Shown here piece by piece: positions 1 through 57,480 of a DNA stretch of 57,480 nt; the first letter of the stretch is position 1; each line of letters starts with the position of its first letter. Location: positions 1 to 57,480 of the forward strand of contig DYOQ01000012.1 of NCBI GenBank assembly GCA_020720455.1, in the 5' to 3' direction. The DNA comes from Bdellovibrio sp. (GTDB taxonomy: Bacteria; Bdellovibrionota; Bacteriovoracia; Bacteriovoracales; Bacteriovoracaceae). The translations under genes were made by a program, and so were the position numbers. A model generated the notes under the pieces. The model was not told the origin of the DNA. It did not search any database and saw only the letters and a program-made list of their open reading frames with translations.

Positions 1-168
1 TAAATTAAGCTAGTGTCAAATTTACTCCAATCTTAATATTGCAAAGTTAAATTTCTTTCAAATACTCTCTTTTGTTTAATGTTAAATTAATTTTATAGGC
101 CGGTTGTATCCAATGTGAGTCGTTAAGGTTATTTATAAGCTATTACGTCAAATTTTGTGAGGATATTG

Positions 169-2865
169 ATGAATATGAAAATTTTAATAACTCTTTTGAT
201 CCTGTTTGTTATGTTGCCAACGAATAATCCACAATGTGGTGACGGAGTTGTTATTAGTGGCTCTGGTGGTGATGGTATATCTGGATCAAATGGAAACGAT
301 GGTAGTTGGTATGGATCTAGTGGCGTTGATGGATCAAATGGAAGTGATGGTTACAACGCTCGACCAGTTGAAATTTTCCTAAGAGAGGTTGGTACTAGAA
401 TTGATATAAGTGGAAAAGTTGGATCTACTGGTATTGCTCGTTCAGTTAACGCAAAAGGAGAGTTGATCTATTTGTATGCAAATGGAGGTGATGGTGGAGA
501 CGGCGGAGATGGAGGCGATGGGTATCAAGGGAGAGATGGTGCTCCTGGATTTAGAGGACGAGATGGCCATCACGGGATGAGAGGTGAAAGAGGAAGAGAT
601 GGAACTAGATATAGTCCAAATGGAGAAGATGGATCAAATGGTTGGCCAGGAGAGAGAGGTTGGGATGGTGGCCCTGGATTAGATGGCGAAAATGGTGGAA
701 ATGGTGGAGACGGCGGTGATGCAGGAGAAGGTGGTAATGGTGCTTCAATAGTTGTCAGATATAGCGATCCATCTTTACTTGTCCACATTAGAGCAAACGC
801 TATGGGTGGAAGAGCAGGAGCTTTCGGATCAAAAGGTGATGGCGGTAGAGCTGGTAGCGGAGGTTCAGGTGGAAGAGGTGGAGAAGGCGGAGATGGCGGA
901 ATTGGAGGCCCAGGAGGAAGAGGATATCAATGTTCAGAACAAGAAAAAACACAAGGGTGCATTAGTGGCCGAGATGGAATGAATGGTAGAGATGGATGGG
1001 ATGGGCCTGATGGATTTAGTGGTTCCAGAGGAAGAAATGGGTATAGTGGTTCTGATGGTAAAAGTGGGAGTCGTGCTTATGATCGGTCAAGTGGGTCTAT
1101 AACGTTTGTAAAAATTGATAAGGACGGCAATGATGTACCAGGATCAGCAACTGATAAAATTTTTCAACCCGTAATATCATCATTGATTTTGGTTGATGAG
1201 AATGAGGATGGAATATTTGAACCGAGTGAAAAAATATTTGTTAAAAAAATTATAATCGAAAACAGATCATCAATGAGTTTGCCAGAAGGAGCATATCTAA
1301 TAATAAACGGAGTTGAGAAAAAAATCCTTCCTGCGATTTCTGGAAATAACAAATATGTCGTTGATGACTTAATAGAAATGGCCATTGAAGAAAGTACTAT
1401 AGGGAATAATTTCTTGGTGGAAGTTAGTGTTAGTTTGCGAGGAGTAGTTTTTGACGATTCAGGAAATTGTGAAAAAGTGCAAGTGCTAAGACCTGTTGTT
1501 ATTGAATCCGTTGAAAACCAAGAGTATGTAAAGTTAAATACAAAAAATATTGCGAAAGTAAGAATTAAGAATATTAGCAAAAAAACTCATGCGAAAATTA
1601 AGGTAGCATTTACAACTAACGGTAATATTAGTTACAAGTTTGATTCTTCAGTTAATAGAATTGATGCCGGAGCTGTAGCAGAAGAAATTGTTGAGATCGT
1701 CGCAACTGATAAAGTTTTACCATATGAGCGATCTGATCTATCTTATGAGCTTTCTAGAGGTGGGGTTAAGTACAGTGAAGGTGTATTAAACAATCAGATG
1801 GTTCCTAGTTATAAACAAAACGGAAGTGATGTTTTGGTTATATCAAATGGCCATGAAGTAGAATCATATCAGGCTTTGAGTAATGCGATTTTATCGACCA
1901 ATTTAACGTTTGATATTTTTGATGTAAATCTGGAAGGTGATCTTCGAGAGAGCATACTCCTTGCGTATAAAGGTAAAACTGTTCTTTTTGTTAATAAAGA
2001 TGGGACGTTGGTCAAGTCAATAATTAATAAGGTTGGAGAGTTCTTAAAAGGTGATGGTGGCGTATTTACAATTGGACTTGATAATCCAGTTGTGACAGCT
2101 AAACACACTAACCGCTCATCAAATGAAAATGTTGATTATTTTGATTCTACTCGTGATGAAATGGTTGATCTTGTAAAAAATGGAATTGTTAGAGTGATGC
2201 CATTTTCAAAAAAAATGGAGTTTATAAAAAAATATTTTGGATTAAATAATACCAGTATGTTTGACATGTATAAAGCTGCTTATCTGGAGGATCTTAAGTA
2301 TGAATATTTGCTTCATAAAAATGAGCAGGATGTTTACGACGGTAGTTCTTTTGTAGATATGTACAGTAAGTATGCTGTATCGATTAACGCTATAACGGAT
2401 TTTGATTTTAGGAGAGAGGTATTATCTTTTGTGTCGCTAATGCTAGCGTTTGATGATTCAGGCTCGAAGTACAAATCATTTAAAAGAAAATTTAAAGAGG
2501 CCGTGGATTTTTATGTAGATTTTGATGATTTGAAGGAGGAATGCGGAAAATTTACAGGTGTATATATGGATGATACAGGAGCGAAAATCCAGTTTTTTAA
2601 AGGTAGCATCTTTGGTGGATTAGAGGGCAACAGTGAAGACGAAAGTTTTCAATTTAGAAAAGGTAAAGAATCTGGGCCTAATATGTGGAAATTTAATTAT
2701 ACTGTAGGCAGCAGTGAAAAATATGAGGCGAAGTTTCATATCAGTTGTGAAGCTGGAAAAACGGAGTTATTTGGGACAAAGCAACATGATAATGGTAAAG
2801 ATTGGCGTTTTGTTAAGATTTATCATAAAAGGCTATGGTTTCCTGAAGGCGAGGATGAGGTATAG
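169..2865 (+). CDS. Large secreted collagen-like Gly-rich repeat protein
   Basis: An 898-residue protein whose function I do not recognise. An ATG at 169 is preferred over an in-frame GTG at 157 because TGAGG lies just upstream at the right distance. Residues 1-18 or so form a hydrophobic signal peptide. Residues about 20-310 are Gly-rich; residues about 117-146 are true G-X-Y triplets (GAPGFRGRDG), and other parts run as GGDGG blocks between short beta-like segments. At about 343-354 there is DENEDGIFEPSE, an acidic loop like those that open calcium-binding CARDB/Ig-type domains. The rest is non-repetitive, mixed alpha/beta, and unlike anything I can name. It stands alone ahead of the secE operon. 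An exported or surface filamentous protein is inference; the repeats are directly visible. Confidence 0.85.
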   Translation: MNMKILITLLILFVMLPTNNPQCGDGVVISGSGGDGISGSNGNDGSWYGSSGVDGSNGSDGYNARPVEIFLREVGTRIDISGKVGSTGIARSVNAKGELIYLYANGGDGGDGGDGGDGYQGRDGAPGFRGRDGHHGMRGERGRDGTRYSPNGEDGSNGWPGERGWDGGPGLDGENGGNGGDGGDAGEGGNGASIVVRYSDPSLLVHIRANAMGGRAGAFGSKGDGGRAGSGGSGGRGGEGGDGGIGGPGGRGYQCSEQEKTQGCISGRDGMNGRDGWDGPDGFSGSRGRNGYSGSDGKSGSRAYDRSSGSITFVKIDKDGNDVPGSATDKIFQPVISSLILVDENEDGIFEPSEKIFVKKIIIENRSSMSLPEGAYLIINGVEKKILPAISGNNKYVVDDLIEMAIEESTIGNNFLVEVSVSLRGVVFDDSGNCEKVQVLRPVVIESVENQEYVKLNTKNIAKVRIKNISKKTHAKIKVAFTTNGNISYKFDSSVNRIDAGAVAEEIVEIVATDKVLPYERSDLSYELSRGGVKYSEGVLNNQMVPSYKQNGSDVLVISNGHEVESYQALSNAILSTNLTFDIFDVNLEGDLRESILLAYKGKTVLFVNKDGTLVKSIINKVGEFLKGDGGVFTIGLDNPVVTAKHTNRSSNENVDYFDSTRDEMVDLVKNGIVRVMPFSKKMEFIKKYFGLNNTSMFDMYKAAYLEDLKYEYLLHKNEQDVYDGSSFVDMYSKYAVSINAITDFDFRREVLSFVSLMLAFDDSGSKYKSFKRKFKEAVDFYVDFDDLKEECGKFTGVYMDDTGAKIQFFKGSIFGGLEGNSEDESFQFRKGKESGPNMWKFNYTVGSSEKYEAKFHISCEAGKTELFGTKQHDNGKDWRFVKIYHKRLWFPEGEDEV

Positions 2866-2887
2866 CGCAACAAACTGCTGCGCTATA
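2861..2887 (+). terminator. Hairpin at the end of the collagen-like gene
   Basis: A perfect 9-bp stem TATAGCGCA/TGCGCTATA with a 9-nt loop covers the stop codon of the upstream gene. The run after it is AT-rich but not a clean T tract, so a rho-independent terminator is possible, not certain. It would separate this gene from the secE operon. Confidence 0.45.
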
Positions 2888-2957
2888 TATTTCAGTTAAA
2901 GGTAACTCTTTACAGTTAATAATAATTTATATATTCTTCCGCGATATTTAAAAAAAG

Positions 2958-2986
2958 TAGACAAACAAAAATAAATCCTGCATAAG
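2958..2986 (+). promoter_or_regulatory. Candidate sigma70-type promoter for secE operon
   Basis: TAGACA (2958-2963) and CATAAG (2981-2986) are separated by 17 bp, 37 bp ahead of the secE start. The -35 matches consensus in 5 of 6 positions; the -10 is weaker. No tRNA-Trp gene lies here, although one often precedes secE in other bacteria. Confidence 0.3.
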
Positions 2987-3022
2987 GAGCATTCGTTTGT
3001 CAGATATCTAAAAGGGTTTGTA

Positions 3023-3409
3023 ATGAGTGTTCTCAAAGCAGAAGATAATAAAAAGTGGTTAAATACGCTTATCGTTTTATTAAGTATCCTTGTTGGGTAC
3101 GTAGTTATTGTAGGAGCGGGAGCGCTTGGTTCTGTATTGGACTTGGAAGCTCGTATGCCAAATTTTACTTTGATAACGCAAGGGTTTGGTTTTCTTTTTG
3201 GGGTTATTACATTCTTGGTTGTATGGAAAAATGCCAAAGCTCAACAATATCTTGATGAAGTTTATGGTGAGTTAATCAAGGTTGTTTGGCCAAGCAAAGA
3301 TTCAACCGTTAAACTGACTGTTGGAATCATGGTCGGTGTCGTGGTCGTAAGTGGGATTTTAGTTTTAGTTGATTATATATTTAGTAAATTGCTGAATATG
3401 ATTTATTAG
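3023..3409 (+). CDS. secE: Preprotein translocase subunit SecE
   Basis: Small integral membrane subunit of the SecYEG channel, which clamps and stabilises SecY. At 128 residues it is the long, three-segment enterobacterial form (E. coli SecE is about 127) and not the single-span form of many bacteria: hydrophobic segments lie at about 13-34, 50-69 and 97-122. The conserved cytoplasmic helix before the last span is visible (YLDEVYGELIKVVWPSKD). It opens the secE-nusG-rplKAJL-rpoBC run, as in most bacteria, and its partner secY is encoded at 27.1 kb. Confidence 0.95.
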   Translation: MSVLKAEDNKKWLNTLIVLLSILVGYVVIVGAGALGSVLDLEARMPNFTLITQGFGFLFGVITFLVVWKNAKAQQYLDEVYGELIKVVWPSKDSTVKLTVGIMVGVVVVSGILVLVDYIFSKLLNMIY

Positions 3410-3436
3410 TTATAAATTGAACAGAGTGCGTAAATC

Positions 3437-4060
3437 ATGAGCGTTGAAAACAGTACAAAAAGTAAACTTCAAGGTGACAATCAGAGTGTTGGATCTGTCG
3501 ATGCAAACAATGCGAAAAGCGTTGATCCAAGATTTAGATGGTATGTTGCCAAAACGATGACTGGCCAGGAAAATAAAGTAGCTAAAGCTTTGAAGGAAAA
3601 GATATTAAATCTTAGTATGATGGAGTATTTTGCTGATATTCTTGTTCCAGAAGAGAGCGTTGTATCAAACATAAATGGAAAAAAGCGGACTTATAAAAGA
3701 AAATTTTTTCCTGGTTACGTTTTAATAAGAATGATCATGACTGATGAGACGTGGCACTTAGTAAAAAATTCAGATAAAATAACAGGCTTTCTTGGTGGCT
3801 CGGCCGATAGGCCATCTCCAATAAGTGAAGAAGAAGCTCGTTATATGCTTAATCAGGCGGAAGAGGGACATACTAAGCCAAAAACTGCAATTAATATCAC
3901 CGAGGGTGATAGCGTAAGAGTTATTGAGGGCCCATTCACTACGTTTACTGGAAGTGTGGAGAGTGTTACTGAAAAAGGAAAAATAAAAGTTAATATTTTA
4001 ATCTTTGGTAGACCAACTCCTGTTGAGTTGGATTTTACTCAAGTTGAAAAGTTATCGTAG
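3437..4060 (+). CDS. nusG: Transcription termination/antitermination protein NusG
   Basis: Binds the RNA polymerase clamp, suppresses pausing and links polymerase to Rho or to ribosomal protein S10. The N-terminal NGN domain starts at about residue 32 (RWYVAKTMTGQENKVAKAL), and the KOW domain lies near 153-180 (EGDSVRVIEGPFTTFTGSVE). About 30 residues of polar sequence precede the NGN domain, longer than in the E. coli protein (181 residues). It follows secE by 27 bp, the standard order. Confidence 0.96.
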   Translation: MSVENSTKSKLQGDNQSVGSVDANNAKSVDPRFRWYVAKTMTGQENKVAKALKEKILNLSMMEYFADILVPEESVVSNINGKKRTYKRKFFPGYVLIRMIMTDETWHLVKNSDKITGFLGGSADRPSPISEEEARYMLNQAEEGHTKPKTAINITEGDSVRVIEGPFTTFTGSVESVTEKGKIKVNILIFGRPTPVELDFTQVEKLS

Positions 4061-4090
4061 AGTTGAATATAAAAAAGTCTGGAGTTAGCG

Positions 4091-4516
4091 ATGGCAAAGA
4101 AAGTTACAGGTTTTATTAAATTACAGATTGAAGGCGGAAAAGCGAATCCATCACCACCAATTGGCCCGGCACTAGGTCAAAAAGGTGTAAACATAATGGA
4201 ATTTTGCAAGGCATTTAATGCTAAAACTCAGAAAGAAGCTGGAGTTGTGCTGCCAACGATCATTACTGTTTATTCGGATCGATCATTTACATTCATTACA
4301 AAAACACCACCAGCGTCTTATTTGTTAAAAGATAAGCTAAAGCTAAAAAGTGGGTCCAAAAAACCTGGAACTGAAGTTGCTGGAAAGGTTGGAAAGAATG
4401 TAGTTCAAGAGATTGTTAAAATCAAAGAACCAGATTTAACGGCCGGTAGCTTTGAAGCTGGGATGAGAACGATTGAAGGATCTGCAAGATCAATGGGACT
4501 AAAACTAGATTACTAG
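4091..4516 (+). CDS. rplK: 50S ribosomal protein L11
   Basis: Part of the GTPase-associated centre, binding the 23S rRNA thiostrepton loop. The 141-residue length is typical. The N-terminal domain has [20 protein letters not shown] at about 16-35, the proline-rich helix that contacts thiostrepton and elongation factors; the C-terminal rRNA-binding domain ends in [10 protein letters not shown]. It sits 30 bp after nusG and is cotranscribed with rplA. Confidence 0.97.
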
Positions 4517-4573
4517 TTTTTTAATATCATATTCACGAATCGGGAGGCCGAATAGGCCGCTGGAACCGGGAGG
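4501..4573 (+). other. Structured rplK-rplA junction
   Basis: An AT-rich hairpin AAAACTAG/CTAGTTTT (4501-4520), followed by two more T, overlaps the rplK stop. Further on, CGGGAGG occurs twice (4541-4547 and 4567-4573) around GGCC-GAATA-GGCC (4546-4558). The second CGGGAGG merges with the rplA ribosome binding site. This may be a translational control element; the evidence is only the repeats. Confidence 0.3.
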
Positions 4574-4581
4574 AGTATTTC

Positions 4582-5283
4582 ATGGGAATCAAATCAAAAA
4601 AACACGTAGAGGCGCGGAAGAAAGTTGACAGTACAAAAGTGTACTCAATAGATGATGCTATAAAAATGGCAAAAGATATTTCTTACGCAAAGTTTGACGA
4701 AACCGTAGACTTGGCATTTAGACTTGGGGTTGATCCTCGTCATGCTGACCAAATGATTAGAGGGGCAATTGCTCTTCCTGCTGGTACTGGTAAAACAGCC
4801 AGAGTTGCGGTTATTACTTCTGGAGAAGCTATTACTGATGCAGAGAAAGCCGGAGCAGATGTTGTTGGTGGCGATGATCTTATTCAGAAAATTCAAGGCG
4901 GATGGCTTGAATTTGATCGAGTTATTGCTTCCCCTGACATGATGGGGAAAATTGGACGAATCGGTAGGATTCTTGGCCCAAGAGGTCTTATGCCAAATCC
5001 AAAGCTTGGAACAGTTACAACTGATGTTGTTAAAGCTGTTAAAGAGCAAAAGGCGGGTAAAGTTGAATATAGGACCGAGAAGACAGGTATTGTTCACGTT
5101 CCAGTTGGAAAAAAATCTTTTTCAAATGATGATTTGAAGAAAAACATAGTTGCTATGATTTCTCAAATTATTAAAGCTAAACCATCTGGAGCAAAAGGAA
5201 CTTATCTTAAATCTTTGAGTATCTCAACGACAATGGGACCAGGGATTAAAGTTGATACTAACGAAGCGATTACGCTGGCGTAG
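4582..5283 (+). CDS. rplA: 50S ribosomal protein L1
   Basis: Forms the mobile L1 stalk at the ribosomal E site and in many bacteria represses its own rplK-rplA mRNA. The 233-residue length matches the family. The signature [17 protein letters not shown] lies at about residues 128-144, and the family N-terminus with its lysine-rich start and [11 protein letters not shown] helix is clear. A GGGAGGAG ribosome binding site lies 8 bp upstream of the ATG. Confidence 0.97.
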
Positions 5284-5302
5284 ATATATTGTTGTAGCTG
5301 AA

Positions 5303-5373
5303 GGGATTGAAGAAGGTCGGTACACAAATAAAGCCTGCCTGAAATCTCCCTCCAAAGCAAAAGGAGGTTTTTT
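5303..5373 (+). promoter_or_regulatory. Probable L10 leader with RBS-masking hairpin ahead of rplJ
   Basis: Three pieces are visible. GGGATT (5303-5308) can pair with AATCTCCC (5343-5350), allowing a 2-nt bulge. AGGTCGG (5314-5320) can pair with CCTGCCT (5334-5340). CCTCC (5349-5353) can pair with GGAGG (5363-5367), which is the rplJ ribosome binding site, followed directly by six T and the ATG. The first and third pairings share 5349-5350 and cannot both form fully. L10(L12)4 feedback through such leaders is known in many bacteria; assignment here is by structure and position only. Confidence 0.55.
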
Positions 5374-5892
5374 ATGTTGAGTCGTGCCGAAAAGGGCCAG
5401 ATCATTGAAGGACTTCGAGGAGACATTGAGCGTGCACAAGCTGTTGTCTTAACGAACCTGATTGGTATCTCTGCAAACGACTCCGTTAAGCTTAGAAAAG
5501 AGGTGAGAGATGTTGGTGGTAAAATCAGCATCGCTAGAAACTCTTTTTTTAGAAAAGCAGCGGAAGGTACGTATTGCGAAGGTCTAGTTAAAGATCTTAA
5601 AGGTCCACATGCGCTTGCGTTTGCGTTTAAAGATGCAGCTTCTGTAGCAAAAAAAATACAGAATGCAAGCAAAGAATTGGAAGCTGTAGCTCTTCTTGGT
5701 GGTTATTTGGATCGTGCTCCACTAAGTAGTGCAGAGTTGAATCAGTTGGCGAATCTTCCATCTCGAGATCAGATGTTGGCAACTTTGTTGGCAACTATGA
5801 ATGCTCCGATTTCTGCCTTTGTAAGAGTTTTGAACTCAATTGGCGAAAAGAAAGAAAACGATGGTGGTGCTGCTGCTGCTGTAGCTGGATAG
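5374..5892 (+). CDS. rplJ: 50S ribosomal protein L10
   Basis: Base of the L7/L12 stalk: it binds 23S rRNA beside L11 and carries L7/L12 dimers on its C-terminal helix. The protein has 172 residues, a usual length. The N-terminal globular domain opens with MLSRAEKGQIIEGLRGDIE and includes ISIARNSFFRKA; the helical tail after about residue 125 is followed by an Ala-rich end. The AAGGAGG site at 5361-5367 sits 6 bp upstream and takes part in the leader hairpin described separately. rplL follows. Confidence 0.96.
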   Translation: MLSRAEKGQIIEGLRGDIERAQAVVLTNLIGISANDSVKLRKEVRDVGGKISIARNSFFRKAAEGTYCEGLVKDLKGPHALAFAFKDAASVAKKIQNASKELEAVALLGGYLDRAPLSSAELNQLANLPSRDQMLATLLATMNAPISAFVRVLNSIGEKKENDGGAAAAVAG

Positions 5893-5940
5893 ATGTGAGT
5901 TTTTTTTAAATTATTTTTTATTAATGAAAGGAGAAATATT

Positions 5941-6312
5941 ATGAGTATTACAAATGAACAACTAATTGAACACGTATCAAATATGTCAGTGCTTGACATA
6001 GCTAAACTTGTTAAAGAACTTGAGACAAAGTTTGGTGTTTCTGCTGCCCCTGTAGCGGTCGCAGGAGTTGCTGCTGGAGCGGGTGAAGCAGCTGTTGAAC
6101 AGACTGAATTTAAAGTTATTATCAAAGAATCGGGTGACAAAAAAATCAATGTAATTAAAGAAGTACGTGCTATTACAGGTCTGGGATTGAAAGAAGCAAA
6201 AGATTTGGTTGAAAAGACCCCTGCTGACTTAAAAGATGGTCTATCTAAAGCTGAAGCGGAAGAGATTAAGAAAAAACTTGAGGCAGCAGGAGCAGTTGTT
6301 GAGCTTAAGTAG
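5941..6312 (+). CDS. rplL: 50S ribosomal protein L7/L12
   Basis: Multicopy stalk protein that recruits and stimulates IF2, EF-Tu, EF-G and RF3. It has 123 residues: an N-terminal dimerisation helix (about 1-32), a flexible Ala/Gly/Val hinge (about 35-55), and the globular factor-binding domain with [20 protein letters not shown] at about 67-86. It has an AAAGGAGA ribosome binding site. A strong hairpin-T tract follows the gene. Confidence 0.97.
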
Positions 6313-6335
6313 TATCTAGTTTGTTTAAAATATTA

Positions 6336-6371
6336 GGTATGGAGATACTGTAGTGTCTCCATACCTTTTTT
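6336..6371 (+). terminator. rplL-rpoB attenuator/terminator
   Basis: A perfect 10-bp stem GGTATGGAGA (6336-6345) and TCTCCATACC (6356-6365) is followed by six T. It is a textbook intrinsic terminator placed between rplL and rpoB. In E. coli an attenuator at the same place lets only a fraction of polymerase read from the stalk genes into rpoBC; the same role is inferred here. Confidence 0.85.
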
Positions 6372-6426
6372 GCGTTTTTTGATATTGAGATAGGTGGCTA
6401 ACCCGCTTAAACAGGAGACATTTAAT

Positions 6427-9400
6427 ATGGCAGAAGTATTTGCGCCAAACGAGTGGTATAGAAAAGACTTTAGTAAAATGAAGTCTAACTTGGAAATACC
6501 GTCCCTAATGAATCTTCAGTTGAAATCTTATAAAGATTTTTTGCAAAAAGATGTCCCTCCTGCAAAAAGAGAGAATAAAGGTCTGCAGGCAGTGTTCACT
6601 TCAGTATTTCCAATTCACGATTTCAACAAAACTATGTCTCTTGAATTTGTGAATTATATAATTGGTGAATCAAAGTACAATGTTAAAGATTGTCGCGACA
6701 GAGGGCTTTCATTCGAAGCCCCATTGAAAGTTGTAGTGCGACTAGTTTTTTACGATGTAACAGTAGATAAGGATGGAAACGAACAACGAAATGTTTCCTC
6801 AGTTAAAGAACAAGAAGTTTATCTTGGCAATATACCGCTAATGGCCGAAACAGGATCGTTTGTTTACAACGGTACTGAGCGTGTTATTGTATCGCAACTA
6901 CACCGCTCTCCGGGTATAGTGTTTGAACACGACAGTGGAAAGAAACACTCAAGCGGAAAGTTGCTATATTCCGCCAGAATTATTCCACATAGAGGTTCTT
7001 GGTTAGACTTTGAGTTTGATCATAAAAATGTGTTGTTCGCTAGAATTGATAGAAAAAGAAAACTTCATGCAACTATAGTTTTTAAAGCTATGGGTTATAG
7101 CACGGAAAATATATTAAACTATTTTTATGCATCAGAGATGATTACCCTTTCGTCTAGTGGAAAGTTTAAAAGAAAATTAGATATTATTTTACTTCTAGGT
7201 ACCAGAGCGACAAAAGATGTCCTTGGAAAAGATGGTTCTGTTGTTGTAAAAAAAGGAAAGAAATTTTCACAAGCGGCAATTAAAAAATTAAAGGGAGATG
7301 GTATATCGGACATTGAGGCATCTCTTGATGAAATTATAGGAAAAGTTGCAGTTGAGGACATTTTTGATAATAAAACCGGAGAGGTTATTTGTGCATGTAA
7401 TGAAGCTCTTTCGGAGAGCAAAATTCATGACTTGATTTCTGCTGGCGTGAAAGAAGTTAAGGTTCTTTATATTGATATGATTAACTACGGTGATCAGATT
7501 AGAAATACATTGCTTCTAGATAAAACTGATACTGTCGAAGATGCGTTGGTTAAAATTTTTGAACGCTTGCGCCCAGGGGAGCCGCCAACAGCTGAAACTG
7601 CTCAGGCGTTGTTCCATAGTTTGTTCTTTGATCCTGACAGGTATGACTTGTCACGAGTTGGAAGAATGAAAATTAACTATAAATTCAATATGGATATCCC
7701 TGTGGAGAATACCGTTCTCACTAAAGATGATATATTGATGACGGTGAGATACTTGGTTGATTTAAATAATAATAAAGGCCAAGTAGATGATATCGATCAC
7801 CTTGGAAACAGAAGAGTGCGAGCTGTTGGTGAACTTCTTGAAAATCAGTTCAGAGTTGGATTGGTTAGAATGGAGCGAGCAGTAAGAGAGAGAATGACCA
7901 TTCAAGAGGTAGAGACAATGATGCCTTACGACTTGGTCAATCAAAAACCTGTTGCAGCAGCGATTAAAGAGTTTTTTGGTTCATCTCAGCTATCTCAGTT
8001 TATGGATCAAACGAACCCACTTTCTGAAGTTACCCACAAAAGAAGACTTTCAGCTCTTGGACCAGGTGGTCTAACAAGAGAGAGAGCTGGCTTTGAGGTT
8101 AGAGACGTTCACGCAACTCACTACGGAAGAATGTGTCCAGTTGAGACTCCAGAAGGACCAAATATTGGTTTGATAACTTCACTAGCTACGTATGCGAAAG
8201 TATCAGAGTATGGTTTTATTGAAACTCCATATAGAGTTATAAATGAAGATAGAACTGTACAGGAAGGAGCGAAATATTTTTCAGCTTTTGAAGAGAGTGG
8301 AAAAATTATAGCTCAGCTTTCACCTGAAATAGCAAAGACGCAGAAACTTGAAGGGGAGCATATTGTTGCAAGGAGAGAGGGTGAATTAACACTTGAACAT
8401 GCTGATGAAATAGACTTGATGGATGTTTCTCCTCAGCAGATGATTTCAATTGCAACATCGTTAATTCCATTTCTTGAGCACGATGATGCCAACAGGGCGT
8501 TGATGGGCTCAAACATGATGAAGCAAGCTGTTCCTGTTGTTAGAACAGATGCCCCAATCGTTGGAACTGGCCTTGAGGGTGTTGTCGCTCAAGACTCAGG
8601 TGCAATTGTTAAATCAAAACATGCCGGTAGAGTTATATTTGTTGACTCAACCAGAATTGTAATTCAGCGTGATGCGTTCAAAGAGGGCGAGTCAGGTGTT
8701 GATATTTACAAATTAATAAAATACCAGAGAACAAACCAGAATACTTGTAACAACCAAAGAGCTCTTGTGAAAGAGGGTGATAAGGTTTTAAAGGGAATGG
8801 TTATCGCTGATGGTCCAGCAACACATAATGGTGATATAGCTCTTGGACAGAACGTGCTTGTTGCGTTCATGCCTTGGTCTGGGTACAACTACGAAGACTC
8901 AATTTTGATTAGTGAAAAGTTACTAAAACGTGATGTTTTTACTTCTATTCACATTGAGAGTTTTGAAGTCGAAGCAAGGGATACTAAGCTTGGGAAAGAA
9001 GAGATCACTAGAGATATTCCAAATATTAGTGAAGAAGGATTAAAAGATCTTGATGAGGCAGGAATAATTCGTGTTGGAGCTATTGTTAAGCCGGGAGATA
9101 TTCTTGTTGGAAAAATTACTCCAAAAAGTGAAACCCAGCTTTCTCCGGAAGAAAAATTATTGAAAGCAATTTTTGGAGAGAAGGCAGGGGATGTAAAAGA
9201 TAGCTCATTAAGAGTTCCTTCGTCAGTGAGAGGGACTGTTATTGATGCGAAAGTTTATTCGAGAGAGGGTGCTGAACTTGATTCAAGATCAAAAGAAATT
9301 ATCGATCATGAGACAACACTAATAAGAAGAGATGAGCACATTGAGATAAAAGCTATTCAATCAGCGGCAGTTAAAAGAATTGCAAAGATGCTTGAGGGTT

Positions 9401-10557
9401 CAGCTATTATAGATAAACTTGTTTCTGAGGATGGTTCAGAAGAGCTGTTGTCAAAAGGTACTGCTGTAACGGAAGATGTTTTAAGATCTATCCCGTTCGA
9501 ACTTATTGGTTACTTGCCATTAAAAGTAGACTTGGAAGAGCAGGTCAGTGAATATTTTGCTGATGTTAGAAACAGAGTTAATAGAGTTAGAACAAATGCA
9601 AACGAAGAGATTGCGAAATTGCATAGGGGTGATGAGTTACTTCCTGGTGTAATAAAAAAAGTAATTGTTTACGTTGCAATTAAGAGAAAGTTACAGCCTG
9701 GTGATAAAATGGCCGGCCGACACGGAAATAAAGGTGTTATATCAAACGTGTTGCCAATGGAAGATATGCCATACCTTGCAGATGGTACACCTGTTGACAT
9801 CGTATTGAACCCACTCGGTGTTCCTTCACGTATGAACATTGGTCAGTTGTTAGAGTTACATCTCGGCTGGGCAGGTTTTGGACTAGGCCAAAAAATGGCA
9901 GAGATGTTACGTTCGCAAGTCAAGCTAGCGGAGATCAAGGATTACATTTACAGTATCTATAAAACAGAAGAGGTGCGTAAGTGGTTATCAAAAGCTTCGG
10001 ATGAAAAGGTCTATGACCTTGCGGAGCAGTTAAAAACTGGCGTTAGGTTTTCTACTGCGGCCTTTGATGGTGCTACGGAGGAAGATATCAGAGAGATGTT
10101 GGTTCTGGCCGATTTTGATCCAAGCGGAAAGACGACACTGTTTGATGGTTTGACTGGTGATGCGTTCGCAGAAGAGGTTTCTGTTGGTGCGATGTATATG
10201 CTAAAGCTTCACCACCTTGTTGATGAAAAACTTCATGCTAGAAGTACTGGACCATACTCACTTGTTACTCAGCAACCACTAGGTGGAAAAGCACAGTTTG
10301 GTGGTCAGAGGCTTGGAGAGATGGAAGTTTGGGCATTGGAAGCTTATGGTGCCGCTTACTTATTGCAAGAGTTCTTAACAGTCAAATCAGATGATGTTAT
10401 TGGTAGAACTCGTATGTATGAGTCAATTGTAAAGGGTGAGGATATATTGGAGCCAGGTCTACCTGAATCATTTAATGTTTTGATTAGGGAGTTACAAGCG
10501 CTTTGTTTAGATATCAAACTTGATGAGCATACTGAAGAAGAGTCTGCTATCCAGTAA
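6427..10557 (+). CDS. rpoB: DNA-directed RNA polymerase subunit beta
   Basis: Catalytic-core subunit of RNA polymerase. I start it at the ATG at 6427, which has AGGAG 9 bp upstream; an in-frame GTG at 6394 lacks a good site. That gives 1376 residues. The rifampicin pocket is intact and of the sensitive type: [21 protein letters not shown] near residue 520, then [19 protein letters not shown]. Later landmarks are the [14 protein letters not shown] segment and the C-terminal [20 protein letters not shown] region that contacts beta-prime. Transcription from the stalk operon must pass the attenuator upstream. rpoC follows after 66 bp. Confidence 0.97.
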
Positions 10558-10579
10558 GAGGATTTGTTAATTTAATTAA

Positions 10580-10603
10580 TTTAAGATGATTAAAAGTCTT
10601 AAA
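10580..10603 (+). other. Small AT-rich hairpin between rpoB and rpoC
   Basis: TTTAAGA (10580-10586) and TCTTAAA (10597-10603) can pair around a 10-nt loop. It has no T tract and lies just upstream of the rpoC ribosome binding site AAGGAG. A processing or pausing role is possible; it may be chance in AT-rich DNA. Confidence 0.25.
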
Positions 10604-10623
10604 TAGATAAGGAGTTGATCTCG

Positions 10624-13600
10624 ATGAAAGACCTTCTGAATTTTTTTGATAAACCAAAAGATCCTGTAAACGTAGAGTCTGTTTCAATAAAAATGGCATC
10701 CCCTGATACCATTAGAGAGTGGTCTTATGGTGAAGTAAAAAAACCTGAGACTATAAATTACAGAACATTCAAACCCGAAAGAGATGGACTTTTTTGTGCA
10801 AAAATCTTTGGGCCAGTAAAAGACTACGAATGTATTTGCGGAAAATACAAAAGAATGAAGCACCGAGGTGTCGTTTGTGAAAAATGTGGTGTGGAAGTAA
10901 CACTATCAAAAGTTAGAAGAGAGCGCTGTGGACACATTGAATTAGCCTCTCCTGTTGCTCACATCTGGTTCTTGAGATCTTTACCATCTAGAATTGGCGC
11001 ACTATTAAACTTGAGCTTGAAAGATCTAGAGAAGATTCTTTATTACGAAGCATATATTGTAACATCGTCTTCTACTAATGGAAAAGATGGCGGGTTAGAA
11101 GTAGGACGTGTCATATCAGAGCAACATTACCATGAGCTAAAAGAGGCAAAGGTTGAGTTTGAAGCTGGAATGGGCGGGTCTGTTATTAAAGAACTTCTCA
11201 GAAAAATTGATATTGATCTTGAAAATAAAGAACTCAGGAGAGAGTTGCGAGAAGTAACAACTGAGATGAAGAGAGCGAAGATTGTTAAGAGGCTTAAGGT
11301 TGTTGAGTCGATTATGAAATCCGATAATAATCCAGAGTGGTTTATGATGGATATTATTCCTGTTCTTCCTCCTGATCTACGACCTTTAGTTCCGCTTGAG
11401 GCCGGAAGGTTTGCAACCTCAGATTTGAATGATCTTTATAGAAGAGTCATCAATAGAAATAACAGACTTAAGAGGCTTCAAGAATTGAATGCTCCTGGTA
11501 TTATCGTAAGAAATGAAAAAAGAATGTTGCAAGAAGCAGTAGATGCTCTTTTTGATAACGGTAGAAGAGGTAAGGTTTTTACGGGAGCAAATAAGCGACC
11601 ACTAAGATCTCTTTCAGATATGCTTAAGGGTAAGCAAGGAAGATTTAGACAAAATCTATTAGGTAAACGGGTTGATTACTCAGGTCGTTCTGTTATCGTT
11701 GTTGGACCAAACTTACGATTATATCAGTGTGGATTACCAAAACTAATGGCACTTGAATTATTTAAGCCATTCATTTACAGCAAATTAATTGAGCGTGGAC
11801 ATTGTACAACAATTCGTGTTGCGAAAAGAATGGTCGACAATCAAAGCCAAGAAGTTTGGGACATTTTGGAAGATGTTGTTAAAGAGCACCCAGTGCTACT
11901 CAACAGAGCTCCGACACTACACAGGCTTGGTATTCAAGCGTTTGAACCTGTTCTTATCGAAGGAAAGGCGATTCAGTTACATCCTCTAGTTTGTACAGCT
12001 TTTAATGCTGACTTTGATGGTGACCAGATGGCCGTACACGTTCCTTTATCTTTAGAGGCTCAGGTTGAAGCACGAATTTTGTGTATGTCTACAAATAATA
12101 TTCTGTCTCCAAAGGATGGAACGCCAATCATTGTTCCAACACAAGATATTGTTCTTGGAACATATTATATGACAAGAATAAGGCCGTTCTCAAGAGGAAG
12201 TGGAAAGAGTTTCTCTTCAAAAGCAGAGGCTCAATATGCTTACTTCACACAGAATCTTCACTTGCAAGCTCCAATCAAAATTAGAATTGAGGGTGAGCTA
12301 GTTGAGACAACTGTTGGTAGAACATTTATTCATGATATTATTCCGCCATGTCTTAAGTACGAAGATATTAATAAGGTTTTAGATAAAAAAGCTCTTGGTA
12401 AGTTGATTAATTCTGCTTATAGGAGAGGAACTGAGAAAGATACTGTTTTGCTTGCTGATGCTATTATGAAAATTGGTTATCAGTACGCAACTAAAGCTGG
12501 TATTTCTATTAATGTTAACGACATGACCGTTCCTAAAGAGAAGCCAGCGATTTTAAGTCAAGCTTACTCTGAGGTTGATGGCATTACAAATGAATACAAT
12601 GAAGGCTCTATCACTAATGGTGAAAGGTATAACAAGATTGTTGATGTTTGGGCCCAAACGAATGATAAGTTAACAAAAGTTATGATTGAGTCTATCTCAC
12701 TAGATACTTTTTCGAATGAGAAAGGAGAAGAGGTTACAGCACCGTCATTTAATTCAATTTTTATGATGGCAGACTCTGGCGCAAGAGGTTCGACAACTCA
12801 GATGAGGCAGCTTGCTGGTATGAGAGGTTTGATGGCGAAGCCATCTGGTGAAATTATTGAAACACCGATTACATCTAACTTTAGAGAAGGGTTGTCAGTT
12901 CTTCAATATTTTGCATCAACTCACGGTGCAAGAAAAGGTTTGGCCGATACAGCTTTGAAAACAGCTAACTCTGGTTACCTTACTCGTCGACTAGTTGATG
13001 TAGCTCAAGATGGTATCATCAGAGAGTATGATTGTGGTTCGGTTGATGGTATTATTCTTAATTCAAGAATTGAAGCTGGTGAAGTTGTTGAGCACGTAAG
13101 TGATCGTGTAATGGGAAGGGTCGCATCTGGTGATGTTATTGATGATTCTGGCGTTGTCGTTTTCAATAAGGGCCACCTCTTTACAGAGGATGATATTGCA
13201 ATATTGTTAGATCATAGAATTGACCAGATTAAAGTTCGGTCAGTTTTAACATGTAAAGAAAAATATGGTTTTTGTGCTAGTTGTTTTGGTCGAGATTTGG
13301 CCAGAGGTGCTCTAGTTAGTATTGGTGAGGCAGTAGGTGTTGTTGCTGCTCAGTCAATTGGTGAACCAGGTACGCAGTTAACTATGAGAACTTTTCACGT
13401 TGGTGGTACTGCTAGTGCTGGTGCTCAAATCAATAAAATTGAGTGTCGTACGGCCGGTAAAATTGTTTATGAAAACGTTCACTCTGCTACGCTTGAAGAT
13501 GGTGGAATGATCGTAATTAGTAAGATTGGTGATATTATTATCAAAAATGCTCAAGGTATTGAAAAAGAGAGATTTCCTGCGACTTACGGTGCAAGAATTT

Positions 13601-14748
13601 TCTTTGCTGATGGTGATAGTGTTAAGGTCGGAGAGAAAATTATGGAATGGGATCCGTTCTCTATTCCAATTTTGACCGAGATTAAGGGTTTTATTAAGTT
13701 TGAAGACCTTGTCATTGGTAATACGATTAATGAGCAAGTTGACTCGGTTACAGGTTTAACACATAAGTTAGTTGTTGAATCAAAAGATCCGTCACTGCAA
13801 CCAAAAATTACCATTGTTGATAAAGATGGAAATCCTCTTAAGGTTTCAAGTGGAAAACGTTTTGCAACATACCGCTTACCTGTCGGTTCTCACGTTATTG
13901 TTAGTGAAGGGGATGAGGTTAGAATTGGTGATGTTATTGCGAAAGTGCAAAGAGAAACAACCAAAACTAGAGATATTACGGGAGGCTTGCCGAGAGTTGC
14001 TGAACTTTTTGAAGCAAGAGTTCCTTCTAATGCTGCTCAAATTTCTGAGGTTGCTGGTGTCGTTGAATTTGGTGCAGAGGTTAGAGGTAACAGAAAAATT
14101 ATTATTCGCCCTGAAGAGGGAGAGCCTATAATTTACTCTGTTCCAAAGGGCCGCTACGTTATTGTCAACGAGGGTGACTACGTTCGTTCAGGTGACCCTA
14201 TTATGGATGGCCCAAGTAATCCACATGATATTCTGAGGGTTCTTGGTGTAAAGGCTTTAGCAAGATATATTGTTGATGAAATTCAAGAGGTTTATAGACT
14301 TCAGGGTGTTAAAATCGATGATAAACACATTGAAGTTATTGTTAGCCAGATGTTGAAAAAGGTCATTGTAACAGATGCAGGTGACACAACATTTATTATT
14401 GGTGATACAGTAACGAAAGCTGAGTTTATAGAAGAGAACGAAAGAGTTACGACAGAAGGTGGTGAACTAGCTAAAGGTAGACCTCAGTTGCTTGGTATTA
14501 CTAAGGCATCATTAACAACTTATTCGTTTATTTCAGCTGCATCTTTCCAAGAGACTACAAAGGTGTTGACACAGGCGACTCTTGAAGGAAAGAAAGATTT
14601 GCTTCGTGGGTTGAAAGAAAATGTTATCATGGGTAGGTTAATTCCAGCAGGTAGTGGTATCTCAAAATATAGAGATTTCGAGGCTGAAGTTGTAGATGCT
14701 AGAACAGAGCTAGATGAAAGAATGGAAGCAGTAATTCTTTCAGTATAA
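10624..14748 (+). CDS. rpoC: DNA-directed RNA polymerase subunit beta-prime
   Basis: Largest catalytic subunit. The ATG at 10624 is chosen over a TTG at 10615 because AAGGAG ends about 9 bp upstream of the ATG; this gives 1374 residues. The N-terminal zinc site is visible near residue 71 (CICGKYKRMKHRGVVCEKCG). The active-site magnesium loop NADFDGDQMAVH lies at about 461-472. A second cysteine cluster CKEKYGFCASC and the SIGEPGTQLTMRTFHVGG bridge-helix/trigger-loop region follow. It pairs with rpoB and is transcribed with it. Confidence 0.97.
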   Translation: MKDLLNFFDKPKDPVNVESVSIKMASPDTIREWSYGEVKKPETINYRTFKPERDGLFCAKIFGPVKDYECICGKYKRMKHRGVVCEKCGVEVTLSKVRRERCGHIELASPVAHIWFLRSLPSRIGALLNLSLKDLEKILYYEAYIVTSSSTNGKDGGLEVGRVISEQHYHELKEAKVEFEAGMGGSVIKELLRKIDIDLENKELRRELREVTTEMKRAKIVKRLKVVESIMKSDNNPEWFMMDIIPVLPPDLRPLVPLEAGRFATSDLNDLYRRVINRNNRLKRLQELNAPGIIVRNEKRMLQEAVDALFDNGRRGKVFTGANKRPLRSLSDMLKGKQGRFRQNLLGKRVDYSGRSVIVVGPNLRLYQCGLPKLMALELFKPFIYSKLIERGHCTTIRVAKRMVDNQSQEVWDILEDVVKEHPVLLNRAPTLHRLGIQAFEPVLIEGKAIQLHPLVCTAFNADFDGDQMAVHVPLSLEAQVEARILCMSTNNILSPKDGTPIIVPTQDIVLGTYYMTRIRPFSRGSGKSFSSKAEAQYAYFTQNLHLQAPIKIRIEGELVETTVGRTFIHDIIPPCLKYEDINKVLDKKALGKLINSAYRRGTEKDTVLLADAIMKIGYQYATKAGISINVNDMTVPKEKPAILSQAYSEVDGITNEYNEGSITNGERYNKIVDVWAQTNDKLTKVMIESISLDTFSNEKGEEVTAPSFNSIFMMADSGARGSTTQMRQLAGMRGLMAKPSGEIIETPITSNFREGLSVLQYFASTHGARKGLADTALKTANSGYLTRRLVDVAQDGIIREYDCGSVDGIILNSRIEAGEVVEHVSDRVMGRVASGDVIDDSGVVVFNKGHLFTEDDIAILLDHRIDQIKVRSVLTCKEKYGFCASCFGRDLARGALVSIGEAVGVVAAQSIGEPGTQLTMRTFHVGGTASAGAQINKIECRTAGKIVYENVHSATLEDGGMIVISKIGDIIIKNAQGIEKERFPATYGARIFFADGDSVKVGEKIMEWDPFSIPILTEIKGFIKFEDLVIGNTINEQVDSVTGLTHKLVVESKDPSLQPKITIVDKDGNPLKVSSGKRFATYRLPVGSHVIVSEGDEVRIGDVIAKVQRETTKTRDITGGLPRVAELFEARVPSNAAQISEVAGVVEFGAEVRGNRKIIIRPEEGEPIIYSVPKGRYVIVNEGDYVRSGDPIMDGPSNPHDILRVLGVKALARYIVDEIQEVYRLQGVKIDDKHIEVIVSQMLKKVIVTDAGDTTFIIGDTVTKAEFIEENERVTTEGGELAKGRPQLLGITKASLTTYSFISAASFQETTKVLTQATLEGKKDLLRGLKENVIMGRLIPAGSGISKYRDFEAEVVDARTELDERMEAVILSV

Positions 14749-14766
14749 AAAATGTTGTAAATATTA

Positions 14767-14791
14767 GTGAAGCGTGTTAAACACGCTTCAC
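14767..14791 (+). other. Perfect 11-bp hairpin between rpoC and rpsL
   Basis: GTGAAGCGTGT (14767-14777) and ACACGCTTCAC (14781-14791) form a perfect stem with a 3-nt loop. No T tract follows, so it does not look like an intrinsic terminator. It could be an RNA processing site, a Rho-linked element or a protein-binding site; it marks the boundary between the rif and str operons. Confidence 0.5.
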
Positions 14792-14825
14792 GGTAAATTA
14801 TGTGTGTTGTATGAGGAGACGTTGA

Positions 14826-15200
14826 ATGCCGACTATTAATCAGTTGATAAGAAAAGGAAGAGTAGACAAAAAGTACAAGACTAAAGCTCCGGCGCTTGCT
14901 GGATGCCCTCAGAGAAGAGGCGTGTGTGTAAGAGTTTATACGACGACACCAAAGAAGCCGAACTCTGCGATGAGAAAGGTCTGTAGGGTTAAGTTGACGA
15001 GTGGATATGAAGTAACTTCATATATTGGTGGAGAAGGACATAACCTTCAAGAGCACGCGATCATCTTGATAAGGGGTGGAAGGGTTAAAGACCTACCGGG
15101 TGTTCGTTACCACACGATCAGAGGAGCACTGGATATATCTGGTGTTGATACTAGAAAACAGAGACGTTCTAAGTATGGTTGTAAGAGACCTAAAAAATAA
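14826..15200 (+). CDS. rpsL: 30S ribosomal protein S12
   Basis: Decoding-centre protein. The 124-residue length is typical. The streptomycin-region segments are wild type as far as can be read: [13 protein letters not shown] at about 40-52 and [14 protein letters not shown] at about 84-97. It starts the str operon (rpsL-rpsG-fusA) with a GAGGAG site 9 bp upstream of the ATG. Confidence 0.97.
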
Positions 15201-15220
15201 TTGAAGCTGAGGAAATACTT

Positions 15221-15691
15221 ATGAGTAGAAAGCATAAAACTGAACCAAGGAAAGTGTTACCAGATCCTAGATATCAGGATGTTGTAGTAACAAAATTTAT
15301 TAACTCAATCATGTATGATGGGAATAAAGCTGTAGCTGAGAAAATATTCTATGATGCACTTGAAGCAGTAGAGAAGAAACTTCAAGAAGAGCCACTTAAA
15401 GTTTTTAAAAAAGCGTTAAGTAATGTAAAACCTGCTATTGAGGTTAAAGCAAGAAGAATCGGTGGCTCTACATACCAGATTCCGATTGAAGTAAGGCCAG
15501 CAAGAAGACAGTCACTCGCCATTCGTTGGTTACGAGAGTATTCGAGAACTAGAAATGGTAAGAGTATGGCAGAAAAATTGGCAGAAGAGATTATCGATGC
15601 TGCAAACGGAAAAGGCGGAGCTGTTAAAAAACGTGAAGACGTTTATAAGATGGCAGAAGCTAACAAGGCGTTCGCTCACCTTAAGTGGTAA
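15221..15691 (+). CDS. rpsG: 30S ribosomal protein S7
   Basis: Primary 16S rRNA binding protein that nucleates the 30S head and lines the E site. The 156-residue length is standard. Family segments such as FINSIMYDGNKAVAEKI and GGSTYQIPIEVRPARRQSLA are clear, and the C-terminal NKAFAHLKW end is typical. It lies 20 bp after rpsL; a terminator follows it. Confidence 0.97.
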   Translation: MSRKHKTEPRKVLPDPRYQDVVVTKFINSIMYDGNKAVAEKIFYDALEAVEKKLQEEPLKVFKKALSNVKPAIEVKARRIGGSTYQIPIEVRPARRQSLAIRWLREYSRTRNGKSMAEKLAEEIIDAANGKGGAVKKREDVYKMAEANKAFAHLKW

Positions 15692-15721
15692 TTTCGTAGT
15701 TTAGTAATAATATATTTATAG

Positions 15722-15757
15722 GGCAAGATTTCGTGTATACGGGTCTTGCCTTTTTTT
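15722..15757 (+). terminator. Terminator between rpsG and fusA
   Basis: GGCAAGA (15722-15728) pairs with TCTTGCC (15744-15750) around a 15-nt loop, and seven T follow. The T tract ends only 15 bp before the fusA ATG, so it may act as an attenuator that lowers EF-G expression relative to S12 and S7. Confidence 0.75.
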
Positions 15758-15772
15758 GTATGCTGTTTGCTT

Positions 15773-17857
15773 ATGTCACAAGAAAAAATTAATAAAATTA
15801 GAAACATTGGAATCATGGCCCACATTGATGCGGGCAAGACTACAACGACAGAAAGAATCCTCTACTATACTGGTAAAAGTCATAAAATAGGTGAAGTACA
15901 CGATGGTGCGGCCACAATGGATTGGATGATTCAAGAGCAAGAACGTGGGATCACTATAACATCAGCGGCGACAACTTGTGAGTGGAAAAAATCAGTTATC
16001 AATATAATCGATACCCCTGGCCACGTTGATTTTACTATTGAGGTTGAAAGATCTTTGCGTGTGCTTGATGGTGCCGTCGGCGTGTTTGATGGTGTGTCCG
16101 GTGTTGAGCCGCAATCGGAAACTGTATGGATGCAAGCTGATAAATACAATGTTCCACGAATTGCATTTATTAATAAGATGGATCGTGTTGGTGCAGATTT
16201 CTTTTTTTGTGTTAAAGATATTTGTGAGAAGTTAGATAAAGTAGCAGTGCCAATTCAAATCCCTGTTGGCGTTGAAGCTGAGTTTAAGGGCATTGTAGAT
16301 TTGATTGAGATGCAAACTCTTCTTTGGCACGAAGATGATTTAGGTGCAACTTTTGACAAAGCTAATATTTCAGATGATATGATAGATGAAGCAGCTCTTT
16401 ATAGAGAGAGCTTAGTTGAAACGCTTGCCGACTATGATGATGATTTAGCAGAGAAATATTTGTCAGGTGAATCCATCACAGCTGAGCAAATAAAAAAAGC
16501 AATTAGAAAAGCTGTTATAGAGAAAAAATTCGTTCCAGTTTTATGTGGTTCAGCTTTTAAAAATAAAGGTGTTCAACCGCTTTTGGATGCTGTTGTAGAT
16601 TTTCTTCCGTCGCCTATTGATAGAGGTGCGATAGTTGGAGTGAGTGCTAAGGATAAAGAAAAAATTGAGAGTAGAAAACCTGAGTATGAAGAACTATTTA
16701 GTGGGCTTGCGTTTAAAATTGCGACGGATCCATTTGTTGGAAGTTTAACTTTTGTAAGGATTTATTCTGGGGAAATTAAAGTTGGACAAATTGTTTTGAA
16801 CTCGCTTCAGAAAAAGAAAGAACGTATTAATAAAATTTTAAGAATGCATGCCAATAAAAGGCAAGAGATTCCTTTTGCATGCGCTGGAGATATCGTTGCA
16901 ATCAGTGGTTTGAAGTTTACTTCGACTGGTGAAACTTTATGTGTTGATCATAGGCCGATTATTTATGATTTAATGAAATTTCCCGAGACGGTAATTTCCA
17001 TTGCTATAGAGCCAAAAACTACGGCAGATTCTGACAAGTTGATTGGTGTATTAAATCAACTAAAATTAGAAGATCCTTCGTTTACGTATAGAGATAATGT
17101 TGAGACTGGACAACTTCTTCTCTTTGGAATGGGGGAGCTGCATCTTGAAATTATCACCGACAGACTAATAAGAGAGTTTAAAGTAAACGTTAATGTTGGT
17201 CGTCCGCAGGTCTCTTATAGAGAGACGGTTACATCCATTGCCTCTGCAACATTTCAATATGAAAAAGAGATTGGCGGAAAAAATAATTTCGGGCAAGTTA
17301 CTATTCGTGTAGCTCCATCTGAATGTCAAAATGGTATTCAATTTGAGAGTGAAATTAACAAGAAAAAACTTCCGCAAGAATTTGTTGATGTGATAGAGAA
17401 AAGTTTGAGAGATACTTCTCTAGGTGGTGGGCTTGCTGGATATCCATTCATAGCCATTAAAGCGACTTTAATAGATGCTGAGTTTGATGAATTAAATAGT
17501 ACAGAGCTTGGATACTCGATAGCAGCTGCCCATGCGTTTAGAGAAGCGTGCTCTAAAGCGAAAATTGCAATGATGGAACCAGTGATGTCGCTTGAAGTTT
17601 TAGCACCACAAGAGTTTACTGGTGATATTATTTCAGATTTAAATATGAAACGTGGTAGGGTGGAATCAATTTCTACAAAGCAAAATAAAGAAAACATTCA
17701 TGCTGTAGTTCCCTTGATTTCTATGTTCGGTTATAGCACTGACTTGAGGTCGAGGTCTCAAGGTAGAGCAAATTTTACGATGACATTTGATAAATATGAG
17801 CAAATGTCATATGATTTTGCGAAAAATGTGCTGGAAAAAAGAGGAATTTACATATAA
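15773..17857 (+). CDS. fusA: Elongation factor G
   Basis: Translocase GTPase. I start it at the ATG at 15773, giving 694 residues and the family N-terminus [22 protein letters not shown]; an upstream in-frame TTG lies inside the terminator and is rejected. G motifs are present: [12 protein letters not shown] (G1), DTPGHVDF (G3), NKMD (G4) and GSAFKNKG (G5). Domains II-V follow at normal lengths. No convincing ribosome binding site lies upstream, which is odd for so highly expressed a gene. tuf does not follow. A second EF-G paralogue elsewhere cannot be excluded. Confidence 0.95.
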
Positions 17858-17891
17858 AATGTTTTTTTTTCACTTTTTTGTATTTTGGTGC

Positions 17892-17920
17892 TTGACAAAA
17901 ATAGATAGAACCAATAAATA
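17892..17920 (+). promoter_or_regulatory. Sigma70-type promoter for the S10 operon
   Basis: A perfect TTGACA (17892-17897) and TAAATA (17915-17920) are separated by exactly 17 bp, 36 bp ahead of rpsJ. The region just upstream is T-rich. This is the best promoter match in the window and fits a separate start for rpsJ onwards. Confidence 0.7.
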
Positions 17921-17956
17921 AACACATTCATTTTGTGAAAAAAATAAGGATACGTG

Positions 17957-18265
17957 ATGAAGACTTCTAGACTTCGTATAAAACTTCGAGCTTATGACCA
18001 TAAACAGTTAGATAAATCTGTTGAAGAGATAGTATCAACTGCAAACGACACTGGTGCAAAAGTAGTTGGCCCGATACCGCTACCGACTACCATCAGTAAG
18101 TATACAGTTATAAGATCACCACACATCGACAAAAAATCGCGAGAGCAGTTTGAAATGCGAACTCATAAGCGATTAGTTGATATTATTGATCCTACGCAAC
18201 AGACTGTTGATAGTTTAATGAAGTTAGATCTCTCTTCAGGAGTTGACGTAGAGATTAAATATTAG
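17957..18265 (+). CDS. rpsJ: 30S ribosomal protein S10
   Basis: Head protein of the 30S subunit and NusE, the NusG/NusB partner in antitermination. The ATG at 17957 has AAGGA 6 bp upstream and is preferred to the GTG just before it; length 102. The family start [19 protein letters not shown] and the loop [21 protein letters not shown] are clear. It opens the S10 operon behind its own promoter. Confidence 0.96.
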
Positions 18266-18272
18266 TATATAC

Positions 18273-18340
18273 TGAAACTCTTATTGTTAGATTATAGAGT
18301 TTCAATAACCGCGGATGCATCCCTGAGAGCAGGGTGATGC
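18273..18340 (+). promoter_or_regulatory. Double hairpin between rpsJ and rplC
   Basis: First hairpin: TGAAACTCT (18273-18281) with AGAGTTTCA (18296-18304), a perfect 9-bp stem. Second: GCATCCC (18317-18323) with GGGTGATGC (18332-18340), with a bulged T. The second ends 4 bases before the rplC ribosome binding site GGAGG. In E. coli, L4 controls the S10 operon through a leader ahead of rpsJ; here the structured segment is one gene later, so any control role is inference. Confidence 0.45.
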
Positions 18341-18352
18341 TGTGGAGGATAG

Positions 18353-19012
18353 ATGAGTCAGTCAGAGAATAAAATCGATCTACCTATGTTTTATGGTGTA
18401 AAAGCCGGTATGACTAGGATTTTTGATGAACAGGGGAAACATGTACCTGTTACCGTTGTAAAATTAGTCCCAAATTATGTTTCACAAGTAAAAACCACAG
18501 AAAAAGATGGCTATTCTGCTTATCAGATAGCTTATTATGAAAAAAGAGAAAAACTCATTAGTAAGCCAAAACTTGGTCATTTGAAAAAAGCCAACATTGA
18601 AAAAATGTTAGCAAGGTTTGCCGAATTAAGGGTTTCTGACGTTGATGCCGCCAATCTTGGAAAAGAGTTAGGCTTAGGTGAGTTTAAAGAATCAACTTAT
18701 GTAGACGTTACAGGTACATCTAAAGGGAAAGGTTTCCAGGGTGTAATTAAAAGATATAATTTTCAAGGTGGACCAGCAGCACATGGTTCACACTTTCATA
18801 GAGCTCCAGGGTCGATTGGTAATAGAGCGACTCCTGCGCGTGTTTTTAGAAATAAAAAACTTCCTGGCCACATGGGTGTAGATACAAAAACTATGCAAAA
18901 TCTAGTTGTGGTTGGTGTAAACGAAGCCAAAGGTTATTTGCTTATTAAGGGTTCTGTCCCAGGTGCAAAAAACGGTTTCGTTAGAATTAGTAAAGCCCAA
19001 AAAAAGCAGTAG
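18353..19012 (+). CDS. rplC: 50S ribosomal protein L3
   Basis: Early assembly protein near the peptidyl transferase centre. It has 219 residues. The signature GTSKGKGFQGVIKRYNFQGG lies at about 122-141, followed by HFHRAPGSIGNRATPARVFRNKKLPGHMG segments typical of L3; the Gln that is methylated in E. coli L3 is in this region. A GGAGG site precedes the ATG. First gene after the structured junction. Confidence 0.96.
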   Translation: MSQSENKIDLPMFYGVKAGMTRIFDEQGKHVPVTVVKLVPNYVSQVKTTEKDGYSAYQIAYYEKREKLISKPKLGHLKKANIEKMLARFAELRVSDVDAANLGKELGLGEFKESTYVDVTGTSKGKGFQGVIKRYNFQGGPAAHGSHFHRAPGSIGNRATPARVFRNKKLPGHMGVDTKTMQNLVVVGVNEAKGYLLIKGSVPGAKNGFVRISKAQKKQ

Positions 19013-19031
19013 ATTGTAGAGAGAGGAAATT

Positions 19032-19649
19032 ATGGCAGACATTAAAGTGTTGAATGCAAAATATGAAGAGAGTGGAAAGTTAAGTACTTCAGTGTCGCTT
19101 GATGCTGACGTTATCAAGGTTTCAGCTGTTCATCAAATTGTAAAAGCTTCTTTGGCTTCAAGAAGACAAGGTAATGCTTGTACAAAAAATAAAGCAAAAG
19201 TTAGTGGTGGCGGCATTAAGCCGTATAAACAAAAAGGAACTGGTAGAGCTAGACAAGGTTCAATCAGATCTCCACTAATGGTTGGTGGTGGTACTGTGTT
19301 TGGTCCTTCCCCGCGTGATTATACACAAAAGACAAACAAGAGAATGGTTCTTACTGCTCTTCAGTCTGTTCTTGCAGACAAGTATCAGAGTGGGAAGTTG
19401 ACGGTTGTTGAAAAGTTTAATTCAGATGGGAAGACGAAATCTGCAAATAAAGAGTTGAGCGAGAGAGGATTGCTTCCTGCACTAGTTGTTGCAGTAGAAA
19501 AGAGTAGTCCGATGATTAGAGCTGTGAGAAATATTAGAACTGCGAAGAGCATGAGTGTAGAAGGTTTTAGTGTTTATGAAGCAGTTAAATATGAGAATTT
19601 AGTAATAGAAAAAGAAGCATTAGAGAAACTATTTCAAAGATTGGTGTAA
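19032..19649 (+). CDS. rplD: 50S ribosomal protein L4
   Basis: Lines the exit-tunnel constriction with L22 and in E. coli represses the S10 operon. It has 205 residues. The long tunnel loop is visible at about 45-90 (KVSGGGIKPYKQKGTGRARQ, then GGGTVFGPSPRDY). It follows rplC by 19 bp and precedes rplW by 3 bp. Confidence 0.96.
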   Translation: MADIKVLNAKYEESGKLSTSVSLDADVIKVSAVHQIVKASLASRRQGNACTKNKAKVSGGGIKPYKQKGTGRARQGSIRSPLMVGGGTVFGPSPRDYTQKTNKRMVLTALQSVLADKYQSGKLTVVEKFNSDGKTKSANKELSERGLLPALVVAVEKSSPMIRAVRNIRTAKSMSVEGFSVYEAVKYENLVIEKEALEKLFQRLV

Positions 19650-19652
19650 GTT

Positions 19653-19943
19653 ATGGCACGTGTAGAAGAAATTTTATTAAAACCGTTGATTACAGAAAAA
19701 GCATCGTTCGCTACTGAAAGGAATAACCGTTATGGTTTTCAAGTTCAGCTAAAGTCGAACAAAAATCAGATCAAAGAAGCTGTAGAAAAGCTTTATGACG
19801 TAAAAGTATTGGATGTTAAAACTACCATTACTGCTGGCAAAACTAAGAGGGCCGGTAAAGGCGTTAAAAAGACTTCAAAAGTGAAGAAAGCTTATTTGCG
19901 TTTGAAAGAAGGACAAAGGATTGAGTTTTTTAAGGGAATTTAA
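19653..19943 (+). CDS. rplW: 50S ribosomal protein L23
   Basis: Located at the tunnel exit and docking site for trigger factor and SRP. At 96 residues it matches bacterial L23. The start RVEEILLKPLITEKAS and the lysine-rich extended loop (TITAGKTKRAGKGVKKTSK) are typical. Its start lies 3 bp after the rplD stop, so the pair is probably translationally coupled. Confidence 0.96.
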   Translation: MARVEEILLKPLITEKASFATERNNRYGFQVQLKSNKNQIKEAVEKLYDVKVLDVKTTITAGKTKRAGKGVKKTSKVKKAYLRLKEGQRIEFFKGI

Positions 19944-19972
19944 GTTAGGGTTAGAAAGCAGTAGGGGTAGAT

Positions 19973-20812
19973 ATGCCGATTAGAAAGTATAAACCAGTAA
20001 CTCCATGTCAAAGACATATGACTACAGTTGATAGTCAAGAGTTAACAAAAGATGTAAAGATACCGAAAAGTCTTATTACTTCACAAAAGTCTAATGCAGG
20101 TAGGAATTCAAATGGAAGGATTACAGTTAGACACAGAGGCGGTGGAGCGAAGAGAAAGTATAGAGTAATAGATTTTAAAAGGAATAAAATTGGAGTTCCT
20201 GCTAAAGTCCAAGCTATTACATATGATCCAAACAGAACTTGCAATATAGCATTGATTGCTTATCTTGATGGATTTAAGAGTTTTATCTTAGCGCCAGTAG
20301 GTTTGTTAGTTGGTGATACAATTGAGGCCAGTGCTAGTGCAGATATTAAGCCAGGAAATTGCAAAGAGTTAAAAGATATCCCTGTTGGAACTGTTGTTCA
20401 TAATGTTGAGTTGCATCCGGGGGCCGGTGGACAAATGGCCAGAAGTGCTGGAGCTTATGCACAGTTAATGGCAAAAGAAGAGAAAGAAGTTTTACTAAGA
20501 CTTCCTTCTGGTGAATTAAGAAAGGTTCGTCCTAACTGTAAAGCGACAGTTGGTCAAGTTGGTCGTGGTGAGCATGAGCAGCAGTTTATAGGCAAGGCAG
20601 GAAAGAGCAGACATTTAGGTATTAGACCAGCAGTAAGAGGTGTCGCGATGAACCCAGTTGATCACCCACATGGTGGTGGTGAAGGTAAGACTTCAGGAGG
20701 CCGCCATCCAGTAACCCCTTGGGGCCAACCAACTAGAGGTTATAAAACTAGACAGAATAAACGGACTGATAAATTTATTGTGAAGAGAAGAGTAAAGAAA
20801 GGTAAGAAATAA
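19973..20812 (+). CDS. rplB: 50S ribosomal protein L2
   Basis: Needed for subunit joining and peptidyl transferase activity. It has 279 residues. The C-terminal signature with the essential His is present, [18 protein letters not shown] near residues 222-239, and the N-terminal [19 protein letters not shown] is typical. Confidence 0.97.
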
Positions 20813-20827
20813 TTTAGGAGCTAAAAA

Positions 20828-21112
20828 ATGAGTAGATCACTCAAAAAAGGGCCATTTGTAGACACACATTTGTTGAAAAAGGTGTTGGCCAGTTCTGGAG
20901 ATGTAGGAAAAGGTGGAAAGGTCATTAAGACTTGGTCGAGAAGGTCAACGATTGTTCCAGAATTTATAGGTTTGACTTTTGCTGTTCATAATGGAAATAA
21001 ATTTATTCCTGTTTATGTAACAGATAATATGATTGGCCACAAGCTTGGTGAGTTTTCTATGACTAGAACTTATTATGGTCATGGTGCGGATAAGAAATCT
21101 AAGAAAAAATAG
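20828..21112 (+). CDS. rpsS: 30S ribosomal protein S19
   Basis: Head protein forming a complex with S13 near the A-site tRNA. It has 94 residues with the canonical start [19 protein letters not shown] and the signature [19 protein letters not shown], ending in a lysine-rich tail. An AGGAG site precedes it. Confidence 0.97.
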
Positions 21113-21130
21113 GTTAATTGAGAGGAAGTT

Positions 21131-21466
21131 ATGTCCATCGTAGTAAAAAATAGACGAATCGGGATTGCCCCTAGAAAGATTAGGCAAGTTGCAGATTTGG
21201 TAAGAGCAAAAAAAGTGTCTGATGCAATGAAGATACTTCGTTTTTCTGACAAAAAAGAAATAGCGATTATGCTGACTAAATTATTGAATAGTGGTTTGGC
21301 CATAGCGTCTGGAACTGAGAAGTATGATCTTGATAATTTAATCGTTGGTAGAATCTTTGTCGATGAAGGTCCTACAATGAAGCGAATTCAGGCGAGGGCG
21401 CAAGGTCGTGCATATAAAATTAGAAAAAGAACTAGTCATGTGACTGTAGAGTTAAAAGAAGCATAG
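21131..21466 (+). CDS. rplV: 50S ribosomal protein L22
   Basis: Tunnel-lining protein partnered with L4. The length is 111 residues. Family segments include [18 protein letters not shown] and the extended tunnel hairpin near [20 protein letters not shown]. rpsC starts 8 bp after its stop. Confidence 0.96.
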
Positions 21467-21474
21467 GAAGGAAT

Positions 21475-22101
21475 ATGGGTCAGAAAGTACATCCTCATGG
21501 ATTTAGGTTAGGTTACACAAAAGGGTGGTATTCAAATTGGTACGTAAAAGACAATTATGCCGATGTTTTGCATGAAGATTTGGCCATTCGAAAATATGTA
21601 GAGGAAGAGATGAGAAGTGCATCTGTTGCTTCTACTGAGATTACTCGTACGTCAGATCAGGTAAAAGTGACTGTGTATACTGCTAAACCAGGTGTTGCAA
21701 TTGGCAAGAAAGGCACAGGCATAGACAAGATTAGAAGTGGTCTTAATAAGATTACCAAAGGAACATTGATTTTTAATATTTCTGAGGTAAAAAAACCTGA
21801 TAGCTGCGCGAAGTTAATAGCTGAAAATATTGCAAGACAACTTGAAAAAAGAGTTGCATTTAGAAGAGCGATGAAAAAAGTTATGCAAGCTGCATTTAGA
21901 TCAGGCGTGAAAGGAATAAAAGTAAGATGTTCTGGAAGACTTGGCGGCGCAGAGATGGCAAGAACTGAAGGATATGCTGAGAATAAAGTCCCTCTACATA
22001 CTTTAAGGGCCGATATTGATTATGATACAGCTGAGGCAAAGACAACATATGGAATTATTGGTGTCAAAGTGTGGGTTTATAAGGGCGAGATTTATAAGTA
22101 A
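21475..22101 (+). CDS. rpsC: 30S ribosomal protein S3
   Basis: Forms part of the mRNA entry channel and helicase with S4 and S5. It has 208 residues. The start [18 protein letters not shown], the KH-domain motif [17 protein letters not shown] near 76-92, and the C-terminal [17 protein letters not shown] are all canonical. The E. coli C-terminal tail of about 25 residues is absent. Confidence 0.97.
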
Positions 22102-22116
22102 TTATTGAGGTAGAAG

Positions 22117-22536
22117 ATGTTAAGTCCAAAAAAAGTAAAATGGAGAAAGCCACAAAAAGGAAGGATGAAAGGTCGTGCTAGCAGAGGTAATGAGATTACC
22201 TACGGTGAGTATGCGATACAAGCAACTAGCTGTGGTTTTGTAACAAATCGTCAGATTGAAGCGGCCAGAATTGCGATATCAAGAAAAACTAAACGTGGTG
22301 GGAATGTTTGGATAAAGGTGTTCCCTGATAAAACACTGACAAAAAAGCCAGCAGAAGTCAGGATGGGTAAAGGAAAAGGTTCACCAGAAAAATGGGTTGC
22401 TGTTGTAAAACCAGGAAGAATTTTGTTTGAAGTTGCGGGGCTAGGAGATGAGGTCTCTATTGAGGCGCTTAAGCTTGCTAAATATAAGCTTCCGATAAAA
22501 ACAAAGATTATAAAAAAAGAAGTGATTGGCGAGTAG
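22117..22536 (+). CDS. rplP: 50S ribosomal protein L16
   Basis: Contacts the A-site tRNA elbow and 5S rRNA region. It has 139 residues, with [19 protein letters not shown] at the start and the conserved [20 protein letters not shown] at about 85-104, which in E. coli holds the hydroxylated Arg. rpmC follows. Confidence 0.97.
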
Positions 22537-22556
22537 TTAAAAAGAGTGGAGTCGTT

Positions 22557-22754
22557 ATGTTAAAAATTGATGATTTAAAAGCAATGGATGATAAAACAAT
22601 AGTTGCGAAAGTATCAGCGCTTAAAACAGATATTTTCAGAAAAAAAATACAGAAGGGTGTTTCAGGAATGGAGAAACCACATACTGTCAAGGATGCCAAG
22701 AGAGATATTGCAAGACTTCTTACAGTGTTAAACTCTAGAAAAACGGGTAAATAA
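22557..22754 (+). CDS. rpmC: 50S ribosomal protein L29
   Basis: Two-helix protein at the tunnel exit next to L23. It has 65 residues. The family C-terminal segment PHTVKDAKRDIARLLTVLN is evident; the N-terminal helix is more divergent than usual. Order rplP-rpmC-rpsQ is standard. Confidence 0.94.
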   Translation: MLKIDDLKAMDDKTIVAKVSALKTDIFRKKIQKGVSGMEKPHTVKDAKRDIARLLTVLNSRKTGK

Positions 22755-22757
22755 TAT

Positions 22758-23006
22758 ATGAGTAGCGAAAAAAAGTTTAAAAGAAGATTCACTGGTGTAG
22801 TTGTAAGTGATAAATGCGATAAAACAGCAGTTGTATTGGTTAGTAGAAGGTATAAACATGCTAAATACAGTAAGTATGTTCATGAAACAAAAAAATTTCA
22901 TGCACATGATGAAAGTAATAAAGCAAAGATTGGTGATAAGGTAGAAATTATTGAATCGAAACCTTATTCGAAAAATAAAAAATGGGAATTACTTCAGATC
23001 TTATAA
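22758..23006 (+). CDS. rpsQ: 30S ribosomal protein S17
   Basis: Primary 16S rRNA binder with an OB fold. It has 82 residues with FTGVVVSDKCDKTAVVLVSR and the later DKVEIIESKPYSKNKKWEL. Its ATG is 3 bp after the rpmC stop and has no strong ribosome binding site, suggesting translational coupling. Confidence 0.96.
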   Translation: MSSEKKFKRRFTGVVVSDKCDKTAVVLVSRRYKHAKYSKYVHETKKFHAHDESNKAKIGDKVEIIESKPYSKNKKWELLQIL

Positions 23007-23032
23007 TCTGAATAGTTGAAGGAGATGGTGTC

Positions 23033-23401
23033 ATGATACAGATGCAGACAAGGTTGGAAGTAGCAGATAATTCTGGTGCAAAGTCTGTTAAATGCATTAA
23101 GGTTCTTGGTGGCTCAAAAAGGATGATAGCTGGTTTGGGTGATATTATTGTAGTTGCGATTCAACAAGCGACACCAGGTGGAAAAGTAAAAAAAGGTGAC
23201 GTTAAAAAAGCTGTCATTGTTAGAACAACTTATCCAGTAAGAAGAGAAGATGGTTCTTATATCCAGTTTGATAATAACAGCGTTGTTATCCTTGGTACTG
23301 GTACCGATATGATAGGTACTCGTATCTTTGGCCCAGTGGCCAGAGAGCTAAGAGCGAAAAATTATACAAAAATTTGTTCTCTTGCACCGGAAGTATTGTA
23401 G
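23033..23401 (+). CDS. rplN: 50S ribosomal protein L14
   Basis: Interface protein that with L19 forms bridge B8 and binds the silencing factor RsfS. It has 122 residues. The start [19 protein letters not shown] is canonical, and [17 protein letters not shown] follows. A good AAGGAGA site lies 8 bp upstream. Confidence 0.97.
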
Positions 23402-23414
23402 TTTAGGGGTTGTT

Positions 23415-23726
23415 ATGCAGAAGATTAAAGTAAAAGATAAAGTTGTAGTTATAGCTGGAAAAGATAAGGGTAAGACTGGAGAGGTGATCCGTGTTGACCT
23501 AAAGAACCAGAGAGTACTTGTAAAAGGTGTAAATATTGTGAAAAAGAGTGTTAAGGCAACACAGGAAAACCCAAATGGTGGTATTGTCGATCGTGAGAAG
23601 CCAATTCACATAAGTAATATTGCTATTGCAAGTCCTAAGACTGGTAAACCGACGAGAGTCAAAATTGAGAAGAAAGATAAAAAGAACGTTAGAGTTGCTA
23701 CGAAGTGTGGCTCCGTCTTGAACTAG
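23415..23726 (+). CDS. rplX: 50S ribosomal protein L24
   Basis: Assembly initiator with a KOW domain. The ATG at 23415 gives 103 residues and the usual start [20 protein letters not shown]; a longer reading would overlap rplN and is rejected. The KOW core and the [18 protein letters not shown] segment are typical. Confidence 0.96.
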
Positions 23727-23737
23727 TTGGAGAGGTT

Positions 23738-24277
23738 ATGAGTAGGTTGAAAGAGCGTTATAATAAAGAAGTGGTTCAGAGCCTGATGAGTAAATTTGGC
23801 TATGAAAATATTAATATGGTACCAAAACTTGAGAAAATTGTGGTATCAAGTGTCACTAAAGATGCGGTGATAAATGGTAAGGTTGTTGAGTCAATAAGTA
23901 ATGACTTAGCAGCGATCACTGGTCAAAAACCTGTTGTGGCAAGAGCTAAAAAATCTATAGCTACATTTAAGTTAAGAGAAGGGCAGGCGATTGGAGCTTT
24001 CGTGACATTACGTGGAAAAAGAATGTATGAGTTTTTGGATCGATTAGTGTCAATATCTTTGCCAAGAGTGAGAGACTTTAGAGGTGTTTCGCCTAAAGCT
24101 TTTGATGGACGTGGTAATTATGCTCTAGGAATTAAAGAGCAGATCGTTTTTCCAGAAATTAATTACGATAAGATTGATAAAATTAGAGGGCTTGGGATAG
24201 CTATTACTACAACAGCTAAAACTAACGAAGAGGGCCGTGAGCTGTTGTCACAATTGGGAATGCCTTTTAGAAAGTAG
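23738..24277 (+). CDS. rplE: 50S ribosomal protein L5
   Basis: Binds 5S rRNA and touches P-site tRNA. The ATG at 23738, behind GGAGAGG, gives 179 residues, the standard length. Landmarks are [12 protein letters not shown], the [16 protein letters not shown] segment, and the [18 protein letters not shown] end. Confidence 0.97.
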
Positions 24278-24286
24278 GAGTTATAG

Positions 24287-24472
24287 ATGGCAAAACTATC
24301 AAAAATAGTTTCAAGTACAAAAAAGAAAAAGTTTCCGGTACGTGTTCATAATAGATGTCCGTTGTGTGGAAGGCCAAGAGCTTTTATCAGGGATTTCAAA
24401 ATGTGTCGGATTTGTTTTAGAACTTTAGCACTCAAGGGAATGATCCCAGGTGTAACTAAGTCTAGCTGGTAA
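24287..24472 (+). CDS. rpsN: 30S ribosomal protein S14, zinc-binding short type
   Basis: At 61 residues this is the short, zinc-binding (C+) form, unlike the about 100-residue form of E. coli. The zinc site is visible as CPLCGRP...MCRICF, that is CxxC-X14-CxxC. A zinc-independent paralogue elsewhere in the genome is possible but not in this window. Standard spc-operon position between rplE and rpsH. Confidence 0.96.
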
Positions 24473-24487
24473 AATGGAGATATTGAT

Positions 24488-24871
24488 ATGATGACTGACC
24501 CTGTAGCGGATATGTTAACAAGAATAAGAAATGCAATCGGCGCTGATCACGATAGAGTTGAAATTCCTGCGAGTAAGCTAAAAGCTGCTATTTGCAAGGT
24601 ATTAAAAGACGAAGGTTATATTCGATCTTTTAAAATTGTAGTTAAAGCTAAGAATGATATTAGATTAAAAATTCTTTTGAAAGAGAAAGCGATTGTTGGA
24701 ATTAAAAGAATTTCAAAGCCTGGCCTTCGTGCTTATAGCGCTGGTGAAGATATGCCTCGCGTTCTGAGTGGGCTTGGGATTTCTATCGTTTCTACGTCAA
24801 AAGGCGTTATTTCTTCTAGAGATTGTAAAAAAATGAAAGTTGGCGGAGAGATTCTCTGTAGCGTTTGGTAG
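24488..24871 (+). CDS. rpsH: 30S ribosomal protein S8
   Basis: Primary 16S rRNA binding protein; in E. coli it represses the spc operon at the rplE start. It has 127 residues. Start DPVADMLTRIRNA and the C-terminal signature GLGISIVSTSKGVISSRDCK are canonical. Two adjacent ATG codons (24488 and 24491) are possible starts; the first has GGAG 8 bp upstream. Confidence 0.96.
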   Translation: MMTDPVADMLTRIRNAIGADHDRVEIPASKLKAAICKVLKDEGYIRSFKIVVKAKNDIRLKILLKEKAIVGIKRISKPGLRAYSAGEDMPRVLSGLGISIVSTSKGVISSRDCKKMKVGGEILCSVW

Positions 24872-24880
24872 GAGTTGATT

Positions 24881-25417
24881 ATGTCTAGAGTAGGAAAAAT
24901 ACCTGTTGTTATACCTGATAAAGTTGATGTTAAAATTGACGGCCAAAAAGTTTCAGTAAAAGGCCCAAATGGTCAATTGGAATATACGTTTAACAATTTG
25001 ATCACTTTTGAAAAGCAAGATAAACATGTTGTCATTAAACCTATAAATGATTCTAAAGAGTGTATGGCAATGTGGGGAACTGGCCGTTCTTTAGTTAATA
25101 ATATGGTAGTTGGTGTTTCTAAAGGATTCACTCGTAATCTTGAGTTTAACGGTGTTGGTTATAAGGCAGCGGTTAAAGGTGATATCTTAGCGCTAAACTT
25201 AGGTTTTTCTCACCCTATTGATTTTAATTTGCCAAAGGGTGTTGTTGCTAAGGTAGATAAAAATATTATTACACTTTCTAGTTGTGACAAAGAGCTAGTT
25301 GGGTTTGTTGCTTCAAAAATTAGATCATTACGACCACCAGAACCGTATAAAGGAAAAGGCGTAAAATATGTTGAAGAAGTAATTATTAGAAAAGCTGGAA
25401 AAACTGGTGCTAAATAG
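24881..25417 (+). CDS. rplF: 50S ribosomal protein L6
   Basis: Near the factor-binding site and the sarcin-ricin loop. The ATG at 24881 behind GGAG gives 178 residues, the usual length. MSRVGKIPVVIPDKVDV and the C-terminal signature RSLRPPEPYKGKGVKYVEE are clear. Confidence 0.97.
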   Translation: MSRVGKIPVVIPDKVDVKIDGQKVSVKGPNGQLEYTFNNLITFEKQDKHVVIKPINDSKECMAMWGTGRSLVNNMVVGVSKGFTRNLEFNGVGYKAAVKGDILALNLGFSHPIDFNLPKGVVAKVDKNIITLSSCDKELVGFVASKIRSLRPPEPYKGKGVKYVEEVIIRKAGKTGAK

Positions 25418-25434
25418 ATCTTTGTGGAGTTGAT

Positions 25435-25812
25435 ATGAGAAAGATTAGAGGCGTTGTTAAGAGTGAAAAAGAGGCGAAAAGATACAGAAGAAGACTGTCG
25501 ATACGTAGTCGTATTTCTGGAACAGGTGAAAGACCACGGATATGTGTAAATAAAACCAATAAACACTTAGTGGTTCAAGTAATTGATGATGTTACTGGTA
25601 ATACAATTGCTAGTGCAAGAACTTATGGAAAAAATTGTGTTGTTGGCGCCAAAGCTAATGTCGCCGGTGGTAAGATTGTTGGTGCAGATATAGCTGGAAA
25701 ACTTAAATCATTAAGTGTCAAGCAAGCAGTTTTTGACAGAAATGGTTACCGTTATTTTGGTGTTGTAGCTGCAATTGCAGATAGTGTTAGAGAAAACGGG
25801 ATTACAATCTAA
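25435..25812 (+). CDS. rplR: 50S ribosomal protein L18
   Basis: Binds 5S rRNA with L5. It has 125 residues with a basic N-terminus ([20 protein letters not shown]) and the family core [23 protein letters not shown] at the end. Standard position between rplF and rpsE. Confidence 0.96.
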
Positions 25813-25829
25813 ACGTATAGGGGTTTTTC

Positions 25830-26414
25830 GTGAGCGAAGAAAATAAAGTTGAAGAAAAAACAGAAGCAAAACCAAAGCATGAAGAGGGTAGACACAAACC
25901 TAGAGCTGCTAAGCCACATAGAGATAGTGTTGATCCAGAGGTAGAAGAGCGTGTTGTTGCTGTTAACCGTGTTGCAAAGGTTGTTAAGGGTGGTAGACGT
26001 TTTTCATTCTCAGCATTGATGATTGTTGGAGATAAAAAGGGAAATGTCGGCTACGGTTTAGGTAAGGCAAAAGAAGTTCCTGAGGCAATTAGGAAAGCTA
26101 CTCAGACTGCTAGGGCACATATGGTCAAAATTCATATTGATAACGGTACCATTCCTCATATGGTTATGGGTGAGTTTGATGCAGGCAAAATATTGTTTAA
26201 GCCTGCTGCTGAAGGTACTGGAATCAAGGCAGCTGGTGCATGTCGTTCTATTTTGGAATTAGCAGGTGTGAAAAATGTTTTGACGAAATCATTACGAGGT
26301 AATAACCCTCATAATATTGTAAAGGCGACGTTTAAGGCGCTAAAATCTTTGAGATCTGTTGAACAAATAGCTTCAGTTAGAGGCAAAGATCAGAAAGATT
26401 TCAGGATTAAATAA
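25830..26414 (+). CDS. rpsE: 30S ribosomal protein S5, with N-terminal extension
   Basis: Fidelity and mRNA-helicase protein. A GTG start gives 194 residues. The conserved part begins near residue 37 ([20 protein letters not shown]), so about 35 highly charged Lys/Glu/His residues precede it; other S5 proteins have shorter tails. [17 protein letters not shown] is canonical. A later start cannot be excluded, but no better ribosome binding site was seen. Confidence 0.95.
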
Positions 26415-26425
26415 CGGGGGATTTT

Positions 26426-26605
26426 ATGAGCAGTAAAACTATAACTGTTAAATTGATAAAAAGTCCAATTAGTAGCACCAAGAAGCAAAAGGCTAATGTG
26501 CGAGGACTTGGATTAAGAAAGATTGGGTCTGAAAGGACTCTTGAAAATACACCTGCTGTAAGGGGTATGATCAAAGAAGTAATACAAATGTTGGAAGTGA
26601 AATAA
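26426..26605 (+). CDS. rpmD: 50S ribosomal protein L30
   Basis: A 59-residue gene short enough to be missed. It reads [20 protein letters not shown], then [20 protein letters not shown], with the L30 signature of a strand, SPI, and the GLGLRK..S...T..VRGMI pattern. It sits between rpsE and rplO, the standard spc order, with a GGGG-type site upstream. Confidence 0.95.
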
Positions 26606-26639
26606 TACTGAATTTTTCAGTAAATGAGCAGAGGTTGTT

Positions 26640-27089
26640 ATGTTGACACTAAATAATTTATCAAGTCCAGGGGCGAATAAGCAGACAAAAAGATTGGGCC
26701 GAGGGATGGCTTCAGGTCAAGGTACTCAAGCTGGTAAGGGGCATAAAGGTCAGAAAGCAAGAAAGAGTGGCCATGTTCGAACTGGTTTTGAGGGTGGTTC
26801 AATGCCGCTATATATGAGACTTCCTAAGAGAGGTTTTTCTAATTATAGATTTAAGACAGAGTATGCTATCGTTAATGTTGGTGAAATTGATAGAGTGTTT
26901 GATGGTGGAGAAGTTACAAAAGATCTACTATGCGACAAAGGTTTAATATCTGGTGCTGATAAAAATAGACCTATAAAAATTCTTGGAAACGGAAAAATGT
27001 CGAAAGCATTAAGTTTTGTTGGAATAGATAAGTTTACTAAGGGTGCTGCTGACATTATTACAAATGCTGGTGGAAAGATTAATAGTTAA
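26640..27089 (+). CDS. rplO: 50S ribosomal protein L15
   Basis: Late assembly protein. It has 149 residues with the Gly-rich basic start KRLGRGMASGQGTQAGKGHK and the FEGGSMPLYMRLPKRGFSN signature. It lies directly before secY. Confidence 0.96.
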   Translation: MLTLNNLSSPGANKQTKRLGRGMASGQGTQAGKGHKGQKARKSGHVRTGFEGGSMPLYMRLPKRGFSNYRFKTEYAIVNVGEIDRVFDGGEVTKDLLCDKGLISGADKNRPIKILGNGKMSKALSFVGIDKFTKGAADIITNAGGKINS

Positions 27090-27107
27090 TTTTTGAGGTA
27101 TTTCTCT

Positions 27108-28421
27108 ATGTCACTTGCCCAAGGAAAATTAGATGAGCTTAAGAAGAAACTGCTTTATACTTTTCTTCTTTTAGTTGTTTATAGAATGGCCGCACAGGTT
27201 CCAGTGCCAGGTGTAAATGCATCAGCTATTCAGTCATATTTCTCAGGAACTGGCGCTGGTGGTCTTTTTGATCTTGTGAATACTTTTAGTGGTGGTGCTT
27301 TTAAAAGATTCTCTGTTATTGCGCTCGGGATAATGCCTTATATTACAACATCTATTATTTTCTCGCTTATGGGTGAGATTTTCCCTCAGTTCCAAGAGTT
27401 ACAGAGCGATTCAGAAGGTCAGAAAAAAATTCAGAAGTGGACAAGATACGCGACGGTTGTTCTGTGTGCGGTTCAAGGCTACGGTATGGCCGTTATGTTT
27501 GAATCATTCAAAAGTTCGGGCGGAATTTCAGTAATTACTGAGCCAGGCTTACTTTTTAGAACGACAGCAACTATTACACTAGTTGCAGGTACCATGTTTC
27601 TTTTATGGTTAGGTGAAAGAATCACTGAGTGGGGATTAGAAAACGGAGTTTCCCTTATTATTTTTGCAGGTATAGCAGTTGCTCTCCCTTCTGAGATCAT
27701 GACCGAGCTTACTCTTTATAGAAGTGGTGAGCGTGGTGGGATGGATATAGTTATATTTTTTCTAGTTATAGCAGCAACGTTTTATATAGTTTCATTTGTT
27801 GAGACAGCATTTAGGGGTATACCGGTTCAGTATGCGAAAAAAGTTGTTAATAATAGAGTATACGGTGGTAATCAAACACTGCCGGTTAGAGTGGATACAG
27901 GCGGAGTAATGCCTGCTATTTTAGCATCTTCATTACTAGCAGCACCTGCGACATTGGCCAGTTTTGTTCCTGAGACAAGTGCTTTAAAGCCGTTCTTTAA
28001 TATGGTTCAGCAGTCTCTGTACCCTGGACAGTTGCTTTTTAATTTGTTTTATGGGTTGTTGATTGTTTATATGACTTTTTTCTATGCACCAATTCAGTTT
28101 AAGACTAAGAAGATTTCAGAGTCGTTGCAAAAAAATAATGCGTTCATTCCAGGAATACGGCCTGGTGTAAAAACAAAAGAGTTCTTGGATTTTGTTCTGT
28201 TCAGACTCTCTTTTTTTGGGGCACTTTTTTTAGTTTTGGTTTGTACTGCTCCGACAATTGCAATAGGATCAAGCACAAGATTTGGTGGAACATCAATGTT
28301 GATTCTTGTAAGTGTTTCGATCAGAGTGATGATGAATGTACAATCTTTTATGTATGCAGATAAATATGAAGCCTCATATAAATCCCGAGGTAAATATAGC
28401 GGGAATAAAAAGAGGTTTTAG
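27108..28421 (+). CDS. secY: Preprotein translocase subunit SecY
   Basis: Channel subunit of the Sec translocase with ten membrane spans. The ATG at 27108, behind GAGG, gives 437 residues; an in-frame TTG at 27093 is rejected. Landmarks are VYRMAAQVPVPGVNASAI in the first span and plug, GIMPYITTSIIF, and the cytoplasmic loop with RGIPVQYAKK. It shares the spc operon with rplO and adk; SecE is encoded at 3.0 kb. Confidence 0.97.
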   Translation: MSLAQGKLDELKKKLLYTFLLLVVYRMAAQVPVPGVNASAIQSYFSGTGAGGLFDLVNTFSGGAFKRFSVIALGIMPYITTSIIFSLMGEIFPQFQELQSDSEGQKKIQKWTRYATVVLCAVQGYGMAVMFESFKSSGGISVITEPGLLFRTTATITLVAGTMFLLWLGERITEWGLENGVSLIIFAGIAVALPSEIMTELTLYRSGERGGMDIVIFFLVIAATFYIVSFVETAFRGIPVQYAKKVVNNRVYGGNQTLPVRVDTGGVMPAILASSLLAAPATLASFVPETSALKPFFNMVQQSLYPGQLLFNLFYGLLIVYMTFFYAPIQFKTKKISESLQKNNAFIPGIRPGVKTKEFLDFVLFRLSFFGALFLVLVCTAPTIAIGSSTRFGGTSMLILVSVSIRVMMNVQSFMYADKYEASYKSRGKYSGNKKRF

Positions 28422-28423
28422 TA

Positions 28424-29059
28424 ATGATGAAGCAGTTGATATTACTTGGAGCACCAGGATCTGGGAAAGGTACTCAAGCTGCTAAAATCGTTGAAGATTT
28501 TGGATATAAGCATGTCTCTACAGGAGACTTACTTCGAAAAGAGATAGCTAGTGGTAGTGAGTTAGGTAAACGTGTGAAGGCCATTATGGATTCGGGGAAT
28601 CTTGTGGATGACGTCACAGTTTTAGAACTTTTGAAAAATAATTGCAATGTGCACAAGAATGCATATATTTTTGATGGTTATCCTCGGAATATTGATCAAG
28701 CAAAAGAGCTAGAATCAAAAATTCTAAAAGGTGTTTCCCAGCAGGTGATATATTTTGATGTTGATTTAGAAAAATTGGTTGAAAGGATAGTTAATAGAAG
28801 ATCATGTAAAAGTTGTGGAGAGATTTATAATGTCATCAACAATCCTTCTAGGATAGTTGATGTTTGTGATAGATGTGGTGGTCAGCTATTACAAAGAGAT
28901 GATGACAAAAAGAGCGTTGTAAAAAATAGAATTGAAGTTTTTAAGAACACGATATTCCCTGTTAGGGATTATTATAATAGAGCTGGAGTGCTTAAAATTG
29001 TTGATGCGGGTAAAGGTGTTGCTGAGATTTTCACAGAAATATCTGATTTGCTAAAATAA
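28424..29059 (+). CDS. adk: Adenylate kinase
   Basis: Converts AMP plus ATP to two ADP in the cytoplasm. It has 211 residues. The P-loop GAPGSGKGTQ lies near residues 9-18. The LID is of the zinc type, with CKSC and CDRC pairs near 127-150. DGYPRN in the AMP-binding region and the arginine motif ERIVNRR are present. It starts 3 bp after secY. map, which commonly follows adk, is missing. Confidence 0.96.
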   Translation: MMKQLILLGAPGSGKGTQAAKIVEDFGYKHVSTGDLLRKEIASGSELGKRVKAIMDSGNLVDDVTVLELLKNNCNVHKNAYIFDGYPRNIDQAKELESKILKGVSQQVIYFDVDLEKLVERIVNRRSCKSCGEIYNVINNPSRIVDVCDRCGGQLLQRDDDKKSVVKNRIEVFKNTIFPVRDYYNRAGVLKIVDAGKGVAEIFTEISDLLK

Positions 29060-29092
29060 TTAGGTTATTTTGACTTTATAGCACAATATAGC

Positions 29093-29130
29093 TTGAAATA
29101 TTGCCCTTGATTGTTATATACAACCAAGGC
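29093..29130 (+). promoter_or_regulatory. Candidate promoter and hairpin ahead of infA
   Basis: TTGAAA (29093-29098) and TATATA (29115-29120) are 16 bp apart. The same segment (29103-29130) can fold as an imperfect hairpin GCCcTTGaTTGT/ACAAcCAAGGC. It may be a promoter for infA onwards or an RNA element in a through transcript; the two readings are alternatives. Confidence 0.35.
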
Positions 29131-29145
29131 TTATGGTGTGAATAA

Positions 29146-29373
29146 ATGGCAACTGATCAAGACACGATTGAATTAGAAGGAGAGGTAACGGAACTTCTAC
29201 CCAACACTAAGTTTAGGGTTAAGTTACCAAATGGCCACTCTGTTCTAGCTCATATAAGTGGAAAGATGAGGATGCATTTTATTAAAATTTTACCAGGCGA
29301 TAAAGTGCTGATTGAGATAAGCCGGTATGATTTAACAAAAGGTAGAATAGTTTACAGATCAAAAGGTAAATAG
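29146..29373 (+). CDS. infA: Translation initiation factor IF-1
   Basis: Small OB-fold factor that occupies the 30S A site during initiation. It has 75 residues, with [20 protein letters not shown] and the [20 protein letters not shown] core; the end RGRIVYRSK is recognisable as KGRIVYRSK. Only a weak ribosome binding site is seen. rpmJ follows. Confidence 0.96.
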
Positions 29374-29383
29374 AGGTGTAGTT

Positions 29384-29500
29384 ATGAAAGTTAGATCGTC
29401 AGTGAAACCTATATGCAAAGATTGCAAGGTTATTAGGAGAAAGGGAGTTCGACGAGTTGTGTGTAAGAAAAGTCCAAAACATAAACAGAGACAAGGCTAA
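29384..29500 (+). CDS. rpmJ: 50S ribosomal protein L36
   Basis: A 38-residue gene. It starts [20 protein letters not shown] and ends SPKHKQRQG, with the zinc ligands CxxC, Cys and His (CKDC, C27, H33) of the zinc-binding type. It lies between infA and rpsM, the standard place. Confidence 0.96.
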
Positions 29501-29513
29501 TCAGGAGTGAGTG

Positions 29514-29900
29514 ATGGCGAGAATAATTGGTGTTGATATTCCTAGAAATAAAGCGATGAGAGTTGCGTTGAGGTCCATTTATGGAATTGGTTCATCTATG
29601 GCCGATAAAATTTTAAAAGGTGCGAGCATTAGTGGTGAAAAAAACTCTAATGATTTAACCGAAGAAGAGACTCAGAACATAAGAAAGGTAATTGAAGAAA
29701 ATGGTCTTTCTGTAGAGGGTGATCTTCGACGTGAAATTGGTTTGAATATTAAAAGACTGAAAGACCTTGGGACATATAGAGGATTGAGACATAAAAAAAA
29801 TCTTCCTGTTAGGGGCCAGAGGACGTCGACTAATGCTAGAACTAGAAAAGGTAAAGCAGTGGCGATTGCAGGTAAAAAATCTATTAAGGCGATGAAGTAG
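29514..29900 (+). CDS. rpsM: 30S ribosomal protein S13
   Basis: Head protein touching P-site tRNA and intersubunit bridges. The ATG at 29514, with AGGAG 6 bp upstream, gives 128 residues. [20 protein letters not shown] and the C-terminal [20 protein letters not shown] are canonical. Confidence 0.97.
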
Positions 29901-29911
29901 TAAGGTGGTAT

Positions 29912-30295
29912 ATGGATAAGAAGGTTGTTAAGAAAAAAGTTCGTAAAAATGTTTCAACAGGTGTTTGTCATATTCAGGCATCATTTAATAATACGATTGT
30001 TACTTTTGCAGACACTGCCGGTAATGCAATAGCTTGGGCAAGTGCTGGTCAGTTAGGGTTTAGAGGATCTAAAAAGTCGACCCCGTTTGCAGCACAGACT
30101 GCTGCGCTTGAGGCTGCTAAAAAAGCAATGGAGCATGGTCTTACGACTGTTACAGTTAGAGTCAAAGGACCAGGTGCTGGTCGTGAAAATGCAATTAGAG
30201 CGTTAGTGCAAGCTGGATTAAGGGTTACGACAGTTGCTGATGTAAGCCCAATACCACACAATGGTTGTCGGGCTCCAAAGCGTAGAAGAGTATAA
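29912..30295 (+). CDS. rpsK: 30S ribosomal protein S11
   Basis: Platform protein near the E site. It has 127 residues with [20 protein letters not shown] and the C-terminal signature [19 protein letters not shown]. It follows rpsM by 11 bp. Confidence 0.97.
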
Positions 30296-30318
30296 TAAAA
30301 GGGCAGTGAGGTTAATTT

Positions 30319-30945
30319 ATGTCTAGATATATAGGTGCAGTTTGTAAGATGTGTAGAAGAGAAGGTGAGAAGTTATTCCTTAAGGGACATAGGTGTTACA
30401 CCAATAAATGTTCTTTAGAGAGAAAACCATATCCTCCAGGGCAACATGGTCAGAGAAGAAGTAAAATTTCTGATTATGGTATTCAGTTGAGAGAGAAGCA
30501 AAAATTAAAGAGATTGTATGGGGTTCAAGAACGACCTATGAAGAATCTTTTTGAAAAAGCGGTAAGATCAAAAGGTGTTACGGGTACAAACCTTTTATCA
30601 GCGCTAGAGAGAAGACTGGACAATGTTGTTTACAGAACGGGTTTTGCAGCCTCAAGAAAAGAGGCAAGACAATTAGTTAAGCATGGACATTTTAGAGTTA
30701 ACGGCCATAAAGCAAATATTCCATCTAGTATTTTAAAAGTTGGTGATTTGATTGAGCTTTGCGAGAGCTCAAAAAGTTCTTCTAAACTCTCAGGATCTTT
30801 AGAAGCAAATAGTATAAGAGAGATTCCTGCGTGGCTAGATGTTGATAAACGTGGCTTTAAAAGCACGATAAAAGATTTGCCAAGAAGAGAAGATATTACT
30901 TCTACAGTTGAAGAACGACTTGTTGTTGAGCTTTATAGTAAATAA
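30319..30945 (+). CDS. rpsD: 30S ribosomal protein S4
   Basis: Primary 16S rRNA binder; represses the alpha operon in E. coli. It has 208 residues. An N-terminal zinc-type cysteine set is present: C9, C12, C26 and C31 (CKMC...CYTNKC). S4-domain residues LDNVVYRTGFAASRKEARQ lie near 93-111. rpoA follows after 23 bp. Confidence 0.96.
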   Translation: MSRYIGAVCKMCRREGEKLFLKGHRCYTNKCSLERKPYPPGQHGQRRSKISDYGIQLREKQKLKRLYGVQERPMKNLFEKAVRSKGVTGTNLLSALERRLDNVVYRTGFAASRKEARQLVKHGHFRVNGHKANIPSSILKVGDLIELCESSKSSSKLSGSLEANSIREIPAWLDVDKRGFKSTIKDLPRREDITSTVEERLVVELYSK

Positions 30946-30968
30946 GAGTTTGAAGGAGATTGTGTATA

Positions 30969-31991
30969 ATGGAATCATTTACAGCAAAAAACTGGAGTAG
31001 CCTAATAAGACCTGTTGCCCTAGAGGTTGAATCTGGCACTTTGAAAAATAATTATGGTAAATTCGTTGCAAAGCCATTGGAACGTGGGTTTGGACAGACG
31101 CTAGGGAATTCACTAAGAAGAGTTCTGCTTTCTTCACTGCAGGGTGCTGGGATAGTTGCTGTTGCAATTGATGGCGTTGAGCATGAGTTTGGTACAATTG
31201 ATAATGTAAAAGAAGAGGTTGCAGAGATAATTCTAAATCTTAAAGAGATTAGGTTCAGAATTAAAGATGCAGATGAGGCTACTTTGGTGTTAAAAAAAGA
31301 TGTTGAAGGCCCGGCCACTGCTGGTGATATTGAGACAAGTAATCACATCGAAGTTTTGAATCCTGAAAAAGTTATTTGTAACATTTCATCTGGTGGCTTA
31401 ATAAGAATGGAGTTTAAGATCACTAGAGGAAAAGGGTATGTAACAGCGGTTGATAATAAAGAAGCGTATGATCTTCCGATTGGATGGATCTACTTGGACA
31501 CACTATTTTCACCAATTAATAGAGTAAATTACTCAGTAACTGCAAGTAGGGTTGGAAAGAGAACTGATTACGATAAACTTACGCTTGAAATTTGGACAGA
31601 TGCAGGTGTGGACCCGACTGATGCTGTTGCATATTCAGCGAAAATTTTAAGAGATCAGTTAGCAGTGTTCTTGAATTTTGAAGATGAGGATGAAGTCGCA
31701 AGAATGGAGAGTACTCCTGAGGCAAAGATTTCAACTACGAATAGTGCATTATTAAAACCTGTTTCAGAACTTGAGCTGTCAGTTCGTTCAGCAAACTGTC
31801 TTCAGAATGCAAACATTGTTTACATTTACGAGCTTGTTTCTAAAACTGAAGGTGAGATGTTAAGGACCAAGAATTTTGGTAGAAAATCTTTGAATGAGAT
31901 TAAAGAGCTGTTGACAACCATGGGGCTAGGGCTTGGGATGAAAGTCGATGCCGTTATGAAAGAGATACAGGAACAAAAGAAAGAAGGATAA
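30969..31991 (+). CDS. rpoA: DNA-directed RNA polymerase subunit alpha
   Basis: Dimeric assembly platform of RNA polymerase. The ATG at 30969, with AAGGAG 10 bp upstream, gives 340 residues. The N-terminal domain has GFGQTLGNSLRRVLLSSLQG; the C-terminal domain has the DNA-binding ELSVRSANCL with its conserved Arg and the helix FGRKSLNEIKELL. It lies between rpsD and rplQ as in other alpha operons. Confidence 0.97.
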   Translation: MESFTAKNWSSLIRPVALEVESGTLKNNYGKFVAKPLERGFGQTLGNSLRRVLLSSLQGAGIVAVAIDGVEHEFGTIDNVKEEVAEIILNLKEIRFRIKDADEATLVLKKDVEGPATAGDIETSNHIEVLNPEKVICNISSGGLIRMEFKITRGKGYVTAVDNKEAYDLPIGWIYLDTLFSPINRVNYSVTASRVGKRTDYDKLTLEIWTDAGVDPTDAVAYSAKILRDQLAVFLNFEDEDEVARMESTPEAKISTTNSALLKPVSELELSVRSANCLQNANIVYIYELVSKTEGEMLRTKNFGRKSLNEIKELLTTMGLGLGMKVDAVMKEIQEQKKEG

Positions 31992-32024
31992 TCTTAAATA
32001 TACATTGTCTAAGTTGGAGTTGTT

Positions 32025-32378
32025 ATGAGACATCAAAAGCATAAATATAACGTTGGGAGTAGTCCATCACATAGGATTTCTTTAATGAAAAACCTTTCAA
32101 TTAGTTTGATTGAGCATGGAAAAATTAAAAGCACACAGGCCAAGTGTAAGGCCCTTCGACCCTTTATTGAAAAGCTCGTCACTCTTGCGAAGGTTGATTC
32201 TATTGCAAATAGAAGACTTGCTTATTCAAAATTGAATAGTGATGAAGCAGTGAAAAAACTTTTTACTGAGATTGGTCCGAAGTTCAAAGCAACACCTGGT
32301 GGATATACAAGAATAGTTAAAGTTGCAGATGGCCGTGTTGGTGATAATGCTAAAATGGGCTATATCGGATTCGTTTAG
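32025..32378 (+). CDS. rplQ: 50S ribosomal protein L17
   Basis: Tunnel-exit surface protein. It has 117 residues with MRHQKHKYNVGSSPSHRISL and the GPKFKATPGGYTRIVK end. It is the last ribosomal gene of the run; the thioredoxin-like gene starts 3 bp after its stop. Confidence 0.96.
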   Translation: MRHQKHKYNVGSSPSHRISLMKNLSISLIEHGKIKSTQAKCKALRPFIEKLVTLAKVDSIANRRLAYSKLNSDEAVKKLFTEIGPKFKATPGGYTRIVKVADGRVGDNAKMGYIGFV

Positions 32379-32381
32379 AAT

Positions 32382-32894
32382 TTGAAAAGATTACTGCTAA
32401 AATTATCAGTAATTCTGCTTATATTTGTTTTATCTTATTCTTATAGCAAATGGTGCCAAGATAAAACTTCTCATCCTAATTTATTGTCTGGCTTAATACT
32501 TAAACAGATTCCTGATTTTGTAGTTGATGATATTTATTCTGAGAATAAGATTAGCAAAAAGTCATTACTGGGCCATAAAACGAATAAAATATTTGTTCAT
32601 TTTTGGGCCACTTGGTGTGCTCCGTGTGAAAGTGAGATTAAGGAGTTCTTAAGTTTTGCGAATAAAAATAGTGATTCAATATTTTTGTTGATTGCAATTA
32701 ATGATGATGTGAAAAAAGTTAAAAAATTCCTCGGTAACTTTGCTACGACAAATTCATCAAGTGTGTTATTTGGGATAGACCAGACTGGACGTAGTAATCA
32801 AGATTTTGGGACTGTGAAGGTTCCAGAAACATATTTATTTAATTCAAACGGAGTGGCGATAAAAAAATTTATTGGGGCCCAACTTTGGAAGTGA
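32382..32894 (+). CDS. TlpA/ResA-like membrane-anchored thioredoxin
   Basis: A 170-residue predicted periplasmic thiol-disulfide protein. Residues 6-20 are a hydrophobic anchor or signal peptide. The thioredoxin-fold active site WCAPC sits at 78-82 (C79, C82), and the cis-proline segment VPETYLF follows near 146-152. The start is a TTG, 3 bp after rplQ, so translation is probably coupled to the alpha operon. Roles of relatives include cytochrome c maturation and reduction of extracytoplasmic disulfides; the substrate here is unknown. Its 3' end overlaps the convergent recX gene by 26 bp. Confidence 0.85.
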   Translation: MKRLLLKLSVILLIFVLSYSYSKWCQDKTSHPNLLSGLILKQIPDFVVDDIYSENKISKKSLLGHKTNKIFVHFWATWCAPCESEIKEFLSFANKNSDSIFLLIAINDDVKKVKKFLGNFATTNSSSVLFGIDQTGRSNQDFGTVKVPETYLFNSNGVAIKKFIGAQLWK

Positions 32895-33354
32895 TTATCT
32901 CATAAATAGTTGATTCGAAATCGTAATAATTGTGTCCTTTTGTAAGAAGCATACTGCCAATTCTTTGCTTAAAGTCAGTTAGAGAGAGTTTTTTTTTATT
33001 TTTTAATAAAGAGGATAATTTTTTTTCAATAAGATCTTCAATGATTTTGTTTTCATTAATGGAAAATTCGTTAAATAGCTCAGTAAGCTCATTGTCGGTG
33101 ATTGAAATGTTTTCAGTTTTAAGTTGGTTGATTATATAGCACCTAGAAAACCCTTTATTGGCGAGTATTTTGGCCTTCGACTTTGAGTACATGTTTTCAC
33201 GAAGGTATTTTTTTTCAATCAGTTTTTCAACTGTTTCATTAATTTCGGCCGGAAAGTAGCCCCGTTCGTGAAGTTTTTTTGTAAGCTTATATTTAGAATA
33301 TTCTCTGATCGAAAGCAGTTGTATTGAATAAGTATAAGCGGATATTTTTTTCAT
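32869..33354 (-). CDS. recX: RecX-family RecA regulator
   Basis: A 161-residue, Lys/Glu-rich all-helical protein with the three-helix repeats of RecX: SIREYSKYKLTKKLHERGY, then FSRCYIINQLKTENIS, then TDFKQRIGSMLLTKGHNYYD. RecX caps and disassembles RecA filaments. It lies immediately downstream of recA on the same strand, behind a hairpin that may limit readthrough. The family match is by pattern and context. Its end overlaps the convergent thioredoxin-like gene. Confidence 0.8.
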   Translation of the reverse strand: MKKISAYTYSIQLLSIREYSKYKLTKKLHERGYFPAEINETVEKLIEKKYLRENMYSKSKAKILANKGFSRCYIINQLKTENISITDNELTELFNEFSINENKIIEDLIEKKLSSLLKNKKKLSLTDFKQRIGSMLLTKGHNYYDFESTIYEIITSKVGPQ

Positions 33355-33371
33355 TTATAAATGATGTCAAT

Positions 33372-33407
33372 GAAAGAAAACGGCCCCACGACTGTTTAGA
33401 GTGGGGC
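33372..33407 (-). terminator. Hairpin between recA and recX
   Basis: Read on the minus strand, GCCCCAC and GTGGGGC form a 7-bp GC-rich stem with an 11-nt loop (33383-33407), followed by a T-rich run (CGTTTTCTTT). It lies just after the recA stop. In E. coli recX is made by readthrough of a recA terminator; the same layout is seen here. Confidence 0.7.
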
Positions 33408-33415
33408 AATTTCTA

Positions 33416-34507
33416 TTACTGCATTTTTTTCTTACTGTTTCTTTTTTGATCGTCTTCTAAAATTTCACCAGTTATTGAGTCAACGATGTCTTCTTGATTT
33501 TTGATAATGCCTTTTTTAACTAGAACCTTGGTTTTAATTTCTTCCATCGTGGCACTGTTTTCCATTAAGAAAACTTTCGAATTCTCTCGTCCTTGACCAA
33601 TTTTTGAGTTGTTGTAAGAGAACCAAGCACCGGCCTTTTCGACGATTCCTTCTTCTACAGCGACATCGAGGATATCACCAGCTTTTGAAATCCCTTCGCC
33701 ATACATAATATCAAACTCAACAGACTTAAATGGAGGGGCCACTTTGTTTTTTACAACCTTAACCTTAGTTCTGCTTCCGATAACATCTTCACCATTTTTG
33801 ATAGCAGTAGTTTTTCTGATATCCATTCGAATGGATGCGTAAAATTTAAGGGCATTACCACCTGTTGTTGTTTCAGGGTTGCCGAACATTACTCCAATTT
33901 TCATACGGAGTTGGTTAATGAAAATTACAGTACAATGAGTTTTTGAGATAGAGCCTGTAAGTTTACGTAAGGCCTGTGACATAAGTCTTGCTTGAAGACC
34001 CATGTGTGAGTCACCCATGTCTCCTTCAAGTTCTGCTCTTGGAGTTAGTGCTGCAACAGAGTCTACGATTAGTAAATCGACGGCCCCTGATCTTACGAGC
34101 ATATCTGTGATCTCAAGGGCCTGCTCGCCTGAGTCTGGCTGAGATATTAGAAGATCTTGAATGTTACATCCAAGTTTTTCTGCATACTGAGTGTCTAGTG
34201 CGTGTTCAGCATCTACGAAAGCAACTGTGCCACCAGCTTTTTGGCATTCCGCTGCGATGTGAAGTGTTAGTGTTGTTTTACCTGAAGACTCAGGGCCATA
34301 AATTTCAACAATTCTTCCTTTCGGAATGCCGCCGATACCTAAAGCGATATCAAGGCCAAGTGATGAAGTTGAGATGACAGGAATTTTTTCAGGTCGTTCG
34401 TCGGCCCCAAGCCTCATGATTGAACCTTTTCCAAACTGTTTTTCAATTGCAGCAAGGGCAAGGTCAAGTGCTTTGGTTTTGTCAGTGTTTTCAGTAGCAG
34501 TTTTCAT
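33416..34507 (-). CDS. recA: Recombinase RecA
   Basis: ATP-dependent strand-exchange protein and SOS co-protease. The ATG at 34507, preceded by GAGGAGAG, gives 363 residues; a longer reading to 34540 is rejected. The Walker [10 protein letters not shown], the signature [14 protein letters not shown] and the L1/L2 loop segments ([34 protein letters not shown]) are canonical. recX follows and pgpA is upstream on the same strand. Confidence 0.97.
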
Positions 34508-34730
34508 ATCATCTCTCCTCGTTGTTAGTGCACGTCTCATTTTTCTTAAAGTGAAATTAACGAAAAATATATCATCTAAAATCTTAGAATGAAACGTTCA
34601 AAGTTAATAAAATACGGTGCAATTATTATTGCGACAGAGTTACTTCATGCTTGACGCGCGAGTCATAATTGTAACATTTTGAAAATGCGAGAAATGAATA
34701 CTAGAAGATGAAATATTGATCAGGACTATA
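34508..34730 (-). promoter_or_regulatory. recA upstream region with candidate operator
   Basis: About 220 bp without a gene. On the minus strand a possible -10 TATATT corresponds to 34566-34571. An 11-bp dyad, TGAA-ACG-TTCA (34590-34600), falls where a -35 would lie, a good place for a repressor. Further up are a TGAC/GTCA dyad (34652-34665) and GTTAC/GTAAC arms (34639-34675). I do not find the E. coli or a clear TTAC-N3-GTAA LexA box. Confidence 0.3.
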
Positions 34731-35258
34731 TTAAAAAAAAGTCAGTAAATTAGGAAAAATAATTTTAATGGAGTAAAGAATTAGTACTGTCTGCACCGAT
34801 GCAGCAAGGTCGTCAAGAATAACTCCAGAGCCATGCTTGATGCTTTGATCGAAGTAGTTTGCGGGCCAAGGTTTTATGATGTCAAGTATTCGGAAAATTA
34901 AAAATGAGAGTGTAATTTCAGTGACGGTCTTTGGGTAGTACAATATCCATACAAGCGAGATGCCAAGGACTTCATCAATTACTATCCAAGATGGATCCTT
35001 AATTTTTAGTTCGTTTTGCAGTATGTCTATAATATAGCTTGAGCCAACTAAAGTGATTAGAAAAATTGGTGTTAGAAAAATGGTTGGAATATTTGCATAA
35101 TTTAATAGTAGAAGAAATGGTAACGCAAGGAGAGTTCCAAAGGTACCTGGAATTATTGGTATGAATCCAGTGCCAAAAAATGATAGAAGACATAAAGATA
35201 GTTTAGATGTAACAATTTTTGATTTAAGCGAAAGAGTAGTATTATTTTTATTATTCAT
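34731..35258 (-). CDS. pgpA: Phosphatidylglycerophosphatase A
   Basis: Membrane enzyme that dephosphorylates phosphatidylglycerol phosphate to phosphatidylglycerol. It has 175 residues and about four hydrophobic segments. Family motifs are present: GTFGTLLALP, DPSWIVIDEVLG, and RILDIIKPWPANYFDQ followed by GSGVILDD. The pgpA-recA neighbourhood is common in bacteria. A short leader precedes it and the divergent RelA-like gene starts 68 bp away. Confidence 0.88.
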   Translation of the reverse strand: MNNKNNTTLSLKSKIVTSKLSLCLLSFFGTGFIPIIPGTFGTLLALPFLLLLNYANIPTIFLTPIFLITLVGSSYIIDILQNELKIKDPSWIVIDEVLGISLVWILYYPKTVTEITLSFLIFRILDIIKPWPANYFDQSIKHGSGVILDDLAASVQTVLILYSIKIIFPNLLTFF

Positions 35259-35326
35259 CTATTATGTTATGGGCCACGATTGGTTAAATGTTTATATGTT
35301 AATAAAAGTATATTAGTTGGTACTAA

Positions 35327-36583
35327 ATGCAAAGACCTCATTACCTTGAACGTTATTTTTTTGATTGGGAACTTCTCGATGTATTAGTTGGTGGTAGATC
35401 TTCACTCGATTCAAAATATTTTATAGGTAGATTGAAAGATGATTCTCAGGTTAATGATTTTTTGAATGGTTATGGGATAGATGCTGCAAATCCGATTAAT
35501 AAAGCAGAACTATTTGGCAATTTTCAAGAAGCTATTCAATTTATAAAAAGGTATTTTTTAAAAGAAGGAAATCCTGAAGGGGTAGACTTGAAAATTCCTA
35601 ACGTCATTTATACGATAACGGACGTGAATAAGGTTTTTTTGATGGCAACTGCCAATATTACAAAGAATGAAGAACATAAACTCTGGGCCGAAATAATTCT
35701 GAAAGTTATGCATACAATTTTGCATGCAGATAAGGATTTAAGAGCAAACTATTTTTCGATAATTCAGATGCAGGTTTTTGATAGGTTTTATCGTCATTTG
35801 TATCGAGATGCTGCAGGTTTGCTTTTTTTAGGTAATAGTGAAGTTAAATTCGATGTCCCGCTTGTTGATTTTCAAACTAAGTCAACGAAGAGTAGGGATA
35901 GTATAATTATAAAGTTGCTACATAAGGCAGAGAACGTTGCAGAAGAGCTTTTTGATTGGGTTGGTGTTAGGTTTGTAACGGAAAAAAAAATTGACGTGCT
36001 TCGTGTCTTAAGGTTTTTAACAGATAACTATATTGTTATCCCTCATAATATTAAACCTAGTAGATCAATTAATAATTTGTTTGATTTACAACAGTTTCAT
36101 CAAATATATTTTAGCACAATTAAAACTGCGATAAGAGAAAACCTATCTGAGGAGATATTTGCAAAAGAGCTAGAGGAGCAGATTGGAAAGTGTAAGGTTG
36201 ATCCTAACGTTAATGCTAATGCTAAAAAAAATAGTCACTCATTAAAAAGGTATTCAGCGGTTCAATTCACTGGTCGACAACTTATACAATATCGAAATCC
36301 ATTTTACACAGATTTTGATAAAATTCTCAAAATGGCAAAAGAGACTCCAGCAGAAAAAAATTGCGAATTGTCCAAAATGTTGAAAAATATCGATACATCG
36401 TCAGTAAATAGAGAGATACGTTTCTTTTATCCTTTTGAAGTGCAAATAATGGATAAAGAAAGTTATCAAAGAAGTATTGAAGGTGAGGCGTCTCATAAAG
36501 AGTATAAGAAGGCACAGCTTAAAACTGCGATGAATAGGGTTTTTTGGGCCTTGCTTAAACTTAAAGGCATTAATGAATTTTGA
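35327..36583 (+). CDS. Orphan protein with a diverged RelA/SpoT-like synthetase domain
   Basis: A 418-residue cytosolic protein. The N-terminal ~190 residues are mainly helical with no HD phosphohydrolase motif. The C-terminal half lines up by eye with (p)ppGpp synthetase domains: DWVGVR at 210-215 matches D-[IV]-x-G-x-R, KRYSAV around Tyr309 matches the GYRSLH loop, and PFEVQIMDKE at 369-378 with the following EGEASHKEYK matches EVQIRTKE...YGxAAHWxYK without a gap. The presumed metal ligands Asp210 and Glu371 are kept. It may belong to an uncharacterised family known in deltaproteobacteria-like genomes. Activity is unproven; it could make another nucleotide or be a pseudo-enzyme. Confidence 0.6.
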   Translation: MQRPHYLERYFFDWELLDVLVGGRSSLDSKYFIGRLKDDSQVNDFLNGYGIDAANPINKAELFGNFQEAIQFIKRYFLKEGNPEGVDLKIPNVIYTITDVNKVFLMATANITKNEEHKLWAEIILKVMHTILHADKDLRANYFSIIQMQVFDRFYRHLYRDAAGLLFLGNSEVKFDVPLVDFQTKSTKSRDSIIIKLLHKAENVAEELFDWVGVRFVTEKKIDVLRVLRFLTDNYIVIPHNIKPSRSINNLFDLQQFHQIYFSTIKTAIRENLSEEIFAKELEEQIGKCKVDPNVNANAKKNSHSLKRYSAVQFTGRQLIQYRNPFYTDFDKILKMAKETPAEKNCELSKMLKNIDTSSVNREIRFFYPFEVQIMDKESYQRSIEGEASHKEYKKAQLKTAMNRVFWALLKLKGINEF

Positions 36584-36590
36584 AATCTTA

Positions 36591-37478
36591 TTAGAGCTCG
36601 TTTAAGAAAAACTCAATTCGCTCATTTGTCCTACTTGGAAAATCTACTTGTGGAACATGAGATCCATCTTTGACAACATATAGCTCAGAGCTTGGAAGAT
36701 ATTTTTTCAAGTCATACTGTAAGTGATTTGGAATGATACTATCTTTATCACCACCAATTATTAATGATTTTGGTGTCAACTTGTCGAGCTTGCCAATTAT
36801 TTTATGATTTCTCATCTCTTCCATTAAATGAAGAAACAGTTCCGGTGGTAGTTGTCCCATTCGTTTTAAATATATTTGAATGAATTCTTTTGACACTTGT
36901 GTGGTGTTAAAACCTCCAACGTGAATTATTTTTTCCAGGATTGGGTTTAGGTGTGAAGTTTTCCAAATTTTTTCATATAAGGATGGAAATGTGTTGGCGA
37001 ATTTTGCCCAATATGGCGCAATTAACTCAATGATGTTTGAGTCAAACATAACTTCGTGTGGAGCGATCACTGTTCCAGATATTAGTACCATCCCAGCAAG
37101 TTGGAACTTCGATGCCAATTCTAGAGTGATATTTACACCCATACTGTGTCCAAGGGCGACGCATTTATCAATTTTTAAAAAATTTAAAAGTTCAATTATA
37201 TCGTTTGTCATGCTGTCAATCGTGCAATCGGTTACGTTTGCTGTTTGACCTGAGTTATAGTGGCCTCGGTAATTATGAATTATAATTGGATAGTTTTTTT
37301 TATCAAAATATTCTATCTGATATTTCCAGTGAGCATTGTTACAAACAAGGCCATAGTTAAATAGTAATGTAGGTAAAGTGGATGAGTGTGTGTCGCTATT
37401 AAAATTTGTATTGTAAAAAATTTTAGTTTTGTCAGAGGTTGTAAAATAGTTCGGGTGGTTGTTGTTTAACTTTGGCAT
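36591..37478 (-). CDS. Alpha/beta hydrolase
   Basis: A 295-residue alpha/beta-hydrolase fold protein. The nucleophile elbow GHSMG places Ser112, GGDKDS (243-248) supplies the acid, and GSHVPQ gives His274. An oxyanion-type loop NYGLVCNNAHW lies at 41-51. Without a signal peptide it is probably cytosolic. The start overlaps the FHA-like gene stop (TAATG), so the two are translationally coupled. The substrate is unknown; esterases, lyases and haloperoxidases share this layout. Confidence 0.85.
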   Translation of the reverse strand: MPKLNNNHPNYFTTSDKTKIFYNTNFNSDTHSSTLPTLLFNYGLVCNNAHWKYQIEYFDKKNYPIIIHNYRGHYNSGQTANVTDCTIDSMTNDIIELLNFLKIDKCVALGHSMGVNITLELASKFQLAGMVLISGTVIAPHEVMFDSNIIELIAPYWAKFANTFPSLYEKIWKTSHLNPILEKIIHVGGFNTTQVSKEFIQIYLKRMGQLPPELFLHLMEEMRNHKIIGKLDKLTPKSLIIGGDKDSIIPNHLQYDLKKYLPSSELYVVKDGSHVPQVDFPSRTNERIEFFLNEL

Positions 37479-37912
37479 TAATACTGTCCAGAATTCTGTA
37501 ATGTGGAGATCTGTTCAGCAATTTGAGATAGAAGTGCCGTTTGTTTCGAGTTTGACTTAAAAATTTCTGCACACTTGTCACTAATAAATTCTTGTCTGTT
37601 AAATAGGGGGCGAAGGATGAAATTTGTGATTTTAAGTGTTGTATCTCCGGCCCTAATGATATCGCCAATTTTTAAAACTATGATACCTGTTACTAGTTTT
37701 TCATTTAGATATGAAGGATATGTATCGTCTGAAAATTGTCCAATAAGGGAACACGCCGTTTGCATAATAGTAAAATGATGTTCTCCCATGAGATCATCAT
37801 CAATAATTAGTGAATTTTTTTCGCCTGAACCAATAGTTAGTTTTCTCTTTTTGAGAGCATAGTTATGAACTACATCTTGGTCAGGTGACTTTGATATTGC
37901 AAATTCTATCAT
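37478..37912 (-). CDS. FHA-like domain protein
   Basis: A 144-residue protein from the ATG at 37912; a GTG at 37930 would add six residues and neither has a clear ribosome binding site. Residues about 1-95 follow the forkhead-associated pattern: KLTIGSGEKNSLIIDDDLMG, HHF, then YLNEKLVTG and IGDIIRAGDTTLKI. The usual Arg of the GR motif is Ser, and the SxxH motif has become GExH, so phosphothreonine binding may be lost. It overlaps the hydrolase gene by one base. Confidence 0.65.
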   Translation of the reverse strand: MIEFAISKSPDQDVVHNYALKKRKLTIGSGEKNSLIIDDDLMGEHHFTIMQTACSLIGQFSDDTYPSYLNEKLVTGIIVLKIGDIIRAGDTTLKITNFILRPLFNRQEFISDKCAEIFKSNSKQTALLSQIAEQISTLQNSGQY

Positions 37913-37957
37913 AGAGTAGAATAATATCACACGAAACAGTTAGGTGAAAGGTGGGAA

Positions 37958-38061
37958 GAACTGGCCCATAACAGTGGTAAATTTTTAGAGATTGTTCAGC
38001 ATCTTGATAATTTATGTCAGGAAGTGTTCAACCATTGTTGTGGGCCAGTTCAGGCCAGTTC
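37958..38061 (-). repeat. Long inverted repeat with a third arm, downstream of greA
   Basis: GAACTGGCCCA (37958-37968) and TGGGCCAGTTC (38041-38051) are perfect inverted arms. They extend inwards through AACAGTGGT (37970-37978) and ACCATTGTT (38031-38039), one mismatch, for about 21 bp with a 52-nt loop. A further copy of GGCCAGTTC (38053-38061) abuts the greA stop. On the greA transcript either copy of GAACTGGCC could pair with the distal arm. No T tract follows. Confidence 0.6.
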
Positions 38062-38546
38062 TAGATATACTCAAACTCCTCTATATCATATTCGACGTCA
38101 CCTTTTGGTGCTTTTACTATAATATTATCTCCTGCATTTTTTCCAATGAGAGCAGCTCCTAGTGGGCTTTTGTAAGATATTTTGCCTTTTGATGAATCAG
38201 CTTCTCTGTCACCAACAATTTGAACAGTTGAAACTTCATTCTTTTCTACATTAAGAAGGGTCACTGTCGCACCAAAGACAATTTTTGATGAACGATTTTT
38301 GGATACATCTACTACTTTTGCGTTTGCAAGAACCCCTTGAAGCTCCTGAATTTTTCCTTCGATGTGAGACTGTTTTTCTTTGGCCGTATGGTATTCAGCA
38401 TTCTCTTTTAGATCACCAAGCGCCCTAGCTTCAGATATCGCTCTTTTAATATTTTCACGTTCAACTTTTACAAGTTGATCAAGCTTTTCCTCGATCTCTT
38501 TTTTACCTTTTGCTGTTAATAATTGTTCACTGCTTCCGTTGCTCAT
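38061..38546 (-). CDS. greA: Transcription elongation factor GreA
   Basis: Rescues backtracked RNA polymerase by stimulating transcript cleavage. It has 161 residues. The coiled-coil tip LGDLKENAEYH (44-54) carries the catalytic acids D45 and E48; the C-terminal FKBP-like domain ends SPLGAALIGKNAGDNIIVKA. It follows the Cys-rich gene by 12 bp. The unusual inverted repeat starts at its stop codon. Confidence 0.95.
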   Translation of the reverse strand: MSNGSSEQLLTAKGKKEIEEKLDQLVKVERENIKRAISEARALGDLKENAEYHTAKEKQSHIEGKIQELQGVLANAKVVDVSKNRSSKIVFGATVTLLNVEKNEVSTVQIVGDREADSSKGKISYKSPLGAALIGKNAGDNIIVKAPKGDVEYDIEEFEYI

Positions 38547-38558
38547 TTATTACTTCCT

Positions 38559-38870
38559 TTAATTTTTAAAGAGCGCATCAGCAGCTGATTTAAGAGCATC
38601 TTTTTCTTTGGTTGATGAATTTACACCATCTCCAAGAATGAAGTAACCACAAAAATTTGGTTTCTCTTTTTCTACTACTCTTTCCGCATTCATTTCACGG
38701 CATTGATTGTATGAGAGTTTGTCAAAATGAACGCACATTCTACAGCAACGTAAATGTACTGAACACTTCGGACACTCTTCATGGCGGATAATTGTTTCGG
38801 CCATTGTAAGTTCGAGTTCTGCTTCGCATTTATAACATTTAACATGTTTGTTTCTGTTGATATCGACCAT
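38559..38870 (-). CDS. Conserved Cys-rich (zinc ribbon-like) protein
   Basis: A 103-residue protein with CYKC at 12-15, CPKC at 33-36, RCCRMC at 41-46, then NQC at 55-57 and NFCGYF near the end. The pattern CC..C..F....NQC.E....V..K...NFC.YF recalls small proteins in deltaproteobacterial genomes, but I know no function for them. Metal binding is likely from the cysteines. It lies between a secreted protein and greA, abutting the first directly and the second by 12 bp. Confidence 0.7.
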   Translation of the reverse strand: MVDINRNKHVKCYKCEAELELTMAETIIRHEECPKCSVHLRCCRMCVHFDKLSYNQCREMNAERVVEKEKPNFCGYFILGDGVNSSTKEKDALKSAADALFKN

Positions 38871-39410
38871 TTAAAACTCCCTTGTTAGGTTTAAAAAGAA
38901 ACTATTTTTATCATTGTTAACGTTGCTTTTATTACTACTATCATTATCATTATCAATATCACTCGGCCCAAAATAAATTTTTGAAGGGTTTCTTCGATTA
39001 TACTCTTCGATCGATCTAGTCAAGTATTCTTCATTCTTGTGCTCTAATGTTTTGGCCATAAGAAAGTTTACTATTATTAAAGCAGCTCCGCCAATCATCA
39101 TTGTTTTCTTGCTATTGCCAGAATCACTAACAAGTAGTCCAGTCAAAAAAGTCAAACTTCCAGCAGTTCCTACGATAGCATTTGCTATCTTGATTTTTGT
39201 TCCATCTTGATAAAGGTTTAGGTAATTTTCAGCAACAGGGTCTTTTTTTATATGATGCCTTAACCCTTCCCCTTTTTTGGTTGAGTCGTGATCTACAAGA
39301 ATTTCTTGATGGTTAATTATTGCTGTTCGACCACATGTTTCTACACCAAATGCATCTTGGGCAAATATAGCAAGTTGGGTAAAAAGTAGTGTCAAATATA
39401 CGCTTTTCAT
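38871..39410 (-). CDS. Secreted or membrane hypothetical protein
   Basis: A 179-residue protein not recognised. Residues 1-22 look like a signal peptide (MKSVYLTLLFTQLAIFAQDA). Two adjacent hydrophobic segments lie at about 76-93 and 101-120 with a short charged turn, which could form a membrane hairpin. The C-terminal tail is Asn/Asp/Ser-rich (DIDNDNDSSNKSNVNNDKNS). It heads the probable operon with the Cys-rich gene and greA; its stop is followed directly by the next ATG. Confidence 0.65.
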   Translation of the reverse strand: MKSVYLTLLFTQLAIFAQDAFGVETCGRTAIINHQEILVDHDSTKKGEGLRHHIKKDPVAENYLNLYQDGTKIKIANAIVGTAGSLTFLTGLLVSDSGNSKKTMMIGGAALIIVNFLMAKTLEHKNEEYLTRSIEEYNRRNPSKIYFGPSDIDNDNDSSNKSNVNNDKNSFFLNLTREF

Positions 39411-39431
39411 AAACGAAAAAATATACCACCT

Positions 39432-39459
39432 TTTGTCGAGTAAAAAAAGGGTATAGAAT
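39432..39459 (+). promoter_or_regulatory. Candidate promoter for the UbiB-like gene
   Basis: TTTGTC (39432-39437) and TAGAAT (39454-39459) are 16 bp apart, 28 bp ahead of the start codon, in the divergent gap with the greA operon. A moderate match only. Confidence 0.3.
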
Positions 39460-39487
39460 ATATTTATATCTTTGATTGGGGAGAGTA

Positions 39488-41203
39488 ATGGGTTTTATTA
39501 AAACCGGATTAGGTATCAGTAAAACATTTAGAAATGCGGCCAGACTGAAAGAGATTTTGAGCGTTTTTGCAAAGAATGGGTTTGATGAGTTTATTTCAAA
39601 TGAATCACTAACTGGTTTTATACCTGATTTTGTTTTGCCAAGTTCTAAATTAAAAATTAGAGATGAGATTAGTAAAGCAGAGGAATCAAGTTGGTCCGGT
39701 ATTGTCGGGTATAGGCTTAGAGTATGCTTTGAGGAGCTTGGCCCTACATTCACTAAGCTTGGACAGTTACTTGGGTCAAGAGAGGATATGTTTCCAGCTG
39801 AATTTATCCGAGAGATGCACAAGTTAAGAGATCAAGTCAAGGGTATAGAGTTTAAGGAGGCCAAAGAGTTAATAGAGGGATCACTTGGAGTCTCTGTAGA
39901 CAAAGTTTTTAAGCATATTGACGAAATACCAGTTGGGACAGCTTCGATAGGAATTGCGTATAAAGCGGAACTATTAACTGGAGAGCTAGTAGTTGTAAAA
40001 GTTAAACGGCCTAAAATAAGAAAGATAGTAGAAACAGATATTGCACTTTTGATGGCAATCATTGGAAGAGTCGAACGTTTTAGTGATGAAGTCAGAAGGC
40101 TTGGTGTTTCAAGAATCATAAACGATTTTGCAGTTGGAATTATCACAGAGCTTAATTTTAATATTGAGGCAAGAAATTGCGTTAGGTATAAAGAGATTTT
40201 AGATGAGTGCGATACAGATAATATTTTTTATATTCCTAAGGTTTATTCTGCGTATACGACAGCAGATATTTTAGTTATTGAGTACCTTGACGGGATTCCT
40301 TTTAGTGACAATATAAAATTAAATAAGATTCATGAAACATTAGAAGAAAAAATTACTAAAGGACTCAATGTATTTATTAAAAGTTTTTTACAGTATGGTT
40401 TTTTTCACGCTGATTTGCATGGTGGTAATTTCTTTTATTTGAAAAATGGAAAGATTGGCCTTGTTGATTTTGGGCTAATGGGAAGTTTAAGTAAGCAGGG
40501 TAGGACAAATTTTATTGCTATTATCTACTCTTTGTTGACATATAATTTTGAAAATCTGACATATGAATTTTTAGATGTTGCCGAGTATGACAAAGTCCCC
40601 GATGTTGATGTGTTAGTTAGTGATGCAAGGTCATCGCTTGGGCCATATGTAGGATTATCGGTTCAGCAAACAGATTATTCTGAAGTGCTTAAGTTAATGA
40701 TTAAGGCACTTAACAAGCATGAAGTATATTTACCTAGAGAGTGGCTTACAGTTTTTAGAGCATTAATGACACTTGATGGAGTTGGCAAATCGATTGGAAT
40801 AGATATTGATCTTTTTAAAATGCTTGAAGGCGACATCAAAGATATTATTAAAAAATCAGTAACTAAAGATGATTTGTTAGAAGAGGGGATATGGGTTGCA
40901 AAAAGTTCAATGTCTTCTCTGCGGATTTTACCACGTCACTTTAAATGGTTCATGAAGGAGTGGTCGAAAAAAAATTACGCACTAGAAGTGATTAACACTG
41001 GGTATGAAAAAGAGATGTCATCTATTAATTCATCTCTGGTTTTTGTTGGGATGTCACTTCTTGCATCAGTGTTTATTCATTCAGGAGCATTGTTTATAGG
41101 GAGTGGTAATTATACTTCAATACAAAGCATTCCGATGGTGTCATGGGTCTTCTGGAGTTTTGGCATAGTAATTATTGTCAAGTCAATTTTTTCTCTTAGA
41201 TAG
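39488..41203 (+). CDS. UbiB/AarF (ABC1) family atypical kinase
   Basis: A 571-residue protein of the ancient ABC1/ADCK family, linked in other organisms to quinone synthesis and membrane lipid handling. The ATG at 39488 follows GGGGAGAG. The hallmark KxGQ motif (KLGQ, near 90-93), the ASIG nucleotide loop, HADLHGGN at 307-314 and the DFG motif at 327-329 are all present. Two hydrophobic C-terminal segments (about 510-530 and 550-568) anchor it in the membrane. No ubiquinone genes are nearby. Confidence 0.9.
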   Translation: MGFIKTGLGISKTFRNAARLKEILSVFAKNGFDEFISNESLTGFIPDFVLPSSKLKIRDEISKAEESSWSGIVGYRLRVCFEELGPTFTKLGQLLGSREDMFPAEFIREMHKLRDQVKGIEFKEAKELIEGSLGVSVDKVFKHIDEIPVGTASIGIAYKAELLTGELVVVKVKRPKIRKIVETDIALLMAIIGRVERFSDEVRRLGVSRIINDFAVGIITELNFNIEARNCVRYKEILDECDTDNIFYIPKVYSAYTTADILVIEYLDGIPFSDNIKLNKIHETLEEKITKGLNVFIKSFLQYGFFHADLHGGNFFYLKNGKIGLVDFGLMGSLSKQGRTNFIAIIYSLLTYNFENLTYEFLDVAEYDKVPDVDVLVSDARSSLGPYVGLSVQQTDYSEVLKLMIKALNKHEVYLPREWLTVFRALMTLDGVGKSIGIDIDLFKMLEGDIKDIIKKSVTKDDLLEEGIWVAKSSMSSLRILPRHFKWFMKEWSKKNYALEVINTGYEKEMSSINSSLVFVGMSLLASVFIHSGALFIGSGNYTSIQSIPMVSWVFWSFGIVIIVKSIFSLR

Positions 41204-41306
41204 TCAGGAATTGTCTGCCCATTATTGTTTCAGATGGACTAGTCAGAGATAATTTATTGGTGGCCAACAAAATTATTATTAAATCACAACTTACAAAGGA
41301 AAAAAA

Positions 41307-42173
41307 TTGAAAATTTCATTAGCGATTTTTTGCATGTCTTTATCATTAAGTAGTCTCTCTTTTGCCTCTGTTAAACCAAAAGTTATATATGGTGAGGATA
41401 ATCGAGTTGATTTATACGAAACTCAAGCGATATACGCTGAGTTAGCGATGTCAACGGCGGCGATGATTTCTGGAAGTAATTTAGATCTTGAAACAGGTCG
41501 TTATGTGATTTCTGGATCAACCTTAGAGAGTAGAGGGATTTGCACAGAGGAGAGATTTGCTGATCAAATTACTCCAGCGGTTTGTAGTGGTTTTCTAGTA
41601 GGAGAAGATTTATTGGTGACTGCTGGCCATTGTGTTACTAATCAAAGTGATTGTGATAGCTATCGTTGGGTTTTTGATTTTGCTACCACTTCTGCTAATC
41701 AGCAAGATTACCAAGTTCCAGTAAATAGTGTTTATGAGTGTAAGGAGATAGTCGAGAGAGCGTTTGGTCTTGGTGTAAACGATGATTATTCACTTATTCG
41801 TCTTGATAGAAAAGTAAAAGATAGAAGAGTGTTATCTTTTAGAAAGAGTGGTAAGATTTCTATAAACGCAGAGTTGTTAGTAATAGGACATCCAACTGGA
41901 TTGCCAGTTAAAATTGCAGATGGAGCTTATGTAAGAGATGCATCTCCTTCTGCATATTTTACGACTAATTTAGATACGTTTGCTGGGAACTCGGGTTCAG
42001 CTGTTTTTAATGTGGATACTTTAAAGGTTGAAGGTATTCTTGTTCGTGGTGCTCAAGATTATGCTTATGATGGTGATAAAAATTGCAAAGTCCCAAATGT
42101 TTGCGAGATGAATGAGTGTGACGGAGAAGATGTAACTCGAATCACCAACATTCGTGCTCTTAAAAATTTATAG
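41307..42173 (+). CDS. Secreted trypsin-like serine protease
   Basis: A 288-residue exported S1/S1B-type protease. The TTG start at 41307 has AAAGGA 6 bp upstream, and residues 1-20 form a signal peptide. The triad is visible: His108 in VTAGHC, Asp160 in DDYSLIRL, and Ser229 in FAGNSGSAV. Several cysteines suggest disulfides. The triad spacing resembles glutamyl endopeptidase/V8-like or bacterial trypsin-like enzymes. A role in prey or host protein breakdown is inference from the suggested lineage. Confidence 0.88.
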   Translation: MKISLAIFCMSLSLSSLSFASVKPKVIYGEDNRVDLYETQAIYAELAMSTAAMISGSNLDLETGRYVISGSTLESRGICTEERFADQITPAVCSGFLVGEDLLVTAGHCVTNQSDCDSYRWVFDFATTSANQQDYQVPVNSVYECKEIVERAFGLGVNDDYSLIRLDRKVKDRRVLSFRKSGKISINAELLVIGHPTGLPVKIADGAYVRDASPSAYFTTNLDTFAGNSGSAVFNVDTLKVEGILVRGAQDYAYDGDKNCKVPNVCEMNECDGEDVTRITNIRALKNL

Positions 42174-42190
42174 TTAGTGTTTAGTTGCAA

Positions 42191-43252
42191 TCAAATACTG
42201 TCGCATCCAGGAATGTAGATGGGTGCGATAGGCATAGCAAGACCTTTAATATAATGTGGCCCAAAGATGTGTTGAATTAGCTCCGAAGTTGGAAGGGTGA
42301 ACATTTCATCATTTTGGCCTATTAGAGCTTCAGTATTAGATTTTGTAAAAGAGGTTAATTCAACTTGGTGGTCAGTTAAGTATCCGACAAGATCTTTAAA
42401 TAGCTCGGTGTTACCTGGACGAAGAAGTGCTGTGTATGTTTGAGTAAAGTTAGTACGACTTAACTTACAGTTTAGTCCAGGGAACCATATTTTAGCAGTC
42501 GAGAGAAGTTCTAATACTCTTTTCCGTTGTTTGTTAGTATATCCAATTTCATGGATAACATTTTGTAGATCAAGTCCTTTGTTAATCATGAAGTAGCTAA
42601 GTATTTCTCCTGCAATGTTTTGTTCGATATATAAGTCGGTAGATGAAATATTAGAAAGATCTTCCCATGATTTCTCAGCTCTGCTTATTGTTAAGAAGTC
42701 TGAACATGTGATTTCATCATAAATTTTTTTTATCTGGTCACGTAGTTTTGGAGATAATGTAAAGAGTGAAGTTTTTTTATAGTTCTTTGTTATCTCGTTA
42801 GGTAGTTGTTGATTGGAGTGCTTTGATTCAAGTTGATCACCAGCAGGAATAAAACCATACTTTGCGTACATCTCCGTAAGGTCGCTCCAGAGAATAAAAA
42901 GTGAACTCTCTTTTGTAAATGTATTTATGACTGTGTTGATAAGATTGTCAAAATGGCCTCCGCCTCGATAAACAGGAGATGTTGCGATACCACCTAGTAG
43001 TGTAACATTAAATGTATTTCCATTATGTATGAGAGTTTTTGGTAAGGCCCCAACATGAGAAACGATACTACCATCTTGTTTGTTAATTATTAAAAAATTG
43101 TTGTGCCAGTTTTGATTATTCATTAGTGGATAAAAATCTATTGGGAACGAATACGGAGCACTATAATGAAACGACTCTTCGATTAGGGAAACTACTTGCT
43201 GGTAGAGGTTTGGATTCTTTGATAATGTCGTGATAGCAAAATTATCTCTCAT
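42191..43252 (-). CDS. GNAT-family N-acetyltransferase
   Basis: A 353-residue protein. The N-terminal 160 residues follow the GNAT pattern: a core strand FLIINKQDGSIVSHVGALPK, then LLGGIATSPVYRGGGHFDNL, which holds the acetyl-CoA pyrophosphate loop (R-G-x-G-x-F), then LFILWSDLTEMYAKYGFIPAG. The C-terminal half is a second, more diverged domain as in Eis-like two-domain enzymes. The substrate is unknown. It is convergent with the protease gene and divergent from the flagellins. Confidence 0.8.
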   Translation of the reverse strand: MRDNFAITTLSKNPNLYQQVVSLIEESFHYSAPYSFPIDFYPLMNNQNWHNNFLIINKQDGSIVSHVGALPKTLIHNGNTFNVTLLGGIATSPVYRGGGHFDNLINTVINTFTKESSLFILWSDLTEMYAKYGFIPAGDQLESKHSNQQLPNEITKNYKKTSLFTLSPKLRDQIKKIYDEITCSDFLTISRAEKSWEDLSNISSTDLYIEQNIAGEILSYFMINKGLDLQNVIHEIGYTNKQRKRVLELLSTAKIWFPGLNCKLSRTNFTQTYTALLRPGNTELFKDLVGYLTDHQVELTSFTKSNTEALIGQNDEMFTLPTSELIQHIFGPHYIKGLAMPIAPIYIPGCDSI

Positions 43253-43344
43253 ATATATAATGATACCTACGTTTTATATCTTTTATCTGTTGGTAGGCAA
43301 AAAATTCCCTTGAAATGGTATACTAAAGATTTTTATTTTTTTCA

Positions 43345-43371
43345 TAAACCTTTTTAAAACATTTGCGATAA
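43345..43371 (+). promoter_or_regulatory. Sigma28 (FliA)-type promoter for flagellin 1
   Basis: TAAA (43345-43348), exactly 15 bp, then TGCGATAA (43364-43371). The known FliA consensus is TAAA-N15-GCCGATAA. It lies 90 bp upstream of the flagellin start, leaving a leader of roughly 85 nt. Spacing and position support it strongly. Confidence 0.7.
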
Positions 43372-43461
43372 GTCTCATGAAGGAATTTTATAGGGGTTTC
43401 AATCTTTATAAAATCACTGATGGGAAGGAGTCTCGTCAGTCCCTAAGTCAAGGAGGATATC

Positions 43462-44310
43462 ATGGGTCTTCGTATTAATACAAACGTAGCTTCGCTGAAC
43501 GCTCAAAGAAATTTGAAGGGCACGAGGCTGGATATGGAGAAGACATTCGAGCAGTTGTCTTCTGGTGAACGGATTAACCGTGCCGGAGATGATGCCGCTG
43601 GATTGGCCATATCAGAGAACTTAAAGGCGCAGATTAGGGGTTTAGGTCAAGCAGAAAGAAATGCTGCTGATGGAATCTCGTTAGTTCAGATTGCTGAAGG
43701 TGCGTTGGCAGAAGCGTCAAACATCTTAATCAGACTTCGAGAACTTTCAGTTCAAGCTGCTTCAGACACAATAGGTTCAACAGAGAGAAAATTCTTGAAT
43801 GTTGAATTTGAGCAGTTGACATCAGAGATTGACCGAATCGCTAACTCTACAGAGTTTAACAGAGTACCTTTGTTAAATGGTACAGGAGCAGTTTTTGACA
43901 TTCAGATCGGAACAAGGAATGACCCTATCGCTGATAGGTTGACATTCGATGCTTCGAGTGCAGATGTAAACATTGCAGCTCTTGGACTTAATTTAGCATC
44001 GGTTGCAGACAAAATTTCTTCTCAGAACTCATTGACATCTATTGATCAGGCAATTGTCTCTGTTTCTGGAATTAGAGCAGATTTTGGTGCTCTTCAGAAC
44101 AGATTACAATCAACGATCAATAATATTGGCGTGAGTATTGAGAATTTATCTGCTGCTAATTCTAGGGTAAGAGATGCGGATGTTGCTTCTGCGACTGCCG
44201 ATTTGACTAAGGGATCAATCTTGGTTAATGCCGGTACGTCAGTATTAGCACAAGCAAATCAGTACTCTAGAAATGCGTTGTCATTAATTCAGGCAGCGGC
44301 GCAGGGGTAA
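43462..44310 (+). CDS. fliC: Flagellin, short D0-D1 type (copy 1)
   Basis: Filament subunit exported by the flagellar type III system. It has 282 residues. The N-terminal D0/D1 region (MGLRINTNVASLNAQRNL; SSGERINRAGDDAAGLAIS) and the C-terminal helices (AQANQYSRNALSLIQAAAQG) are canonical, with only about 90 residues between, so outer D2/D3 domains are absent. AAGGAGG lies 8 bp upstream of the ATG. A second flagellin follows in tandem. Confidence 0.95.
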   Translation: MGLRINTNVASLNAQRNLKGTRLDMEKTFEQLSSGERINRAGDDAAGLAISENLKAQIRGLGQAERNAADGISLVQIAEGALAEASNILIRLRELSVQAASDTIGSTERKFLNVEFEQLTSEIDRIANSTEFNRVPLLNGTGAVFDIQIGTRNDPIADRLTFDASSADVNIAALGLNLASVADKISSQNSLTSIDQAIVSVSGIRADFGALQNRLQSTINNIGVSIENLSAANSRVRDADVASATADLTKGSILVNAGTSVLAQANQYSRNALSLIQAAAQG

Positions 44311-44345
44311 CTGATACGTGGTTGATTATCCTGCAGTAATCGATC

Positions 44346-44448
44346 GCAATTGGCAATTGAGAAGAATTGGTTTATTGAAAGTTTAGACTAGTTAGCTATT
44401 GATTGATGGATTGATGATTAATTATTAACTACGCAAGCATGATGCTTG
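44346..44448 (+). repeat. Short tandem repeats and dyad between the flagellin genes
   Basis: GCAATTG is repeated in tandem (44346-44359), GATTGATG is repeated in tandem (44401-44416), and CAAGCAT-G-ATGCTTG (44434-44448) is a perfect dyad. No clear sigma28 promoter or terminator was found here. Confidence 0.45.
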
Positions 44449-44476
44449 TATGAACTAGGGCAACAGGAGGTTACTT

Positions 44477-44494
44477 ATGAATACAGGAGATTAA
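44477..44494 (+). promoter_or_regulatory. Five-codon upstream ORF ahead of flagellin 2
   Basis: ATG AAT ACA GGA GAT TAA encodes MNTGD. It has its own strong site, AGGAGG (44465-44470), and ends 2 bases before the flagellin ATG. Its codons contain the GGAG used by the flagellin. Coupled translation or ribosome handover is plausible. Confidence 0.5.
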
Positions 44495-44496
44495 CT

Positions 44497-45330
44497 ATGG
44501 GATTAAGAATAAATACAAACGTGCCTTCACTGTCGGCGCAGAGGTCTTTGGGTGTAACGACTAGAAACTTGAATGATAACTTTAGAAAGTTAGCATCAGG
44601 AGAGAGAATTACCAGGGCCGGTGATGATGCAGCAGGGTTGGCAATTAGTGAGAACTTAAAAGCACAGATCAGGGGAATGAGGCAGGCAAAGAGAAACGCC
44701 GGAGATGCTATTTCCATGATCCAGACATCGGAGGGAGCGTTAAATGAGATTTCTAACATCATTATCAGACTTAGAGAGCTCTCAGTGCAATCTGCCTCTG
44801 ATACGCTTGGAAGCACTGAACGCGGATTTAGTGATATCGAGTTTCAAAATCTTAAAGAGGAGCTCGATAGAATTGCTAAATCATCAGAGTTTAACGGGAT
44901 TAAGCTTCTCGATGGTTCTGGTGGTAAGATGGATTTTCAAGTTGGAATCTACAATGATCCAATCTTGGATAGGATATCGTATGATGGTACTAGGAATGAT
45001 TCGACGCTTGCGTCACTTGGTATCGCAGCCGATGGTATTACCACTAAAGAGGGAGCACAGCAATCTCTTAAAAGACTCGATGATGCGTTGGTGCATGTTA
45101 ACGGAGTTCGGGCCGATTTGGGCGCGATTCAAAACAGAATGCAATCTTCGATTACCAATCTTGAGGTTTCAGATGAAAACCTTAGTGCGGCAAACTCGAG
45201 GATTAGAGATGTGGACGTTGCGCAGGAGACTGCAAAGTTGGCAACGAACAACATTTTGGCAGCTGCCGGAGCATCTGTTTTGTCTCAGGCAAACCAATAC
45301 CCGAACGTTGCGCTTAAGCTAATAGGATAG
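44497..45330 (+). CDS. Flagellin, short D0-D1 type (copy 2)
   Basis: A 277-residue flagellin beginning at the ATG at 44497 (MGLRINTNVPSLSAQRSLG); an in-frame reading from 44446 is rejected since it adds a non-flagellin tail. N- and C-terminal helices match copy 1, ending SQANQYPNVALKLIG. The middle region differs more. It ends with a strong terminator. Tandem flagellins often build sections of one filament or serve different conditions. Confidence 0.94.
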   Translation: MGLRINTNVPSLSAQRSLGVTTRNLNDNFRKLASGERITRAGDDAAGLAISENLKAQIRGMRQAKRNAGDAISMIQTSEGALNEISNIIIRLRELSVQSASDTLGSTERGFSDIEFQNLKEELDRIAKSSEFNGIKLLDGSGGKMDFQVGIYNDPILDRISYDGTRNDSTLASLGIAADGITTKEGAQQSLKRLDDALVHVNGVRADLGAIQNRMQSSITNLEVSDENLSAANSRIRDVDVAQETAKLATNNILAAAGASVLSQANQYPNVALKLIG

Positions 45331-45346
45331 AATAAACTTTCAAACG

Positions 45347-45380
45347 ACACCCTTGGCCTTGAATGAGGCAAGGGTGTTTT
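45347..45380 (+). terminator. Terminator of flagellin 2
   Basis: ACACCCTTG (45347-45355) and CAAGGGTGT (45369-45377) pair perfectly over 9 bp, with an inner CCT/AGG pairing, followed by a T-rich run. A good intrinsic terminator. Confidence 0.85.
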
Positions 45381-45434
45381 CATTTTGTTTTTCTTAGATT
45401 GCACACTATCCAATCGTAGAATAAAATACTCTTA

Positions 45435-46400
45435 ATGAAGACTATTTTTATTGTTGGGATTTCATCATTTGTTGGCTCGAATTTAGCGATGTTTTTAAAA
45501 GATCACTATCGTGTTATCGGTACATACTATGATACCAAAATAAATATTCCAGATGTTTTGCAATTTCCTTTTGATGTTTTTAATAAAGAGGGATTGCAAG
45601 CTATTATGCATTCGATTCGTCCAGATGTGACAATCTATTGTGCTGGAGTTTCTTCGGTAGAACAGTGTTCAACTGACGAGAGCTATGCTGATGCTTTAAA
45701 TACCATGGGTCTTTTTAATGTCGTTGATATGTGCCAGCGTTTTAAGTCACATCTTTGTTTTATATCCTCGGGCTATGTTTTTTCAGGAAATAATGTTGTG
45801 TATAAGGAGATGGATATACCAGATCCGAGTACGTTTTATGGAAAGAATAAGGCTGCGGCAGAGTTTTATATTCAGAAGACCTCGCTGAATTATTCTATTT
45901 ATAGGTGTTGTCAGTTTTATGGAAGAGGAATTAATTATAAAAAAACGACCTGGTTTGAATTTTTAGAAAGAGCTACTGATGAAGGAGATGGTTTTTCTTG
46001 TGACAGTTTTGTTCATCTTGGATTTTTAGATGTTCAGTTTCTCGGTATGATTATTAAAATGGGAATTGATAAGGGAGTGAAAAACAGATTGTTTCAATTA
46101 ACTACAAGCGATGTGATGACCCATTATGATTTTGCTAAATTATATGGAGAAATTTTCTCTAAAGATACGTCTATGATGATTCAAGGCAAATGGCCATTTC
46201 CAATACTACCTAGTTCTTTCTTTGTTCCAGGAGGTAGTGGTATACATTTTAAGATGGATACCAGAAACGTTGAAGGCCATTACAAAGTGGAGTTGCCATC
46301 TATTAAAGAATCATTGCAGTTTACTTATCAACGTTTCAATGGAACTACTCAAAGTGGTAATAAAGTGAAAAACCATAGTAAGGGTTTGCAGTTTATCTAG
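45435..46400 (+). CDS. RmlD-like NAD(P)-dependent sugar reductase/epimerase
   Basis: A 321-residue short-chain dehydrogenase of the extended, RmlD-like kind. The nucleotide-binding start is IFIVGISSFVGSNLA (G8, G14 of a relaxed GxxGxxG). The catalytic Tyr135 and Lys139 lie in YGKNK, and a Ser-rich strand FISSGYVFSG precedes them. Relatives reduce dTDP-4-keto-rhamnose. Next to the flagellins a role in flagellin or surface glycan synthesis is conceivable, but the terminator separates it from them. Its 3' end overlaps the convergent unknown gene by 8 bp. Confidence 0.8.
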   Translation: MKTIFIVGISSFVGSNLAMFLKDHYRVIGTYYDTKINIPDVLQFPFDVFNKEGLQAIMHSIRPDVTIYCAGVSSVEQCSTDESYADALNTMGLFNVVDMCQRFKSHLCFISSGYVFSGNNVVYKEMDIPDPSTFYGKNKAAAEFYIQKTSLNYSIYRCCQFYGRGINYKKTTWFEFLERATDEGDGFSCDSFVHLGFLDVQFLGMIIKMGIDKGVKNRLFQLTTSDVMTHYDFAKLYGEIFSKDTSMMIQGKWPFPILPSSFFVPGGSGIHFKMDTRNVEGHYKVELPSIKESLQFTYQRFNGTTQSGNKVKNHSKGLQFI

Positions 46401-46917
46401 CAGAGTTTCTGATGAACTCAGTAAAATAGTATTTTGCCATTGCTATGACGTTTATGTCTCTACCTTCGAAAAGCCACGTTATCTCGTTAAATGGACCGAT
46501 GTGGGCCTTTATTTCGTGATTGCCACTTTGATTTAAATTTCCACGAAGTCTTGGAGCGAATCTACCGTCGCTATTTGACAAAAAGCCGATGGTGATTAGA
46601 TCACTATTTTTTCTTGAAAAAATAAGTCGTAGTGAGTTTCTAAAAAGCATGAAGTCGTTTACGCTTCCTGAAATTTTGAACATTTTAATTTGGCCATTTC
46701 CACTATTGTTGCAACGAAACTGATTAAATCTTGAAACATATCCTTCAAGCAGATCTTTTAACTTATCCATAAACTGAATGGATGACTCTTCTAGATAGTA
46801 TACAGGATCAATATGATCATTTAGATGAACTATTCCTGCTTCATCCATGTTCAACTCTTCAATGGCGAGGTTTTCGATCCAGTTAAAATTTTCAGATACT
46901 GATGTAAGTTCTTCCAT
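46393..46917 (-). CDS. Hypothetical protein
   Basis: A 174-residue soluble protein not recognised, counted from the ATG at 46917 (MEELTSVSENF); an ATG at 46947 would add ten mostly hydrophobic residues. It has an acidic N-terminal half, an RLIFSRKNSDLITIGFLSN strand pair, and a final segment with EGRDINVIAMAKYYFTEF. No signal peptide or clear domain. It lies just downstream of the 6S RNA on the same strand and could share its transcript, as ygfA follows ssrS in E. coli; it is not a ygfA homologue that I can see. Confidence 0.6.
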   Translation of the reverse strand: MEELTSVSENFNWIENLAIEELNMDEAGIVHLNDHIDPVYYLEESSIQFMDKLKDLLEGYVSRFNQFRCNNSGNGQIKMFKISGSVNDFMLFRNSLRLIFSRKNSDLITIGFLSNSDGRFAPRLRGNLNQSGNHEIKAHIGPFNEITWLFEGRDINVIAMAKYYFTEFIRNSAR

Positions 46918-46980
46918 AATCCATCCCATCAAAAAAAATAGCCACATTTTATGATCTAATTAATTGAACTACCTGTCAAT

Positions 46981-47163
46981 TTTAGAGGGGCAACAATCGT
47001 TGGACTTACGAGGTAATTTCGCCCGCCTTTTCAGGTGGGCGCAATTATAATCACTTTAGGCTTCTCACTATATAATGTGAGCTTGCACACCATGATCAGG
47101 GACCGCTCCCGTTATAATACTTGTAGGGCGAAAGTACATGACTGCCAACAAAAGTTGCCCCAT
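46981..47163 (-). ncRNA. ssrS: 6S RNA
   Basis: About 183 nt on the minus strand. The ends pair as GGGGCAAC and GTTGCCCC (47154-47161 with 46987-46994), then, across a 4x4 internal loop, GTTGG with CCAAC, giving the closing stem of 6S RNA. The middle contains GGTGTGCAAGCTCAC and GTGAGAAGCCTAAAG, which match in order the E. coli core GGUGAGCAUGCUC and GAGAAGCCUUAAA. A TATAAT box sits 7 bp ahead of the presumed start. 6S RNA sequesters sigma70 holoenzyme and serves as template for pRNA. Exact ends are inferred. Confidence 0.8.
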
Positions 47164-47169
47164 TTTAGG

Positions 47170-47199
47170 ATTATATATTGCTGAGCTTGAAGTTGTACA
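47170..47199 (-). promoter_or_regulatory. Promoter of the 6S RNA
   Basis: On the minus strand TGTACA (47194-47199), an 18-bp spacer, and a perfect TATAAT (47170-47175). The expected start at about 47163 coincides with the first base of the closing stem region. Confidence 0.6.
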
Positions 47200-47391
47200 C
47201 CTGTTTCAATCCTTTGATTCTATGTGGTTTTGAATGTTTTCTGTAAAAATAGGTGGAAAATACGAATTGATATTAAGAGACGGTCTTATAATTGAGTCAA
47301 TGAGTACGGTATTTTTTTAAATTTTTTGGTGGATAAAGATTAAAGAGTTGTTCCTTTGTACCGATAGGAAAGTTGTTCACTGGAGGTGTAG
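47200..47391 (+). other. Leader region of the Flp pilin gene
   Basis: About 190 bp between the 6S promoter and the pilin. It holds a perfect TATAAT (47287-47292) without a well-placed -35 (a TTGATA lies only 14 bp ahead), a long T/A run near 47311-47327, and a CTGGAGGTG ribosome binding site before the ATG at 47392. An activator-dependent promoter is possible. Nothing else was seen. Confidence 0.35.
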
Positions 47392-47574
47392 ATGAATGCG
47401 TTTATTGCCTTTCTAAAAGATGAGGATGGGCAGACTTCGACAGAGTATATCTTGCTGGTAGTTGTTGTTGCGATGATTGTTATGAAGTTTAAAGCTACTG
47501 CAACTACTAAGTTGAATGGGCTTGTTGAACAAGTTTTCAATGGTGTAAGTGCAAATATTGATTTTTCTGAGTAG
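47392..47574 (+). CDS. flp: Flp/Fap-type major pilin of the Tad system
   Basis: A 60-residue prepilin. The leader is MNAFIAFLKDEDG, and cleavage after Gly13 would leave QTSTEYILLVVVVAMIVMKF, with Glu at +5 and Tyr at +6, the Flp signature, followed by a single hydrophobic helix. It is the first gene of the Tad cluster, is separated from the rest by 65 bp, and is the likely filament subunit. Confidence 0.88.
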   Translation: MNAFIAFLKDEDGQTSTEYILLVVVVAMIVMKFKATATTKLNGLVEQVFNGVSANIDFSE

Positions 47575-47639
47575 TCTGGCCTCTGTATTATATCTGTCGT
47601 CTTCTTGTTTTTTTCTCCATATGCATTAAGCTTATTAAT

Positions 47640-47843
47640 ATGAAAAGTTTTATTTCTGGTCAGGCAATGATTGAATATATTTTTGTTTTTAGTGCGATGG
47701 CCCTACTTGCTATGCAGTTTTATAAGTGGGGTGGAAAGTATATGGATGAGTCAGTTGGTAGTTTGGGATATGTATTAACTCAAGAGCTTTCAGTCGGTAA
47801 TTGTAAATCGGAATGTTTTTTTAGAGATTATTTTAATGAGTAA
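47640..47843 (+). CDS. Small prepilin-like protein (pseudopilin)
   Basis: A 67-residue protein with leader MKSFISG, predicted cleavage after Gly7, and mature start QAMIEYIFVFSAMALLAMQF, again with Glu +5 and Tyr +6. The C-terminal tail holds CKSEC. It has no clear ribosome binding site, and its end overlaps the prepilin peptidase start by 8 bp. Probably a minor pilin. Confidence 0.65.
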   Translation: MKSFISGQAMIEYIFVFSAMALLAMQFYKWGGKYMDESVGSLGYVLTQELSVGNCKSECFFRDYFNE

Positions 47844-48345
47844 ATTTCCTCTTTATCTGTATTCATATTTTCTAGTTGAAGTTTTAGTTGTGGCCGTCAA
47901 TGATTTTAGAACAAAAAAAATTAAAAATATCTGGTCGATTATTCATGTTATCGCGGCGGGCCTGTTGTTTTTGTTTCATGATGCATTTGTGTTTGAGTTT
48001 ACGTTTTTCAAATTTCCAGCAATTCTTTTTGGTGTCGGGTATATTTTATATTTACTAAAAATTATAGGAGCAGGAGATGTTAAGTATTTATCAACATTGC
48101 TATTACTTGTTCCTAAAAAGTTTCACGAAGAGGTTATTGTTCAATTATTAATAACGACTTTTTTTGTCGGTTTTTTGATCGTGCTCTTGAGAGTAGCGTT
48201 AAAGTGGAAAAATCTAGTGTTGATTATTTATACTCAATCTTTTTTTGGAGATCAAGCGAGTCGGAAGTATAAATTTTCTTATGCTCCTGTTATACTTATA
48301 ACGTGGTTATTGTGGGGCTGGAGAAATATTGGTGAATTTAGATAA
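47836..48345 (+). CDS. cpaA: Prepilin peptidase, A24 family (CpaA/TadV)
   Basis: A 169-residue membrane aspartyl protease that cleaves the short leaders of Flp pilins. The two active-site aspartates are visible, in NDFRTKKIKN (near residue 23) and GAGDVKYL (near 76), with about five hydrophobic segments. It lacks the N-methylation domain of larger PilD enzymes, as usual for CpaA. It overlaps genes on both sides, indicating tight coupling. Confidence 0.9.
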   Translation: MSKFPLYLYSYFLVEVLVVAVNDFRTKKIKNIWSIIHVIAAGLLFLFHDAFVFEFTFFKFPAILFGVGYILYLLKIIGAGDVKYLSTLLLLVPKKFHEEVIVQLLITTFFVGFLIVLLRVALKWKNLVLIIYTQSFFGDQASRKYKFSYAPVILITWLLWGWRNIGEFR

Positions 48346-48646
48346 ATTCTTAACGTCACAGCGAAGTGCTGGTCAAAGTTTGATTGAGTACATTTTACTT
48401 TTTGGAGTTATTAGCGTATTGGCGATGACAGTTTTTAAGTCGAAGGCCTTTAGAAATTATATTGGGCCAGATAGTAATATTTTGGAAACGGTAAGAAATG
48501 ATTTGGAGTATAACTATACTCATGGAGCAAAAAATCCTAAAAAAAGCGGAGGGTTTAGTTCAAACTATAGTGGAAAGCATGATCTCTACTATAACAATCA
48601 AAAGAATGAGACACATTTTTTTGGACCAATTGAGAAATATCCTTAA
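48332..48646 (+). CDS. TadE-like minor prepilin 1
   Basis: A 104-residue protein from the GTG at 48332, with GGAG 8 bp upstream, overlapping cpaA by 14 bp. Residues 14-35 read GQSLIEYILLFGVISVLAMTVF, giving cleavage after Gly14 and Glu +5. The remaining polar tail, rich in Asn, Ser and Gly, is presumably outside the membrane. Probably a minor pilin. Confidence 0.7.
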   Translation: MNLDKFLTSQRSAGQSLIEYILLFGVISVLAMTVFKSKAFRNYIGPDSNILETVRNDLEYNYTHGAKNPKKSGGFSSNYSGKHDLYYNNQKNETHFFGPIEKYP

Positions 48647-48668
48647 GATTAGTTAGTCAGAGAGAAAA

Positions 48669-49202
48669 ATGGTTAGTTGTAAACGTGAGAAGGTGTTATT
48701 GAAAAGACGATTGAAAGATAATCGTGGCCAATCAACAATAGAGTTTGTCTTAACGTTTTCAATTTCATTAGTGGTGTTATTTCTTTTTGTAAAAGTAGCG
48801 TATATTTTTGTTGATGGTTATGTCGTTCACTATGCAACATTTGCAGCAAGTAGAGTGTACTTAGTTCATGATCGAGGAATAAAAGATCCTGCAGGATCTG
48901 ATGGCCCTGCCTTCTCGGAAGCTAAAGAGATGTTTCAAAAATATGTAAAAAAAGGGGAGTTAAAAGTAAATGCTCCTGATGGGAATGCAAAAAGTGTTTA
49001 TATTGGAGTTTATCACGAGTATAAAAGAGGGTTTACAGAATCGGATTTAGTCGGCGGCAAGCACGATCTAAAGTTCAGATCAGAATCATTTCTTGGAAGA
49101 GAACCAACGAGCTCGGGATGTTTTGAACGTACGTGTGCAGCGATGACGTTTAGTGGTGGGACTTGTGGTGAGCACACGACAATTTTTGATAACGGATGTT
49201 AA
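48669..49202 (+). CDS. TadE-family minor pilin 2
   Basis: A 177-residue protein with a basic leader ending in NRG, then QSTIEFVLTFSISLVVLFLF, the TadE/TadF type of start with Glu +5 and Phe +6. The exported part, about 130 residues, has four cysteines near its end (CFERTC, GGTC, NGC). Its stop overlaps the next start. Confidence 0.72.
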   Translation: MVSCKREKVLLKRRLKDNRGQSTIEFVLTFSISLVVLFLFVKVAYIFVDGYVVHYATFAASRVYLVHDRGIKDPAGSDGPAFSEAKEMFQKYVKKGELKVNAPDGNAKSVYIGVYHEYKRGFTESDLVGGKHDLKFRSESFLGREPTSSGCFERTCAAMTFSGGTCGEHTTIFDNGC

Positions 49203-49741
49203 GCATGCGTACAGATGTTGGTGTATCTAAAAATATAACGTTGAATTTGTTTAAAAATGCTAAGGGGCAAGCTATTTTTGAGTTCGTTGTATTTGTCCCT
49301 TTTTTGTTCATACTGCTTTCGATTATTGTCTCTGTAGGTAGCGCTATTAATGCCTCTATTAATCAACAAAAAGCGGTAAGAGGCTATTTTTTTTCGAGAG
49401 TCGCTGGTGACTCAACTATTCCAGATCGAGACCAACTTCTGAAATGGCGAGATGTTGGCCGTACTAGTGTGGGCTATTTCGCTATCGGTTGGCGTGATTA
49501 TGGAGAGGGGGATGATAGTTCGAACAGTAAACCTGTGGCCCCATGTTTTAAAGCGGCAACTCTCGTGAAAGGAATTAGTGGTGATAATTGTAAAAACTTA
49601 ATAAAAAATAGAATGACGAATTATGTTAGAGTTAAGTCAGTGTTTGGAGTTTGTACTGCGAGGTATTCACTAGATGGTGCTGGTGGGAGTCCTCGAGTAA
49701 GACATGAGGGTGCTTCAGAGAGTAGTTGTTCACTAGAGTAG
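49196..49741 (+). CDS. TadE/TadF-family minor pilin 3
   Basis: A 181-residue protein with a leader ending KNAKG, then QAIFEFVVFVPFLFILLSII, Glu at +5 and Phe at +6. The start is either ATG 49196 (7-base overlap with the previous gene) or ATG 49205. The exported domain has Cys near its end (GDNCKN, FGVCTA, SSCSLE). Together with the previous gene it resembles the TadE-TadF pair of other Tad loci. Confidence 0.72.
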   Translation: MLSMRTDVGVSKNITLNLFKNAKGQAIFEFVVFVPFLFILLSIIVSVGSAINASINQQKAVRGYFFSRVAGDSTIPDRDQLLKWRDVGRTSVGYFAIGWRDYGEGDDSSNSKPVAPCFKAATLVKGISGDNCKNLIKNRMTNYVRVKSVFGVCTARYSLDGAGGSPRVRHEGASESSCSLE

Positions 49742-49834
49742 GATAATAAGGTCAAATCTGCCTAATAAAAAAAAAAACAGTCATACAATGTAGAATTGTA
49801 TTTAGATAGTAACGGTTTATTAAGGCGTGGCAAT

Positions 49835-50659
49835 ATGAATACCAGAGCGTTTACATTAGCAATTATAATCGCGGCAATCGCGGCGTGGATGGCATACTCA
49901 TATATAGATGGCAAAGAGACTTTGCTTAAACAGAAGTATGGAAAGAATGTAGCAGTTGTCGTTGCAAAAGAAGATATTCAAGAGCTTGAGTTGATTAGTG
50001 ATAATAAGTTGACGACTAAAGATGTTCCTCAAGATTTTGTTATGCCAGGTTATTTCAAACATATAAAAGAACTTGAGAATACTGTTGCGACTGTTGCTAT
50101 TCTTAGTGGTGAACAAATTACCAAACCAAGAGTGACTTGGCCCGATGTGAAAACGGGTTTATCTAGACAAGTTGCAAGAGGTAAACGAGCGATTTCTGTT
50201 ATAGTGAATGAGCAAGAGGCCGTTAGTAGATTGATTAAACCAGGTGATAGAGTCGATATTATCGCGGGTATAGATTATGCTGCTGGAAAAAATGATTTAA
50301 AAAAAACCACAACAATTTTGCAGGATGTTCTCGTTCTTTCAACAGGGATTAATATAAGTAATGCAATTCCACTTGTTGGAGTAAGAACTCCAACAGTTAT
50401 TAAAGAGATGAACCTAAATACATATACAGCATATAATACTATTACGCTGGAATTAGATCCGTATAAAGCTCAAACACTACTTTTTCTTGTAAAACAGATG
50501 AATACAACTATTCATTTCACGTTAAGAAACAATAGTGACAAAAAGGTAATAAGTAAAATTAGATCGACTAGACTGTTTGATATCCTTGGTGATGATGCAC
50601 AAGAAGCCAAAATGTATTTTAAAGAGATGAATGAAAAGTTGGAAAAAGGGGGCAAGTAG
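49835..50659 (+). CDS. cpaB: Tad pilus assembly protein CpaB/RcpC
   Basis: A 274-residue protein; the ATG at 49835 is preferred over a TTG reading from 49796 since it gives a clean membrane anchor (MNTRAFTLAIIIAAIAAWMA). The SAF domain follows (VVVAKEDIQELELIS, then TTKDVPQDFVMPGYF), and then RAISVIVNEQEAVSRLIKPGDRVDI segments typical of the family. It works with the secretin in the outer membrane part of the Tad machine and may bind cell-wall or carbohydrate structures. Confidence 0.9.
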   Translation: MNTRAFTLAIIIAAIAAWMAYSYIDGKETLLKQKYGKNVAVVVAKEDIQELELISDNKLTTKDVPQDFVMPGYFKHIKELENTVATVAILSGEQITKPRVTWPDVKTGLSRQVARGKRAISVIVNEQEAVSRLIKPGDRVDIIAGIDYAAGKNDLKKTTTILQDVLVLSTGINISNAIPLVGVRTPTVIKEMNLNTYTAYNTITLELDPYKAQTLLFLVKQMNTTIHFTLRNNSDKKVISKIRSTRLFDILGDDAQEAKMYFKEMNEKLEKGGK

Positions 50660-52207
50660 GTGCTTGATCTTTTGTTTGAAAAATTGTTTCAGAATGTATG
50701 TAGCATTAGCTTTGTTATTTTTGTGATGCTAAGCGGAGCTGCTTTTTCTGATCCACCACCAAAAGATGATGTCGCGGTAAAACAAGTAAAGGTGTTGCTT
50801 GGGATGGATACCGTTGTTAATTTGGACTTTGAACCAAACTTGAAAATGACTTCTAGTGAGGAGAATCTTACTGCCCAGATTGTAAGAGGGAAGCAGCAAA
50901 TTTTAATTCGAGGAACAAAGCCAGGTAGTGGGTTTGTAAGGTTGTGGGATTTGGCAGGAGATATGAAGCTTTTGATTAATGTTTCTATTGAGGTAAATGA
51001 TAATACAAAGACAATTCAAGAATTAAGAGATTTTCTTGGCGATATTGAAGGATTAGAAATAGGAATAAAGGGAGAAAAGGTTTTTGTTGGTGGGCAAATC
51101 GTCATTCCAGAAGACATGGGGAAAATAGCGACGATTTTAGAAAATCATGAAAAGGTTTTAAGACTAGTAGAACTTGCTCCACAAACCCAAGCATATATTG
51201 CAAAAAAAATGGAGCAAGAGATTCAACGTTCAAATCTTAAAAATGTCACGGTTAGAGTTGTTAACAGACTTTTTTGGCTCGAGGGAACTGTTAACTCGAG
51301 AGAAGAGCGGAGTCTTGCTAGTGTATTGGCCGAGGCATATATTCCAGATTCTATGGAGAGCCTGTCTCGGCTTGCGGCAAGAGTTAAAACTGTAAAAAAA
51401 CCTTTGATTCAAAATTTTATTTCAATCATAGAAAAACCACAAGAGCAGCCAATTCCTAAAATGATTAAAATAACATCTCAGTTTGTAGAGTTAAAAAAGG
51501 ATTACCTAAAATCATTTGGGTTTAAGTGGAATCCATTAATGGCAACAGGTGGAGAGATAAGCTTAGGAAGAACTACGGATGGAGATTTGAAAACTAGCTC
51601 AGGTGGTTCGCTTATGGGTAAAATATCGCAGCTTTTTCCTCAGCTTGCTTCCGCTAAGTCCGCAGGTAATGCACGTGTTCTTCAATCTGGAGTTGTTCTT
51701 TGTGAAAATACAATTGGGTGTGAGTTGTCAAAAACAAAAACACAAAATTTTGCTGTAGGTGAGTCAGAACTCTCAAAGCCTCAGCAGTTATCTACTGGCT
51801 TTGGGCTTAATGTTAAACCTACGATTCTTGTTAATGACAATGTTCATTTGGATCTCAGTGTAAAAGTTAGTGAAGAAGGTGAGAGTGGAGGAACCCCTTC
51901 TAGCACAGGAAATGAAGTAAAGACCCGAGTGGTTGTGAAAAATAAAGAGACTGCAGTTATTGGTGGTATAGCTATAAATACATCGAGAAGAGATTATGAT
52001 AAAAATCCTCCTGGTTCATCTGGCGGAGGAGGGACATCAAAAACGACAGAAGTTGAGGGAGGATTCTCTCTTTTTTCATTTGTTAGAAGTAAGTCGTATG
52101 ATCAGACAAAAAATCAGTTCGCAGTCTTTGTAACACCAGAGATAACTGAGTCAGCGTCGATAGGAACTGAAGAGATAAAGAAAAAATTTAGAAAGAGGAC
52201 AAGATAG
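50660..52207 (+). CDS. cpaC: Tad outer-membrane secretin CpaC/RcpA
   Basis: A 515-residue secretin subunit with a GTG start one base after cpaB and a GGGGG site upstream. A signal peptide lies at about 1-30 (VIFVMLSGAAFSD). The N-terminal pilus-assembly domain (KQVKVLLGMDTVVNLDF, ILIRGTKPGSGFVRLWD), a linker, and the C-terminal secretin domain (PKMIKITSQFVELKKDY; TAVIGGIAINTSRRDYD; FAVFVTPEI) are recognisable. A Gly/Ser-rich insertion in the last part (SSGGGGTSK) is longer than usual. It overlaps the next gene by one base. Confidence 0.9.
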   Translation: MLDLLFEKLFQNVCSISFVIFVMLSGAAFSDPPPKDDVAVKQVKVLLGMDTVVNLDFEPNLKMTSSEENLTAQIVRGKQQILIRGTKPGSGFVRLWDLAGDMKLLINVSIEVNDNTKTIQELRDFLGDIEGLEIGIKGEKVFVGGQIVIPEDMGKIATILENHEKVLRLVELAPQTQAYIAKKMEQEIQRSNLKNVTVRVVNRLFWLEGTVNSREERSLASVLAEAYIPDSMESLSRLAARVKTVKKPLIQNFISIIEKPQEQPIPKMIKITSQFVELKKDYLKSFGFKWNPLMATGGEISLGRTTDGDLKTSSGGSLMGKISQLFPQLASAKSAGNARVLQSGVVLCENTIGCELSKTKTQNFAVGESELSKPQQLSTGFGLNVKPTILVNDNVHLDLSVKVSEEGESGGTPSSTGNEVKTRVVVKNKETAVIGGIAINTSRRDYDKNPPGSSGGGGTSKTTEVEGGFSLFSFVRSKSYDQTKNQFAVFVTPEITESASIGTEEIKKKFRKRTR

Positions 52208-54336
52208 TGGCCGGATATGTTCTTTGTATAACAGGTGGAAAGGGTGGGGTCGGCAAGTCCTTGTTAGCTGCTAATCTCGCTTTTGCGTATGCTCAAGAGG
52301 CAAATGTAAAGACGCTTCTTCTGGATTTTGATATGAAAGCGTGTGGTGATCAAGATTTGATTCTTGGTATGAAGTCTAAAAAATCCTTAAAGGATGTTTC
52401 AGAATTTAGTGGATCTATAGATAGTAGAACTATTGTTCAGTTTGTCGGCACTCTTCAAAATGTTTCTTATATTGGAATGCCTGATAATGCAACGTCGGTA
52501 GGTAGCATTAACGAAGAGGCAGTTGGAAAACTTCTTAAAGCGGCACCAAATATTTTTCAGCTCACTATAATAGATTGTGGAAGTGAATTAAATCCTCTTG
52601 CAGTAAAAGCGATGAGTTTTGCTACTGCGATATTTCTTGTTGTAACTCCAGATATTCTTGCAATAAATCAGACAAAAAGAATGTATAGCGAACTTGTGAC
52701 AATGCTTTTTCCAAAAGAGATGATCCATGTTGTATTTAATCAGGCCGTAAAAGCTCATCCTGTTACGCCTGAAACGGTTACTAAGTCTATCGGTAGACCA
52801 ATTATTGGAATTATTGCGAGAGATGATGAAAGTACATCAGTGGCCTTAAGCCGTTCGAAGCCAGCGATACTGATTGCTAAAAATGGGGCATATACTAAAG
52901 GGGTTGTAGATCTTGTTCGAAAGATAGTTCAAAAAAATGTTTTTAAAGCTTTGGCCCAAGTTAATAGACCAGCAGCTATTGGCACAAAAGAGCAAGGGTC
53001 TTCTTTAGGTGGCACAAGTAAGACTGGGACCAAAGGCGGATTTTCTCCATGGGTTGATTTAAAATCTAGAATTCATAAGTCACTAGTAGAGGAGATGGAT
53101 TTAAATAAAGAAGATGATAAGGATCCTAAAGCAAAATTAATTTTGAGAGAGAAGACTAAAAAAATGGTCGTTGAACTTTTAAACAAAGAGGATACAAAGG
53201 GAGTTTTAAACGGCCGAGAAGATATGAATCAGATCGTAAAAGAGATTTTAGATGAGGCGATCGCTCTTGGGCCACTAGAAGATTTGCTCGCAGATAAATC
53301 AGTTTCAGAAATTATGGTCAATGGCCCATATAATATATTTTTTGAGCGTGAAGGAAAATTAAGAAAAAGTGATGTTGTTTTCACAAATGATAAACAGGTC
53401 TTACATGTTATAGAAAGAATAGTTTCTCCAATTGGCCGTAGAATAGATGAAAAGACACCGTATGTTGATGCAAGACTTCCGAATGGATCGAGAGTACACG
53501 CGGTTATACCTCCCTGCTCGCTTGATGGTTGCACAATCACTATAAGAAAATTCCCTGAAAATAGATTGACCTATAAAGATATTGTTGCTTTTGGGTCAAT
53601 GACTCAAGCGATGGCAGATTTTATGAGGATTACTGTTGAGGCCCATCGAAATATTGTTATCAGTGGTGGTACGGGTTCTGGTAAAACTACTTTGATTAAT
53701 ATGCTTGGCAGTTTTATTCCTGCTAATGAGCGAATTATTACTTGCGAAGATTCAGCAGAACTTGATCTTCCTCAAGATCACGTTGTTAGACTCGAAACGA
53801 AACCTCCTACACTTGAAGGTGATGGAGAAGTGAGTATTAGATTATTAGTTAAGCAGACGCTAAGAATGAGACCGGATAGAATTATCGTTGGTGAGTGTAG
53901 AGGTGGTGAGGCCCTTGATATGTTACAAGCAATGGGAACTGGTCATGATGGCTCAATGACGACAGTTCACTCCAATAGTCCTAGAGAGTGTATTGGAAGA
54001 CTTGAAACACTTGTTCAGTACGCTGAAGCAGGAATCAGTCCTAAGGCAATAAGAGAGATGATTGCAGCAGCTATTCATATGATTATACAACAATCAAGGC
54101 TTGATGATGGATCAAGAAAAATCATGTTTATAACTGAACTAGGCGGGATGCAGGGTGATGTTGTTATTTTGCAAGATATTTTTACATATGAACAACAAGG
54201 GATTGATAAAAAAGGGAAGATTTTTGGTAAGTTTATGGCAACCGGTTTTATTCCTAAGTTTATAGAGACATTAGAGAGAAGGGGTTACAAGGTGCCTCGT
54301 GGGCTTTTTGCTAACGAAGGGCCAGTAAAAGTGTAA
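52207..54336 (+). CDS. cpaF: CpaE/TadZ-CpaF/TadA fusion ATPase of the Tad pilus
   Basis: A 709-residue protein joining two normally separate Tad proteins. Residues about 1-245 are a MinD/ParA-type ATPase with deviant Walker A GGKGGVGKS (10-18) and the Asp of LLLDFDMKACG, as in CpaE/TadZ, the localisation factor. A Gly/Ser/Lys linker spans about 255-330. Residues about 340-690 are the secretion ATPase CpaF/TadA: Walker A GGTGSGKT (487-494), IITCEDSAEL, and the Walker B region RPDRIIVGECRGGEALD near 555-571, then TGHDGSMTTVHSNS. The typical CpaE receiver domain at the N-terminus is absent. No stop or frameshift interrupts it. Confidence 0.93.
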   Translation: MAGYVLCITGGKGGVGKSLLAANLAFAYAQEANVKTLLLDFDMKACGDQDLILGMKSKKSLKDVSEFSGSIDSRTIVQFVGTLQNVSYIGMPDNATSVGSINEEAVGKLLKAAPNIFQLTIIDCGSELNPLAVKAMSFATAIFLVVTPDILAINQTKRMYSELVTMLFPKEMIHVVFNQAVKAHPVTPETVTKSIGRPIIGIIARDDESTSVALSRSKPAILIAKNGAYTKGVVDLVRKIVQKNVFKALAQVNRPAAIGTKEQGSSLGGTSKTGTKGGFSPWVDLKSRIHKSLVEEMDLNKEDDKDPKAKLILREKTKKMVVELLNKEDTKGVLNGREDMNQIVKEILDEAIALGPLEDLLADKSVSEIMVNGPYNIFFEREGKLRKSDVVFTNDKQVLHVIERIVSPIGRRIDEKTPYVDARLPNGSRVHAVIPPCSLDGCTITIRKFPENRLTYKDIVAFGSMTQAMADFMRITVEAHRNIVISGGTGSGKTTLINMLGSFIPANERIITCEDSAELDLPQDHVVRLETKPPTLEGDGEVSIRLLVKQTLRMRPDRIIVGECRGGEALDMLQAMGTGHDGSMTTVHSNSPRECIGRLETLVQYAEAGISPKAIREMIAAAIHMIIQQSRLDDGSRKIMFITELGGMQGDVVILQDIFTYEQQGIDKKGKIFGKFMATGFIPKFIETLERRGYKVPRGLFANEGPVKV

Positions 54337-54342
54337 GCATAG

Positions 54343-55239
54343 ATGACTGAAATAATAGTACAACTTGGAATAAGCAAATATATGATAGTGGGTATCATAG
54401 GATTGGTTTTTTTCTTTATGTCTATTAGATATGTGAATAGACTTTTTGATTGGTTTGAAAGACAGACATTTTCTACGCGAAATTATATTTTAGAGAAAAT
54501 GGAACTTCTTTTTTGGGATATTCCTGAACAGAAAGTTAGCTATTTTTTAATCGCTGTTTCTCTGGGGCTTGGATTTTTTACTCTGGGGTTGTTTCTGTTA
54601 ATTGGGAGATGGGGAATTGGGCTTATTTTGTCAACGGTCGTTGTCATTATTGGATGGAAATTGCCACGTTATCTAATTGATTATTTTATCTATAGGCGGA
54701 TTCAGCAGTATCAGAATCAGATGGTAGATGGGCTTACACTTTTAGCAAATGGATTAAGAGCAGGTTTGTCTGTCCCTCAGTCAATAGGAATGGTTGTTGA
54801 GGAGTTGCCCAACCCAATTGCTCAGGAATTTTCACTTATACTTCAACAAAATCGTATCGGAGTTCCTCTCGAAGAGTGCATGGAGGGGCTTGTAAAAAGA
54901 ATTCCAACTGAGGATAACAGTATGTTTGTCTCTAGTGTGAATATTCTTCGAGAGACGGGCGGTAATCTTGCGGAGACATTTGATACTATTGTGGAGGTTA
55001 TTAGGGAGAGAATTAGACTTAAGCAGAAAATAGATACCTATGTGGCCCAGGGGATGTTTCAAGGAATTGTTATTGCGATAATACCATACGCTATTGGCCT
55101 AATGTATTATATTCAAGATCCAAATACGATGAAGGTAATGTTTACTCATCCTCTAGGAATTACGGCGACATTTGCTGCGATATTTCTTGATGCTGTTGGT
55201 ATGATGATTATTTTGAAAATAGTTAGGATTAAGGTATGA
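54343..55239 (+). CDS. tadB: Tad inner-membrane platform protein TadB
   Basis: A 298-residue T2SS-F-domain membrane protein: hydrophobic segments at about 13-29, 65-105 and 240-297, with the cytoplasmic F domain (DGLTLLANGLRAGLSVPQSI, then VNILRETGGNLAETFD) at about 127-220. It pairs with TadC to form the platform that the CpaF ATPase drives. It starts 6 bp after the fusion gene. No tadC follows; the next gene is unrelated. Confidence 0.9.
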   Translation: MTEIIVQLGISKYMIVGIIGLVFFFMSIRYVNRLFDWFERQTFSTRNYILEKMELLFWDIPEQKVSYFLIAVSLGLGFFTLGLFLLIGRWGIGLILSTVVVIIGWKLPRYLIDYFIYRRIQQYQNQMVDGLTLLANGLRAGLSVPQSIGMVVEELPNPIAQEFSLILQQNRIGVPLEECMEGLVKRIPTEDNSMFVSSVNILRETGGNLAETFDTIVEVIRERIRLKQKIDTYVAQGMFQGIVIAIIPYAIGLMYYIQDPNTMKVMFTHPLGITATFAAIFLDAVGMMIILKIVRIKV

Positions 55240-55329
55240 TTTGCCTAAGTAAAAAATTGCTGGAGAGTTATTTAAAGTAATTGTAAAATAAACCGACAGG
55301 ACTTGAGTTGCTTGTCAAAGGAAAGAAGT

Positions 55330-56958
55330 ATGAAAATTTTGACGTTTATAATTGCATTTACAGTTTGTACTGTATCTTATGCTGGTGTTAATTTAAAAAA
55401 TGGTGATTTTTATATTAATTATACTGACATTATTGTTCCAGGTGGCGGACAGGATTTGATGATAGTGAGAACATACAACTCAAAATCTGCTTACAATGGT
55501 TGGTTTGGTGTTGGCTGGGGTAGTGATTATGAGACGTATCTAAAACCTTCTCCTGATGGGACGGTTATTGTTTATGAAAATGGTGGTGGTGCAAAATCGT
55601 GGTTTTCACCTAAAGAGCCAATGGATCCAGTTGCTGGTGCTAAGTTGATAGTTGAAAAGATGAGAGAGGGAAATTATCGTTTAGACGGAAAGGCCGCTGA
55701 AGAGATGGTTAATAAACTTGCTCAAAACTCAGAATTGAGAATGGTGTATGCAAATAAATTTAACATAAGTGGTTCTGTTCCTGTTGGTACAGTTATGTAT
55801 TCACACCGAAAGGGGATGCAAGAATTAAGACGAACTCAAGAGGGTTATGAAAGAATACTTGCTGATGACACTACTAAAGAATATTTTAATGAAGATGGAA
55901 AGCTTGTTAAAATTTTTCAAGTAAAAGAAGGGTACAGTGTCAATTTTGAATATAAAGGCACAAAATTGGTATCTATTAAAGATTCCCAATCGAAGCAGCT
56001 CTTTTTTGAATGGTCACCAAGTGGCCATATTGAGTCGATCTGGTCTGCGGGTGATAAAAAAGTTGTCTATAAATATAATGGGGACGATCTAATAGATTCG
56101 ATAGATATGTCGACAAATCATTATGCGTATGAGTACGACACAAACCACAATTTAACAAAAATAAAATATGATGATGGTTCTTCAAAAGAGATCACTTATG
56201 ATCAAAAGAATATGTTCGTTACTGGAGTAAAGGAAAGAGGCGGTGATTGGACGAATTATAAGTATGATTCAAATCCAAAAAATCCTGATCTAAACTACTG
56301 GACGACTGTTACAAAAAATATTGGTGTGACAAAAGAGGTAAGCAAGTACGAATACGAAATAAAAATTAAGCCGGATGGTAGTAGATACAACCATAGAATT
56401 TTAACAGAGCTTAATGGTGTAAAGACAGAAACAATCTATTCAGAATGTTGTTCTTTACCAATAAAAATTACTAAAGGTAAACATATTACTAATTTTGAGT
56501 ACAATAAGAGAGGGTTGTTAACTAAAAAGACTTCAACAACTGGAGAGTATGTTGAGCTAGAGTACCACCCAACGCTTAATAAAATTACACGAGTTGTAAA
56601 TCATAACGGGTGGACAGTGTTTAAGTATGATAAAGTCGGTAATTTATCATCAGCAAATAACAGCAGTGGACAGAAAGTTATGCTAGTATACGATCACAAG
56701 AGTCGTATTACAAAAATGATGAGTGAAGAAAAAGATGAAAAGAGTAAAAAGACCCTCGCATTTGAGTACAACGGCCTTGGTAAGCCTAGTGAAATTACAA
56801 TGAATGGTGTTGGAAAAATCAATGTCTCATACGATAATTATGGTGAGATTAAAAAAGTTGATTCGAGCGCAGGACATAAGATGGCACTACAAGTGACAAT
56901 GGCGTTCCAGTCACTGTTATCTATTGTTAAACCTGCTGGTGTTGATTTGAATATGTAA
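55330..56958 (+). CDS. Secreted YD-repeat (RHS-like) protein
   Basis: A 542-residue exported protein from the ATG at 55330, with AAGGAA upstream; an earlier in-frame TTG is rejected. It has a signal peptide MKILTFIIAFTVCTVSYA. Residues about 20-75 match the N-terminal RHS domain (VNLKNGDFYINYTDIIVPGG, LMIVRTYNSKS, GWFGVGWGSDYE). From about 190 to 490 there are YD-type repeats (YAYEYDTNHNLTKIKYDDGS; FEYNKRGLLTKKTS). There is no toxin domain or RHS core-cleavage motif at the end. A surface or adhesive role alongside the pilus is inference. Confidence 0.8.
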   Translation: MKILTFIIAFTVCTVSYAGVNLKNGDFYINYTDIIVPGGGQDLMIVRTYNSKSAYNGWFGVGWGSDYETYLKPSPDGTVIVYENGGGAKSWFSPKEPMDPVAGAKLIVEKMREGNYRLDGKAAEEMVNKLAQNSELRMVYANKFNISGSVPVGTVMYSHRKGMQELRRTQEGYERILADDTTKEYFNEDGKLVKIFQVKEGYSVNFEYKGTKLVSIKDSQSKQLFFEWSPSGHIESIWSAGDKKVVYKYNGDDLIDSIDMSTNHYAYEYDTNHNLTKIKYDDGSSKEITYDQKNMFVTGVKERGGDWTNYKYDSNPKNPDLNYWTTVTKNIGVTKEVSKYEYEIKIKPDGSRYNHRILTELNGVKTETIYSECCSLPIKITKGKHITNFEYNKRGLLTKKTSTTGEYVELEYHPTLNKITRVVNHNGWTVFKYDKVGNLSSANNSSGQKVMLVYDHKSRITKMMSEEKDEKSKKTLAFEYNGLGKPSEITMNGVGKINVSYDNYGEIKKVDSSAGHKMALQVTMAFQSLLSIVKPAGVDLNM

Positions 56959-56981
56959 AAGTTTAAGCATTGGAGAAAAGA

Positions 56982-57335
56982 ATGAAACTATTAATGGTGC
57001 TTGTTATGTCGTTAGGGTTGGTTGTCTCTGTTGTTGCGTCTGATGATAATACTATTCAAAAGTGTACAGATGATGAGAAAACAGAATGTCTCAAAAGCGA
57101 AGCTCCGCCGTGCAATGAGTGTATCTGTAGAGAGGAAGAAGTTCTTAAGAGAGACATGCCTGAGTGCCGTGGAAAGTTTGATAGGGACTGTGTAGATAAG
57201 TGTATTCAGAAAAAGAGTGTTACAGGTGCAAGAAATGATATAAAAAATTGTGAAAGTGTAGCTAATGGAAGCGCTCAAGAAAAACTTAATAAAGAAAAAC
57301 CTAATACTGAAGGCAAAGGGGTTAGCCCCGAGTAG
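56982..57335 (+). CDS. Small Cys-rich secreted hypothetical protein
   Basis: A 117-residue protein not recognised, from the ATG at 56982 with GGAG upstream; a TTG at 56970 is rejected. The signal peptide MKLLMVLVMSLGLVVSVVAS is followed by a cluster of nine or so cysteines (CTDDEKTEC; PCNECIC; DRDCVDKC), then a polar Lys/Asn/Glu tail. It starts 23 bp after the YD-repeat gene and is probably cotranscribed with it. Confidence 0.65.
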   Translation: MKLLMVLVMSLGLVVSVVASDDNTIQKCTDDEKTECLKSEAPPCNECICREEEVLKRDMPECRGKFDRDCVDKCIQKKSVTGARNDIKNCESVANGSAQEKLNKEKPNTEGKGVSPE

Positions 57336-57399
57336 GGCCCTCTCTATCAGATTAGTGCATCTCCCTAATATTGCATAACTATCTTAGTACTCATTAATA

Positions 57400-57416
57400 T
57401 TTCGTCCCGGACGAAA
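57400..57416. other. Perfect 17-bp dyad near the right edge
   Basis: TTTCGTCC-C-GGACGAAA reads the same on both strands apart from the central base. It lies 65 bp after the Cys-rich gene in AT-rich DNA. On the plus strand it is followed by A, not T, so it is a poor terminator; an operator or a bidirectional structure is possible. The final 60 bp hold no gene I can see. Confidence 0.4.
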
Positions 57417-57480
57417 AAACCCTTGCGGTAGCTTTAGAGTTTTTTGCAAAAAAATCAAGTATAAAAAATATTTTCATTCA

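Follow-up and report, generated by a model that had tools for sequence, protein, structure and literature searches.

The closest described relatives of the protein studied here are synthetases of the RelA/SpoT (RSH) superfamily, and the functional residues of one of them, the small alarmone synthetase (SAS) SaRelP, are well described: R78 and R112 stack on adenine, K80, S84, K88, and R91 bind phosphates, D107 and E174 hold Mg2+, and Y151 binds guanosine (PMC5794853). In RSH enzymes, the His of the syn3 motif SxH accompanies guanosine (PMC12226406), while in the toxSAS FaRel2 a Y128F change impairs the enzyme (PMC11782079). Here we report a synthetase (SYNTH) domain in TIGR04552/TIGR04562, a family known only as functionally uncharacterised, whose model descriptions state no function; in the open-access literature that we searched, TIGR04552 is named in a single paper, where it is merely an annotation, and TIGR04562 was not found. 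This assignment gives the family a testable function and broadens the known sequence range of SYNTH enzymes. The life of predatory bacteria alternates between hunting, during which they starve, and growth on prey; an alarmone of starvation is an evident candidate for governing the switch between the two. If the family makes an alarmone, nearly a whole phylum would have a second, unexamined synthetase beside Rel. A drop in dksA as cells leave attack phase has been reported (PMC2797640).

The window, a stretch of 57,480 nucleotides from Bdellovibrio sp. (contig DYOQ01000012.1), contains an ATG-initiated open reading frame encoding a 418-residue protein (Table 1), which the initial annotation had labelled an orphan. 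That label does not hold, because the protein matches TIGR04562 (E 7.7e-125; 416.8 bits, cut-off 140) and TIGR04552 (E 2.1e-118; 395.7 bits, cut-off 125) over residues 11-406, a full-length membership far above the curated NCBIfam cut-offs. Both models match the same gene, which is a single-copy near-core gene of Bdellovibrionota, a phylum known for its predators: profile search places TIGR04562 in 47 of 59 relatives. For TIGR04552, a phylum-wide set of 241 genomes gave matches in 214, of which 211 score above the cut-off, nearly always with one copy per genome, and 14 control genomes gave none. Names on the records carrying these loci include Bacteriovoracaceae, Oligoflexia, and Bdellovibrionales. 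The listed families with no TIGR04552 match, f2, f4, f10, and f13 among them, mostly have genomes of ~1.2-2.0 Mb.

Table 1. Features of the TIGR04552/TIGR04562 gene and its product (coordinates are those of the window)
Feature	Coordinates	Strand	Basis
Whole gene, TIGR04552/TIGR04562 family protein, 418 aa	35327..36583	+	ORF and NCBIfam profile matches
Family-specific N-terminal helical domain, residues 1-175, with conserved Y49, G50, P91, W120, H129, H133, D137, and Q149	35327..35851	+	Model, conservation, no Pfam match
RelA/SpoT-type synthetase domain, residues ~176-418	35852..36583	+	PF04607, profile alignments, Foldseek
ATP-phosphate block K185-x2-K188-x3-S192-x3-K196, equivalent to GRxK-x3-S-x3-K of RSH with Ser at the Arg position	35879..35914	+	Conservation, alignments, PMC5794853
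D210-x2-G213-x-R215-x2-T218, equivalents of the Mg2+ Asp and an adenine-stacking Arg	35954..35980	+	Conservation, alignment
Unconserved insertion, residues ~254-301	36086..36229	+	0/48 positions at least 90% conserved
Acceptor-base loop Y309-S-A-V-Q313, equivalent to Y-x-S-x-H of RSH	36251..36265	+	Conservation, alignment
Unconserved insertion, residues ~326-361	36302..36409	+	0/36 positions at least 90% conserved; shorter in some members
E371-x-Q373...G386-x3-H390-x2-Y393-K394, equivalent of the second Mg2+ acid and C-terminal SYNTH signature	36437..36508	+	Conservation, alignments

The central finding of this study is that the C-terminal half of the protein is a divergent SYNTH domain, and the homology of this half of TIGR04552 to RSH synthetases is not in doubt. 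First, the protein scores 30.3 bits against PF04607 (Pfam gathering threshold 27), and 51 of 65 diverse family members match this profile one by one at E <= 0.01. A whole-genome PF04607 scan of 39 relatives detected 11 TIGR04552 orthologues, every one of them matching the same stretch of the profile (from 3 or 4 to 58-76), and since only 3 of these pass the cut-off, inventories that apply PF04607 strictly would miss the family in most species. Second, when a profile of the 65 members was compared with 177,635 PDB sequences, YwaC/RelP came first (E 0.012) and RelSeq second (E 0.04); these E-values are weak, and the matched segments are the K-x3-S-x3-K plus D-x2-G-x-R block in YwaC/RelP and the EVQI...YK block in RelSeq, each in register. 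Third, profile-profile alignment of the family with Rel synthetases gave a score of 34.6 (E 6e-4), against 26.2 for the best of 20 column shuffles and 14.8 for the reversed profile, and placed K188-x3-S192-x3-K196, D210/G213/R215, Y309, and E371-x-Q373...G386-x3-H390-x2-YK in register on the RSH domain. In a permissive realignment, which extends over every block, Y309 falls opposite the G-loop Tyr of Rel. The three blocks recognised by the initial annotation are thus real and in RSH order, including its gap-free EVQI segment and its reading of a KRYSAV loop as counterpart of the G-loop.

Structure prediction, the comparison that the initial annotation had proposed as a check, points to the same fold. 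An AlphaFold model of the window protein, built from five sequences (mean pLDDT 76), had RelP as its best Foldseek match (E 0.041); most of its first 19 matches were synthetases, and no other enzyme family recurred near the top. With a model of the domain from a compact relative (pLDDT 68.5), each of the first 32 matches was an RSH synthetase (best E 1.6e-3, prob 1.00). RelP, RelQ, and Rel lead these matches. Neither model, both being of moderate confidence, gave a match at E <= 0.001, and the low TM-scores (0.26-0.44 by query) reflect this moderate confidence, which is why we claim membership of the fold and not its geometry. Taken one at a time, the weaker scores—the modest PF04607 score, or the PDB search with the 418-residue protein as single query, which returned no match—might suggest a protein of unrelated fold that resembles synthetases by chance or through convergence of its motifs. 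Sequence profiles obtained independently, the two structure models, and the conserved residues agree on one family, which leaves that idea with a negligible probability and for practical purposes refutes it.

The spacing of the blocks is a different matter from their order. The initial annotation had called it sensible, which is only in part correct: 99 residues lie between D210 and Y309 and 62 between Y309 and E371, where RelSeq has 44 and 15. Two unconserved insertions account for the difference (Table 1), the second being smaller in some members, in which Y309 and E371 are as few as 25 residues apart.

A distant homologue bears on the alignment of the G-loop. Record MW495066, named Microcystis phage MaAM05, encodes a 405-residue homologue, L138, with 25-37% identity and a match to PF04607 that runs over profile positions 3-111 of 113 at 24 bits, below the cut-off. 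Its loop has the canonical spelling YRSLH, which supports the G-loop alignment of the family, and all listed SYNTH residues are retained. The genes around L138 (MW495066.1, 111534-136622) are bacterial, with secD/secF, scpA/scpB, glyS, fabI, and acpS, and the record looks like a mislabelled bacterial contig. Its GlyS had no match in 39 Bdellovibrionota genomes, in a search run without a positive control and hence suggestive only, from which it follows that the family is probably found in another bacterial lineage, outside Bdellovibrionota, too. We also considered a phage or plasmid origin of the gene and rejected it: there was no match in a plasmid collection, no viral contig encodes a relative, and the one "phage" match, MW495066, resembles bacterial DNA.

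Counted over 87 homologues, residue conservation across the family covers the ATP-phosphate lysines, both magnesium acids, and an aromatic residue at the acceptor position. K188, K196, D210, R215, E371, and Q373 are invariant, S192 is kept in 85 of the 87, and residue 309 is Tyr in 79, including the window protein, and Phe in the other 8. D210, R215, Y309, and E371 sit where the initial annotation had placed them, and the two acids on which its reading depended are present in every homologue as well as in L138. D210 and E371 correspond to D107 and E174 of SaRelP and to the Mg2+ acids D264 and E323 of RelSeq (numbering partly from the PDB-match alignment); R215 is the counterpart of SaRelP R112, Y309 that of Y151, and K188, S192, and K196 those of K80, S84, and K88. 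The exception is the adenine-stacking Arg of the GRxK motif, which reads KxxK in the family: the counterpart of R78 is S186, a position occupied by Ser, Pro, Ala, or Glu, next to which K185 is Lys or Arg in all 87. The loss of this Arg, together with the Phe that replaces Y309 in some members, is what could be expected if the domain were catalytically dead and bound nucleotides (for example, sensing ATP, GTP, or ppGpp) as a regulator. We regard this as improbable and as less likely than an active enzyme, because neither magnesium acid nor any phosphate-binding lysine varies among sequences of 26-59% identity. Invariant catalytic residues are the opposite of the usual pattern in dead enzymes.

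This strict conservation argues for an active pyrophosphotransferase, most likely Mg2+- and ATP-dependent and acting on a 3'-OH. On the basis of sequence and models, we consider it probable that the TIGR04552 protein is a cytoplasmic, stand-alone, divergent RelA/SpoT-superfamily synthetase whose acceptor nucleotide would receive the beta,gamma-pyrophosphate of ATP on its 3'-OH, a reading that agrees with the diverged alarmone synthetase, or related pyrophosphate-transferring enzyme, of the initial annotation. K188, S192, and K196 would hold the ATP phosphates, R215 would stack on adenine, D210 and E371 would hold Mg2+, and Y309 would stack on the acceptor base. The enzyme would make a nucleotide carrying a 3'-pyrophosphate, (p)ppGpp being most likely, and the cell's single Rel would remove this product through its HD domain. 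Of the possible products, a guanosine one is simplest to assume, given the retained aromatic acceptor residue, the SxH motif of some members, and the fact that no HD_4-type hydrolase other than Rel is encoded in the genome. That almost the entire phylum keeps one copy of the gene also speaks for this explanation. Against it stand the variable residue at the adenine-stacking position, the replacement of SxH mostly by SxQ or AxQ and by FxK in the Bdellovibrio-like branch, the Phe at residue 309 in 8 of the 87 homologues, which is the kind of change that impairs FaRel2, the modest individual scores, and the frameshift in one Bdellovibrio line described below, by which the gene is dispensable under some conditions.

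The syn3 motif makes an acceptor other than GDP or GTP—adenosine nucleotides giving (p)ppApp, an RNA 3' end, or a cofactor-like nucleotide—a serious rival, if a clearly less probable one. The 87 homologues read SxQ (31), AxQ (30), FxK (12, the Bdellovibrio-like branch), AxH (9), SxH (4), and YxK (1), so that 61 have Gln at the His position of SxH, with His and Lys there in 13 each; the window protein has AxQ rather than the guanosine-type SxH of (p)ppGpp-making SAS (motif meaning from PMC12226406). The lost Arg of GRxK and the long insertions beside the acceptor loop point the same way, and SYNTH enzymes that use ATP or tRNA CCA ends exist (PMC11782079). However, the motif is not the GxN signature of (p)ppApp enzymes either, several members have SxH or AxH and L138 has the canonical loop, and the (p)ppApp-making and tRNA-modifying SYNTH enzymes named in the cited papers are toxins, whereas TIGR04552 is a stably kept near-core gene. 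Should a different acceptor nevertheless be used, which we entertain only tentatively, the family would be an RSH clade near-core in Bdellovibrionota, and probably present outside it, whose 3'-pyrophosphorylated signal or RNA end would be new as a housekeeping product.

How a synthetase of this kind might be controlled is suggested by its N-terminal domain. The AlphaFold model shows residues 1-175 to be mostly helical, as the initial annotation had described; they form a conserved domain with no known relative, have no Pfam match, and do not align with Rel in the profile comparison. In this part, 16 positions are at least 90% conserved, including H129, H133, D137, Q147, and Q149. HD, TGS, and ACT domains are absent, as anticipated, with no such Pfam match at E <= 1, and we rejected the HxxxHxxxD motif as a hidden HD hydrolase since profile comparison with Rel gives nothing. 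L138 lacks H133, D137, Q147, and Q149 yet retains the synthetase core, which implies that HxxxHxxxD is not a universal catalytic site and leads us to read the domain as a regulatory or acceptor-shaping part. The helical domain and its HxxxHxxxD helix would probably regulate the synthetase, like accessory domains of other RSH proteins.

Gene neighbourhoods differ between lineages. In the window, pgpA (34731-35258) and an alpha/beta hydrolase gene (36591-37478) lie on the opposite strand, 68 bp and 7 bp away, respectively; in this family, the gene stands alone, divergent from pgpA and near recA, and the arrangement of recA and divergent pgpA (window 34731-36583) is retained in several families of the phylum. 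In genomes of the f8, f12, and f15 type, it comes first in an overlapping row with genes for an FAD oxidoreductase-like and an Fe-S protein. This conserved pair lies directly downstream at L007:7199-10368 and at the equivalents in L075, L076, L080, L081, L084, L102, and L105; both proteins have weak matches to known families, the Fe-S protein being 4Fe-4S, 2Fe-2S, and BFD-like. In f6 and f11, the gene overlaps or abuts one for a PlsC-type acyltransferase. The sole recurring context is proximity to phospholipid genes (pgpA or plsC), from which we draw no conclusion. Deducing function from operon partners was rejected, as the downstream gene varies by lineage, with none in the window's family, and hence there is no shared pathway; a toxin-antitoxin reading was likewise rejected for a single-copy, near-core gene with no conserved small partner adjacent. 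The same genome encodes one Rel of 733 residues, its only HD_4 protein, which looks bifunctional and whose two sets of catalytic motifs appear intact on visual inspection, and two further SAS-like proteins. One (C61:52989-53327) is a 300-residue PF04607 protein whose hydrophobic N terminus resembles a signal peptide and which is possibly an exported alarmone synthetase, a type described in PMC12691689, where Bdellovibrio is not named. The other (C63:29569-29868) is a SAS of 343 residues with a C-terminal extension; small SAS like it are patchy in the 39 relatives scanned with PF04607. Experimentally, line B of evolved Bdellovibrio sp. NC01 carries a frameshift in the TIGR04552 gene at a frequency >75% (PMC9888234), indicating that the gene is dispensable in that co-culture; since all six evolved lines survived starvation better (PMC9888234), the frameshift cannot be linked to this phenotype.

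Comparison with known systems places the family closest to SAS of the RelP type, with which it shares the SYNTH fold, the Mg2+ Asp and Glu, the phosphate Lys/Ser/Lys, the adenine-stacking Arg after the Asp, the acceptor-stacking aromatic residue, and the absence of HD, TGS, and ACT. Unlike these SAS of roughly 210 residues, the 418-residue protein has a family-specific N-terminal domain and two insertions, KxxK in place of GRxK, and, in the family, usually Gln or Lys in place of the syn3 His. The main text of Atkinson et al. 2011, which distinguishes 12 SAS clades including bdRel and divRel, does not name Bdellovibrio. With long RSH enzymes such as the 733-residue Rel, the EVQI...G-x3-H-x2-YK and K-x3-S-x3-K blocks match gap-free, but the hydrolase and regulatory HD, TGS, and ACT regions of those enzymes have no counterpart here. 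The toxSAS and adenosine 3'-pyrophosphokinases FaRel2 and Apk2 likewise have a SYNTH domain, and their acceptor can differ from guanosine; they are toxin-antitoxin or secreted toxins, whereas the TIGR04552 gene is single-copy and near-core, with no antitoxin-like partner.
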